Source: a virus. Taken from it: a stretch of DNA of 30,222 bases. The notes beneath the pieces are model-generated. The model was not told the origin of the DNA, ran no database searches, and saw nothing but the letters and a program-made list of their open reading frames with translations. Below, one piece after another: positions 1 through 30,222 of the stretch. The translations under genes were made by a program, and so were the position numbers. Numbering within the stretch: the first letter of the stretch is position 1; each line of letters starts with the position of its first letter. The stretch spans positions 1 through 30,222 of the IMG/VR virus record IMGVR_UViG_3300046535_000186, one strand, 5' to 3'.

Positions 1-1329
1 CGAAAACCCGCCGCCGTCGTCGTTTGGGAGAACGTCAAAGGCGTCCTATCCACCAAGGACAACGCCTTCGGGGCTTTCCTGGGCGCGCTTGCCGGCGAAG
101 ATTGCCCACTCGAGCCACCAGGGACCGGGTGGCCGAACGCTGGTTGTGTGTTTGGACCCAAGCGCACAATTGCGTGGCGGGTTTTTGATGCCCAATATTT
201 CAATGTGGCCCAACGACGCGAGCGTGTGTTCGTTGTCGCAAGTGCTCGAGAAGACGTGGATCCATCCCAAATACTTCTTGAGTTCGACGGCGTGCGCCGG
301 GATTCTCCGCCGAGCCGAGGCGCGCCGGAAGGTGCTGCCCGAGGCTTTGAGATCAGCCCTTCAAGCGGTCGCTTTACCGACGTAGCGCCGACCCTGGACT
401 GCCGCGCGAAAAATGGGCCTGTGCAGAACCAGATAGGGGCGGGCGTGCTGCAGTCGATCGTGAGCACTCTGGACGCCAGCTATGGGCGCCTGCAGGGCTG
501 CAGCGGCCAGGATGCAAACCATGGCCATAGCCACCTGGTTGTTGCCTACGGAGGCAACAACCAGGCAGGCCCGATTGAAGTGGCGACGGCGTGCCGCGCC
601 CATGGCAGTCCGCACCTGGACTTCGAAAGCGAAACCTTTCTGGTGCAGCCGCTGCCGATCGCGTTCGATAGTCGGCAGGAATGCGTGAGCAGCACCGAAG
701 TGTTCGGCGCGCTGGGCTCAAGCAGCCCGCAGGCGCAGGCAGTCAGCTACGCCATTCAGGCGGGCGCGCTGCGCACCAACCCGAACAGCGGGCCCGATGG
801 CGTAGGCGTCCAGGCCGACATTGCGTACACGATCGAGGCGCGGGCCGAGGTGCAGGCCGTATGCCTGCCGTTCGACACCACGCAGATCACCAGCCCAGCG
901 AACAGGAGCAACCCGCATGATGGCGATCCATGCCATCCGCTTGCAGCTGGTGCGCATCCGCCTGCCATTGTTGCGGCAACCCTGGATGCAGCCGCTGGGC
1001 GAAGCCGTGGCGCTGGCACGCCGATCGGCATGCTGACCAACACGACGATGGCTGTGCGACGCCTGACCCCGCGCGAGTGCGAACGCCTGCAGGGATTCCC
1101 CGACGACTACACCCTAGTCCCGATTCGCCAGATCAGCGCCAAGCGCGCTGCCAAGCTGCGCGCCGACGGCGACCCGGTGCTGCAGGTAGGTGATGAATAT
1201 TGGGAGCTGACCGCCGACGGCCCACGCTACAAGGCGCTGGGCAACAGCTGGGCCGTGCCGAATGTGGTCTGGATCGGCAACCGGATCAACCAGGTGCTGC
1301 GCGCCCAGATGCTGGAGAACGCAGCATGA
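1..1329 (+). CDS. C5-cytosine DNA methyltransferase, 5'-truncated
   Basis: This is the C-terminal portion of a Dcm-type DNA (cytosine-5) methyltransferase, which transfers methyl groups from SAM to cytosine in DNA. The reading frame is open from base 1, so the N-terminus, including SAM-binding motif I and the catalytic Pro-Cys motif IV, lies outside the window. Visible are motif VI (WENVKG, near base 26), motif VIII (QRRERVF, near base 210), a long variable region, motif IX (RRLTPRECERLQGFPDDYT, about 1054-1113) and motif X (GNSWAVPNVVWIG, about 1240-1280). The variable target-recognition region (about bases 370-1040) has several degenerate copies of a TLDA/TL-x-A plus VAFD-like pattern, as in many phage enzymes. 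It overlaps the next gene by 4 bases (ATGA). The likely role is protection of phage DNA from host restriction, which is an inference. Confidence 0.93.
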   Translation, partial: RKPAAVVVWENVKGVLSTKDNAFGAFLGALAGEDCPLEPPGTGWPNAGCVFGPKRTIAWRVFDAQYFNVAQRRERVFVVASAREDVDPSQILLEFDGVRRDSPPSRGAPEGAARGFEISPSSGRFTDVAPTLDCRAKNGPVQNQIGAGVLQSIVSTLDASYGRLQGCSGQDANHGHSHLVVAYGGNNQAGPIEVATACRAHGSPHLDFESETFLVQPLPIAFDSRQECVSSTEVFGALGSSSPQAQAVSYAIQAGALRTNPNSGPDGVGVQADIAYTIEARAEVQAVCLPFDTTQITSPANRSNPHDGDPCHPLAAGAHPPAIVAATLDAAAGRSRGAGTPIGMLTNTTMAVRRLTPRECERLQGFPDDYTLVPIRQISAKRAAKLRADGDPVLQVGDEYWELTADGPRYKALGNSWAVPNVVWIGNRINQVLRAQMLENAA

Positions 1330-1766
1330 AGCGCGGCGGCCCACTCAAGCGCACCGCATTCAAGCGGAAGAAACCGGAAACCCTGGCGCCGTCGCCCGAG
1401 CCGGAAGAGCACCAGGCGAAGCCGGAACTGCGGCCGCGCAAGGGCCTGCGCAGCCGCGGCCCGCGCATGACACCGATCCGCCGATCGGCCAAGGATGAAG
1501 ACTGCACCATTCTGATCCCCGGCATCTGCAACGGCGACACCAGCACGACGGTACTGTGCCATTCGAACCTGCTGGCCGATGGGAAGGGAATGGGCCTGAA
1601 GGCGCCCGACACCGAGGCCTGCTACGGCTGCAGCGCCTGCCACGACGTTCTGGACGGTCGCCGTCCGCTGCCCAGCTGGCTGACCCGCGCCCAGCTCGAG
1701 CAGGCATTCAACCGCGCGCGGTCGACCACACAAAAAAAACTGAAAGAGAAGGGATTGATGCCATGA
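1326..1766 (+). CDS. YbcO-like putative HNH/beta-beta-alpha-Me nuclease (DUF1364)
   Basis: This 146-aa protein matches by eye the DUF1364 family typified by YbcO of prophage DLP12, a nuclease-like protein found in lambdoid nin-type regions. The basic N-terminal tail (KRGGPLKRTAFKRKK) could bind nucleic acid. The conserved core has the RSAKDEDCTILIPGICNG segment, then a His in LCHSN, then the Cys/His cluster CYGCSACHDVLDGR, a likely metal site. The start at 1326 is chosen because ATG overlaps the upstream TGA as ATGA. A longer in-frame extension upstream lies entirely inside the methyltransferase. The next gene also overlaps by ATGA, so this is a translationally coupled operon. The nuclease activity is inferred from the family and is not demonstrated. 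A recombination or repair role alongside RusA is plausible. Confidence 0.8.
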   Translation: MKRGGPLKRTAFKRKKPETLAPSPEPEEHQAKPELRPRKGLRSRGPRMTPIRRSAKDEDCTILIPGICNGDTSTTVLCHSNLLADGKGMGLKAPDTEACYGCSACHDVLDGRRPLPSWLTRAQLEQAFNRARSTTQKKLKEKGLMP

Positions 1767-2242
1767 ACAAGAATGTGATCCTGGTGCTGGACTATCCGGT
1801 GTCGGCTAACGTGTACTGGCGCACGCGCGTGATTCCGGCGGCGCCGGGCCGCCCCGCCATGGCGATGACCTACGTTTCGCCAGAGGCCAAGCAATACCAG
1901 AAGAAGGTGCTGGCCGCCGCGCGCGCTGCCGGCGTGGCCGCGCCGATGGAAGGGCGGATCCAGATCGACGTGCGCCTGTACCCGAACCGGCCGCAGGACT
2001 GGCAGACCCGCCAGCGCAAGCTGGGCGCGACCTGGGACGACGGCGTGCGCTGCATCGACCTGGACAACGCGAACAAGGTGCTGCTGGATTCGCTGAAGGG
2101 CGTGGTCTTCGTAGATGACAGCTGGCAGGTGCGCCGCATGATCGCCGAACGCATGGAGCCCGACGAACACGGCGCCCGGGTGGTGGTGCGCGTGCTGGCG
2201 CTGGAAGTCGAACAGCCGCAGCTCGAGCTGGTGCCGGCATGA
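1763..2242 (+). CDS. rusA: RusA-family Holliday junction resolvase
   Basis: This 159-aa protein belongs to the RusA endodeoxyribonuclease family, homodimeric enzymes that cut four-way DNA junctions made during recombination and replication. The diagnostic acidic motif is present: D99 and D101 in DLDNANKVLLDSLKG, with a further Asp pair (D118, D119) in VFVDDSWQV. These correspond to the catalytic metal-binding Asp residues of the family. The length is slightly above the roughly 120 aa of E. coli RusA, mainly because of an N-terminal insertion and an acidic C-tail (LEVEQPQLELVPA). The start at 1763 overlaps the preceding stop as ATGA, and the stop overlaps the next start in the same way. In lambdoid phages such genes sit in the nin region, between replication and late genes. 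Here it lies upstream of the replication genes. Confidence 0.92.
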   Translation: MNKNVILVLDYPVSANVYWRTRVIPAAPGRPAMAMTYVSPEAKQYQKKVLAAARAAGVAAPMEGRIQIDVRLYPNRPQDWQTRQRKLGATWDDGVRCIDLDNANKVLLDSLKGVVFVDDSWQVRRMIAERMEPDEHGARVVVRVLALEVEQPQLELVPA

Positions 2243-2595
2243 AGACCTTCCCCATCTACCCGGCCAGCTTCGCCGCCATGCTGGTCGACCGTGCTGGCCA
2301 GAAGTACCAGCCCAGCAACGGCACCGAAGGCGAGTGCTTCCATTCCGCCTGGTGCTGCGAGTGCGCGCGCGACCTGGCCATGAGCGAGGGCATGCCGATC
2401 GAGGAATGCGACGATAACCAGAAGTGCGACATTCTGGGCCGGTCCTTCCTGGGCATCGACCACCCGCAATTCCCGACCGAATGGCAGTACGGGAAGGACG
2501 GACAGCCCTGCTGCACCGCCTTCGTGCCGGCTGGCCAGCCGATCCCGGTGCCAGACCTGCACACCCGCGACCTGTTCGAAGGTGGCCAGGCATGA
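2239..2595 (+). CDS. Conserved Cys-rich phage protein of unknown function
   Basis: The 118-aa product resembles a recurrent phage family with the pattern YxPSNGTEGxxF, followed by WCxxCxRDxAM, ECDDNxxCxI and a C-terminal WQYGxDGQPCCTAFVPAG. No function is known to me. The six to eight cysteines (WCCECARD, CDDNQKCDI, QPCCTAF) suggest a small metal-binding, possibly zinc-binding, fold. The gene is locked between rusA and a DNA methyltransferase by ATGA overlaps on both sides, so it is co-translated with DNA-metabolism proteins. It is probably cytoplasmic, since it has no signal peptide or membrane segment. The family resemblance is from memory of the motif and needs a profile search. Confidence 0.75.
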   Translation: MKTFPIYPASFAAMLVDRAGQKYQPSNGTEGECFHSAWCCECARDLAMSEGMPIEECDDNQKCDILGRSFLGIDHPQFPTEWQYGKDGQPCCTAFVPAGQPIPVPDLHTRDLFEGGQA

Positions 2596-3563
2596 GCATC
2601 CGCACCGTTACGATCGGGCCCGCCACCCTGTACTGCGGCGACGCCCTGGAAATCATCCCGACCCTGCCGAAGGTCGACGCCGTCATCACCGACCCGCCCT
2701 ACGGCGTGCTGGATGAAGAATGGGATTCCATGACCTTCCGCGAGCTGGCGCGCTTCACCATGGGCTGGGTCTCGCAGGTGCGCGCGAAGTCGGACGTGCT
2801 GGTGTCGTTCTTCGCCGTCGACACCCGGGCCGCCCTGGACCCGCTGCTGCAGATGGTCTATGAGGACGTGCGCCAGCTGGTCTGGAACAAGGGCGGCGGC
2901 CGCGTCGCCGATGGCGGCCTGTTCTACTCGTTCGAACCGATCTACCTGTGCCAGCCGCCGACGAAGTGGGAAGTGGTCGAGCCGAAGACGCTGGCAGTCG
3001 CCCAGCTGATCGCCAGCGCCCGCGAGCGCGCCGGGCTGTCGCGTGGCGCCGTCGACATGCAGGTGCGCGGGAAGAAAACCGGCCTGTGTTACCGCTGGGA
3101 AGAGGCGGCATGCCTGCCCACGCTCGAGCAGGCGCACAAGCTGCGCCAGATCCTACCGCTGGGCGTCGACTTCGACCAGACCTACACCGCGGCGCTGCTG
3201 GCACGCGACCAGGTGATGGCCAGCGCCCGCGCCAAGACGTCGGAGAACGCTGCGCGCGGCCTGGACGTGTTCACCTACCCGCCAACGCAGGGCGGACCTG
3301 ACCGGCACCCCACCGAGAAGCCGCTGGCGCTGATGGGCGACCTGGTGCAGGTGGTCACCGACCCGGGCCAGGTGGTTCTGGATCCGTTCATGGGCCGCGG
3401 CACCACCGGCGTCGCATGCGTGCAGCTGGGCCGCCCGTTCATCGGCATTGAGCGCGACCCGGGCCACTTCGATAACGCCTGCAGGCGCATCGAACAGGCG
3501 GTGGCGCAGGGCCAGCTGTTCACGCCCGAGCAATCGAAACAAGTACAGGAATCGCTGTTATGA
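2592..3563 (+). CDS. DNA N6-adenine/N4-cytosine methyltransferase with inserted HTH-like module
   Basis: This 323-aa amino-methyltransferase acts on adenine N6 or cytosine N4. The catalytic motif DPPYG is at D34-Y37 and the SAM-binding motif DPFMGRGTTG at about 264-273. Catalytic-before-SAM order is the beta-type arrangement. Between them, about residues 133-195, is a separate-looking segment (AQLIASARERAGLSRGAV, then VRGKKTGLCYRWEEAACLPT) that reads like an XRE-type helix-turn-helix and probably forms part of target recognition. The downstream HPTEKP motif is typical of the family. ATG at 2592 overlaps the previous stop (ATGA), and the stop overlaps the next start. It is the second DNA methyltransferase in the operon. 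A role in evading host restriction, or in regulation, is an inference. Confidence 0.92.
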   Translation: MSIRTVTIGPATLYCGDALEIIPTLPKVDAVITDPPYGVLDEEWDSMTFRELARFTMGWVSQVRAKSDVLVSFFAVDTRAALDPLLQMVYEDVRQLVWNKGGGRVADGGLFYSFEPIYLCQPPTKWEVVEPKTLAVAQLIASARERAGLSRGAVDMQVRGKKTGLCYRWEEAACLPTLEQAHKLRQILPLGVDFDQTYTAALLARDQVMASARAKTSENAARGLDVFTYPPTQGGPDRHPTEKPLALMGDLVQVVTDPGQVVLDPFMGRGTTGVACVQLGRPFIGIERDPGHFDNACRRIEQAVAQGQLFTPEQSKQVQESLL

Positions 3564-3988
3564 GCAAGCAGAAGAAAAAACGAGACAAGCCTTTCCGCCA
3601 GAAGCTGGTGGTGACGCCGCTGGGCCTGCACAACCGCCAGAAGATGGAATTCCCGGGCTATTCCGCATCGCTGGCGCTGGGCCAGTCGCACCTGGAAGCG
3701 CAGCACATTTATGACCTGCTGAGCAATGCCGACATGACGCGCCGGCTGGCGCCAGATGGCCACCCGGTCCTGCCGATCGCGCAGGCCATGGTGGAAGCGG
3801 TGCGCGACATTCAGGTGCGATCGCAGGAGATCGGCAAGCACGTCGTAAAGGGTGACGAACTGCGGATCCTGCGCGAGGGCGTAGGCCGCACGATGGACTT
3901 CCTGCGCACGGTGCCGGCCGTGAAGATCGCCAGGGCGGCGCAGCAGGCGGTGGACGAGTTCAACCGCACCGGCGCGCTGCGGGTATAA
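3560..3988 (+). CDS. Hypothetical phage protein upstream of replication genes
   Basis: I do not recognise this 142-aa protein. It begins with a very basic tail (MSKQKKKRDKPFRQK), followed by a predicted mostly helical body. The second half has a long amphipathic helix pattern (AMVEAVRDIQVRSQEIGKHV, then LRILREGVGRTMDFLRTVP). There is no signal peptide or membrane segment. Its start overlaps the methyltransferase stop (ATGA), and the O-like replication gene follows after 17 bases with its own ribosome-binding site. The charge and position suggest a nucleic-acid-associated accessory protein, but this is an inference only. Confidence 0.7.
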   Translation: MSKQKKKRDKPFRQKLVVTPLGLHNRQKMEFPGYSASLALGQSHLEAQHIYDLLSNADMTRRLAPDGHPVLPIAQAMVEAVRDIQVRSQEIGKHVVKGDELRILREGVGRTMDFLRTVPAVKIARAAQQAVDEFNRTGALRV

Positions 3989-4005
3989 GAAACAGGGGAC
4001 TGAAG

Positions 4006-4836
4006 ATGAGCATTACTTTGATGACACTGGCATGGAAGTCTGATTTTCAATCGGGCCGGAAGATGGTGCTGCTGGCGCTGTGCGACAACGCGAGCGACGA
4101 AGGCGTGTGCTACCCGGGCATCCCGACGCTGGCCAGGAAATGCAGCATGGGCGAGCGCACCATTCAGGGCCACATCGCCGACCTTGAAAAGCTGGGCATT
4201 GTGCGCCGTGAATTCCGGACTGGCCGCAGCACGCTGTACCAGATCGACGGCAGCAAAATCTGCCCCCCGCAGATTCTGCACCACCCCCCCGCAGAATTCG
4301 CACCACCCCCCCCGCAGGATCTGCACCACCCCCCCGCAGATCTCGCACCCATAACCATCACTGAATCATCAGATGAACCACCAGATAACCCAACCCCTGG
4401 GAAAACGGCGAAAAAGCATCATGGAACTGATGACGACTTCAAGGCTGCCCGCTGGATGTTCGACCTGGTGCGCAAGGTGAACCCGACGGCCCGGGCTGCG
4501 AACTTCGACGTGTGGGCAAACGAAATCCGCTTGATGCGCGAGATCGACGGCCGCACGCATGCCGAAGTGTGCGAGCTGTTCCTGTGGGCTAAAAAGGATT
4601 CGTTCTGGTGCGCGAATATCCAGTCGCCGGCCAAGCTGCGCGAGAAGTGGAACACGCTGGCCGAGCGCATGCAGCGCAGCCAGCCGGCACCGCGGCCTGG
4701 TGCTGGCCAGCCTTCCGCCGCCGGCAAGTCGGTCGCCGAACAGAACGCGGCCAACAGCGCCGAGGCGAAGCGCCTGCTGTTCGGCACCCCGGCCCCAGCC
4801 GATGAAGTCGATGATGGAGTACTTGAAAATGCGTGA
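4006..4836 (+). CDS. Lambda O-like replication initiator with winged-helix N-terminus
   Basis: This 276-aa protein starts with a helix-turn-helix/winged-helix domain (about residues 15-80: KMVLLALCDNASDEGVCYPG, TLARKCSMGERTIQGHIADL, then LEKLGIVRREF), as in phage O-type initiators that bind iterons at the origin. A Pro/His-rich linker (about 85-120) is encoded by four GC-rich DNA repeats. The C-terminal domain, about 145-235, is predicted helical and contains DVWANEIRLMREIDGRTHAE and LREKWNTLAERMQ. The start at 4006 has a purine-rich site (GGGGA) upstream. As in lambda, origin-like repeats lie within the gene and a P-like gene follows with a short overlap. The linker carries C-runs of 6, 7, 8 and 7 bases, so the frame is vulnerable to slippage or sequencing error. 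The initiator role is inferred from domain and layout. Confidence 0.8.
   Translation: MSITLMTLAWKSDFQSGRKMVLLALCDNASDEGVCYPGIPTLARKCSMGERTIQGHIADLEKLGIVRREFRTGRSTLYQIDGSKICPPQILHHPPAEFAPPPPQDLHHPPADLAPITITESSDEPPDNPTPGKTAKKHHGTDDDFKAARWMFDLVRKVNPTARAANFDVWANEIRLMREIDGRTHAEVCELFLWAKKDSFWCANIQSPAKLREKWNTLAERMQRSQPAPRPGAGQPSAAGKSVAEQNAANSAEAKRLLFGTPAPADEVDDGVLENA
4263..4350 (+). repeat. Four iterons, candidate phage replication origin
   Basis: Four copies of a 15-base core begin at 4269 (GCAGATTCTGCACCA), 4291 (GCAGAATTCGCACCA), 4314 (GCAGGATCTGCACCA) and 4336 (GCAGATCTCGCACCC). Each is preceded by a run of 6, 7, 8 or 7 cytosines. Core-to-core spacing is 22, 23 and 22 bases, so copies 1 and 3 are read in one frame and copies 2 and 4 in another, while the DNA stays conserved. 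Copies contain dyad symmetry (GCAGA-T-TCTGC in copy 1, AGATCT in copy 4). The arrangement inside an O-like gene parallels the lambda origin with its four iterons. Origin activity is an inference. Confidence 0.72.
4351..4430 (+). other. Lower-GC segment next to the iterons, candidate unwinding element
   Basis: Directly right of the four iterons the sequence drops to about 45% GC (36 of 80 bases by hand count) inside a very GC-rich gene, with A-rich stretches such as GGGAAAACGGCGAAAAAG. In lambda the AT-rich segment that melts first also lies to the right of the iterons. The segment stays coding (TITESSDEPPDNPTPGKTAK), a disordered linker compatible with relaxed protein constraint. Confidence 0.5.
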
Positions 4837-5644
4837 GAACGACTTTGACGAATTTTCCCAGCTGCTGGACGCCGCCTTCGACATTCTCGGCAAGACGCCC
4901 GCGGCCAAGGTGGTCAGCTCGACCGCCAAGGCGCTGTTCTTCCAGGCGCTGGCCGAGTATCCCCTGCCGCTGGTGCGCGCGGCGATAGGTGCGCACGTCA
5001 AGCGCGGCAAGTTCACGCCCACGCCCGGCGATATCGTGGATCACATCGAGGCCAGCACCAACGGCGACGGCCGCCCCGGGCCGGAAGAGGCCTGGGCGAT
5101 CGCACTGGCCAGCCAGGACGAGCGCGACACGGTGGTATGGACGTCGGAGACCGCGCAGGCCTGGACGGTGGCGCGCCCGGTGATGGAGACCAGTGGCCCG
5201 ATCAGCGCCCGCAAGACCTTCACCGAGACTTACACGCGCCTGATCGCCGCTTCGCGTGCCCAGCGCCGCCCGGTGGTCTGGTCGGCCCACCTGGGCTGGG
5301 ACAAGGCGATGCAGGCGCAGGTGCTGCTGCGCGCCACCGAGCAGGGCCTGCTGCCGGCGCCCAGCGTGGCCGGCCTGCTGCCACCGCCAGAAGTGCCAGA
5401 ACTGGCACTTTCCCCCGATGCGCGCGCCCAGCTGGCCAAGGTGAAGCAGATGCTGGCCGACAGCGCCGCCGAACGGGAAAGCCGGCTGCAGGCCAAGGTG
5501 GACGCCCGCAACGAGACCGAGGCCGAGTTCAAGCGCAACCTGAACCAGCGTGTGGTCGAGTACCAGCGGTTCGCCAAGCTGGCCGACCAGGTGCAGGTGA
5601 CCCGGGCCGAGGGCGAACGCGCCGAGAAGGCGGGCCAGCCATGA
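4829..5644 (+). CDS. Replication-associated protein, putative lambda P-like/helicase loader partner
   Basis: The 271-aa product follows the O-like gene with an 8-base overlap, the position of lambda P or a helicase-loader gene. The N-terminal part (FSQLLDAAFDILGKTPAAK, ALFFQALAEYPLPLVRAAIG, then FTPTPGDIVDHIE) matches a pattern common in phage replication proteins, in which a helical domain is followed by a P-x-P-x-D-I motif. Residues about 190-265 form a long charged helix or coiled coil (ERESRLQAKVDARNETEAEF). The start at 4829 is preferred because GGAG lies 9 bases upstream. Other in-frame ATGs at 4802, 4811 and 4814 lie further inside the previous gene. No Walker motif is visible, so it is not an ATPase of the DnaC type. 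The role comes from context and motif and is moderately secure. Confidence 0.65.
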   Translation: MRENDFDEFSQLLDAAFDILGKTPAAKVVSSTAKALFFQALAEYPLPLVRAAIGAHVKRGKFTPTPGDIVDHIEASTNGDGRPGPEEAWAIALASQDERDTVVWTSETAQAWTVARPVMETSGPISARKTFTETYTRLIAASRAQRRPVVWSAHLGWDKAMQAQVLLRATEQGLLPAPSVAGLLPPPEVPELALSPDARAQLAKVKQMLADSAAERESRLQAKVDARNETEAEFKRNLNQRVVEYQRFAKLADQVQVTRAEGERAEKAGQP

Positions 5645-5847
5645 CGCAGAAGCAGCACCACCGCGCCGTCCTGACCGCCGACCAGGTGCGCCAGATGCGC
5701 GCCGCGCACGTCCCCGGCAAGGTCGGATATGAAACCCTGGCCGCCCGGTTCGGCTGTGGCGTGTCGACCGCCCGCGATATCTGCACCTACCGGACCCGCC
5801 GCGACGTCCTGGCCGACATGCCGGAATGTGTTGACAAGAGGGAATAG
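5641..5847 (+). CDS. Small helix-turn-helix DNA-binding protein
   Basis: This 68-aa basic protein has a clear helix-turn-helix pattern: LTADQVRQMRAAHVPG, then YETLAARFGCGVSTARDICT, resembling resolvase or sigma-like HTH modules. The start overlaps the previous stop (ATGA). It is the last early gene before the non-coding control region, and the first promoter of that region (-35 box at 5831) lies inside its 3' end. That is the position occupied by late regulators or antiterminators such as Q in lambdoid phages. It is far smaller than known Q proteins, so a late-regulator role is a hypothesis. Confidence 0.7.
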   Translation: MTQKQHHRAVLTADQVRQMRAAHVPGKVGYETLAARFGCGVSTARDICTYRTRRDVLADMPECVDKRE

Positions 5848-5860
5848 TCCGCCGTACATT
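5831..5860 (+). promoter_or_regulatory. Sigma70-like promoter P1, candidate late promoter
   Basis: A perfect -35 box TTGACA (5831-5836) is followed after 18 bases by TACATT (5855-5860), which matches TATAAT at four of six positions. It points rightward toward a terminator about 55 bases downstream and then the terminase genes. The layout recalls the lambda late promoter pR'. Confidence 0.6.
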
Positions 5861-5866
5861 GGACAC

Positions 5867-5951
5867 GTCGCCGGTCCCCAGCGCTGCCGACTGTCTCCAA
5901 TCCCCACCCTTCGGGCCGCCCTTGCGAAAGCATCGGCGGCCCTTCTTCTTT
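5867..5951 (+). ncRNA. Predicted short leader RNA between P1 and terminator
   Basis: If P1 fires and the terminator works, the product is an untranslated RNA of about 85 bases ending in a GAAA-capped hairpin and a U-rich tail. No convincing ORF lies in it. It could be the constitutive leader of an antiterminated late operon, as lambda 6S RNA is, or an independent small RNA. Both ends are deduced from promoter and terminator patterns only. Confidence 0.35.
5913..5951 (+). terminator. Intrinsic terminator before the late operon
   Basis: GGGCCGCC (5913-5920) pairs perfectly with GGCGGCCC (5935-5942). Inside it TGC-GAAA-GCA adds a GNRA-capped extension. The T-rich tract TTCTTCTTT follows at 5943-5951. 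It would stop rightward transcription from the early operon and from P1, separating early from late genes unless antitermination occurs. Confidence 0.72.
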
Positions 5952-5989
5952 CGGCGCAGCCGATCGCCGCATCTGCATAAATTCGCCCG

Positions 5990-6095
5990 ATTCCGCATAA
6001 AAACCGCATTGCCATGACATTCCGCACCTGTTTTTGAACTAAATACGCTCATCCGTTGACTTTTATTCCGCGCAGAAATACATTCCACCGGGAAT
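5990..6095 (+). promoter_or_regulatory. Repeated ATTCC motifs, candidate operator sites
   Basis: ATTCC occurs at 5990, 6019, 6065 and 6082. The first two extend to ATTCCGCA and the third to ATTCCGCG. The last copy forms an inverted repeat with GGAAT (ATTCC-ACCG-GGAAT, 6082-6095) that overlaps the -10 box of promoter P2. GCATAAA is also repeated at 5975 and 5995. The density in non-coding DNA around a promoter suggests binding of a phage regulator. Confidence 0.45.
6056..6084 (+). promoter_or_regulatory. Sigma70-like promoter P2 upstream of terminase genes
   Basis: TTGACT (6056-6061), a 17-base spacer and TACATT (6079-6084) form a promoter with the same -10 box as P1. It lies downstream of the terminator and 30 bases before the terminase small subunit start, so it could feed the late operon independently of antitermination. 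Confidence 0.6.
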
Positions 6096-6113
6096 CAAGA
6101 ACAGGGGAGTGGC

Positions 6114-6554
6114 ATGGGACGCAAGACGACATACACGGAAAAGGCCGCGGCCGAGATCTGCCGCCGCATTGCTGAAGGTCAGCCACTGCGCCAGATCTGC
6201 CGTGATGACCACATGCCCGCATGGCAAACCGTTTATGGATGGATCGAGGCCCAGCCGACGTTTGCCGAACGCATCGCGCGTGCGCGCGAGCTGGGATTCG
6301 ACGCCATTGCCGAAGAGGCGCTCGAGATCGCCGACACGCCGGTGATCGGCGAGACCGAGGAAACCAGCGCGGACGGCAAAAAGGTCAAGCGCGAGGACAT
6401 GCTGGGCCACCGGAAGCTGCAGGTAGAGACCCGGCTAAAACTGCTGTCCAAGTGGGCGCCGAAGAAGTACGGCGAGTCGATCCGCCAGGAGCTGACCGGC
6501 GCGAACGGCGGCCCGATCCAGATGCAATTCAGCGCGACGGACGCCGACCTGTGA
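6114..6554 (+). CDS. terS: Terminase small subunit, Sf6-type
   Basis: This 146-aa protein matches the Sf6-type small terminase family. It has an N-terminal HTH (YTEKAAAEICRRIAEGQPLR, then HMPAWQTVYGWIEAQPTF), a central helical oligomerisation region (ERIARARELGFDAIAEEALE), and the characteristic C-terminal pattern RLKLLSKWAPKKYGESIRQE followed by LTGANGGPIQMQF. It forms a ring that recognises the packaging site on concatemeric phage DNA and stimulates the large subunit. The ATG at 6114 has a strong GGGGAG site at 6104-6109. It overlaps the GTG start of the large subunit (GTGA), the classical first gene pair of a late operon. Confidence 0.93.
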   Translation: MGRKTTYTEKAAAEICRRIAEGQPLRQICRDDHMPAWQTVYGWIEAQPTFAERIARARELGFDAIAEEALEIADTPVIGETEETSADGKKVKREDMLGHRKLQVETRLKLLSKWAPKKYGESIRQELTGANGGPIQMQFSATDADL

Positions 6555-7957
6555 CCACGACCGGCTTCAAGCCGACCCCGCGGCAGCTGCTGGCGCAGCA
6601 GGTGCTGGCCAGCGCCTGCACCTGGATCATGCTGTTCGGCGGCGGCCGGTCCGGTAAAACCTTCCTGGTGGTCCGGAACATCATCCTGCGCGCGCTGAAG
6701 GCGCCCGGGTCGCGCCACCTGATCGTGCGGTGGCGCTTCAACCACCTGAAGGCGTCGATCATGCGCGACACCTTCCCGAAGGTGATGCGGGTTTGCTATC
6801 CCGACCTGGTGAAGGGCGACGGCTGGGACATCAATATGTCCGAGGGCTTCGCCAAGATCCGCACCGGCGTCGATGACAAGGGCCAGCCGATCTTCAGCGA
6901 GATCTGGTTCCTGGGCCTGGACGATAAGGACCGCATGGAAAAGGTGCTGGGCATGGAGTTCGCGACCATCTACGTGAACGAGGCCAGCCAGATCCAGTGG
7001 GAAGGCGTGCAGCTGCTGCTGACCCGCCTGGCCCAGCGCTGCATGCAGGTGATCAACGGCGTGGCCCAGCCCCTGAAGCTGCGGTACCTGTTCGACTGCA
7101 ACCCGCCATCGAAGATGCACTGGACCTTCAAGGTCTTCAAGCAAAAGCTGGACCCCGAAACGAAGAAGCCGCTGGCCAATCCGGAGAACTACGACAGCTT
7201 CCAGATGAACCCGCGCGACAACGAGGCCAATCTGTCGCCGGAATACCTGGCCACCCTGTCGGGCCTGTCCGAGCGCATGCGGCGCCGCTTCGAACGCGGC
7301 GAGTTCGCCGAGGCCACCCCGAACGCCCTGTTCGATGAAGCGACGGTCGACCGCTGGCGCGCTGACCCCGAGGACGTGCCGGCGCTGGTGCGCGTGGTGG
7401 TCTCCGTCGACCCGAGTGGCGCCAGCGATGACGCCCAGAACGCGGATAACGACGAAGTGGGCATCACCGTCGAAGGCCTGGGCGTCGATGGCAATGCGTA
7501 CCTGCTGGAAGACCTGACCGTGAAGGCCGGCCCGACCACCTGGGGCGCCGTCGCCGTCCAGGCATACCAGCGGCACAGCGCCGACGCGATCGTAGGCGAG
7601 ACCAACTTCGGCGGCGGCATGGTCAAGTTCGTTGTGCAGGCGGCCGCCGCGAAGCTGGGCATGCGCGTGAACTTCAAGATGGTCACCGCCAGCCGCGGCA
7701 AGGCCCAGCGCGCCGAGCCCTTCAGCGTCCTATACGACCAGGGCAAGGTGCGCCACGTCGGCCTGTTCCCGAAGCTGGAAGACGAATTGTGTGCATTTTC
7801 CACATCGGGCTACACCGGCCCGAAGTCACCGAACCGCGCCGACGCCCATGTGTGGGCCCTGGCCGAACTGTTCCCGGCCCTGGTCAAGGCGCCGAAAAAA
7901 GAGGCGCAAGCCGACACCGAAGACGACTACATAGGAGAAGGCGCATGGATGGGATGA
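6551..7957 (+). CDS. terL: Terminase large subunit
   Basis: The 468-aa packaging motor cuts concatemeric DNA and drives it into the prohead through the portal. The ATPase domain has Walker A GGGRSGKT (about residues 29-36) and Walker B ATIYVNE (138-144, catalytic E144). The C-terminal RNase H-like nuclease has acidic residues D287 (VSVDPSG) and D431 (RADAHVWAL), with the conserved ETNFGGGMV segment between them. The GTG start at 6551 is supported by coupling with the small subunit stop and by the N-terminal pattern FKPTPRQLLAQQVL. There is no in-frame ATG nearby. Length is normal for headful-packaging podoviruses. The stop overlaps the next gene. Confidence 0.95.
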   Translation: MTTTGFKPTPRQLLAQQVLASACTWIMLFGGGRSGKTFLVVRNIILRALKAPGSRHLIVRWRFNHLKASIMRDTFPKVMRVCYPDLVKGDGWDINMSEGFAKIRTGVDDKGQPIFSEIWFLGLDDKDRMEKVLGMEFATIYVNEASQIQWEGVQLLLTRLAQRCMQVINGVAQPLKLRYLFDCNPPSKMHWTFKVFKQKLDPETKKPLANPENYDSFQMNPRDNEANLSPEYLATLSGLSERMRRRFERGEFAEATPNALFDEATVDRWRADPEDVPALVRVVVSVDPSGASDDAQNADNDEVGITVEGLGVDGNAYLLEDLTVKAGPTTWGAVAVQAYQRHSADAIVGETNFGGGMVKFVVQAAAAKLGMRVNFKMVTASRGKAQRAEPFSVLYDQGKVRHVGLFPKLEDELCAFSTSGYTGPKSPNRADAHVWALAELFPALVKAPKKEAQADTEDDYIGEGAWMG

Positions 7958-8382
7958 CCCTGAAACCGACCGCACTGGCCGCCGCTGCGCTGGCCAGCAT
8001 TACCACCGACACCCGGGCCCTGAAGCCTGGCCGGATCACTCTGGGCGCCGCCAGCCTGGACTTGAGCTACAGCGGCATTGTCCCGATCGCCGACCGCGAC
8101 CGGGTGCTCGAGTTATCAAACTTGTTTACTTTACGCACGGAAAGAGGCAATAATCACGCCCATTCCTTGATGCAAGATGTTTGCGAGCAAGCCGACCAGG
8201 CGAACAAGCTACTTTTGCTCATGCCCGAGGCATTCGACCAAGGCGGCCCGACTACCGCCCAGCTGGTCGACTGGTACACCGGCAAGTTCGGTTTTACCTA
8301 CCTTCAGCACACCCCCAAAGTCATTTTGATCAGACTGCCGCGCACCGCGGCGCAACAATGGGCGGCCGCAAATGGGCAATAA
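7945..8382 (+). CDS. GNAT-like small protein between terminase and portal
   Basis: This 145-aa protein sits between terL and portal, where P22 has no gene. The second half (LMQDVCEQADQANKLLLLMP, then LVDWYTGKFGFTYLQ and VILIRLPR) resembles the C-terminal half of phage GNAT acetyltransferases, in which a helix with CxxAD is followed by LLxP and LxxWYxxxGF. The usual acetyl-CoA loop is poorly preserved, so activity is uncertain. The start at 7945 has AGGAG at 7933-7937. It overlaps terL by 13 bases and the portal start by 11 bases. Bases about 8108-8180 are visibly lower in GC than their neighbours, suggesting recent acquisition. It may modify a host or virion protein, or be a degenerate enzyme. 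Confidence 0.6.
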   Translation: MDGMTLKPTALAAAALASITTDTRALKPGRITLGAASLDLSYSGIVPIADRDRVLELSNLFTLRTERGNNHAHSLMQDVCEQADQANKLLLLMPEAFDQGGPTTAQLVDWYTGKFGFTYLQHTPKVILIRLPRTAAQQWAAANGQ

Positions 8383-10522
8383 AACGAACACCTGGCAAGA
8401 CAGCGACCTGCTAAAGCGTATCCGCACGTTCACCGATACGGCGATCAAGGCCGACAGCGGCAACCGCACGGCGGCCGTCGAAGATCTGCAATTCCTGTCG
8501 GGCGACCAGTGGCCGGAAGCGATCAAGCGCGCGCGCCAGCTCGAGGGCCGGCCCTGCCTGACCTTCAACCGCCTGCCGACCTACCTGCACCAGGTCACGA
8601 ACGACCAGCGCCAGAACAAGGAAGGCATCAAGGTACACCCGGTCGGCGCCGGTGCCGACGTGAAGGGCGCCGAGATTTACCAGGGCATGATTCGCCGGAT
8701 TGAGGACGTCAGCAACGCGGACACTGCCTACGACACCGCGGTGGGCAGCGCTGCCGCCATCGGCTTCGGCTTCTGGCGCCTGGTGACCGAGTACGAAAGC
8801 CCGACCAGCTTCAACCAGGTCATTCGCTACCAGCGCATGCGCGACGCCCTGAAGGTCTATTTCGACCCGGCCAGCGTCGAAGCCGACGGATCGGACGCGA
8901 AGCAATGCGTGATCGTGTACGACATGCCCAAGGCTGAGTTCGAACGCACCTACCCGGGCAAGTTGGCCGCATGCCAGAGTGGCCTGACGACGGTCGGTTC
9001 GCAGATCCAGCCGGGCTGGATGACCGACAGCATGGTGCGCGTGGTCGAGTACTACTTCTTCGAATACAAGGCCGCGACCCTGTACCTGCTGGGCGACGGC
9101 ACAACCACCACCAAGGAACCGCCGGCCGGCGCCGTCGTGAAGAACAAGCGGGAAACCCAGATCCCGCAGCTGAAGCTGGTCAAGGCCTGCGCCGGTGCCG
9201 TGCTCGAGCAGACCGACATCATGTGCCGCTGGATTCCGGTCTTCCCTGTGTGGGGCGAAGAGATCGATATTCAGGGCAAGGTGCTGCGCAAGGGCATCAT
9301 CCGCGACGCCAAAGACCCGGCCCAGATGTACAACTTCTGGATGACCAGCGCGACCGAAGAGGTCAGCTTGCGGCCCAAAACCCCGTTCATCGGTGCTGAA
9401 GGCCAGTTCGAAGGGCATGATAAGAAATGGGCGCAGGCGAACAGCAAGAGCTTCGCCTTCCTCGAGTACAAGCCGGTCACGATCGACGGCCAGCTGGCGC
9501 CGCCGCCACAGCGGTCCCCGATGGCCGACGTCCCCGCCGGCATGCTGCAGATGGCACTGCACGCGGCGGACAACATCAAGGCGGTCACCGGCCTGTTCGA
9601 CTCGAGCCTGGGCGCGCGCGGCAATGCGACCAGCGGCGTGCAGGAAGCCCAGCAGCAGCGCCAGGGTGACGTGGCCAACTTCCACTTCATCGACAACCTG
9701 CGCCGCTCCATCCGCCATTGCGGCCGCTGCCTGGTCGACATGATCCCGCACTACTACGACGCGACCCGCGTGGTCGAGATCATGCGCGAGAACGGCGATG
9801 TGGAAGCCATGCCGATCAACCAGCCGGCGACCAACGAGGCCGGCCAGCCGATCGATAAGCACGGCCAGCCGGTGGTGGACCCGGCCACGCAGGTCCAGCA
9901 CGTCCTGAACGACGTCAGCATGGGCAAATACGGCGTGACCTACGGCACCGGCCCGAGCTTCGCCACCGCGCGCGAAGAGGCGCAGGCGTCCATGGTCGAA
10001 CTCGGCGGCAAGTGGCCGAAGGTGCTGGACGTGGCCGGCGACATCATGGTGGAGAACATGGACTGGCCTGGCGCCGACAAGATCGCGCGCCGCCTGAAGG
10101 CTTCGTTGCCGCCGCAGCTGACCGCGCAGGACGAAGGCGAGGACGGCAACCCAGTCGGCCAACCGCCGCTGCCGCCCGAGGTCGAGCAGGCCCTGCAGAA
10201 CGCCGACCAGATGGTTCAGCAGCTGCAGCAGGAGCTGGCCGCCGAGAAGGCCGGCCACCAGGCCACGCTGGACAAGGCCCAGATCGACGCCGCCAGCCGC
10301 GAGCGCGTCGCCAGCATCCAGGCCGACGGCCGCCAGGAAGACGCGCGGATCCGCTCGCAGGGCCTGGCCGACGCCGAAGAGATCAAGGGCATGGTCGCGC
10401 TGCTGCTGCAGCACATGCAGGTACCCGCCCAGCTGGCCGCCGCCGCCAACCAGACCGAAGACACCCGCCCCGCTGCCAGCCGAGCAGCGGATCCGGCGCA
10501 AACCGCGGCCCTACCAGAGTGA
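8372..10522 (+). CDS. Portal protein, P22 gp1 family
   Basis: This 716-aa protein resembles the P22-type portal (P22 gp1 is 725 aa). It forms the dodecameric ring at one vertex, the channel for packaging and ejection and the platform for tail assembly. Family features include the N-terminal LQFLSGDQWPEAIKRARQLE, RPCLTFNRLPTYLHQVTNDQ, the region YDTAVGSAAAIGFGFWRL, and the helical RQGDVANFHFIDNLRRSIRH. The C-terminus (about 595-700) is Gln/Ala-rich and helical, with a coiled-coil stretch (MVQQLQQELAAEKAG), equivalent to the P22 barrel. ATG at 8372 overlaps the preceding gene. Position and length strongly support the call. Confidence 0.93.
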   Translation: MGNKTNTWQDSDLLKRIRTFTDTAIKADSGNRTAAVEDLQFLSGDQWPEAIKRARQLEGRPCLTFNRLPTYLHQVTNDQRQNKEGIKVHPVGAGADVKGAEIYQGMIRRIEDVSNADTAYDTAVGSAAAIGFGFWRLVTEYESPTSFNQVIRYQRMRDALKVYFDPASVEADGSDAKQCVIVYDMPKAEFERTYPGKLAACQSGLTTVGSQIQPGWMTDSMVRVVEYYFFEYKAATLYLLGDGTTTTKEPPAGAVVKNKRETQIPQLKLVKACAGAVLEQTDIMCRWIPVFPVWGEEIDIQGKVLRKGIIRDAKDPAQMYNFWMTSATEEVSLRPKTPFIGAEGQFEGHDKKWAQANSKSFAFLEYKPVTIDGQLAPPPQRSPMADVPAGMLQMALHAADNIKAVTGLFDSSLGARGNATSGVQEAQQQRQGDVANFHFIDNLRRSIRHCGRCLVDMIPHYYDATRVVEIMRENGDVEAMPINQPATNEAGQPIDKHGQPVVDPATQVQHVLNDVSMGKYGVTYGTGPSFATAREEAQASMVELGGKWPKVLDVAGDIMVENMDWPGADKIARRLKASLPPQLTAQDEGEDGNPVGQPPLPPEVEQALQNADQMVQQLQQELAAEKAGHQATLDKAQIDAASRERVASIQADGRQEDARIRSQGLADAEEIKGMVALLLQHMQVPAQLAAAANQTEDTRPAASRAADPAQTAALPE

Positions 10523-10551
10523 TTCTGGGTTCTAAATTCTTGGGATGATCC

Positions 10552-11505
10552 ATGCAAACTGAAAACACCGCCTCGACCGACACCACGACCACCGCGCCCG
10601 CCGGGCCAGCGGCCATGAACCTGCCGACCACCACCACGCCGCCGGCCAGCGGCCAGGAAGGTGCGCCAGCAGGCCAGGGCCAGCCGAACACCGGCACCAC
10701 TGAAGCACCCGCGAATGGCCAGAATGCCGACCAGGGCACGCAGCAGGGCCAGCAACAGCCGGCCGACGGCACCACGAACCCCGCCAACGCCGATGCCGAG
10801 CGCGACGAGCAAGGCCGGTTCAGGTCCAAGGTCCAAAAGCGCATTGATGAACTGACCTTTGCGCGCCACGCCGCCGAACGAGAGGCGGCACGGTGGCGCG
10901 CTATCGCGGAGGGAACCCAGAAGGGCAACCCCGCGCCCCAAGCTCATGAATTCGCCACGGACGAAGACTACGCAGCCGCGATGCAGCAGCACCGCATTGA
11001 CGAAGCTGCGCGCAAGGTAGCCGCCAACCAGGCCAGCCAGGCCGCCGAGCAGTACCAGCAGGACGCCGCCAGCGCGGTCGACGCCACGTACGACCAACGA
11101 GCGCAGGAAGCGGCCCGCCGCATCCCCGACTTCGTGGACGTCGTAAGCAAGGCCAACATCCCGATCACGAACGACATGCTGGGCGCCCTGAAAGCCAGTG
11201 CGCACGGCCCCGACATCGTGTACGCCCTGGCCAAGAACCCCGCCGAGGCGCAGCGCATTTCAAGCCTGCCGCCCGCGCAGATGTTCATGGCGCTGGGGGC
11301 GATGGAAGCCACGGCCGCCGCAAAGGTAAGCAGCACCGCCGCGGCCCCCGCTGCTGCACCGGCATCTGCTGCACGCACCACAAACGCGCCCCCGCCTGTC
11401 AGCACTGCTGGCGCGGCAGCGGCACCGCCCAGCACCGACCCGGCGAACATGAATCAGGAGCAGTACGAGGCCTGGCGCCGCGAGCAGGGCGCGAAGTATT
11501 TCTAA
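10552..11505 (+). CDS. Scaffold-like protein
   Basis: This 317-aa protein is located between portal and coat, exactly where P22 has scaffolding gp8 (303 aa). The first about 80 residues are low-complexity Thr/Pro/Gly/Gln-rich and probably disordered. The centre is helical and charged (KVQKRIDELTFARHAAEREA, then AARKVAANQASQAAEQYQQD). The C-terminus has an Ala/Pro-rich linker and a short basic-aromatic tail (YEAWRREQGAKYF) of the type that contacts coat subunits. Scaffolds direct procapsid assembly and then leave. Sequence conservation among scaffolds is low, so the call rests on position, length and composition. Confidence 0.75.
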   Translation: MQTENTASTDTTTTAPAGPAAMNLPTTTTPPASGQEGAPAGQGQPNTGTTEAPANGQNADQGTQQGQQQPADGTTNPANADAERDEQGRFRSKVQKRIDELTFARHAAEREAARWRAIAEGTQKGNPAPQAHEFATDEDYAAAMQQHRIDEAARKVAANQASQAAEQYQQDAASAVDATYDQRAQEAARRIPDFVDVVSKANIPITNDMLGALKASAHGPDIVYALAKNPAEAQRISSLPPAQMFMALGAMEATAAAKVSSTAAAPAAAPASAARTTNAPPPVSTAGAAAAPPSTDPANMNQEQYEAWRREQGAKYF

Positions 11506-11539
11506 CCCCATCAATCACCACTTTTAGGACCACATCACC

Positions 11540-12754
11540 ATGTCCAACGTACTTGCAACCACCAGTGTCGTCGCGAAGGAATCGCTGGCGATCCTCAAAA
11601 ACATGCTGTCGTTCTCGGCCAACGTCAACCGCGATTGGGAAGACGAGTTCACCGGTAACATGCAACGCGGCTATGCCCCGGGCCAGACCATCAACATCAA
11701 GAAGCCGCCGCGCTATCAGTACCGCGCCGGCCGCGTCGCTTCTCCGCAGGCGACCGTGGAACCGACCGTCCCGCTGACCCTCTCGCAGGGTGGCTGTGAC
11801 CTGTCGTTCACCAGCATCGAGCGCACCCTGTCGCTGACCAAGCTGGAAGAGAAGATCGCCGCCGCGATCGCGCCAGTGGCCAACGAGATCGACCGCCAGG
11901 GCCTGCAGCTGGCGCACTACTCGACCTTCAACTGCCTGAACCCCACCGGCGCAGTGCCGAACACGCAAGACCTGGCGGTGTCCGCCGCCACCGACATCGG
12001 CACCCGCCTGGACAACATGGCCGCCCCGCGCATCATGGGCCAGCGCACCCTGATCGCGTCGCCGAAGCTGAACGGCGCGATGGTCAAGGGCATGAGCGGC
12101 ATGTTCAACAGCCAGCAGACCGTGACAAAGCAGAACAATAACGGCCTGCTGGTGCCGTCGTTCGGCCTGAAGTTCGGCATGGACCAGAACGTGGACACCC
12201 ACACCAACGGCACGCAAAACGTCGCCGGCACCAACGTGAACGGCGCAGGCCAGACCGGCGCGCTGATAAACGTCGCGGCGCTAGGTGGCACCATCACCCG
12301 CGGCACCGTGATCACCTGGCCGGGCGTGTACGCCGTGAACCCGCAGTCGCGCCAGCTGACCGGCGACCTGGCGCAGTTCGTCGTGACCGCTGACCTGCCG
12401 GCCGGCGCCGTCCAGATCCCGATTTCCCCGGCGATCGTCACCAACGGCGCGTTCCAGAACGTGAGCGCATCGCCGACCGATGCCCAGCCGTTCCTGATCG
12501 TCGGCGCCGCGTCCACCACCTACCAGACCAACGTGGCGTATCACAAGGACGCCTTCACGCTGGCCATGGTGCCGATGTGGGCGCCGCCGGAAGGCAAGGG
12601 CGTGATCGGCGTGCACCAGGAATCCAGCGATGGCTTCGTGATCAAGGTCACCGAGTTCTATGACGGCACCAACGACGCGAGCGTGATGCGTCTGGACGTG
12701 CTGTTCGGCTGGGCCGCGACCTATCCGGAACTGTCCACGAAGTTCTACAGCTGA
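11540..12754 (+). CDS. Major capsid (coat) protein, P22 family
   Basis: The 404-aa product matches the P22 coat family (P22 gp5 is 430 aa), an HK97-fold shell protein. Typical segments are the N-terminal VVAKESLAILKNMLSFSANV, a helix that lies along the shell interior, then PGQTINIKKPPRYQYRAGRV and FTSIERTLSLTKLEEKIAAA. The later GLLVPSFGLKFGMDQNVDTH precedes a probable inserted beta-rich domain around residues 225-330. A ribosome-binding site AGGA lies about 10 bases before the ATG. A perfect hairpin follows the stop. It should be the most abundant virion protein. Confidence 0.93.
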   Translation: MSNVLATTSVVAKESLAILKNMLSFSANVNRDWEDEFTGNMQRGYAPGQTINIKKPPRYQYRAGRVASPQATVEPTVPLTLSQGGCDLSFTSIERTLSLTKLEEKIAAAIAPVANEIDRQGLQLAHYSTFNCLNPTGAVPNTQDLAVSAATDIGTRLDNMAAPRIMGQRTLIASPKLNGAMVKGMSGMFNSQQTVTKQNNNGLLVPSFGLKFGMDQNVDTHTNGTQNVAGTNVNGAGQTGALINVAALGGTITRGTVITWPGVYAVNPQSRQLTGDLAQFVVTADLPAGAVQIPISPAIVTNGAFQNVSASPTDAQPFLIVGAASTTYQTNVAYHKDAFTLAMVPMWAPPEGKGVIGVHQESSDGFVIKVTEFYDGTNDASVMRLDVLFGWAATYPELSTKFYS

Positions 12755-12773
12755 TCACCGGCTGCAGCGACGT

Positions 12774-12794
12774 GATGGGGCCCCGCGCCCCATC
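12774..12794 (+). other. Perfect hairpin between coat and downstream gene
   Basis: GATGGGGC (12774-12781) pairs with GCCCCATC (12787-12794) around a CCCGC loop, 20 bases after the coat stop. It is followed by AAAACC rather than a T tract, so it is not a standard rightward terminator. It may stabilise the 3' end of coat mRNA against exonucleases or partly attenuate transcription. Confidence 0.5.
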
Positions 12795-12828
12795 AAAACC
12801 ATTCACCCCAATCTGAAGGAATCCCGCA

Positions 12829-13224
12829 ATGTCCGTTCTTCTGAACCGCGCATACGCTGGCCACCTGGCCGGCACCATCCAGACCTTTCCGGCCCAGCTG
12901 GAAGCCGCCCTGATCGCCCAAGGCATCGCCAGTGCGTCGACCAAGGCCAACGTCGCCGCCGGCAACATGACCGCCAACGTGCCCGCCGGCACTGCCGCGA
13001 TTGCTGCCGGCGCTTCGTCGGTGGTCATCACCAGCGACAAGATCACCGCTTCCAGCAAAGTGTTCGCCAGCATCGCGCAGGCCGCCGCCGACGGCACCCT
13101 GACCCAAATCGTCCGCATCGTGCCGGCCGACGGTCAGGTGACCATCTACGGCAACGCCAACGCTACCGCGAAAACGCTGGTCGACTGGTCGATCATCCCG
13201 CAGCCGGGCATGACGCTGGGTTAA
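12829..13224 (+). CDS. Putative head decoration or stabilisation protein
   Basis: This 131-aa protein directly follows coat and precedes a strong terminator, so it would share the coat's high transcription. It has no catalytic motif. The N-terminus (LNRAYAGHLAGTIQTFPAQL, then EAALIAQGIAS) looks like a helical anchor. The rest is Ala/Thr/Val-rich and probably beta (TANVPAGTAAIAAGASSVVI, GQVTIYGNANATAK, VDWSIIPQPGM). Small beta-sandwich proteins at this position often bind the capsid exterior or act as cement. I do not recognise the exact family, so the decoration role is inferred from position, size and expression layout. Confidence 0.6.
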   Translation: MSVLLNRAYAGHLAGTIQTFPAQLEAALIAQGIASASTKANVAAGNMTANVPAGTAAIAAGASSVVITSDKITASSKVFASIAQAAADGTLTQIVRIVPADGQVTIYGNANATAKTLVDWSIIPQPGMTLG

Positions 13225-13254
13225 ATCCCGCGCCTTCCTGATCCCCTCAACCAG

Positions 13255-13289
13255 GCCCGGCCCATCACCACGACGCGCCGGGCATTTTT
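13255..13289 (+). terminator. Intrinsic terminator inside the head operon
   Basis: GCCCGGC (13255-13261) pairs with GCCGGGC (13277-13283), with a 15-base loop, followed by ATTTTT (13284-13289). It lies between the putative decoration gene and the coiled-coil gene. The T tract directly abuts the ribosome-binding site of the next gene (GGAG at 13290). It would reduce transcription of everything after coat and decoration. Confidence 0.65.
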
Positions 13290-13302
13290 GGAGCACTACG
13301 CC

Positions 13303-13851
13303 ATGAAATTCCCGATGATCCTGACCCACCGCGCCAATCCGGACGCGCAGATCGTGGTGGCCAACGCCGAACAGCTGGCCGAAGCGCCGGCTGACTTCCT
13401 GCCGCCGGCTACCGCCAGCGCGCCCGCCGTTGTGACCGCCACCGCCGCGATCCCGGGCGTGAACCTGGACGTGGACACCCACGAGCAGGCCGAGCGCCGC
13501 AAGAGCCTGGACGAAGCCGTGGACGAGTTCACCGCCCACGTGCAGGCCGAGACCGCGAAGCTGGACGCTGCACGCGCGCAGCTCGATAAGGACCGCGCCG
13601 AATTCAACGTGGCCGCTGCTGCCCTGGACGAGCAACGGCAAGCCCTGGCACGCGAGCGCGCCGAGTTCGAAGCGCAGCGCGCGACCAGCACCAGCGCCGG
13701 AACTGGCGAAATCGCTGGCGACACCGGAGCTGCTTCGGCAGCTGCAGAGGGCGCGGCAACTGGCGACGCCGCTGCCACGCCGGCAGCACCCGCCAAGCGC
13801 ACCCGCGCGGCCGCTGCGAAGGCCGACACTACCGGCACGGAAGGCGCGTAA
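13303..13851 (+). CDS. Coiled-coil virion-region protein of unknown function
   Basis: The 182-aa product begins MKFPMILTHRANPDAQIVVA. Residues about 65-130 form a strong heptad coiled coil (KSLDEAVDEFTAHVQAETAK, then LDKDRAEFNVAAAALDEQRQ), and the tail is Ala/Thr-rich ending in a basic KRTRAAAAKA segment. The ATG at 13303 is preferred because GGAG is 9 bases upstream. A TTG at 13288 would add five residues but lies in the terminator T tract. Position between decoration and gp4-like genes suggests a minor head or assembly factor. The function is unknown. Confidence 0.7.
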   Translation: MKFPMILTHRANPDAQIVVANAEQLAEAPADFLPPATASAPAVVTATAAIPGVNLDVDTHEQAERRKSLDEAVDEFTAHVQAETAKLDAARAQLDKDRAEFNVAAAALDEQRQALARERAEFEAQRATSTSAGTGEIAGDTGAASAAAEGAATGDAAATPAAPAKRTRAAAAKADTTGTEGA

Positions 13852-13854
13852 GAC

Positions 13855-14568
13855 ATGAGCGCGGTTCTGGATCTCATCACCTCTGCACTGATCACCGTGA
13901 AGGCGCTGGCGGTCGGCGAAACGCCGGGCGCCGACATGACGACGGACGCCCTGGACAAGTTCAACGACGTGCTCGAGGCGCTGTCGATCCAGAACCTGGC
14001 CGTGTATTCAAACACCGCCACAGCTGTGCCGCTGGTCGCTGGCCAGGCGGCCTATGTACTCGGTCCGGCCGGCGTGGCGCCGCGCCCGCTGTCCATGGAT
14101 GCGATCGACTCGGCCTTCATCACCTTCAACGGCGTCGATTTCCCGGTCGACGTGGTACCGCAGGACCAATACGACGGTCTGGCCGTCAAGTCGACCAGCG
14201 GTGTCCCGACCTGGGCCGCGCTGAACGGTGGGTACCCGACCGCGACGCTGAGCCTGTGGCCGGTGCCGTACCAGGCCGGCACGCTGACGCTGCGCCAGCT
14301 GCAGCCGTTCACGCGCGCCAGCGCCCTGACCGACACCTTCGACATGCCGCCGGGCTATCGCCGCCTGATTCGCCTGATGCTGGCCTGGGAGCTGCGCACC
14401 GATTACCCGGGCCTTGGTCCGCAAGAGCTGCAGAACCTGAAGGATGACGTGACCGGCGCGATCGCCAACGTCAAGCGCTCGAACATGGAACCGACCCTGA
14501 TGCGCAGCGAAGTCGCTGACCTGGATTGCTCTGGCGGCGGATACGTGAACTGGCGCGACGGCGCCTAA
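13855..14568 (+). CDS. Head completion / tail accessory protein, P22 gp4-like
   Basis: This 237-aa protein resembles the P22 gp4 type of head-to-tail adaptor, which binds under the portal after packaging and accepts gp10. Supporting features are the N-terminal helical part (LITSALITVKALAVGETPGA, then DALDKFNDVLEALSIQNLAV), a central beta region with the recurrent YPTATLSLWPVP motif, and the helical LPPGYRR-like segment (FDMPPGYRRLIRLMLAWELR). Such patterns recur in podoviral adaptors. It is longer than P22 gp4 (166 aa), the extra length lying in the central beta part. It starts 3 bases after the previous stop. The family call is good but not certain without a profile search. Confidence 0.75.
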   Translation: MSAVLDLITSALITVKALAVGETPGADMTTDALDKFNDVLEALSIQNLAVYSNTATAVPLVAGQAAYVLGPAGVAPRPLSMDAIDSAFITFNGVDFPVDVVPQDQYDGLAVKSTSGVPTWAALNGGYPTATLSLWPVPYQAGTLTLRQLQPFTRASALTDTFDMPPGYRRLIRLMLAWELRTDYPGLGPQELQNLKDDVTGAIANVKRSNMEPTLMRSEVADLDCSGGGYVNWRDGA

Positions 14569-14598
14569 CCCGATCGATTATTCACAAGGACCGACCAC

Positions 14599-15168
14599 AT
14601 GAAAAACTTCCTGCGCCTGTCCGGCGGCCTCGATGTGACCCGCCTGCTGCTGGCCATCCAGCGCCGGCCCGAACTCTGGAAGGAAGACACGTACCTGCGC
14701 GACTATCCGCAAGGCCCGTTCAACCAGATCGAAAGCATCATGCTCCGCTTCCCGGTCAAGACCGTGCACGAAACCGAGGAAGAGCTGCAGCGCCACCTGT
14801 CGACCTACGACCAGCATGAAAACGTGGACTATCCGGCGTACAAGCTGCTGCCCGAGGCGCGGCCCCTGGTGATGGACCTGATGACCTACGTCGGCGGCGA
14901 ACGCCTGGGCCGCGTGATGATCAACAAGATCGCCCCGGGCGGCGTGATCTACCCGCACCGGGACACAGCGGCCCATGCCGAGTACTACGACCGCTTCCAC
15001 ATCGTCCTGCAGAGCAAGCCAGGCGTGGTCTTCCGCGCCGGTGATGAGCAGGTCTACATGGCGCCCGGTGAAGTCTGGTGGTTCCAGAACGCCGAGGAAC
15101 ACGAAGTCATCAACAACAGCGCCGAAGACCGGATCCACATGGTCATCGACATCAGGACTTCGAAATGA
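14599..15168 (+). CDS. Aspartyl/asparaginyl beta-hydroxylase-like 2OG-Fe(II) dioxygenase
   Basis: This 189-aa protein has the double-stranded beta-helix signature of the aspartyl/asparaginyl beta-hydroxylase family. The iron triad is H120-R-D122 (VIYPHRDTAAH) and distal H168 (AEEHEVINN). R178, ten residues after the distal His, fits the 2-oxoglutarate-binding Arg. The family uses Fe(II), O2 and 2-oxoglutarate to hydroxylate Asp or Asn side chains. It is overlapped by ATGA with a GNAT acetyltransferase and lies among head and ejection genes, an unusual spot for an enzyme. The substrate is unknown. A capsid protein or a host protein are both possible. Confidence 0.85.
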   Translation: MKNFLRLSGGLDVTRLLLAIQRRPELWKEDTYLRDYPQGPFNQIESIMLRFPVKTVHETEEELQRHLSTYDQHENVDYPAYKLLPEARPLVMDLMTYVGGERLGRVMINKIAPGGVIYPHRDTAAHAEYYDRFHIVLQSKPGVVFRAGDEQVYMAPGEVWWFQNAEEHEVINNSAEDRIHMVIDIRTSK

Positions 15169-15620
15169 TCACCTGCCACGTCGAGTCTTTCGAAGAGCGC
15201 CTGGGCGAGCTGCAGGTGCTGCTGCCGCTGCATTACCGCGAGCTGGCCCTGAACCAGGACAAAGTCCCGCTGTCGCCGCGCTATGGCGATTACATCGACC
15301 GCGAGCGCGCGGGCGGCCTGCTGTTCGTCACCCTGCGCGACGCTGGCCAGCTGGTCGGCTACTTCATCGGCTTCATCGCCCCGGGCCTGCACTACAGCAC
15401 CTGCCTGACCTGCACGATGGACATTTTCTACGTCCACCCCGACAAGCGCACCGGCAGCGCGGGCGTGCGCATGTTCCGCTTCGTAGAGACCGAATTGAAG
15501 CGCCGCGGCGTGCAGCGGTGGTTCATGGGTTCGAAGGTGAGGGCGGACGCCAGCGCCCTGTTCAAGCGTATCGGGGCCGAGCCGGTCGAGACCTATTACA
15601 GCAAGTGGATCGGAGGATAA
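15165..15620 (+). CDS. GNAT-family N-acetyltransferase
   Basis: This 151-aa protein has the GNAT fold pattern: the N-terminal FEERLGELQVLLPLHYRELA, the strand pair GQLVGYFIGFI, then motif A DIFYVHPDKRTGSAGVRMFR with the acetyl-CoA pyrophosphate-binding loop KRTGSAG. Motif B is VQRWFMGSKV and the C-terminal pattern is ALFKRIGAEPVETYYSKWIG. Such enzymes transfer acetyl groups from acetyl-CoA to amines. It starts within the stop of the hydroxylase-like gene (ATGA), implying coordinated expression. Similar GNATs occur in several podoviral late operons, but substrates are not established. It may modify virion or host proteins. Confidence 0.87.
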   Translation: MITCHVESFEERLGELQVLLPLHYRELALNQDKVPLSPRYGDYIDRERAGGLLFVTLRDAGQLVGYFIGFIAPGLHYSTCLTCTMDIFYVHPDKRTGSAGVRMFRFVETELKRRGVQRWFMGSKVRADASALFKRIGAEPVETYYSKWIGG

Positions 15621-15624
15621 ACAT

Positions 15625-16356
15625 ATGGTTGCAGCAGCAGTAGTAGCGGGTTCGGTCGGCGGTGCGCTGATCAGCTCGAGCGCGGCTAAGAGCGCCGCCA
15701 ACACGCAGGCCGCCGCCGCCGACAAAGCCGGCGACATGGCGTATCAGCAGTATCTGCAGACCCGGGAAGACCAGGCGCCCTGGCGCGCGGCTGGCACCAC
15801 CGCGCTGTCGTCGCTGTCGGCGGGCCTGGCGCCGGGCGGCGACTTCACGAAGTCTTTCACCATGAACGACTTCCAGGCCGACCCGGGCTACCAGTTCCGC
15901 CTGGACCAGGGCAACAAGGCGATCACCAACGCGGCGGCCGCGCGCGGCGCAAGTTATTCGGGCGCCACCCTCAAGGCGCTGGACCGATTCAACAGCGACC
16001 AGGCCAGCCAGGAATACGGTGCGGCATACAGCCGCTACAACAACGACGTCACGACCCGTTTCAACCGGCTGGCCAGCCTCGCTGGTGTCGGTCAGACCGC
16101 GACGAACCAGACCCAAGCAGCCGGCCAGGCCTACACCGGCGCGGCCAGCGATGCGATCCAGAGCGCCGGCACTGCGCGCGCATCCGGATACGTCGGCACC
16201 GCCAACGCGGTGAACGGTGCAGTGGGCCAGATCGGCAATTACTACATGCTGAATTCGCTGCTGCCGAAGACCGCCGCGACCGCATCGGGCTATACGGCGC
16301 CGGATGTGTATTCCAGCGCCAGCGACGCCATTATCAACGCCTATTCTGGGAGGTAA
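15625..16356 (+). CDS. DNA ejection protein, P22 gp7 / 'DNA transfer protein p32' type
   Basis: The 243-aa product begins with a hydrophobic Ala/Gly-rich segment (VAAAVVAGSVGGALISSSAA), then AANTQAAAADKAGDMAYQQY and the ADPGYQFRLDQGNKAITNAA-AARG motif that marks this family. It is injected with the genome and helps DNA cross the cell envelope. The remainder is helical and Gln/Ala/Tyr-rich (YSRYNNDVTTRFNRLASLAG). It has GGAGG at 15611-15615 within the end of the preceding gene. It is the first of three consecutive ejection-type genes, matching the P22 order 7-20-16. Confidence 0.85.
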   Translation: MVAAAVVAGSVGGALISSSAAKSAANTQAAAADKAGDMAYQQYLQTREDQAPWRAAGTTALSSLSAGLAPGGDFTKSFTMNDFQADPGYQFRLDQGNKAITNAAAARGASYSGATLKALDRFNSDQASQEYGAAYSRYNNDVTTRFNRLASLAGVGQTATNQTQAAGQAYTGAASDAIQSAGTARASGYVGTANAVNGAVGQIGNYYMLNSLLPKTAATASGYTAPDVYSSASDAIINAYSGR

Positions 16357-16359
16357 CCC

Positions 16360-17793
16360 ATGCCGCAACCGCTTGTTGCACTCCAAACGACCAGCCCGCA
16401 GTTCGATGACCCGGTTAACCTGCAAGTCAAAGCCTATTCGCTGCGCAACCTGGCCAGCCAGGCGCAGGCGGCCGACCAGGCGCGCACCGATGACCAGGCC
16501 GCGCGCGCTGCCTTTGCGGCCAATCCCGATGATTCCAGCGCCCGCCTGTCGGCCCTGGCGGGCGTGTCGCCGGCCGCATACGCAGCCGAAGCGAAGCGCC
16601 AGGCGGATCTGGCCAAGACCGGCGCCGATACGCAGGCCAAGCAGCTCGAGACCGCGCACAAGAAAATCGACCTTGCCGGCCAGGCCTTCGGCTACGTGCG
16701 CCAGTTCCCGACCAAGGACAACGCGGTCAGCGCCGTGAACTGGCTGGGCCAGAACGGCGTGCTGTCGCCCGACCAGGTGAACGACCACCTGGCAAAGATC
16801 GACGCCGCCACCCCTGACCAGATTCAGGGACTGGCCACGCAGGCGTTCCAGTCAGCCGTGGCCGCGAAGGACCAGCTAAACAAGATCGAAACCAAGGATG
16901 CCGGCGGCCAGATCATCACGCAGGCGACCAATCCGATCACGAACCAGACCACCACACTGTCGACCCTGGCCAAGACCCAGAGCCCCGACAACATCGCCAC
17001 GAACCAGCGCATTGCGGCTGAGGGCGAGGCGAACCGCAAGAATGCTCTGGCGGTGCAGGACAAGATCACCGAGCGCGTGGGCAGCGGCGACGACACCGAA
17101 GCGAACATCGACCCGAAGCGGATGGCCTTCATGGTCGACCAGGCCCTGAAGGGCGACACCACCGTGTACCAGAACCTGGGGCGCGGTAAACAGGGCGCCG
17201 CGAACCTGCTGGCGCTGCGCGGTGCGGTCGCCGATGAAGCCCAGAAGCGCGGCCTGACCGGCGCCGACCTGGCCGCCATCAATGCCGACTACCAGGGCCA
17301 GAAGGCCGGTCTTCGCTCAGCGTCCCAAATCAGTGCGAAGGTCGAGAACGCCGGCGCCGAGGCCGACCAGCTCGCGCCGCTGGCGATCGAGGCCGGCCGC
17401 CAGGTCGCGCGCTCTGGCTTCCTGCCGTTCGGCCGTGCGCAGGTGATGTTCAACAACCAGACCAACGACCCGGCCATGAACAAGTTCGCGACCGCGAACA
17501 TCGGCCTGGCCACCGCCTACGCTGGCGCCATGGCACGCGGCGGCAAGGCTACCGTGACCGACAACGAGCACGCGCGCGAGCTGCTCAGCACCGCAAAAAG
17601 CCAGGAAGCGTACGAGGCGATCGTGTCGCAGATGCAGCAGGAAATCGCCGCCGCCAAGCGCGCGCCGAAGCAGGTGCGCGACAACCTGCGCAACGACATC
17701 AGCGGCAAGGGCCACGGCGCCGCGCCGGCCGCCTCGAGCGGCACGCCCTCCGACATCGCCGACCTGCTGAATAAATACGGCGGTGGCCAATGA
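16360..17793 (+). CDS. Ejection / internal virion protein (gp20- or gp16-like)
   Basis: This 477-aa protein is mostly helical with high Ala/Gln content and no signal peptide. The N-terminal region (LQVKAYSLRNLASQAQAADQ) and the pattern FAANPDDSSARLSALAGVSP resemble internal virion proteins of podoviruses. The C-terminal half carries LAPLAIEAGRQVARSGFLPF and MNKFATANIGLATAYAGAMA. The start has a near-ideal GGAGGTAA site. The stop overlaps the next gene by ATGA. Position as the second of three genes between gp7-like and gp10-like proteins supports an injected protein that assists DNA translocation. Which P22 counterpart it matches is unclear. Confidence 0.75.
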   Translation: MPQPLVALQTTSPQFDDPVNLQVKAYSLRNLASQAQAADQARTDDQAARAAFAANPDDSSARLSALAGVSPAAYAAEAKRQADLAKTGADTQAKQLETAHKKIDLAGQAFGYVRQFPTKDNAVSAVNWLGQNGVLSPDQVNDHLAKIDAATPDQIQGLATQAFQSAVAAKDQLNKIETKDAGGQIITQATNPITNQTTTLSTLAKTQSPDNIATNQRIAAEGEANRKNALAVQDKITERVGSGDDTEANIDPKRMAFMVDQALKGDTTVYQNLGRGKQGAANLLALRGAVADEAQKRGLTGADLAAINADYQGQKAGLRSASQISAKVENAGAEADQLAPLAIEAGRQVARSGFLPFGRAQVMFNNQTNDPAMNKFATANIGLATAYAGAMARGGKATVTDNEHARELLSTAKSQEAYEAIVSQMQQEIAAAKRAPKQVRDNLRNDISGKGHGAAPAASSGTPSDIADLLNKYGGGQ

Positions 17794-19745
17794 GCGACCG
17801 CGAACAGCTTTACACCGCGCTGCGCAATGCCGACAAGGCCGGCGACACCGCAGCGGCGAAGCGGCTGGCCGAGTACATCAAGGCGCTGCCGGCGGAAGGC
17901 GACAGCAAGCAGGCGGCCGAGAAGTCGGCAGGCGATCAGGTGCCGGGCGGTGGCCAGGCCGGCAACCGCAACGTCGGCAAGCCCGAGACCAACACCGATA
18001 CCATTCTGCAGCGCATCGCCGGCCTGGCTGAACCTGTCCTGACGATGGCCAGCAGCGCGGTCGCGGCGCCGGTCGGCGCACTCGCTGCCGTCAGCAAGAC
18101 CATCAAGGATGGGAAGTACGGCCAGCAGGACCAGGCGGCGGAAGACTTCGGCGGCAAGGTGGCGCAATCCCTGACCTACCAGCCGCGCACGCAGACCGGC
18201 GCCAACCTGGCGCAGCTGGTCGGCCACGTCGCCGAGCGGTCGGGCGTGGCCGGCCTGGCGCTGCCCGAGCTGAACGCCGCAGCGAACGCCACCGGGAACG
18301 CTGCGCGCGCCGTGCGCGGTGCTGCCGAAGCCACCGCGGCCACGCAGAACGCCGCCGACGCGGCGATCGCTGCCGGCAAGGGCCCGAGCCTACGCGACCT
18401 GGTGCGCGCACCATCCCAGTTGTCCGGTGTTGGTGCCGCCGAAGCGTCGCAGGCTACCCAGCGCGCCGCGCGCGCCGCTGCGCTGCCGGCCCCGATCCAG
18501 CTGACGAAGGGCCAGCTGACGCGCGACCGCACGCAGGTCGCCTTCGAGCGCGAGACCGCAAAGCAGAAGGAAGGCGCACCGCTTGCCGCGCACTATGAGG
18601 ACCAGAACGCCACCTTCGGCCAGAACCTGGACGCCTACGCCGACCAGACTGGCGCGCAGGCCAGCACCCCGCGATCTGTCGGGAAGTCGGTGGTGGCCGC
18701 CCTGGAAGCGAAGGATACGGCCAAAAAAGCAGAGATCCGCGACCTGTACCAGAAGGCGCGCGACAACGGTGAAATGCAGGCGCCGGTGGACGTTTCCGCC
18801 CTGGCCGACTGGATCCAGAAAAATAAGGGCAAGGATAAGCTGGCACCGATCATCAGCACCATCGAAAGCGAACTCAAGCAGAACGCCAAGGTGCAAGGCG
18901 GCGGTATGGACCCGCTGACCCTGACCCAGCGCCCGGCGCGCACGGTGATGACGCTGGACGCATCCGAAGACCTGCGCCAGGCGATCAACAAGCTGGCCGA
19001 GCCCGGCACGCCGAACGTCGTGTTCGGTAAGGAAGCCAAGGGCTTGATCGACGCTGCGCAGGAAGGCAAGGGCGGCGACCTGTTCAAGCAGGCCCGGCGC
19101 GCTTACGAGAACTACAGCAACGAGTTCACGAACCGCCACGTGGTCGACAAGCTGCTGAGCACGAAGCCGGGTACTAACGACCGCGCTGTGGCCTATGAGG
19201 ACGTGCTTAAGCACTCGATCCTGAACGGCAGCACCGACGACGTAAGCCACTTGTTCCGCGTACTCGAGGCGCACCCGGCCGGGATGGATCCGGCAGTCGT
19301 GGAAGCCGGCCAGCAGGCCGCGAAAGACCTGCGCGGCGCCGTCATCAACCACATCAAGGACGAAATGCAGAAGAACCTGAATGTGGACAGCACCGGCACG
19401 CGCACCGGCTCGCCAGCCAAGATCGACGCCCTGGTGCGCGAGCTGGACAAGGACGGCAAGCTGGACGTGATCTTCGGGAAGAAGGGCGCCGAGCAGATCC
19501 GCGACCTGCGCGACGTGGCGATCGACATCTATACCAGCCCGAGCGGCACCGTGAATAGCTCGAACACCGCCAGTGCGCTGCTACGCAAGCTGGACGACGT
19601 GGCCGCCTACGCCAAGTCGGTTCCGGTTGCCGGCAAGGCGGCCAAGTACATGGCCGACCAGATCAAATCCGCGAACACGCGCCGCAAGGTACGCGACGCG
19701 ATCAATCCGAACTTGAAAGACCTGGCAGGGAAGGGGGGCGACTGA
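17790..19745 (+). CDS. Large ejection / internal virion protein (gp16-like by position)
   Basis: The 651-aa protein is the third and largest ejection-type gene. The N-terminus (LYTALRNADKAGDTAAAKRL, then AEYIKALPAEGD) is a helical segment seen in several internal virion proteins. A hydrophobic stretch (AEPVLTMASSAVAAPVGALA, about residues 82-105) could interact with membranes. The rest is charged and helical, including DLRQAINKLAEPGTPNVVFG and LFKQARRAYENYSNEFTNRH. I see no lysozyme-like catalytic motif. It overlaps the previous gene by ATGA and shares a TGATG overlap with gp10-like. P22 gp16 is 609 aa, similar in size and role (forming a pore during DNA entry), but the homology is by position only. 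Confidence 0.75.
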   Translation: MSDREQLYTALRNADKAGDTAAAKRLAEYIKALPAEGDSKQAAEKSAGDQVPGGGQAGNRNVGKPETNTDTILQRIAGLAEPVLTMASSAVAAPVGALAAVSKTIKDGKYGQQDQAAEDFGGKVAQSLTYQPRTQTGANLAQLVGHVAERSGVAGLALPELNAAANATGNAARAVRGAAEATAATQNAADAAIAAGKGPSLRDLVRAPSQLSGVGAAEASQATQRAARAAALPAPIQLTKGQLTRDRTQVAFERETAKQKEGAPLAAHYEDQNATFGQNLDAYADQTGAQASTPRSVGKSVVAALEAKDTAKKAEIRDLYQKARDNGEMQAPVDVSALADWIQKNKGKDKLAPIISTIESELKQNAKVQGGGMDPLTLTQRPARTVMTLDASEDLRQAINKLAEPGTPNVVFGKEAKGLIDAAQEGKGGDLFKQARRAYENYSNEFTNRHVVDKLLSTKPGTNDRAVAYEDVLKHSILNGSTDDVSHLFRVLEAHPAGMDPAVVEAGQQAAKDLRGAVINHIKDEMQKNLNVDSTGTRTGSPAKIDALVRELDKDGKLDVIFGKKGAEQIRDLRDVAIDIYTSPSGTVNSSNTASALLRKLDDVAAYAKSVPVAGKAAKYMADQIKSANTRRKVRDAINPNLKDLAGKGGD

Positions 19746-21169
19746 TGGCGCAAATTCCATTCGTCGGTGCATCCTACCGTGAGCGCTCGCGCAACCTGGA
19801 CGCGCAGGCTTGCATCAACCTGTTCCCGGTGCTGGGCGAATCCGGCACCAGCAAGGGACCGGTCGCGCTGTACAGCACACCCGGCACGCGCCCATTCGTC
19901 ACGCTGGCCGATGGTCCGGTGCGTGCCATGTACCCGCCAACCGACGGCGGCAGCCTGATCGTGGTCGCTGGGCCGCGAGTGTATCGCGTGAGCCCTGCCG
20001 GCGTCGCCACGATCGTAAGCGGCATTGATAGCGACAGTGGGCTGGTCAGCATCACCGACAACGGCACGCAGGCGGTTTTGGTCACCGGTCGCAGCGGCTA
20101 TGTGCTGGACCTGATTACCAACGCGCTGACCAAGATCGTAGACGACGCCTTCTATGGGGCCGACTTCGTTGCCATTCTCGACACCTTCGCCATTTTCAAC
20201 CGGCCTGACACCAACCAGTTCTACATTTCAGGGTCGAACGCTATCACCTTCGATGCGCTCGACTTTGCCAGCGCAGAAACCAACTTCGAACCGATCGTTC
20301 GACACATCGTAAGCCACGGCGAACTGGTGATTTTCAAGCAGACAGTCACCGAAATCTGGCGCGCATCGGGCGACCCTGACTTCCCGTTTGCGAAGGATGC
20401 CAACGCCGCGATCGAGCAGGGATGCAGCGCGCCCTGGTCGGTGGTCAGGATGGACAACAGCGTGTTCTGGCTGGGATCGAACACCGACGGCGGCGGCATG
20501 GTCTGGCGCCTGAACGGCTACACGCCCGCGCGCGTGTCGACCGATGCCATTGAATACGCGATCGCGAGCTATGGCGATGTTTCCGACGCCGTGGCCTACG
20601 CCTACCAGCAGGAGGGCCACACGTTTTACGTGCTGACGTTCCCGCGTGCTGGCGCAACCTGGTGCTATGACGTCGCCACGCAGATGTGGCACCAGCGCGC
20701 CTACCTCGACCCGGCCACCGGCATACTCGGCCGCCACCGATCGAACTGCCACTCCTTCTACGCCGGCATGCACCTGGTCGGCGACTACCAGACCGGCTCC
20801 CTGTACGTGCTGGATCTGGACTACCACTACGACGGCACCGACCCGATGCCATCGATTCGGGCGGCGGCCCATATCGCCGTCCCAGATTACCAGTGGATCA
20901 TTCACCATTGCCTGCAGGTCGATCTGGAAGTGGGGGAGTCTGACCAGGACGGCCAGGGTAGCGCCCCTGTGGCGCTTCTGGATTGGTCGGATGATAGCGG
21001 CCGAACTTGGAGCAACAAGCATCCAGCCAGCATGGGCCTGACTGGCAACTACCAGAAGCGCGTGCGCTGGATGCGCCTGGGCCGAGCGCGCTCGCGTGTG
21101 TACCGCATCACCATCACCGACCCGGTGCGCCGCACGATCATCGGCGCCGCGCTAAATCCGGAGGGCTGA
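19745..21169 (+). CDS. Packaged DNA stabilization protein, P22 gp10-like
   Basis: This 474-aa protein matches the P22 gp10 family (472 aa), a ring that caps gp4 below the portal and holds the DNA in the head. Family features are the N-terminal VGASYRERSRNLDAQACINL, the pattern ALYSTPGTRPFV, then beta-propeller-like repeats. Conserved segments include FAIFNRPDTNQFYISGSNAI, EIWRASGDPDFPFAKDANAA, GCSAPWSVVRMDNSVFWLGS and the C-terminal VRWMRLGRARSRVYRITITD. The TGATG overlap with the upstream ejection gene suggests translational reinitiation. Confidence is high because length, order and motifs agree. Confidence 0.92.
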   Translation: MAQIPFVGASYRERSRNLDAQACINLFPVLGESGTSKGPVALYSTPGTRPFVTLADGPVRAMYPPTDGGSLIVVAGPRVYRVSPAGVATIVSGIDSDSGLVSITDNGTQAVLVTGRSGYVLDLITNALTKIVDDAFYGADFVAILDTFAIFNRPDTNQFYISGSNAITFDALDFASAETNFEPIVRHIVSHGELVIFKQTVTEIWRASGDPDFPFAKDANAAIEQGCSAPWSVVRMDNSVFWLGSNTDGGGMVWRLNGYTPARVSTDAIEYAIASYGDVSDAVAYAYQQEGHTFYVLTFPRAGATWCYDVATQMWHQRAYLDPATGILGRHRSNCHSFYAGMHLVGDYQTGSLYVLDLDYHYDGTDPMPSIRAAAHIAVPDYQWIIHHCLQVDLEVGESDQDGQGSAPVALLDWSDDSGRTWSNKHPASMGLTGNYQKRVRWMRLGRARSRVYRITITDPVRRTIIGAALNPEG

Positions 21170-21172
21170 CGC

Positions 21173-21898
21173 ATGCCGTCGAAACTGAATCTGTTTCCGG
21201 CGCATGTGGCAATCGGCGCAGTCCAGCAGGACGGCAGCGTGCTGATGTCCCCCGAGTTTGCCCGCGCGCTGTCTAGCCTGATGGTGCGGGTCGGCGGTCC
21301 TAGCGCCTTGAGCCTGGATGAAATCACCGTTCTGTTCGGTAGCGAACCAACCGCCGCCGCTGCCGTTGGCGACCTGTCCAACGACGTCGCCCAGCTTGCG
21401 CAGCAGGTCGCCGGCAATCAGGAGTTCACTGCGCGCATGGCTCACCTCGAGCGGCGCGTGGAAGACTTGGCGCGGCTGGTGAATTCAACCGGCCCGACGC
21501 CGATCGATTGGGAGCACCCGGGCCGCCTGGGCGACAAGACGCCGAACAGCGCGCGCGTGACCACGCTGAACAAGATCACCTTCACCCAGCCGGCGACGGC
21601 CGCCACGTTCACCCTGTCCGATGGAAAGACCTTCACCGCCACCAATTCGATCGCCCTAGCCGGCGTCGACGGCAAGACCCTGACCCTATCGAACACGCTG
21701 GGCTTTTCCGGCACCGATGGCGCCTTCCTGAACATCGGCACGGGCGGCACGCTGGGAAGCGCTGCCTATGCGTCGTCGGGATCGTTTGCAGCGCGCACGA
21801 ACACCGCCCTGGCGCCAGTGGCCACTGATGCCGCCAGCACGCAGGCCCTGGCCAACAGCATGCGCGCCGCGCTGCTGTCGGTCGGCATCGGTACGTAA
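21173..21898 (+). CDS. Tail needle- or fibre-like protein (gp26 position)
   Basis: This 241-aa protein follows gp10-like, where P22 has the tail needle gp26 (233 aa). The N-terminus (LNLFPAHVAIGAVQQDGSVL) may dock to the tail. Residues about 60-105 form heptads of a trimeric coiled coil (VGDLSNDVAQLAQQVAGNQE, then MAHLERRVEDLARLV). Residues about 130-195 are short beta repeats (FTLSDGKTFTATNSIAL, KTLTLSNTLGFSGTD), as in tail fibres. The C-terminus (GSFAARTNTALAPVATDAAS) is helical. It could be a needle that plugs the tail, or a short central fibre. The coiled coil favours the first and the beta repeats the second. Confidence 0.68.
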   Translation: MPSKLNLFPAHVAIGAVQQDGSVLMSPEFARALSSLMVRVGGPSALSLDEITVLFGSEPTAAAAVGDLSNDVAQLAQQVAGNQEFTARMAHLERRVEDLARLVNSTGPTPIDWEHPGRLGDKTPNSARVTTLNKITFTQPATAATFTLSDGKTFTATNSIALAGVDGKTLTLSNTLGFSGTDGAFLNIGTGGTLGSAAYASSGSFAARTNTALAPVATDAASTQALANSMRAALLSVGIGT

Positions 21899-21946
21899 TC
21901 GCAGCACCCCGCCCCATCGGGCTTTCATCAAGAGGAAAGAAGAACT

Positions 21947-22276
21947 ATGACCATCCAAAACTACATTCACGACGGCAGCACCCTGTCAGCAGCTGCGGCT
22001 GTTCAGGGCGTTGCCGTCCCTGCGCTGACGAAGCGAATTATCCGCGCTGCCCTGCTGTGCAACTCGAGCGCGGCGCCGATCGCCGCTTCGGTCTACCTGG
22101 TGCCGGCCGGCGGGAATCCAGACGCGACCAACATCATGATCAGCGCGCGCACGATTTCGCCGGGCGAATCGTACCCCTGCCCCGAACTGGTGAACCAGGG
22201 CGTGAACGCGGGCGGGTCGGTGCAGGCGCTGGGCGCCGGTCTGACCTTCAAGTACTCGGCCACCGACATCGCGTAA
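21947..22276 (+). CDS. Small beta-sandwich structural protein
   Basis: The 109-aa protein has a recurrent phage pattern in which RIIRAALLCNSSAAPIAASV is followed by YLVPAGG, TNIMISARTISPGESYPCPE and LVNQGVNAGGSVQALG. Such small beta proteins next to tailspike or fibre genes are probably virion components, possibly adaptor or decoration. It is preceded by a purine-rich site (AGAGGAAAGAAG). It lies between the needle-like gene and the tailspike. Function is not established. Confidence 0.65.
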   Translation: MTIQNYIHDGSTLSAAAAVQGVAVPALTKRIIRAALLCNSSAAPIAASVYLVPAGGNPDATNIMISARTISPGESYPCPELVNQGVNAGGSVQALGAGLTFKYSATDIA

Positions 22277-22286
22277 GGGGAACCAC

Positions 22287-23936
22287 ATGGCAAACACTAC
22301 CACTATGATGCCGCTGCCGAAGCAGCAATTTCTTTCCGCCGTGGGCGTGCCGCTGGTCGGCGGCCAGGTCTACACCTACGCGGCCGGCACGACCAACAAA
22401 AAGGCCACCTTTACCGATGCTGCAGGCACGGTTCAGCAGCCCAACCCGATCTCGCTGAACGTGCGCGGTGAACCAGATAGCCCGATTTACTGGAGCGGCA
22501 GTTATCGCGTCGACGTGCGCGACGCGCAGGGCAATCTGGTCTATTCGGTCGACAACTTCAACACCGACCCGGCCGGCCTGTGGACCATTTTCACGACCCT
22601 GCTGACTGCCGCTGGTTCGTCCCTGGTCGGCTTCATCCAGGCCGGCGCGGGCGCCGTGAAGCGCCTGGCGCAGGACAAGCTGCGCGAGAGTGTCAGCGTG
22701 CTGGACTTCGGCGCCGTGGGCGACGGCGTGGCCGACGATACGGACGAGATCATCGCGGCCGCCGCGTATGCGCGCGTGTCGAACAAGGCGCTGCGCATCA
22801 CCGCCGGCACCTATCTGGTTTCGAAGTCGCTGGACTTCAGCGGCCTGACCGTGTACGGCGACGGCACCGAAAAATCGGTGATCCAGGCGACCGGCGCGCA
22901 GTTCGACGTGATCACCACCACCGGCAAGACCTACCTGCGCGACTTCTCGGTGCAAGGTGGATGGGATGGTGCCACCGCTGGCCAGTCGGGGCACGCTGTC
23001 GCCGCGACCGCAGCCGCCGGCAGCTACCCGTTTAACGTCCACCTGGACAACCTACGTATCCTGAACGCCAAGAAAAACGGCGTCTATATCGAACGCGGAG
23101 GCTACAGCTCAATCAACCGCTGCAAGATCAATGCGTGCGGCCTGCACGCAATTGAGCTTTACGGCTCTGGACCGGGCAACTACTGCACCACAGTGCACAT
23201 CGGCGGGATGACCACGGCCAGCGACTGCCCGTTCGGCTATGGCCTGATGATGACCAACGCGCAGAACATCAGCACGGCCGGCGTGATCTCGGAATATACC
23301 GCCGGCATCCATACGTCGGGCAGCGATAACAGGGCGATCGCCTTGCGCTCGTACTATCAGGAGAACACCCGGGGCAACCTGTTCTTCTCGACCGACGGCA
23401 GCGGCATCGGCCTGCTTGTTGAATCCTGCTTCGGCGGCGGCCACCTCATGCAGGAGCTGCCGACCTGGGAAAGCATTCGGCTCGATTGCAACAGTAACTT
23501 TACCGAATGTTCATCGACCGCCAACACCGGCCGCACGCAAACGGTTACCAGCAACGAAGTCACCCAAGCGGCAGGGTTCACTGGCAGTTTCACGATGTGC
23601 CAGATCACCGTAAAGCCGGGTTCCTGGCAGATTTTCGCCACCCTGCAGAGCAATACGGCATCCGCGCCCGGTGTCGGCAAGATGACCCGGCTGGCCTTCC
23701 AGGTTGGCACCGATAACACGGCGAGCGGCTACGCGATCGCGACCAACGGCAACTTCGTCCCCTGCGCTGACGTGATCGACTTCCAGACCGCAACCGACAC
23801 GCCCGCGCGCCTTGGGTCGAACTACATCTACCAGAACAACACCGGCGCCCCGGTGACCCTTTACATGCGCGTCTACATGGCCAGCACCGTCGGGCTTTTC
23901 GCGACGAAGGGCCAGCTGCGCGCGGTGAAGCTGTAA
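22287..23936 (+). CDS. Tailspike with P22-like head-binding region and pectate-lyase-type beta-helix
   Basis: This 549-aa host-recognition protein has three parts. Residues about 1-105 (QQFLSAVGVPLVGGQVYTYA, then IYWSGSYRVDVRDAQGNLVY) match the head-binding domain of P22-type tailspikes. Residues about 130-400 begin with LRESVSVLDFGAVGDGVADD, the start of the pectate-lyase-type right-handed beta-helix that usually binds and cleaves surface polysaccharide. Residues about 405-549 (TVTSNEVTQAAGFTGSFTMC to KGQLRAVKL) form a C-terminal beta domain probably involved in trimerisation or binding. The catalytic residues cannot be assigned by eye. The likely role is capsule or O-antigen depolymerase or receptor binding. 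Confidence 0.88.
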   Translation: MANTTTMMPLPKQQFLSAVGVPLVGGQVYTYAAGTTNKKATFTDAAGTVQQPNPISLNVRGEPDSPIYWSGSYRVDVRDAQGNLVYSVDNFNTDPAGLWTIFTTLLTAAGSSLVGFIQAGAGAVKRLAQDKLRESVSVLDFGAVGDGVADDTDEIIAAAAYARVSNKALRITAGTYLVSKSLDFSGLTVYGDGTEKSVIQATGAQFDVITTTGKTYLRDFSVQGGWDGATAGQSGHAVAATAAAGSYPFNVHLDNLRILNAKKNGVYIERGGYSSINRCKINACGLHAIELYGSGPGNYCTTVHIGGMTTASDCPFGYGLMMTNAQNISTAGVISEYTAGIHTSGSDNRAIALRSYYQENTRGNLFFSTDGSGIGLLVESCFGGGHLMQELPTWESIRLDCNSNFTECSSTANTGRTQTVTSNEVTQAAGFTGSFTMCQITVKPGSWQIFATLQSNTASAPGVGKMTRLAFQVGTDNTASGYAIATNGNFVPCADVIDFQTATDTPARLGSNYIYQNNTGAPVTLYMRVYMASTVGLFATKGQLRAVKL

Positions 23937-23973
23937 CGGCCGGCGATAACGACAACTAGGGATATCCAAAAAA

Positions 23974-24351
23974 ATGATTGAGAAAACCCCACCGCCTACC
24001 GTCACCGACGAGCTGGCGACCCTTTTGCCGTGGGCCTGGGTCGCCGGCCTGTCGCTGCTGGGTGGCGTCGCATCCTTCCTGCAAAAGATGAAGACCGGGC
24101 ATGTGCGCGCCTGGAACTTCACCGAGTTTGTCGGCGAGATCACCGCCGCCGGCCTGACTGGCATCATCACGGCGAACCTGTGCGACGCGGCCGCCACGTC
24201 GCCGGCAATGAAGTACGCCCTGGTCGGCATCGCGTCGCATATGGGTTCCCGCGCACTCTTCAAACTTGAGGCCCTGTTCACCGCGAAGTTCAACCTGCCG
24301 GTCGATCCCCTGGCCGCCGAACCGATGAAAGGGGAAGACCATGCCGCCTAG
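23974..24351 (+). CDS. Holin, superfamily III / LydA-like
   Basis: This 125-aa membrane protein matches the LydA-like class III phage holin pattern, with three hydrophobic segments at about residues 17-37 (LLPWAWVAGLSLLGGVASFL), 55-75 (AAGLTGIITANLCDAAA) and 79-98 (MKYALVGIASHMGSRALFKL). The VGIASHMGSRALF motif is typical. It would form lesions in the inner membrane that release or activate the endolysin at a set time. The gene opens the lysis cassette and overlaps the endolysin start by 11 bases. The ribosome-binding region before its ATG (TAGGGAT, then an A run) is weak, consistent with tightly limited holin synthesis. Confidence 0.85.
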   Translation: MIEKTPPPTVTDELATLLPWAWVAGLSLLGGVASFLQKMKTGHVRAWNFTEFVGEITAAGLTGIITANLCDAAATSPAMKYALVGIASHMGSRALFKLEALFTAKFNLPVDPLAAEPMKGEDHAA

Positions 24352-24805
24352 CGCCTTCCTTGCCCTGATGGTGCCGCATGCGCAGGCCTGCCAGCGTGCC
24401 ACCGGGATCCCCGCTTCCTTCACCCTGGCGCAGGCGGCGCTGGAATCCAGCTGGGGCGCGCGCTGCCCCGGGAACAACCTGTTCGGCATCAAGGCGGATA
24501 AGGCCTGGAAGGGCCCGACCGTCGACGTGCCGACCCATGAAGTCGTGAAGGGCCAGCGCGTGGCCATCACCGACAAGTTCCGCGCATACGCCAGCTGGGC
24601 GGAATGCATGGTCGACCACGCCGCGTTCCTGAAGGCGAACCCGCGGTACCGGGATTGCTTCAGGCAGACCACCGGCGAAGGATGGGCGCGCGCGGTGGCG
24701 GCCGCCGGCTACGCGACCGACCCGAACTACGCCAGCCTGCTGATCAGCGTCATGCAGGGCCGGAAAATGGCGCAGTACGACGTTCCCGCGCAGGTGCCAG
24801 CATGA
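24341..24805 (+). CDS. Endolysin, glucosaminidase (FlgJ/LytG-type) family
   Basis: This 154-aa muralytic enzyme belongs to the mannosyl-glycoprotein endo-beta-N-acetylglucosaminidase-like family, which cleaves the peptidoglycan glycan chain. The catalytic Glu is E35 in AQAALESSWG, followed by NNLFGIKADKAWKGPTVDVP and the FRAYASWAECMVDHAAFL pattern typical of FlgJ-type domains. C-terminal YATDPNYASLLISVMQ also fits. No signal peptide or SAR anchor is visible, so export depends on the holin. The start at 24341 lies within the holin gene with a GGGGAAG site. It overlaps the Rz gene by ATGA. Confidence 0.92.
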   Translation: MPPSAFLALMVPHAQACQRATGIPASFTLAQAALESSWGARCPGNNLFGIKADKAWKGPTVDVPTHEVVKGQRVAITDKFRAYASWAECMVDHAAFLKANPRYRDCFRQTTGEGWARAVAAAGYATDPNYASLLISVMQGRKMAQYDVPAQVPA

Positions 24806-25308
24806 CGGCCCCGCAGCGGCTGCTGGCCGCCTTGATCCTGGTGCTGGTCCTGCTGCTGGGCGCTGGCATCTGGATCCACCACTACGGCGCCGAGCAGCAC
24901 GACGCCGGCTATGCCGCGGCGGTCGCCGCCGGCAACGCGCAACACGACCGCGACGCTGCGGCCGCCCGTAAAACCGAGTTGGACCTGCGCGCGCAGCTGC
25001 GGGCCAGGGATGCCGACGCCAAACGAAAGGAAGATGAATATGCAACGAATCTGCAAAATGCTCAGCGCCGTGTGCGTACTGGCGCTGACAGCCTGCGCTG
25101 CCCAGCCGCCGGCCCCGTACCAGGCCCCGCCGCGCCCGACGATCGACCCGCTGCCGGCGGACCTGACCCTGAAGCCGAGCGACCGCGCATTGTGCCAGAG
25201 GTTGCTTCTGATCTTCTCGGCGTCGCCGCAGACCTTGCAAGAGTCGTGCGGCAGTACGACCGCATCAACGAGCGATTCGAAGAATGCCTGGCCCTGAACG
25301 CGAAGTAG
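24802..25308 (+). CDS. Rz: Inner-membrane spanin subunit (Rz-like)
   Basis: This 168-aa protein has one N-terminal hydrophobic segment (LLAALILVLVLLLGAGIWIH), then a periplasmic helical region (ARKTELDLRAQLRARDADAK, then RKEDEYATNLQNAQRRVRTG), as in Rz i-spanins. The C-terminus (VPEVASDLLGVAADLARVVR, then YDRINERFEECLALN) is also helical. It would bridge the periplasm with the embedded Rz1 and fuse the two membranes at lysis. The embedded Rz1 reading frame strongly supports the assignment. The Pro-rich middle (GPVPGPAAPDDRPAAGG) is where the overlap forces composition. The ATGA overlap with the endolysin completes the usual lysis order. Confidence 0.9.
   Translation: MTAPQRLLAALILVLVLLLGAGIWIHHYGAEQHDAGYAAAVAAGNAQHDRDAAAARKTELDLRAQLRARDADAKRKEDEYATNLQNAQRRVRTGADSLRCPAAGPVPGPAAPDDRPAAGGPDPEAERPRIVPEVASDLLGVAADLARVVRQYDRINERFEECLALNAK
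25040..25297 (+). CDS. Rz1: Outer-membrane spanin lipoprotein (Rz1), embedded in Rz
   Basis: In the +1 frame inside Rz, ATG at 25040 opens an 85-aa lipoprotein. It has a basic start (MQRICK), a hydrophobic core (MLSAVCVLALTA) and a lipobox LTAC with lipidated Cys19. The mature part is Pro-rich (AAQPPAPYQAPPRP), as in Rz1 o-spanins. AGGA about 8 bases upstream supports this start over ATG at 25034. The product is anchored in the outer membrane and pairs with Rz. It is entirely contained in the Rz gene, as in lambda. Confidence 0.9.
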   Translation: MQRICKMLSAVCVLALTACAAQPPAPYQAPPRPTIDPLPADLTLKPSDRALCQRLLLIFSASPQTLQESCGSTTASTSDSKNAWP

Positions 25309-25436
25309 GCCGGGTGCTGGACCTGGCCGTGATCACGTCGCGCAGTTCCGAAGTCGTCGTGCGCGTGATCGACGGCCGCCCGGTAATCGTGCCGCCGCCT
25401 ACCAGGCCGGCCACGCCGCAAAAGCCGACACAGTAG
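25284..25436 (+). CDS. Possible 50-aa ORF overlapping the 3' end of Rz
   Basis: An ATG at 25284 inside the Rz and Rz1 frames opens a third frame encoding 50 residues (REVGRVLDLAVITSRSSEVV, then a Pro-rich IVPPPTRPATPQKPTQ). It ends 28 bases before the late terminator. It would be a third overlapping lysis-cassette gene. No ribosome-binding site is obvious, and I do not recognise the peptide. It may be a chance ORF in GC-rich DNA. Confidence 0.35.
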   Translation: MPGPEREVGRVLDLAVITSRSSEVVVRVIDGRPVIVPPPTRPATPQKPTQ

Positions 25437-25605
25437 CGACGCGCGCGCGACGATCCCACCCTGAACGGCGCTCCGAGAACGGGCGCCGTTTTTTCATGGT
25501 GCGGCGCTCGAGCGGCCGGCGGTCTTTCCAGTCGTCGGCAGCAGAATCAACGACTTGCGCGCCCTGGTAAATCCTGAACCAGAGCGCTTCCCGAAAACTT
25601 CCCAT
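25399..25605 (-). CDS. Arg-rich 68-aa mini-protein with ERRSGWDRR motif
   Basis: The ORF starts where the upstream leftward gene stops (TGATG overlap at 25603-25607), which argues for translation. The first half (SFREALWFRIYQGAQVVDSA) is ordinary. The second half is strongly basic, KKRRPFSERRSGWDRRARV, with SERRSGWDRR at residues 44-53. The same ERRSGxDRR core recurs in the mini-gene at 26657-26800, encoded by different codons. The gene runs through the late terminator hairpin, and its end overlaps a possible ORF on the other strand. Function is unknown. A basic peptide could bind nucleic acid. Confidence 0.5.
   Translation of the reverse strand: MGSFREALWFRIYQGAQVVDSAADDWKDRRPLERRTMKKRRPFSERRSGWDRRARVATVSAFAAWPAW
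25464..25494 (+). terminator. Intrinsic terminator closing the late operon
   Basis: AACGGCGC (25464-25471) pairs perfectly with GCGCCGTT (25483-25490), followed by a run of six T (25489-25494). It lies at the end of the lysis cassette and just before convergent leftward genes. No T tract occurs on the leftward side, so it acts mainly on rightward transcription. Confidence 0.82.
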
Positions 25606-25919
25606 CACGGCGCCCGATACAGGCGATCCATCCGGCCCGCGATTTCCAGTTCTATCCGGCGCCGGTCGACTTCCACCTTGGCGGCAAGCGCCGACCGTTC
25701 CAGCCCGGGCGCATCGGTGGCCAGCACATGCAGCACCTGCAGCGTCGCGTGCCACTGGTGAATGGCGCCGGTCATCCAGTGTACGCAATCGCACATCAGC
25801 TGTCGGCGCTCGAGCGGCGTGACCTTCGCCGCTTCCAGCGTGTCGAACCGGGCGTCGACTGCTTCACGTAGGCGCGCAAGGGCGACGTCGTACACCTGGA
25901 CGAAGGGTAAGTGCTTCAT
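25605..25919 (-). CDS. Hypothetical phage protein
   Basis: This 104-aa protein is not recognised. It is predicted almost wholly helical (FVQVYDVALARLREAVDARF, TPLERRQLMCDCVHWMTGAI, then LAAKVEVDRRRIELEIAGRM). AGGAG lies about 10 bases before its ATG, so the start is secure. It ends with a TGATG overlap into the Arg-rich 68-aa ORF. Together with its neighbours it belongs to the leftward early cluster. No membrane or metal-binding pattern is evident. Confidence 0.7.
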   Translation of the reverse strand: MKHLPFVQVYDVALARLREAVDARFDTLEAAKVTPLERRQLMCDCVHWMTGAIHQWHATLQVLHVLATDAPGLERSALAAKVEVDRRRIELEIAGRMDRLYRAP

Positions 25920-25931
25920 GGTCGCGGGCTC

Positions 25932-26063
25932 CTATGGGTAGGGCAAGGCAGCGCGCAGGCGGTCGACCAGGTGGCTGATCAAGTCGGTGGCCGCTGCCGG
26001 GTCGATCGCGCCGTAGAGGGCGAGACCCAGCAGGGCAAGCAGGATAAGGTCGGTCAGGCGCAT
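25932..26063 (-). CDS. 43-aa single-pass membrane peptide (putative)
   Basis: The ORF encodes MRLTDLILLALLGLALYGAI followed by a short amphipathic helix (ATDLISHLVDRLRAALPYP). The hydrophobic stretch at about residues 5-20 is a likely membrane segment. It fills most of the gap between two leftward genes. Its ATG lies inside a perfect 10-bp inverted repeat (26060-26087), which could hide the start in mRNA. The ribosome-binding site is not obvious. Small membrane peptides are common in phage early-left regions. The function is unknown. Confidence 0.5.
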   Translation of the reverse strand: MRLTDLILLALLGLALYGAIDPAAATDLISHLVDRLRAALPYP

Positions 26064-26087
26064 GAGCCCATGCTACCGGGCTCATGC
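26060..26087 (-). promoter_or_regulatory. 10-bp perfect inverted repeat over a start codon
   Basis: GCATGAGCCC (26060-26069) and GGGCTCATGC (26078-26087) form a perfect stem around an 8-base loop, ATGCTACC. The start codon of the 43-aa peptide (26061-26063) is in the stem. It lies between the Tad2-like gene and the peptide, with no T tract on the leftward side. It may be a translational switch, an operator, or an RNA processing site. Confidence 0.5.
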
Positions 26088-26110
26088 ATTCAGGGATTGC
26101 GGCGCCGCAG

Positions 26111-26647
26111 TTATTCCAGAATCTGCCAGTCTTCGGCCAGCGCATCCGACTGCGACGGCGCCCAGCCCATCAGAATCGCGCCCTGTGCCGTCTTCAGGAT
26201 GAAATAGGGCAGGACCGTCGCCCCGCCGCCGTTCGCTTCCGCGTGCGCGCGGGCGTGCTCGTTCCAGAATTGCGACGCCGCCAGGTATTCGTTCCCCTTG
26301 CCCAGCGCGACCCACTGGCCGGCACCGTTCCAGCCGACGCGCGCCACCTTCGCGCCGCCCTTCATCGCTTCGACCGCCAGGCCGAAGTTCATGGCGTCGC
26401 ACGGCCGATAGGCCTTGTCGAACGCTTCCTTGGGCGTCCAGGTGACATAGCCTTCGTGGGTCGGCAGGTTCGGCTTGCCGCCGTCCAGGTATTCGACCAG
26501 GTAGCCGGGTTCCTCGGCCTGTTCATCAGCCGGCAGGGTCCAGCCGCGGAAAGCATTGTAGGCGCCGCGCGTCATCGGTTCGGCGCGGATTAACTTGGTA
26601 CCGATGAATCTGGCGACGGTCTGGGTCGGGATGGTGGTTGCTTGCAT
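26111..26647 (-). CDS. Tad2-like (DUF2829) domain protein, candidate anti-Thoeris factor
   Basis: This 178-aa protein has two parts. Residues about 11-80 (VARFIGTKLIRAEPMTRGAY, NAFRGWTLPADE, LVEYLDGGKPN, GYVTWTPKEAF) form a domain often found in phage early proteins. Residues about 86-178 match DUF2829, now called the Thoeris anti-defence 2 domain: MNFGLAVEAMKGGAKVARVG-WNG, LPYFILKTAQGAILMGWAPS, then QSDALAEDW. Tad2 proteins are known to sequester the cyclic ADP-ribose-type signal made by Thoeris ThsB, stopping NADase activation. An AAGGAAG site precedes the ATG. The gene lies in the leftward early cluster, where anti-defence genes often sit. Binding residues are not verified here. Confidence 0.8.
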   Translation of the reverse strand: MQATTIPTQTVARFIGTKLIRAEPMTRGAYNAFRGWTLPADEQAEEPGYLVEYLDGGKPNLPTHEGYVTWTPKEAFDKAYRPCDAMNFGLAVEAMKGGAKVARVGWNGAGQWVALGKGNEYLAASQFWNEHARAHAEANGGGATVLPYFILKTAQGAILMGWAPSQSDALAEDWQILE

Positions 26648-26656
26648 GGTCTTCCT

Positions 26657-26800
26657 TCAGGTGGTGCCCTTCGGATCGCGGGAGGGCGGCGCGTTTTTGT
26701 TGGTGCGGCGGTCACGTCCAGACCGCCGTTCCCGAAGCCATCGCCACTGGAAAAACCCGCGCCGATCCTGGCCGCGTGACTTCGGCTTCGGTTTCTGCAT
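26657..26800 (-). CDS. Arg-rich 47-aa mini-protein with ERRSGRDRR motif
   Basis: The ORF begins at ATG 26800-26798, overlapping the upstream stop as TAATG, and ends 9 bases before the Tad2-like start. The product is strongly basic (MQKPKPKSRGQDRRG, then RERRSGRDRR at residues 23-32). It shares ERRSGxDRR with the 68-aa ORF at 25399-25605, using different codons. Coupling to the previous gene and filling of an otherwise empty gap argue for a real gene. The function is unknown. RNA or DNA binding is plausible from the charge. Confidence 0.55.
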   Translation of the reverse strand: MQKPKPKSRGQDRRGFFQWRWLRERRSGRDRRTNKNAPPSRDPKGTT

Positions 26801-27012
26801 TACGGTGCCGGCAGCGGCAGCACGTCGGGCACTTCGCGCGCTTCAACGTCGATCACGACACCGTGCAGGGCTTCGTGCTGGTTGCGCAACAGGTCGAACT
26901 GGCGCTGGGCTTCGGCAGCGCGCCGGGCCTGTTCCTCTTGCTCGACCTGCAGCCGGGCTTCGGTCTCGGCCAGCGTCTGCGCGGCCAGGGCGGCGAAGTA
27001 CCCGGCCATCAT
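26800..27012 (-). CDS. 70-aa coiled-coil protein
   Basis: The product MMAGYFAALAAQTLAETEAR continues into a heptad-rich helix (LQVEQEEQARRAAEAQRQFD, then LLRNQHEALHGVVIDV) and a Pro-rich end. The ATG at 27012 has GGGGAA about 7 bases upstream and overlaps the stop of the 43-residue ORF before it. The reading frame is open further upstream to 27342, but that extension lies within the larger gene and is Arg/Ser/Thr-rich, as expected for a shadow frame. The function is not known. Confidence 0.6.
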   Translation of the reverse strand: MMAGYFAALAAQTLAETEARLQVEQEEQARRAAEAQRQFDLLRNQHEALHGVVIDVEAREVPDVLPLPAP

Positions 27013-27140
27013 GGCGAGGTTCCCCGGCAGCGGCAGATGCCGCGTCCCTGGTTGCTGTTGCAGCTGCAGGACGGCGCGGCGCGCCAGAGTTCCAGCATCA
27101 GCCGAAACAGGAAAAACGGGTTCAGGTATGGGTGCATCAT
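27009..27140 (-). CDS. 43-aa coupled small ORF
   Basis: Its ATG at 27140 overlaps the stop of the 314-aa gene (ATGA). Its own stop overlaps the ATG of the 70-aa coiled-coil gene (ATGA). The sequence MMHPYLNPFFLFRLMLELWR has a hydrophobic-aromatic N-terminal helix, and the rest is Cys-rich (SCSCNSNQGRGICRCRG). The double coupling is good evidence that ribosomes pass through this ORF. I do not recognise a family. Confidence 0.5.
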   Translation of the reverse strand: MMHPYLNPFFLFRLMLELWRAAPSCSCNSNQGRGICRCRGTSP

Positions 27141-28081
27141 GCCGGGTCACCGTCTTTTTTCGGTACCGCATAGTCCTGATACAGCGCATCGCGCACCAGG
27201 CCCGGCGGGCTGAAGGCGACGATCTCGGCGGCGGCCCGGTTCTGGGCCTGCAGGTCGACGTGCTCCGTGCTGCCGTCACCGTGCACGCGGAACGCGCCGG
27301 TGCCGTGCACCACCGCGTCGGCGAAGGCCGCGTCGACGGCATCGGACGCCGCCGGCTGGCGCGCTTCCAGTTCCTGCCCCTGGTCGGCCAGTTCCTGCAG
27401 CCCTGCCTGCTTCGCTGCGCGGTCGATGCGTTCGATCTCGGCCAGAATCAGGGCGCCGGCCTTCACCAGTTCGCCGCGGCGGTCGCCTTCTTTCGGCACC
27501 TTCCAGTCAGCCGGCACAATGGCTTCGCCAAAGGTGTCGCCGTAGCCGGTCTCCGTCGCCGACCATTCCCGCGCAGCGGGCGGCATGGCGTAGAAAGCAG
27601 CGTAGGCTGCAATCTCGCCGCCCACGTGGTCATCGTCGTGTTCCGGCGCATAGCCTTCCTGTTCGACCTGGCGGCAACGCTCGGCGAGCACATCACGCGC
27701 GGCGTCGCTTGGCTGGGCCTTGTGCAGCGCTTCATACTTGGCATACAGGCGCGCCACATCGCGCAGCGGCACGGTGTCATAGTCCGGATGGATGCTGTCG
27801 CCTTCCTTCCAGTAGCCGAAGGATGCGGTGCCGATCGCCGCCATCTGCAGGCGGTACTGTTCAATGTCGTCCAGCTTTGCCGTGCCTTCCACATACACGT
27901 TCACGCGCTCATATTCGGCCGGCTGGCCGGGCCAGGTGGCGCCGTACTGGCCGACCACGCCCGCGTTCGGCCCGGTTAGCAGCAGGGTCCAGCGTTCACC
28001 CCAGCGCAGCGGCAGCTTCGGCTTCGGGAGGTTGTCATCTGCGCGGCGGTCGCGGCGCTCGTTCTGGTTTTCGGTATTCAC
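27137..28081 (-). CDS. Two-domain phage protein of unknown function
   Basis: This 314-aa protein starts at GTG 28081, which overlaps the upstream stop (GTGA) and has GGAG about 8 bases before it. The open frame extends to 28180 but inside the upstream gene. The N-terminus is NQNERRDRRADDN. Residues about 22-120 form one domain (PLRWGERWTLLLTGPNAGVV, then YERVNVYVEGTAKLDDIEQY). Residues about 127-225 form a second, recurrent phage domain (LAERCRQVEQEGYAPEHDDD, HVGGEIAAYAAFYA, then DRRGELVKAGALILAEIERI). The second has a conserved HDD and a D-RR-x-LVKA-x-ALI-x-AEI-x-R pattern. A MazG-like nucleotide pyrophosphatase fold is possible but unproven. The C-terminus (SDAVDAAFADAVVHGTGAFR) seems to be a separate small unit. 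Confidence 0.72.
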   Translation of the reverse strand: MNTENQNERRDRRADDNLPKPKLPLRWGERWTLLLTGPNAGVVGQYGATWPGQPAEYERVNVYVEGTAKLDDIEQYRLQMAAIGTASFGYWKEGDSIHPDYDTVPLRDVARLYAKYEALHKAQPSDAARDVLAERCRQVEQEGYAPEHDDDHVGGEIAAYAAFYAMPPAAREWSATETGYGDTFGEAIVPADWKVPKEGDRRGELVKAGALILAEIERIDRAAKQAGLQELADQGQELEARQPAASDAVDAAFADAVVHGTGAFRVHGDGSTEHVDLQAQNRAAAEIVAFSPPGLVRDALYQDYAVPKKDGDPA

Positions 28082-28341
28082 TTTGCGGTTCTCCGTTGTT
28101 TGAGGGCTGATTCGGCGGCATCCCATGCCAGCCGCACGCGCTCGTCCAGGGTAGTTATCGGCTTTTCGCCGCGGGTCCATCCTTGAGCGTCGATGCAGGC
28201 CGGCAGCGCCGCCAGGAAGGCGCGGTCCAGAAAGGCCTGGCGCTCGGCCTGCATTCGTTCTGCGAGGCGGTCGCGCTGCACGCGCTTCCGGCCAGCGGCA
28301 TAGCCGCGCGCATAGACCCGTTTTTCTTCTGTCGTCGCCAT
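28078..28341 (-). CDS. Small basic helical phage protein
   Basis: The 87-aa product begins MATTEEKRVYARGYAAGRKR, a pattern common in small phage early proteins (YARGYxAGR). It continues with a charged helix (LAERMQAERQAFLDRAFLAA) and the segment GWTRGEKPITTLDERVRLAW ending in AAESALKQRR. The ATG at 28341 has an AAGGGG site. The upstream extension to 28476 lies mostly inside the exonuclease gene and is a shadow. The stop overlaps the GTG start of the next gene. The function is unknown. Confidence 0.72.
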   Translation of the reverse strand: MATTEEKRVYARGYAAGRKRVQRDRLAERMQAERQAFLDRAFLAALPACIDAQGWTRGEKPITTLDERVRLAWDAAESALKQRRTAK

Positions 28342-28359
28342 CCTGATCCCCTTCAGCAA

Positions 28360-28384
28360 GCGCGCCAGCGCTGGGCCGGCGCGC
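28360..28384 (-). other. Hairpin between exonuclease and small basic gene
   Basis: GCGCGCC (28360-28366) pairs with GGCGCGC (28378-28384) across an 11-base loop in the gap after the exonuclease stop. No T tract follows on the leftward strand, so it is a weak candidate for termination or mRNA processing. GC-rich stems are frequent by chance here. Confidence 0.3.
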
Positions 28385-28399
28385 GTGATTATGGCCGAG

Positions 28400-29044
28400 T
28401 TAGGCCGCGGCCTGCGCGTGGTGCGCCTTGATACCGTAATAGACCGCTTTGGCGGCGCGGACGTCGACCATCGCATCGTGGGCGCCTTCCAGCTCCTTCC
28501 CGGTGAAGTGCTTGTAGGCTTCGGCCAGGTTCGGCGACTTCGCGTGATTGCGGCGCGCCTTGATCATCTTCTCGGTCGGAGGCAGGTTCAGGATCTTGGT
28601 GCTGTTCGCCTGGGTGCAGAAGGCCGGCGCGGTCTTCCAGTAGTCGGCGAACGGCACCGGCGGCGTGCCGATGGTCTGCATGCTGTAGAAGCCGTGGCGC
28701 ATCAGCTCGATGCGCACCATGCGCATGTCGAACGACTCGTTGTGACCGGCGCGCAGGTCGGCTTCCGTCCACATGTCGATGAAGTGGGTCAGCACGGTGT
28801 CGGCGGCGACGCCTTCGGCCATGGCGCGCTCCATCGTGATCCCGGTCATTTCCTGCAGCTCGATCGGGATGGTCCAGCCGTCGGGCAGCACGATCATGTT
28901 CATCTGCTGCAGCTCTTCGCCGGTCTCTTCGTTGCACAGCAGCGCGGCCAGCTGGGTGACGTGGGGCTGTTCGGGATGCTCACTCGGCAGGTTCCAGAGG
29001 GGCAGGCCGTTTGTCTCGTTATCGTAGAAAAGAATGGTTTTCAT
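28400..29044 (-). CDS. DnaQ-like DEDDh 3'-5' exonuclease
   Basis: This 214-aa nuclease of the DnaQ/RNase T superfamily has motif I D8-x-E10 (FYDNETNG), motif II with D106 (GHNESFDMRMVRIEL), and motif III H189-x4-D194 (GAHDAMVDVRAAKAV), giving the DEDDh set of metal-binding residues. Such enzymes degrade single-stranded DNA or RNA from the 3' end. Phage versions often act in recombination or in nucleotide recycling. An AAGGAAAT site precedes its ATG, which overlaps the zinc-finger gene stop (ATGA). The length is normal. The substrate is not determinable from sequence. Confidence 0.9.
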   Translation of the reverse strand: MKTILFYDNETNGLPLWNLPSEHPEQPHVTQLAALLCNEETGEELQQMNMIVLPDGWTIPIELQEMTGITMERAMAEGVAADTVLTHFIDMWTEADLRAGHNESFDMRMVRIELMRHGFYSMQTIGTPPVPFADYWKTAPAFCTQANSTKILNLPPTEKMIKARRNHAKSPNLAEAYKHFTGKELEGAHDAMVDVRAAKAVYYGIKAHHAQAAA

Positions 29045-29481
29045 GGCTTATTTCCTTGGTTGTCGGTGCAAATTTGGATGACCTGCTTGCATTGCTCGAT
29101 GTTGAACCAGCCGATATGGCACTGGTTCACGTCCTGAATTCCCATCTTCCCCGCCAGCCAGGCATAGACGGCGGTGCGGTCCATGCCTTGCTCTTCCCAC
29201 ATCGGCATCAGCAGGCCCTTCGCCTTCTTCCGGTAGTCGCGCGTTTCCTTGTTGGCCAACGTCCCCAGCGGAATGTCGGTCTTCGGGTGCAGGCCTACGT
29301 AGCTGTCGCACGCCGCATCCTGGCAGCGGTACAGGAAGGGCCACTGGCCGTATTCCTTGCGATACACCACGCTGTTACTCTGCATGGCCACCGGGCCGCC
29401 GCAATTCGGGCAGATCGTCGGGATCGGCAACGGGTTCAACACCCGCGCCACCGCTGCCTTATAGACTTTGAATTTCCTCAT
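29041..29481 (-). CDS. Zinc-finger protein, DUF3268 family
   Basis: This 146-aa protein has a four-Cys zinc ribbon: C24-x2-C27 (ICPNCGGP) and C53-x4-C58 (YRCQDAACDSYVG). This is followed by the family-typical VGLHPKTDIPLGTLANKETR, then DYRKKAKGLLMPMWEEQGMD and TAVYAWLAGKMGI. It resembles DUF3268, a recurrent phage and prophage zinc-finger family of unknown activity, possibly nucleic-acid binding. Its start overlaps the ATPase stop (ATGA) and its stop overlaps the exonuclease start (ATGA). It is therefore co-translated with both, supporting a shared DNA-processing role. Confidence 0.85.
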   Translation of the reverse strand: MRKFKVYKAAVARVLNPLPIPTICPNCGGPVAMQSNSVVYRKEYGQWPFLYRCQDAACDSYVGLHPKTDIPLGTLANKETRDYRKKAKGLLMPMWEEQGMDRTAVYAWLAGKMGIQDVNQCHIGWFNIEQCKQVIQICTDNQGNKP

Positions 29482-30222
29482 GCTGCCGCCTGCTGCGCGG
29501 TGCCGTCGACGGTGGTGCTGGCGGTGATGCCGCCGTTCTCGACCCAGAAGGCGGTGATGGTGTCGGCCAGGCCGGTCGGCATCGCCTTGAACGTGCCGAA
29601 CAGCAGGGCGGTGTCGATCACGCCATCGAAGGCCAGCACGTCCATCCAGTCCAGCAGCTGCGCGCGGCCCGGCAGGTCCAGCACGTCGACACGATCGAGC
29701 ATCACCACCTTCAGGCCCGACAGCTCGGCGACCACCTGGGCCACCATGGCATCGACGCGCCATTGTTCGGACTCGGACAGCAGCTGATACGGGCGCCCGT
29801 TCGCGGTGATCGCCATGTCCGGTTCGATCTTCGCCGTCATCCACTCGGTATCCACCGCAGCCTGCGCCAGCGCGGTATTCACCGGCGCCAGGGCTTCCAG
29901 CAGCATTTCGTTCGGGATGCCCTGCGGCGCCAGCGCATCGGCCACCTTCGTCCATTCCTCGACGTCGACGTGGTGCCCTGCGGCGCCCTTGGTCTTCTTC
30001 TCGGCATCGGCGCGCTTCTGCTGGGCGGCCGCAATGTCCAGGCGCTTGTTCTCGGCGGCCTGGCGGTCGGCCTTCGAACTGGCCAGCAGCCCTTCCACTT
30101 CAGCGATCTCGGCGCTGGCGTCCAGAACCTCGGCAGCGGGCGCCAGGGCGTCGAATTGGCCCTTGGCCTGGGTGGCAGCGTCCAGGTCGCGCTGCAGGTT
30201 CTTCACGCGGTTCTGCAGCACC
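29478..30222 (-). CDS. SMC/RecN-like ATPase, C-terminal part (5'-truncated)
   Basis: The frame enters from the right edge, so the N-terminal P-loop is outside the window. About 247 residues remain. The first about 80 form a coiled coil (LQNRVKNLQRDLDAATQAKG, then AENKRLDIAAAQQKRADAEK). The head domain follows with an ABC-type signature LSESEQWR and Walker B VVMLDRVDVLD, then LPGRAQLLDWM. The residue after the Walker B Asp is Arg rather than the usual Glu of ABC ATPases (LDR not LDE), which I recall as common in this phage family. Such proteins tether or process DNA ends in recombination. It is the first visible gene of the leftward cluster. Confidence 0.83.
   Translation of the reverse strand, partial: VLQNRVKNLQRDLDAATQAKGQFDALAPAAEVLDASAEIAEVEGLLASSKADRQAAENKRLDIAAAQQKRADAEKKTKGAAGHHVDVEEWTKVADALAPQGIPNEMLLEALAPVNTALAQAAVDTEWMTAKIEPDMAITANGRPYQLLSESEQWRVDAMVAQVVAELSGLKVVMLDRVDVLDLPGRAQLLDWMDVLAFDGVIDTALLFGTFKAMPTGLADTITAFWVENGGITASTTVDGTAQQAAA

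Follow-up and report, generated by a model that had tools for sequence, protein, structure and literature searches.

The window analyzed here (the whole 30,222-bp IMG/VR record IMGVR_UViG_3300046535_000186) very probably contains a replication origin whose initiator sites are four iterons lying inside an O-like replication initiator gene. Origin function is well supported by the architecture of the locus, and this reading draws on the repeats, their uniqueness in the record, their independence of reading frame, their conservation, the domain architecture of the initiator, and the precedent of phage lambda.

The record is classed as linear and has a G+C content of 66%, and it is probably a fragment of a larger phage genome, because its close relatives are 36 kb long. 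In a protein search, the top-scoring prophage relatives of the initiator came from Herbaspirillum, Massilia, Collimonas, and Noviherbaspirillum; since these relatives and the G+C content agree, an Oxalobacteraceae host is suggested, and the best explanation is a tailed phage akin to prophages of Oxalobacteraceae-type Burkholderiales. Upstream of the initiator are two DNA methyltransferase genes, one of the C5-cytosine type and one of the N6/N4 type (148 to 1329 and 2592 to 3563, plus strand), and a gene at 26111 to 26647 on the minus strand encodes a Tad2-like protein (PF11195; E = 6.6e-22), a member of the Thoeris anti-defence 2 family. Relatives were gathered by protein search, by a DNA-only iteron pattern that allowed start-to-start spacings of 19 to 27 only, and from annotated phages, and iterons were counted in a nonredundant set of 51 initiator genes. 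With the DNA-only pattern, 59 of 119 loci fell inside winged-helix initiator ORFs; by eye, many low-complexity coding repeats were among the rest.

Two overlapping genes frame the locus:

4006 to 4836, plus strand: O-like replication initiator gene, 276 aa, with HTH_36 and phrog_391 matches and a C-terminal likeness to lambda O

4829 to 5644, plus strand: helicase loader-like gene, 271 aa, overlapping the initiator stop, with weak profile and fold matches

The only Pfam match of the initiator is an N-terminal winged helix (PF13730, HTH_36; E = 6.6e-11), and its PHROG matches are phage initiator families, with phrog_391, "replication initiation O-like," at E = 2.9e-62. Together with the AlphaFold model, in which pLDDT is about 86 for residues 1 to 80 and 44 to 56 for residues 91 to 140, these matches bear out the winged-helix, O-like initiator proposed in the preliminary description. 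The protein consists of a winged helix (residues 1 to 86), a linker (about 90 to 137), and a helical C-terminal domain (140 to 224). The linker, modeled with low confidence, is the part encoding the iterons and the adjoining low-stability segment, and it is plausibly the region where the initiator tolerates frame changes. Among solved structures, a search by sequence returned no relative at an E value below 0.06, and a search by fold returned generic winged-helix regulators only. The 4829-to-5644 gene is kept as the neighbor of the initiator in relatives. Its product matches phrog_6028 (function unknown) and, weakly, phrog_2289, helicase loader (E = 0.0096); a weak profile match to PDB 1no1, "replisome organizer" (E = 0.0034), and a weak top fold match to lambda P in the DnaB complex 9oa1 (E = 0.034) also point to a product with a weak resemblance to helicase loaders.

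The sequence GCAGNNNNYGCACC is present four times, with starts at 4269, 4291, 4314, and 4336, and a degenerate fifth copy lies at the 5' end of the array:

4253 to 4266, plus strand: degenerate 5'-most iteron, identified by sequence, core GCAAAATCTGC, with the tail CCC rather than ACC

4267 to 4282, plus strand: iteron 1, CCGCAGATTCTGCACC, codon phase 2

4289 to 4304, plus strand: iteron 2, CCGCAGAATTCGCACC, codon phase 0

4312 to 4327, plus strand: iteron 3, CCGCAGGATCTGCACC, codon phase 2

4334 to 4349, plus strand: iteron 4, CCGCAGATCTCGCACC, codon phase 0

The 11-bp cores at these four starts are GCAGATTCTGC, GCAGAATTCGC, GCAGGATCTGC, and GCAGATCTCGC, respectively, each followed by ACC. 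Their positions, and their spacings of 22, 23, and 22, were found in the sequence as previously described, and relative to the ATG at 4006 they occupy two codon phases in the order 2, 0, 2, 0. The encoded peptides, PPQILHH, PPAEFAP, PPQDLHH, and PPADLAP, agree with the earlier assignment of PPQ-x-LHH to copies 1 and 3 and PPA-x-x-AP to copies 2 and 4. The pattern CCGCAGNNNNYGCACC has exactly four exact matches across the 30-kb record, all of them in the array, compared with a mean of 0.03, and never four, in shuffled sequence; the four-copy array is not expected by chance. The degenerate copy at 4253 is 16 bp upstream of copy 1, which fits the 16- to 17-bp spacing of the 5' copies in relatives, and the copy at this 5'-most position is a full-pattern iteron in two of them (L007 and L010). 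Across 224 iterons from initiator genes of the set, dyad matches lie above the column expectation (0.50 against 0.35; 0.48 against 0.32), but in the window the dyads of copies 2 and 4 are weak, with 3/5 and 2/5 matches.

To the right of the iterons lie a low-stability segment and, within it, a second array:

4350 to 4435, unstranded: low-stability segment, candidate DNA-unwinding element, 53% A+T versus 34% in the record

4353 to 4383, plus strand: second array, AACCATCA (4353), AATCATCA (4364), and AACCACCA (4376), corresponding to AACCRTCA arrays in relatives

The lower-GC segment noted earlier on this side of the array is thus present, and its best 80-bp window (4351 to 4430) has a z score of 3.4; it is low in stability but not unique, because it ranks only seventh among the nonoverlapping least-stable stretches of the record. 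A switch in cumulative GC skew, put forward earlier as a check, was rejected as origin evidence: the window peaks near 4155, but three relatives about 36 kb long do not repeat this and show no switch at the array. The second array was absent from the preliminary description. Its copies, 11 and 12 bp apart, start directly to the right of the iterons, and a degenerate fourth copy, AACCCAAC, lies at 4387.

The second array recurs in relatives far beyond what their peptides predict. In the iteron-bearing genes of relatives, AACCRTCA has 2.74 copies in 72 bp, against 0.06 for control windows, and 118 copies were observed where the peptide predicts 30. The spacing between copies is 10 to 12 bp in 66 of 79 cases, the first copy begins 2 to 3 nt past the last iteron in 33 of the 39 genes having the array, and more than one codon phase is used in 36 of 43 genes. 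The candidate unwinding element carries short direct repeats at regular spacings of 10 to 12 bp, as at origins of the RctB/ori2 type. Two relatives (L020 and L021) have the AACCRTCA array behind a different iteron core, GCCAATTTGGC. A DNA-only search requiring three exact copies gave 88 nonredundant loci with enough upstream sequence; a winged-helix domain was found in 61 of 83 ORFs of at least 90 aa, and some of the remaining matches were simple repeats in unrelated ORFs or truncated ORFs. The repeats fall in at least two phases in 64 of the 80 long ORFs at these loci and encode EPS, NRQ/NHQ, or xTI/xTV. The window-type iteron is upstream in at most 22 of the 88 loci, the others having different repeats, such as AAAGGGTG or ACGGGGTG, and the array is also found in phages with different initiator C termini and different hosts. 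Because the second-array loci carry many different upstream iterons, the iteron appears to change between phages while the AACCRTCA array persists. Klebsiella phage 1 LV-2017, Escherichia phage Kati, and Salmonella phage ST64B, whose initiators have other iterons, also carry related repeats on the right side, ATCCRTCA and GAACCAGTCA; this hints at variants of the second array among enterobacterial phages.

These features can be assembled into a predicted initiation pathway. The winged-helix domain of the initiator would bind the four iterons cooperatively; given the imperfect dyad symmetry of the 11-bp core, each iteron would probably take up one dimer. The bound initiator would build an O-some-like complex. 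In lambda, the O-some forms and the A+T-rich segment beside it opens (PMC5043065, PMC7466680), and by analogy the strain of the complex may open the low-stability segment at 4350 to 4435. The AACC(A/G)TCA repeats, at one per helical turn, may then keep the bubble open by serving as an ordered site of binding, most likely for the initiator on one exposed strand. The C-terminal domain would recruit the putative helicase loader encoded at 4829 to 5644 and thereby host DnaB. Binding, unwinding, helicase loading, and, most of all, the partner of the second array are parts of the pathway that we infer from sequence. At the Vibrio cholerae origin ori2, ATCA repeats are engaged in single-stranded form by RctB (PMC11711613), and the RK2 plasmid origin, which is bound by TrfA, has GGTT repeats in its unwinding element (PMC10316083); in both, as in the present locus with its candidate element, iterons adjoin an unwinding element in which short repeats recur at regular intervals. 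AACCRTCA contains ATCA (when R is A) and the complement of GGTT, although these shared letters may be coincidence. By this analogy, single-strand capture by the initiator is the most likely role of the second array, an assignment that we make tentatively.

A reading that retains the origin is a serious competitor for the second array, if a somewhat less probable one: the array may bind a nucleoid protein or another host factor in double-stranded form, or may only tune bending and melting. Its period is near one helical turn, and since phages with unrelated iterons and different initiator C termini share it, many hosts may possess the same partner. However, an array that spans phages of different hosts and usually keeps a fixed register of 2 to 3 nt to the last iteron fits the initiator, and melting alone would need A+T content, not a defined 8-mer.

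It is far less likely that the iterons are an operator through which the winged-helix protein represses its own gene, replication beginning elsewhere. Winged-helix proteins are often repressors, which lends this reading some plausibility, and a reporter that contained the ori region was expressed less when lambda O levels were higher (PMC3985674). However, the intragenic position of the iterons and the adjoining low-stability segment with its own phased array suit an origin, as do the C-terminal domain, with its likeness to lambda O, and the neighboring loader-like gene, and a search around the initiator gene and the proposed origin found no sigma-70 promoter or terminator. Autoregulation may coexist with the origin role.

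The origin interpretation is strengthened by evidence that selection acts on the iteron DNA and not on the peptide, as the preliminary description had claimed from the window. In the 51 initiator genes, 224 iterons lie in linker regions, versus 4 in the other 25 kb of the same genes, and eight relatives have one iteron array per record. The 224 iterons are distributed over codon phases 0, 1, and 2 as 114, 37, and 73, respectively, under a single DNA consensus, ACCCCCGCAGNANNTGCACCCC, and at least two phases are used in 43 of 47 genes. Adjacent spacings are mostly 16 to 17 or 21 to 23; decay of a copy leaves a longer gap that equals a sum of such values. Of 176 spacings, 153 are not multiples of three. 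Since the search pattern allowed spacings of 19 to 27, the selection does not explain the clustering at 21 to 23 inside this range, and it did not favor the 16-to-17 class. When the peptides of the relatives were recoded with natural codon usage, 22.3 iterons were expected versus the 224 observed (a loss of about 90%), with only 2% surviving in phase 0 and 21% in phase 2, and for the window peptide only 2 recodings in 200,000 kept all four iterons. Alanine codons within iterons are GCA in 253 of 287 cases, versus 16% elsewhere. A frame change is seen directly between L007 and L010: relative to L007, L010 has a one-base deletion before iteron 3 and a one-base insertion after it, which change PQPLHP to RNICTP while the 14-bp iteron match is preserved. 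Taken together, the phases, the nontriplet spacings, the loss on recoding, and this frame change strongly support selection on the DNA. The expectation that relatives would keep the core rather than the peptide held for the 224 iterons with their one consensus but failed for the last copy. There, L007, L008, and L010 have lost the GCAG core (GCTGTGCTCGCACC, GCTGACGTCGCACC) and retained a PPAxxAP peptide; this one position keeps the peptide better than the DNA.

The converse explanation, that selection for a proline-rich linker peptide produced the repeats incidentally, was rejected by recoding and is extremely improbable: the linker is indeed proline-rich in this phage group, PPAxxAP outlasts the decayed last core, and some DNA similarity within phase 2 is expected because PPQxLHP is written with preferred codons, but rare GCA codons dominate, one consensus encodes three unrelated peptides (PAxxAP, PPQxLHP, and RxxCTP) at spacings that avoid multiples of three, and initiators with other iterons have linkers that are not proline-rich. 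Variation within the arrays was also observed. In L006 (4241 to 4290), copy 1 is degenerate and rewritten to GTGCGAGATCTGCACC while copies 2 to 4 are kept, which suggests that the 5'-most copies tolerate decay. The initiator ORF of L108 (361 aa) has an in-frame linker insert just after the winged helix that, by eye, is GIY-YIG-type endonuclease-like, and window-type iteron-like sequence resumes beyond it; a selfish insertion into the origin region is possible.

Comparison with known systems separates what is shared from what is particular to this group. The preliminary description had called the locus a lambda-type origin with a new iteron sequence. The layout is that of lambda ori, where the initiator gene likewise houses its iterons in the stretch that separates the DNA-binding domain from the C-terminal one. 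Both arrays comprise four iterons with an imperfect dyad, though a weak one in window copies 2 and 4, and in both a segment of low stability follows on the 3' side and a loader-like gene comes next. The C-terminal domain of the initiator is also 47% identical to that of lambda O over 112 columns (BLASTP). In contrast, the N-terminal DNA-binding domains did not align by BLASTP, the iteron sequences differ, and lambda has no AACCRTCA array beside its iterons. "Lambda-type" applies to the layout and the C-terminal domain but, by BLASTP, not to the DNA-binding domain. The iterons of lambda also stand in different codon phases (spacings of 20, 24, and 23), and because they change frame as well, frame hopping is not new; phage-specific iterons inside O-like genes are likewise already known. 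Phages P22 and L carry distinct iterons within their O-like genes, gene 18 (PMC8022706), an arrangement shared with the window, although those of phage L are six imprecise copies of TGTCCAACGGA. The window iteron is new only relative to lambda, since it occurs in Pseudomonas aeruginosa phage phi2 (NC_030931, "replication initiation O-like") and dozens of other phages, and it is widespread in Pseudomonas and Burkholderiales phages. Phage phi2 has seven iterons of the window pattern in several codon phases, followed by AACCGTAA/AACCGTCA repeats; it differs in having extra 5' iterons at 17-bp spacing that are absent or degenerate in the window, and the annotated features around its initiator gene mark no origin. 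Among open-license papers, we found no prior description of the window iterons, of the two-class spacing rule, or, most notably, of the shared second array, and searches for the second-array sequence strings found nothing relevant.

A two-part origin is one possible generalization, which we offer with some reserve. Fast-changing iterons would set specificity, and AACC(A/G)TCA would be a slowly changing, shared strand-opening code at a fixed register, read by all winged-helix phage initiators or by a common host factor, with both overprinted in all frames on the linker, the part of the initiator most free to change. The frame independence of the iterons is a clean internal argument for DNA selection within a coding sequence. 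The analysis locates the likely origin at base precision for a large group of temperate Pseudomonas and Burkholderiales phages; for those with annotated initiator genes, the features examined marked no origin. The shared AACCRTCA repeats make the choice and holding of a strand by lambda-type initiators testable in easily cloned systems.

Follow-up and report, generated by a model that had tools for sequence, protein, structure and literature searches.

The DNA immediately ahead of the terminase genes of the IMG/VR virus record IMGVR_UViG_3300046535_000186 raises the question of whether the late genes of this phage are governed by a switch of the pR'/tR' type and, in that case, which protein would operate it. 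We considered as the window the whole record (positions 1-30,222; 30,222 bp). In it a promoter (P1), an intrinsic terminator (T) and a second promoter (P2) stand directly ahead of terS. A previous, sequence-only reading had taken this block for a late switch and had put forward a 68-aa HTH protein, encoded just upstream, as a minimal late regulator. From the comparison of related records, the P1-T layout is real and conserved and is most likely a late switch, for which the 68-aa HTH protein can most likely be discounted as the late factor.

Sequences compared

The window carries a replication and nin-type module (in order: C5 methyltransferase, RusA, N4/N6 methyltransferase, p142, O-like protein, p271 and the 68-aa HTH protein), followed by an Sf6-type terS, terL, a P22-like portal gene and further late genes. 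The block set consisted of nine IMG/VR records, the window included. Five relatives were retrieved at full length so that, together with the window, six genomes were scanned. In four of these five relatives, with lengths of 36.1-37.4 kb, the two ends share a direct overlap of 122-141 bp, in a different gene each time; these four genomes are therefore probably complete. A search of the six records for a tyrosine integrase found none, the controls being positive. A DNA profile of the block matched, among the loci searched, this clade only; the carriers form one close clade, and no block in a host or a prophage was found by scanning genome contigs with p271 and terS.

As the reference for conservation we used the spacer between T and P2 alone, which is single and small and in which 20 of 65 positions (31%) are invariant. 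Since invariance also reaches 54-65% at four-fold synonymous sites of the flanking genes, only the contrast with this variable spacer is informative. The features considered are collected in Table 1.

Table 1. Features in and around the block ahead of terS (positions in the window)
Feature	Position	Strand	Evidence or remark
p142, 142-aa protein of the early rightward operon	3560-3988	+	candidate regulator by elimination only
O-like replication initiation protein	4006-4836	+	phrog_391, E=2.9e-62
p271, probable helicase-loader-type replication partner	4829-5644	+	phrog_6028 (no known function), E=4.6e-49
68-aa HTH protein, nin-type accessory gene	5641-5847	+	relatives and slot comparison; not conserved with the block
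P1 promoter, TTGACA-18-TACATT (-35 at 5831-5836, 18 bp, -10 at 5855-5860)	5831-5860	+	both hexamers invariant in nine records
Spacer element GGAA-N3-TCCGCC, between -35 and -10 of P1	5841-5853	+	invariant in nine records
P1 start region and leader, with invariant segment GACTGTCTCCAATCCC at 5889-5904	5861-5912	+	positional conservation
T, intrinsic terminator: 8-bp GC stem, inner UGC-GNRA-GCA, U-rich tail	5913-5953	+	covariation, folding
Conserved segment 3' of the terminator	5952-5983	+	28 of 32 positions invariant
Two GCATAAA direct repeats, 20 bp apart	5975-6001	+	repeat scan
P2 promoter, TTGACT-17-TACATT (-35 at 6056-6061, 17 bp, -10 at 6079-6084)	6056-6084	+	both hexamers invariant in nine records
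Inverted repeat ATTCC-N4-GGAAT across the P2 -10 box and start	6082-6095	+	invariant in nine records
terS, Sf6-type small terminase, first late gene	6114-6554	+	PF20901, E=7.6e-37
terL, large terminase	6551-7957	+	phrog_979, E=1.3e-62

The block as a conserved unit

Every element of the promoter-terminator-second-promoter block was found where the sequence-only reading had placed it, P1 and P2 sharing the same -10 box. P1 is the sole plus-strand site with at least 10 of 12 matches in the window, as it is in each of the five relatives. There were 2 promoter matches in 3 kb, to be compared with 0.3 +/- 0.7 in shuffled sequences, and P1-T is, again in the window and in each of the five relatives, the sole promoter-to-terminator composite within 200 nt. 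Such a composite was present upstream of terS in 9 of 57 loci (7 of the 9 from the window clade) versus 0.4% of the shuffles. The four hexamers together with the 11 bases after the P2 -10 box are invariant at 35 of 35 positions in nine sequences, and the block is kept across the nine records despite differing upstream genes.

Two observations were made outside the clade and in the neighbouring coding sequence. At locus L054, which belongs to a different clade, ATGTCA-18-TAAAAT stands upstream of terS (at 793) with a terminator at +43; the near relatives of L054 did not show this promoter-terminator pair upstream of terS. In the window, a promoter-like site with 9 of 12 matches (8125-8154) lies inside the coding sequence of p7957 and also occurs in four relatives, where it may reflect nothing else than the conserved protein sequence.

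P1, its spacer element and the leader

With a presumed start near 5867, P1 has a leader of about 45 nt ahead of the hairpin. The element GGAA-N3-TCCGCC occurs once in the window and once in each of the five relatives. Taken as a whole, the P1 spacer is invariant at 10 of 18 positions, which is not significant against the variable T-P2 spacer (p = 0.09); the GGAA-N3-TCCGCC core does exceed the variable spacer (p = 0.0035), with the qualification that its positions were picked after the alignment had been seen. It occupies the position of a Q- or AlpA-binding element and is, on this analogy, a putative regulator element. The leader (5861-5903) is invariant at 30 of 43 positions, against the 20 of 65 of the reference.

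No good -10-like sigma-pause hexamer was found in the first 40 nt from the presumed P1 start, and the best hexamer for A2/T6 in the first 25 nt, counted from that same presumed start, is GACTGT, with 2 of 6 matches. Two other interpretations of this region were set aside. The spacer motif as an operator of the early Cro-like protein was rejected because the relatives have a conserved minus-strand early promoter that lacks the motif, and a boxA/nut-type leader was rejected because the GCTCT run is present in some relatives only.

The -35 box of P1 does lie, as had been noticed, within the 3' end of the 68-aa ORF. Since other genes in the relatives likewise stop at or beside this box, the overlap looks like genome compactness.

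The terminator T

The hairpin of T, GGGCCGCC/GGCGGCCC, spans 5913-5942 and consists of the 8-bp GC stem and an inner 3-bp stem capped by GAAA (UGC-GAAA-GCA). It begins 52 nt past the P1 -10 box, that is at about +47 from the presumed start at 5867. The 100 nt of leader plus terminator fold with a minimum free energy of -39.3 kcal/mol (z = -2.9). Across seven sequences the pairs are kept at 100%, with 3 of 11 pairs changed on both sides in a compensatory manner, and the tetraloop is either GAAA or GCAA among the relatives, both of them GNRA loops. A simple terminator scan missed T because the loop is 14 nt.

The U-tract (CUUCUUCUUUC) is interrupted and poorly conserved (2 of 9 positions). For this reason, of the previous description of T as a strong intrinsic terminator with a GAAA-capped stem, the hairpin and its cap are borne out, while its strength is a prediction.

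P2 and the segment between T and terS

The start of P2 is expected near 6091. The inverted repeat ATTCC-N4-GGAAT that covers its -10 box occurs once per genome scanned, versus 0.0 expected in composition shuffles; an invariant repeat at such a place suggests that P2 may be under separate control. The GGAA/TTCC half-sites give the impression, which we take as an impression only, of an operator common to P1 and P2. Between T and P2, the pair of GCATAAA repeats was found at this place alone in the window and in most relatives, the second copy being changed in G002.

As a further observation on the genes that adjoin the block, the terS of L069/L121 is 63% identical to that of the window, the adjacent terL is 96% identical and the block is conserved, which suggests that terS alone was exchanged next to the block.

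Search for a Q protein and other regulator candidates

The sequence-only reading had found no recognisable Q upstream, and our searches agree, no Q-family protein being detected by the two usable Pfam models or by a custom Q profile. PF06530 and PF03589 were absent from the window and from eight relatives, with positive controls; the search with PF06323 was uninformative, as its control gave no signal. The custom profile, built on three Q-like proteins, matched its own members only. Compared with the profiles of the p142 and 68-aa HTH families it showed no similarity, the alignments being shallow and the power low, and neither of these two families had an antiterminator match among PDB sequences.

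In the early rightward operon, the NinB-like and YbcO-like proteins of the relatives belong to assigned families, and the candidates left after elimination are p142 and the Cro-like HTH protein. No Pfam or PHROG match was obtained for p142, which is restricted to the clade: a direct search returned 2 other contigs only, none of them from named phages. It is encoded in the block records long enough to show its position, with the exception of G005, which has a divergent protein there (29% identity). The gene for p271 precedes the block in all nine records. It was discarded as a regulator because in two named phages, Erwinia PEp14 and Xanthomonas PBR31, its homologs adjoin genes for O-like replication proteins, a position from which we infer its probable helicase-loader role.

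The 68-aa HTH protein

The 68-aa HTH family has 29 relatives in viral contigs, and the motif STARDICTYRTR is invariant in 19 of 19 aligned members, whose phages differ widely in GC content. Its genes (L007-L028) often directly follow a methyltransferase gene, and in unrelated phages (32-62% GC) the relatives adjoin methyltransferase, NinB-like and HNH genes, the last two labels having been read by eye from the sequences.

Among the nine block-bearing records, the gene is present in four (the window, G001, G002 and G003). It was not found in L036-L039 in a search of seven relatives' records, and in L069, a 5-kb record judged from the sequence of the slot, it is absent between p271 and the block. 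In two apparently complete records, G005 and G006, the slot is filled by an unrelated Cys-rich gene of 70 aa; in the remaining three records without the HTH gene, the sequence right before P1 resembles the end of this Cys-rich gene. The P1 spacer motif and the leader stay the same whichever gene fills the slot. Size is a further point: 21Q and AlpA use an N-terminal part for RNAP binding (PMC9371919), and by analogy 68 aa would leave little room for a part of that kind.

Because the gene was not found in five records, the P1 motif is unchanged there and the relatives lie beside methyltransferase, NinB-like or HNH genes, the 68-aa protein is best seen as a nin-type accessory, and its proposed role as a minimal late regulator is not supported. 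Lambda NinH resembles it in having 68 residues, an HTH and a nin-type genomic position (PMC7166090); the relation is positional only, and no NinH match for the 68-aa protein was found in Pfam or PHROGs.

Other genes were seen around this slot. Between p271 and P1, G002 and G005 (loci L034 and L037) have a DpdA-like gene, of the type for 7-deazaguanine modification of DNA (the G005 protein matches PF23859 with E=5e-41), and the window has none at this place. In L060, otherwise a different phage, another HTH gene, not of this family but similar in its HHRAKLT start, lies directly before terS (about 1283-1500).

Comparison with known systems

The block resembles Q/pR'/tR' of lambda in having a sigma-70 promoter, a short leader, an intrinsic terminator and then late genes, and in the conserved sequence between the -35 and -10 boxes. 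It differs from lambda in that no Q and no good sigma-pause hexamer were detected, that the additional promoter P2 lies past the terminator and that the lysis genes are at the far end of the late operon.

The same order right before terS was found in EBPR podovirus 1 (JF412294), whose P22-like portal is 48% identical: gp41, TTGACA-17-CAGAAT, a terminator at 6774-6798 and terS, which is annotated, probably wrongly, as starting within the terminator. Among other proteins, gp41 hits best one that is annotated as antitermination protein Q (E=5e-7); a further hit (E=4e-3) carries the annotation antitermination-like. In this phage, unlike in the window, the slot is held by a Q-like gene and no P2 was found by the same scan; what is compared here is the layout and not the DNA sequence. 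PBR31, which has p271 and the portal in common with the window, has an annotated Q followed by a terminator. A PBR31 repeat, GGAAAAATCCGC, was likened to the P1 motif and set aside, since the promoter geometry differs there and the likeness is possibly due to chance.

AlpA of Pseudomonas aeruginosa is an antiterminator of the Q-like kind and yet has no sequence homology to Q proteins; its element, GGGACG-N5-GGTA, lies between -35 and -10 of PalpB, and the terminator tB is at +54 (PMC7969949, PMC9371919). For GafZ of Caulobacter, a putative element is in the same place, between -35 and -10 (PMC11150451). The P1 spacer motif is situated like the elements of AlpA, GafZ and Q, and the distance of T from the presumed start (about +47) is similar to that of tB. 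In contrast with these systems, whose regulator proteins are known, none was recognised in the window clade. In addition, the sigma-dependent pause element required by AlpA was not found near the presumed P1 start, and this lack of a good pause hexamer counts against the same loading mechanism.

Discussion

We lean towards P1 and T being a late switch of the pR'/tR' type, a reading that we hold with moderate confidence. Host sigma-70 RNA polymerase would start at P1 and, by default, stop at T after about 85 nt; a phage factor, probably encoded in the early rightward operon, would in the course of infection let the polymerase that started at P1 pass T, and read-through would reach terS and then the head, tail and lysis genes. 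P2 would act as a second sigma-70 promoter just before terS, with no need to pass T. Transcription from P1 and P2, termination at T, regulated read-through and loading of the factor by the spacer motif are here deductions from DNA sequence. The layout part of the previous claim is upheld by a conserved unit and by EBPR podovirus 1, a relative in which this layout comes with a Q-like gene; the part that made the 68-aa protein the regulator is not supported. Against a switch count the lack of a detected Q and of a good pause hexamer, the interrupted U-tract, the restriction to one clade and the fact that P2 could serve the late genes alone. As to the factor, Q-like antiterminators share little or no sequence and would therefore be missed by homology. 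A specific version, which we offer tentatively and think unlikely in its entirety, is a late antiterminator whose sequence has no relation to those of Q, AlpA and GafZ, perhaps a p142-family protein, that would recognise GGAA-N3-TCCGCC in P1 and load without a canonical sigma-dependent pause, P2 being an independent second late promoter.

Part of the same evidence could be read otherwise. P1 and T delimit a defined short RNA, the leader is conserved beyond the needs of a bare switch and no antiterminator was recognised, so P1-T might encode a small phage RNA, about 85 nt long and comprising the invariant GACUGUCUCCAAUCCC plus the GNRA-loop terminator, P2 being the sole late promoter and T insulating it from the replication operon. 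We regard this as unlikely: no Rfam family scored above its gathering score, and EBPR podovirus 1, with its Q-like gene, shows the same promoter-terminator layout. Still less probable would be ordinary tandem promoters with no dedicated switch, in which T ends the replication operon, P1 gives leak-through only and terS is expressed from P2, either constitutively or according to template number. This would agree with the conservation of P2, which is independent of read-through, and with an interrupted U-tract through which T may leak; it conflicts with the conservation of P1, its spacer core and the leader, even though a P1 placed ahead of T would then serve almost no purpose, and with a promoter-terminator pair far above chance.

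That the 68-aa HTH protein is itself an antiterminator or a late activator seems to us very improbable. In the window no other gene comes between it and P1, its slot is the one held by Q in EBPR podovirus 1 and PBR31, and the HTH gene of L060 directly before terS could be cited in its favour; against this stand the five block-bearing records in which it was not found, two apparently complete genomes among them, the identical P1 motif where the gene is replaced, the nin-type and methyltransferase contexts of its relatives and the lack of similarity to Q proteins, a comparison of low power. The conserved segment past T and the GCATAAA repeats, finally, might be a packaging start site (cos or pac) for the terminase, an assignment compatible with any of the transcription readings and one that we doubt. 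Its 28 of 32 conserved positions, 130-160 bp before terS, and the near confinement of the repeats to this place would fit, but each of the four circular-like assemblies ends in a different gene and none of the nine records has an interruption in the block, so that a fixed end is not in evidence here, and P1, T and P2 would be left unexplained.

Under the late-switch reading, these genomes, which are small, show no detectable integrase and leave few early genes unassigned, offer with their conserved promoter-terminator pair a short list of candidates for the late factor, and P1-T would provide a defined template for finding a new antiterminator by a simple reporter test.

Follow-up and report, generated by a model that had tools for sequence, protein, structure and literature searches.

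The window analyzed here is the whole of an IMG/VR virus record of 30,222 bases; among the annotated records closest to it are one for a P22-like coat protein from a spring metagenome and one for the portal of Rhodoferax phage P26218. On the minus strand, an intact open reading frame (ORF) running from 26647 to 26111 (26111..26647, -) encodes a protein of 178 residues, with an ATG start, a stop codon, and a Shine-Dalgarno-like GAAGGAAG (26651..26658, -) that can be read from the sequence a few bases upstream of the ATG. The protein has two parts: (i) an N-terminal module of residues 12-84 (26396..26614, -); and (ii) a C-terminal Tad2 domain of residues 85-178 (26114..26395, -). The gene lies outside the head operon, near the end of a leftward early block that contains a DnaQ-like exonuclease gene (Pfam) and is convergent with the lysis genes.

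The next gene upstream in the same direction is an ORF of 47 residues (26657..26800, -), which is 89% identical in the close relative L001. There, an extra ORF of 290 residues (L001:4080-4952) separates it from the fusion gene, and this position may be an insertion site for accessory genes. Downstream lie an ORF of 43 residues with a hydrophobic stretch (25932..26063, -) and one of 104 residues (25605..25919, -), which are 83 and 93% identical, respectively, in the related locus L004; no counterpart of the latter was found in loci L001-L003. The initial annotation had proposed that such tiny neighbors could be further anti-defense factors. Small ORFs of 47, 43, and 104 residues are indeed present and in part conserved in relatives. 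Searches of Pfam, PHROG, and the sponge HMMs, however, gave no match for any of them, and an anti-defense role of these genes is not supported. None of Acb4, the Acb2/Tad1 hairpin, PF21825, and RyR is present in the window; for the first three, this result comes from the sponge HMMs. Farther upstream, a protein of 347 residues (27137-28180, -) matches many uncharacterized PHROG families over residues ~159-258 (best E 3e-41); this C-terminal domain is widespread among phages and has no Pfam match.

Profile comparisons and structure predictions identify the C-terminal half as a Tad2 domain, as the initial annotation had claimed from the sequence, and its pocket motifs are conserved. Residues 86-177 match the entire Pfam profile PF11195 (Tad2-like; positions 1-73 of 73) with 78.3 bits (E 6.7e-22), the cut-off being 25 bits. 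All solved Tad2 proteins are matched by this half, both in single-sequence searches (E 7e-14 to 1e-8) and with a 65-sequence profile (E 2e-30 to 2e-22). The model of the full protein, predicted from 65 sequences, has a mean pLDDT of 90, and its Tad2 half has the predicted fold of solved Tad2 entries (Foldseek E 3e-7; VIA Z 11-13). Its best structural match is SptTad2 with cGG (VIA Z 13.1, rmsd 2.3 over 96 residues); HgmTad2/AcrIIA7 is also among the matches, and nucleotide-bound Tad2 complexes are among the close ones. PADLOC and NCBIfam gave no match for the protein.

The initial annotation had advised that the ligand-pocket residues be checked along with the profile and the Tad2 structures, and at the level of sequence the pocket motifs are present. 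For instance, the GWNGAG motif (residues 105-110; 26318..26335, -) falls in the loop b1-b2 of the pocket, and its residues G105, W106, N107, G108, and G110 are invariant or at least 90% conserved among 65 relatives. In addition, the W162-PS-D168-DW174 motif (26126..26164, -) covers the loop b4-a3 and helix a3 of the pocket, with W162, S165, D168, D173, and W174 conserved in at least 90% of the same relatives. GWNGAG and W162-PS-D168 correspond to the pocket-lining loops of Tad2 named in a review (PMC12043709), and a long insertion in the protein sits where that review places the cyclic-dinucleotide site of Tad2. Such an insertion is also found in SptTad2 and HgmTad2. The predicted fold and the GWNG and W-PS-D-DW motifs are common to the window protein and Tad2 (SPO1 Gp34.65, SptTad2, HgmTad2/AcrIIA7, and ModTad2). 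The solved Tad2 proteins, however, are single domains of ~88-104 residues, whereas the window protein adds an N-terminal module of 75 residues. Counter-defense is by far the best reading of the protein and is well supported for its C-terminal half: judged from these similarities, the protein very probably soaks up a small bacterial signaling molecule that triggers anti-phage defense.

The extra N-terminal domain proposed earlier is borne out as well. Its ~75 residues (12-84) form one conserved block in an alignment of 65 relatives, with a mean pairwise identity of 63% vs. 58% for the Tad2 core, and are predicted with high confidence to form a folded domain. The module has no Pfam model but is recognized by its own HMM (E 1.5e-41). 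What found no support is the idea of a fusion peculiar to this phage, as the two-domain layout is that of a large known family, PHROG 872. The phrog_872 profile (positions 9-172 of 172) matches residues 7-178 and thus spans both domains (E 1.8e-58), which places the window protein, by its sequence, in an existing and mostly unannotated family. Among 50,697 phage records there are 292 matches, and in 89 of these the match extends over 80% or more of the query. Gp49 of phage N4 has the same module-Tad2 layout, and PHROG 872 and N4 gp49 differ from the window protein in sequence only. In N4, gp49 is overlapped by an Acb4-family gene, gp48 (the gp48-gp49 pair being L354:1603-2456). The Pfam label "N4 Gp49" for PF13876 fits gp48 of the N4 record, and the name seems to be shifted by one gene. 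The fusion itself is therefore already widespread; what is unexpected is the use of the N-terminal module across families, together with a possible relation to the capsid decoration protein Dec.

The module of the window protein shares a superfamily with the modules found in fusions with Acb4, the Acb2/Tad1 hairpin, PF21825, and RyR. The least biased census of its partners comes from bacterial genomes searched with the module profile alone; a scan of bacterial genome contigs with the full protein found nothing, but the module profile did find matches, in 79 unique ORFs. In 76 of the 79, the partner is Tad2, Acb4, or the PF21825 hairpin: 48 carry Tad2, 18 the hairpin, and 8 a module-Acb4 arrangement, with one Acb4-module and one module-Acb4-Tad2 protein. 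Three have no assigned partner, and one of these ends at a contig end. When the ORFs of the loci are analyzed with Pfam, the two-part layouts are module-Tad2, module-PF21825 hairpin, Acb4-module, module-Acb4, Acb2/Tad1 hairpin-module, and module-RyR. Three-part layouts are Acb4-module-hairpin, module-Acb4-hairpin, module-Acb4-Tad2 (L248), and module-hairpin-Tad2 (L198, L214). Acb4 occurs before or after the module, and arrangements recur in both domain orders. In Stenotrophomonas phage Philippe (L016:507-1638), a stand-alone Tad2 gene lies two genes before an Acb4-module-PF21825 gene, beside the terminase.

Acb4 (PF13876), the Acb2/Tad1 hairpin (PF24729), RyR/RyDEP (PF02026), and crAss001_48 (PF21825) are separate Pfam families from Tad2, yet elsewhere they are found fused to or beside the same module. 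Acb4 is a family of sponges that bind 3'3'-cGAMP, and unexplained extensions in some of its members were remarked upon by the authors who described it (PMC11722364). The Acb2_Tad1_hairpin is fused to the module in L229 (E 3e-16). RyR is fused to it in gp10 of Pectobacterium phage phiA41 (E 3e-7) and in L446 (E 1e-10); according to a 2026 study, phage RyR domains defeat Thoeris by acting as cADPR glycosidases or sponges, and a Pectobacterium phage RyR homolog was tested in that work as an isolated RyR domain (PMC13232231). Except for PF21825, each partner family thus has members shown by experiment to sequester or degrade defense nucleotides. As a conserved domain in its own right, the N-terminal module is combined with several unrelated families, nearly all of which bind or degrade signals. 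In the literature searched, which is largely open-access, no description of the shared module was found, although it may have been mentioned elsewhere.

Stand-alone modules without a sponge also occur (phiEaP8, Possum, and Avpd1), as do modules with other C-terminal parts in Rhodoferax P26218_06 (L014:2879-3424) and Vibrio phage 1.184.A (L183:1477-1899); the module is therefore not confined to anti-defense proteins. The C-terminus of L345 was considered as a Tad1/Acb2 hairpin, but its E-value of 0.015 is below the Pfam cut-off and it was not counted. In Vibrio phage KF3, a protein annotated as MazG pyrophosphatase (L359:470-1654) starts with a Tad5 domain, a type I Thoeris inhibitor (Pfam E 4e-28); a module-like stretch behind that domain (BLAST E 0.6) was not used.

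Sponge genes are also enriched in the neighborhood of the module. A separate sponge-family gene, mostly Acb4, is present within 1.5 kb at 29 of 117 module loci vs. 1 of 80 control loci (Fisher p 1e-6), an effect size that is approximate because the control loci were chosen by one unrelated small phage family. Comparison of close relatives further indicates that the two halves have diverged unequally. In the pair L050 and L055, the module is 100% identical vs. 42% for the Tad2 half, and between the window and L004 the values are 92 and 51%. At the DNA level, the identity of the window to L004 is 0.80-0.95 in the module, 0.42-0.48 in a segment comprising residues ~109-169 (26141..26323, -), and ~0.9 after it. 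This segment contains the long insertion (lid); the difference does not extend beyond the stretch that separates the GWNG and W-PS-D pocket motifs, and identity is high to either side of it. Such a pattern is compatible with a recombinational exchange of the ligand-facing segment. The initial annotation had offered altered ligand choice as one meaning of the fusion; a swap between the pocket motifs, while the N-terminal module stays constant, would point to such a change.

The module is predicted as a small barrel with weak matches only to Tudor, chromo, CarD, and SH3-type domains, and at Z 3-5 these matches are too weak to name the fold. A protein family with an LPRYQCHK motif, on the other hand, serves as an intermediate that links the module to the OB-fold of Dec. 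The module aligns with the intermediate family with a probability of 98.3% (hhalign, E 1.5e-14), and the intermediate family with the Dec OB-fold with 91.5% (E 8.6e-7). Among 22,852 ORFs, Dec is the only match outside the module superfamily at E<0.01 (E 0.0012). The direct profile comparison of module and Dec is not significant, and only the transitive route gives the link. Proteins of the intermediate family are themselves fused to Tad2 (L442, L007) and RyR (L446, L447). In one of these (L007:4524-5492), an LPLYKCHK-type module is followed by a middle part of ~130 residues that has no assigned family and then by a Tad2 domain.

Dec, known from phages L and ST64T, binds the P22-type coat protein through its N-terminal OB-fold (PMC6449081), and it is this domain that appears to be a remote relative of the module. 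The Dec of ST64T is taken to be Orf-134 on the basis of its size (134 residues) and position; the record itself carries no Dec name. Where the window protein carries a sponge, Dec carries a trimeric spike, and the key capsid-binding residues of Dec are not conserved: K30 and Y49 are absent from the module, and their region is missing or replaced in the alignment. Two other relations were considered but found no support. The layout of module-hairpin proteins (four strands and two long helices) suggested that the module might be the N-terminal beta domain of Tad1, but the module-hairpin relatives have no sequence match to PDB Tad1 at E<10. Helical hairpins dominate the fold search of the module-hairpin model, and Tad1 is absent from its lists, an absence that is no exclusion. 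A relation to the phage KYRKKPVVI... family received an hhalign probability of 1%.

The preferred explanation, to which a probability of about 0.7 is given, is that the protein combines a nucleotide sponge of the Tad2 type with an interchangeable module for docking. Tad2 proteins are homotetramers that hold the ligand between protomers; they bind gcADPR, His-ADPR, or cyclic dinucleotides and inhibit Thoeris/CBASS. By analogy with the Tad2 family, the Tad2 half would assemble the protein and bind a nucleotide immune signal without degrading it, candidates being a cyclic ADP-ribose isomer, His-ADPR, and/or a cyclic dinucleotide. Upon binding of the signal, the defense effector would stay off. 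The module would not be a sponge but a docking or scaffold part, which could provide the same location, partner, or assembly to any signal-disabling domain. In this respect it seems to be a shared component of the phage counter-defense toolkit.

In a specific form of this explanation, the Dec-like module would dock the sponge on the coat protein or shield the coat from the Thoeris sensor. This proposal derives from the module's remote relation to Dec, through the capsid-binding domain of the latter; it is one possibility among others and a rather doubtful one. In S. aureus, ThsB1/B2 is activated by the major head protein (PMC11312562); since the OB-fold of Dec binds coat and the major head protein triggers one Thoeris system, docking on coat protein assemblies would place the sponge at the source of the signal. 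The ST64T Dec gene and the module-Tad2 genes of Kapi1 and Huey share the region after the lysis genes, and module-Tad2 genes are found inside the head gene clusters of phiAH14a and Skulduggery. In the window, by contrast, the gene is in an early block; moreover, the link to Dec is transitive, the site-1 residues of Dec cannot be aligned with the module, and small barrels such as this one have a wide range of binding partners.

The initial annotation had also suggested a bifunctional protein, in which the module would itself be a second nucleotide-binding domain and the whole a sponge for two signals. The module does contain highly conserved charged and aromatic residues (K18, R27, R34, W36, E42, E52, Y53, D55, N60, Y67, and W70), all of its well-characterized partners act on nucleotides, and the triple fusions show that phages stack specificities. 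An independent sponge would have no need of a partner, though, and the module is paired in all but three of the 79 ORFs; its predicted small barrel, with its weak Tudor, chromo, and SH3-type matches and its remote match to a protein-binding OB-fold, likewise makes this unlikely. It is less probable still that the Tad2 domain handles no defense nucleotide, being degenerate or repurposed, for example into a structural part or an anti-CRISPR like AcrIIA7. AcrIIA7/HgmTad2 does belong to the same family and is called a CRISPR inhibitor in the PDB, and some depositors label such genes anti-CRISPR, but the conserved pocket motifs and the nucleotide-bound complexes among the close structural matches speak against this. 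Phage genomes are mosaic, and the few modules that stand alone or with unrelated parts could suggest that a common phage domain merely happens to adjoin sponges. Such neutral mosaicism would be very improbable given so narrow a choice of partners, the recurrence of layouts in both domain orders, and the enrichment of separate sponge genes nearby.

In the broadest and much more speculative version of the docking explanation, a docking domain that is dedicated, mobile, and akin to a capsid-binding OB-fold might bring swappable signal-disabling domains (Tad2, Acb4, the Acb2/Tad1 hairpin, RyR, and, by prediction, the PF21825 hairpin) to one site at which Thoeris or CBASS signals are triggered, for instance the nascent coat, and PF21825 might be a further family of nucleotide sponges. 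Sponges have so far been described family by family, and a shared module that lacks a Pfam model may reveal further signal-disabling domains by association. The immediate prediction is that the uncharacterized PF21825 hairpin is such a domain; the C-termini of Rhodoferax P26218_06 and Vibrio 1.184.A are weaker candidates. The gp48-gp49 pair of N4 offers a ready laboratory model, and the module raises the question of whether sponges act from a specific location within the infected cell.
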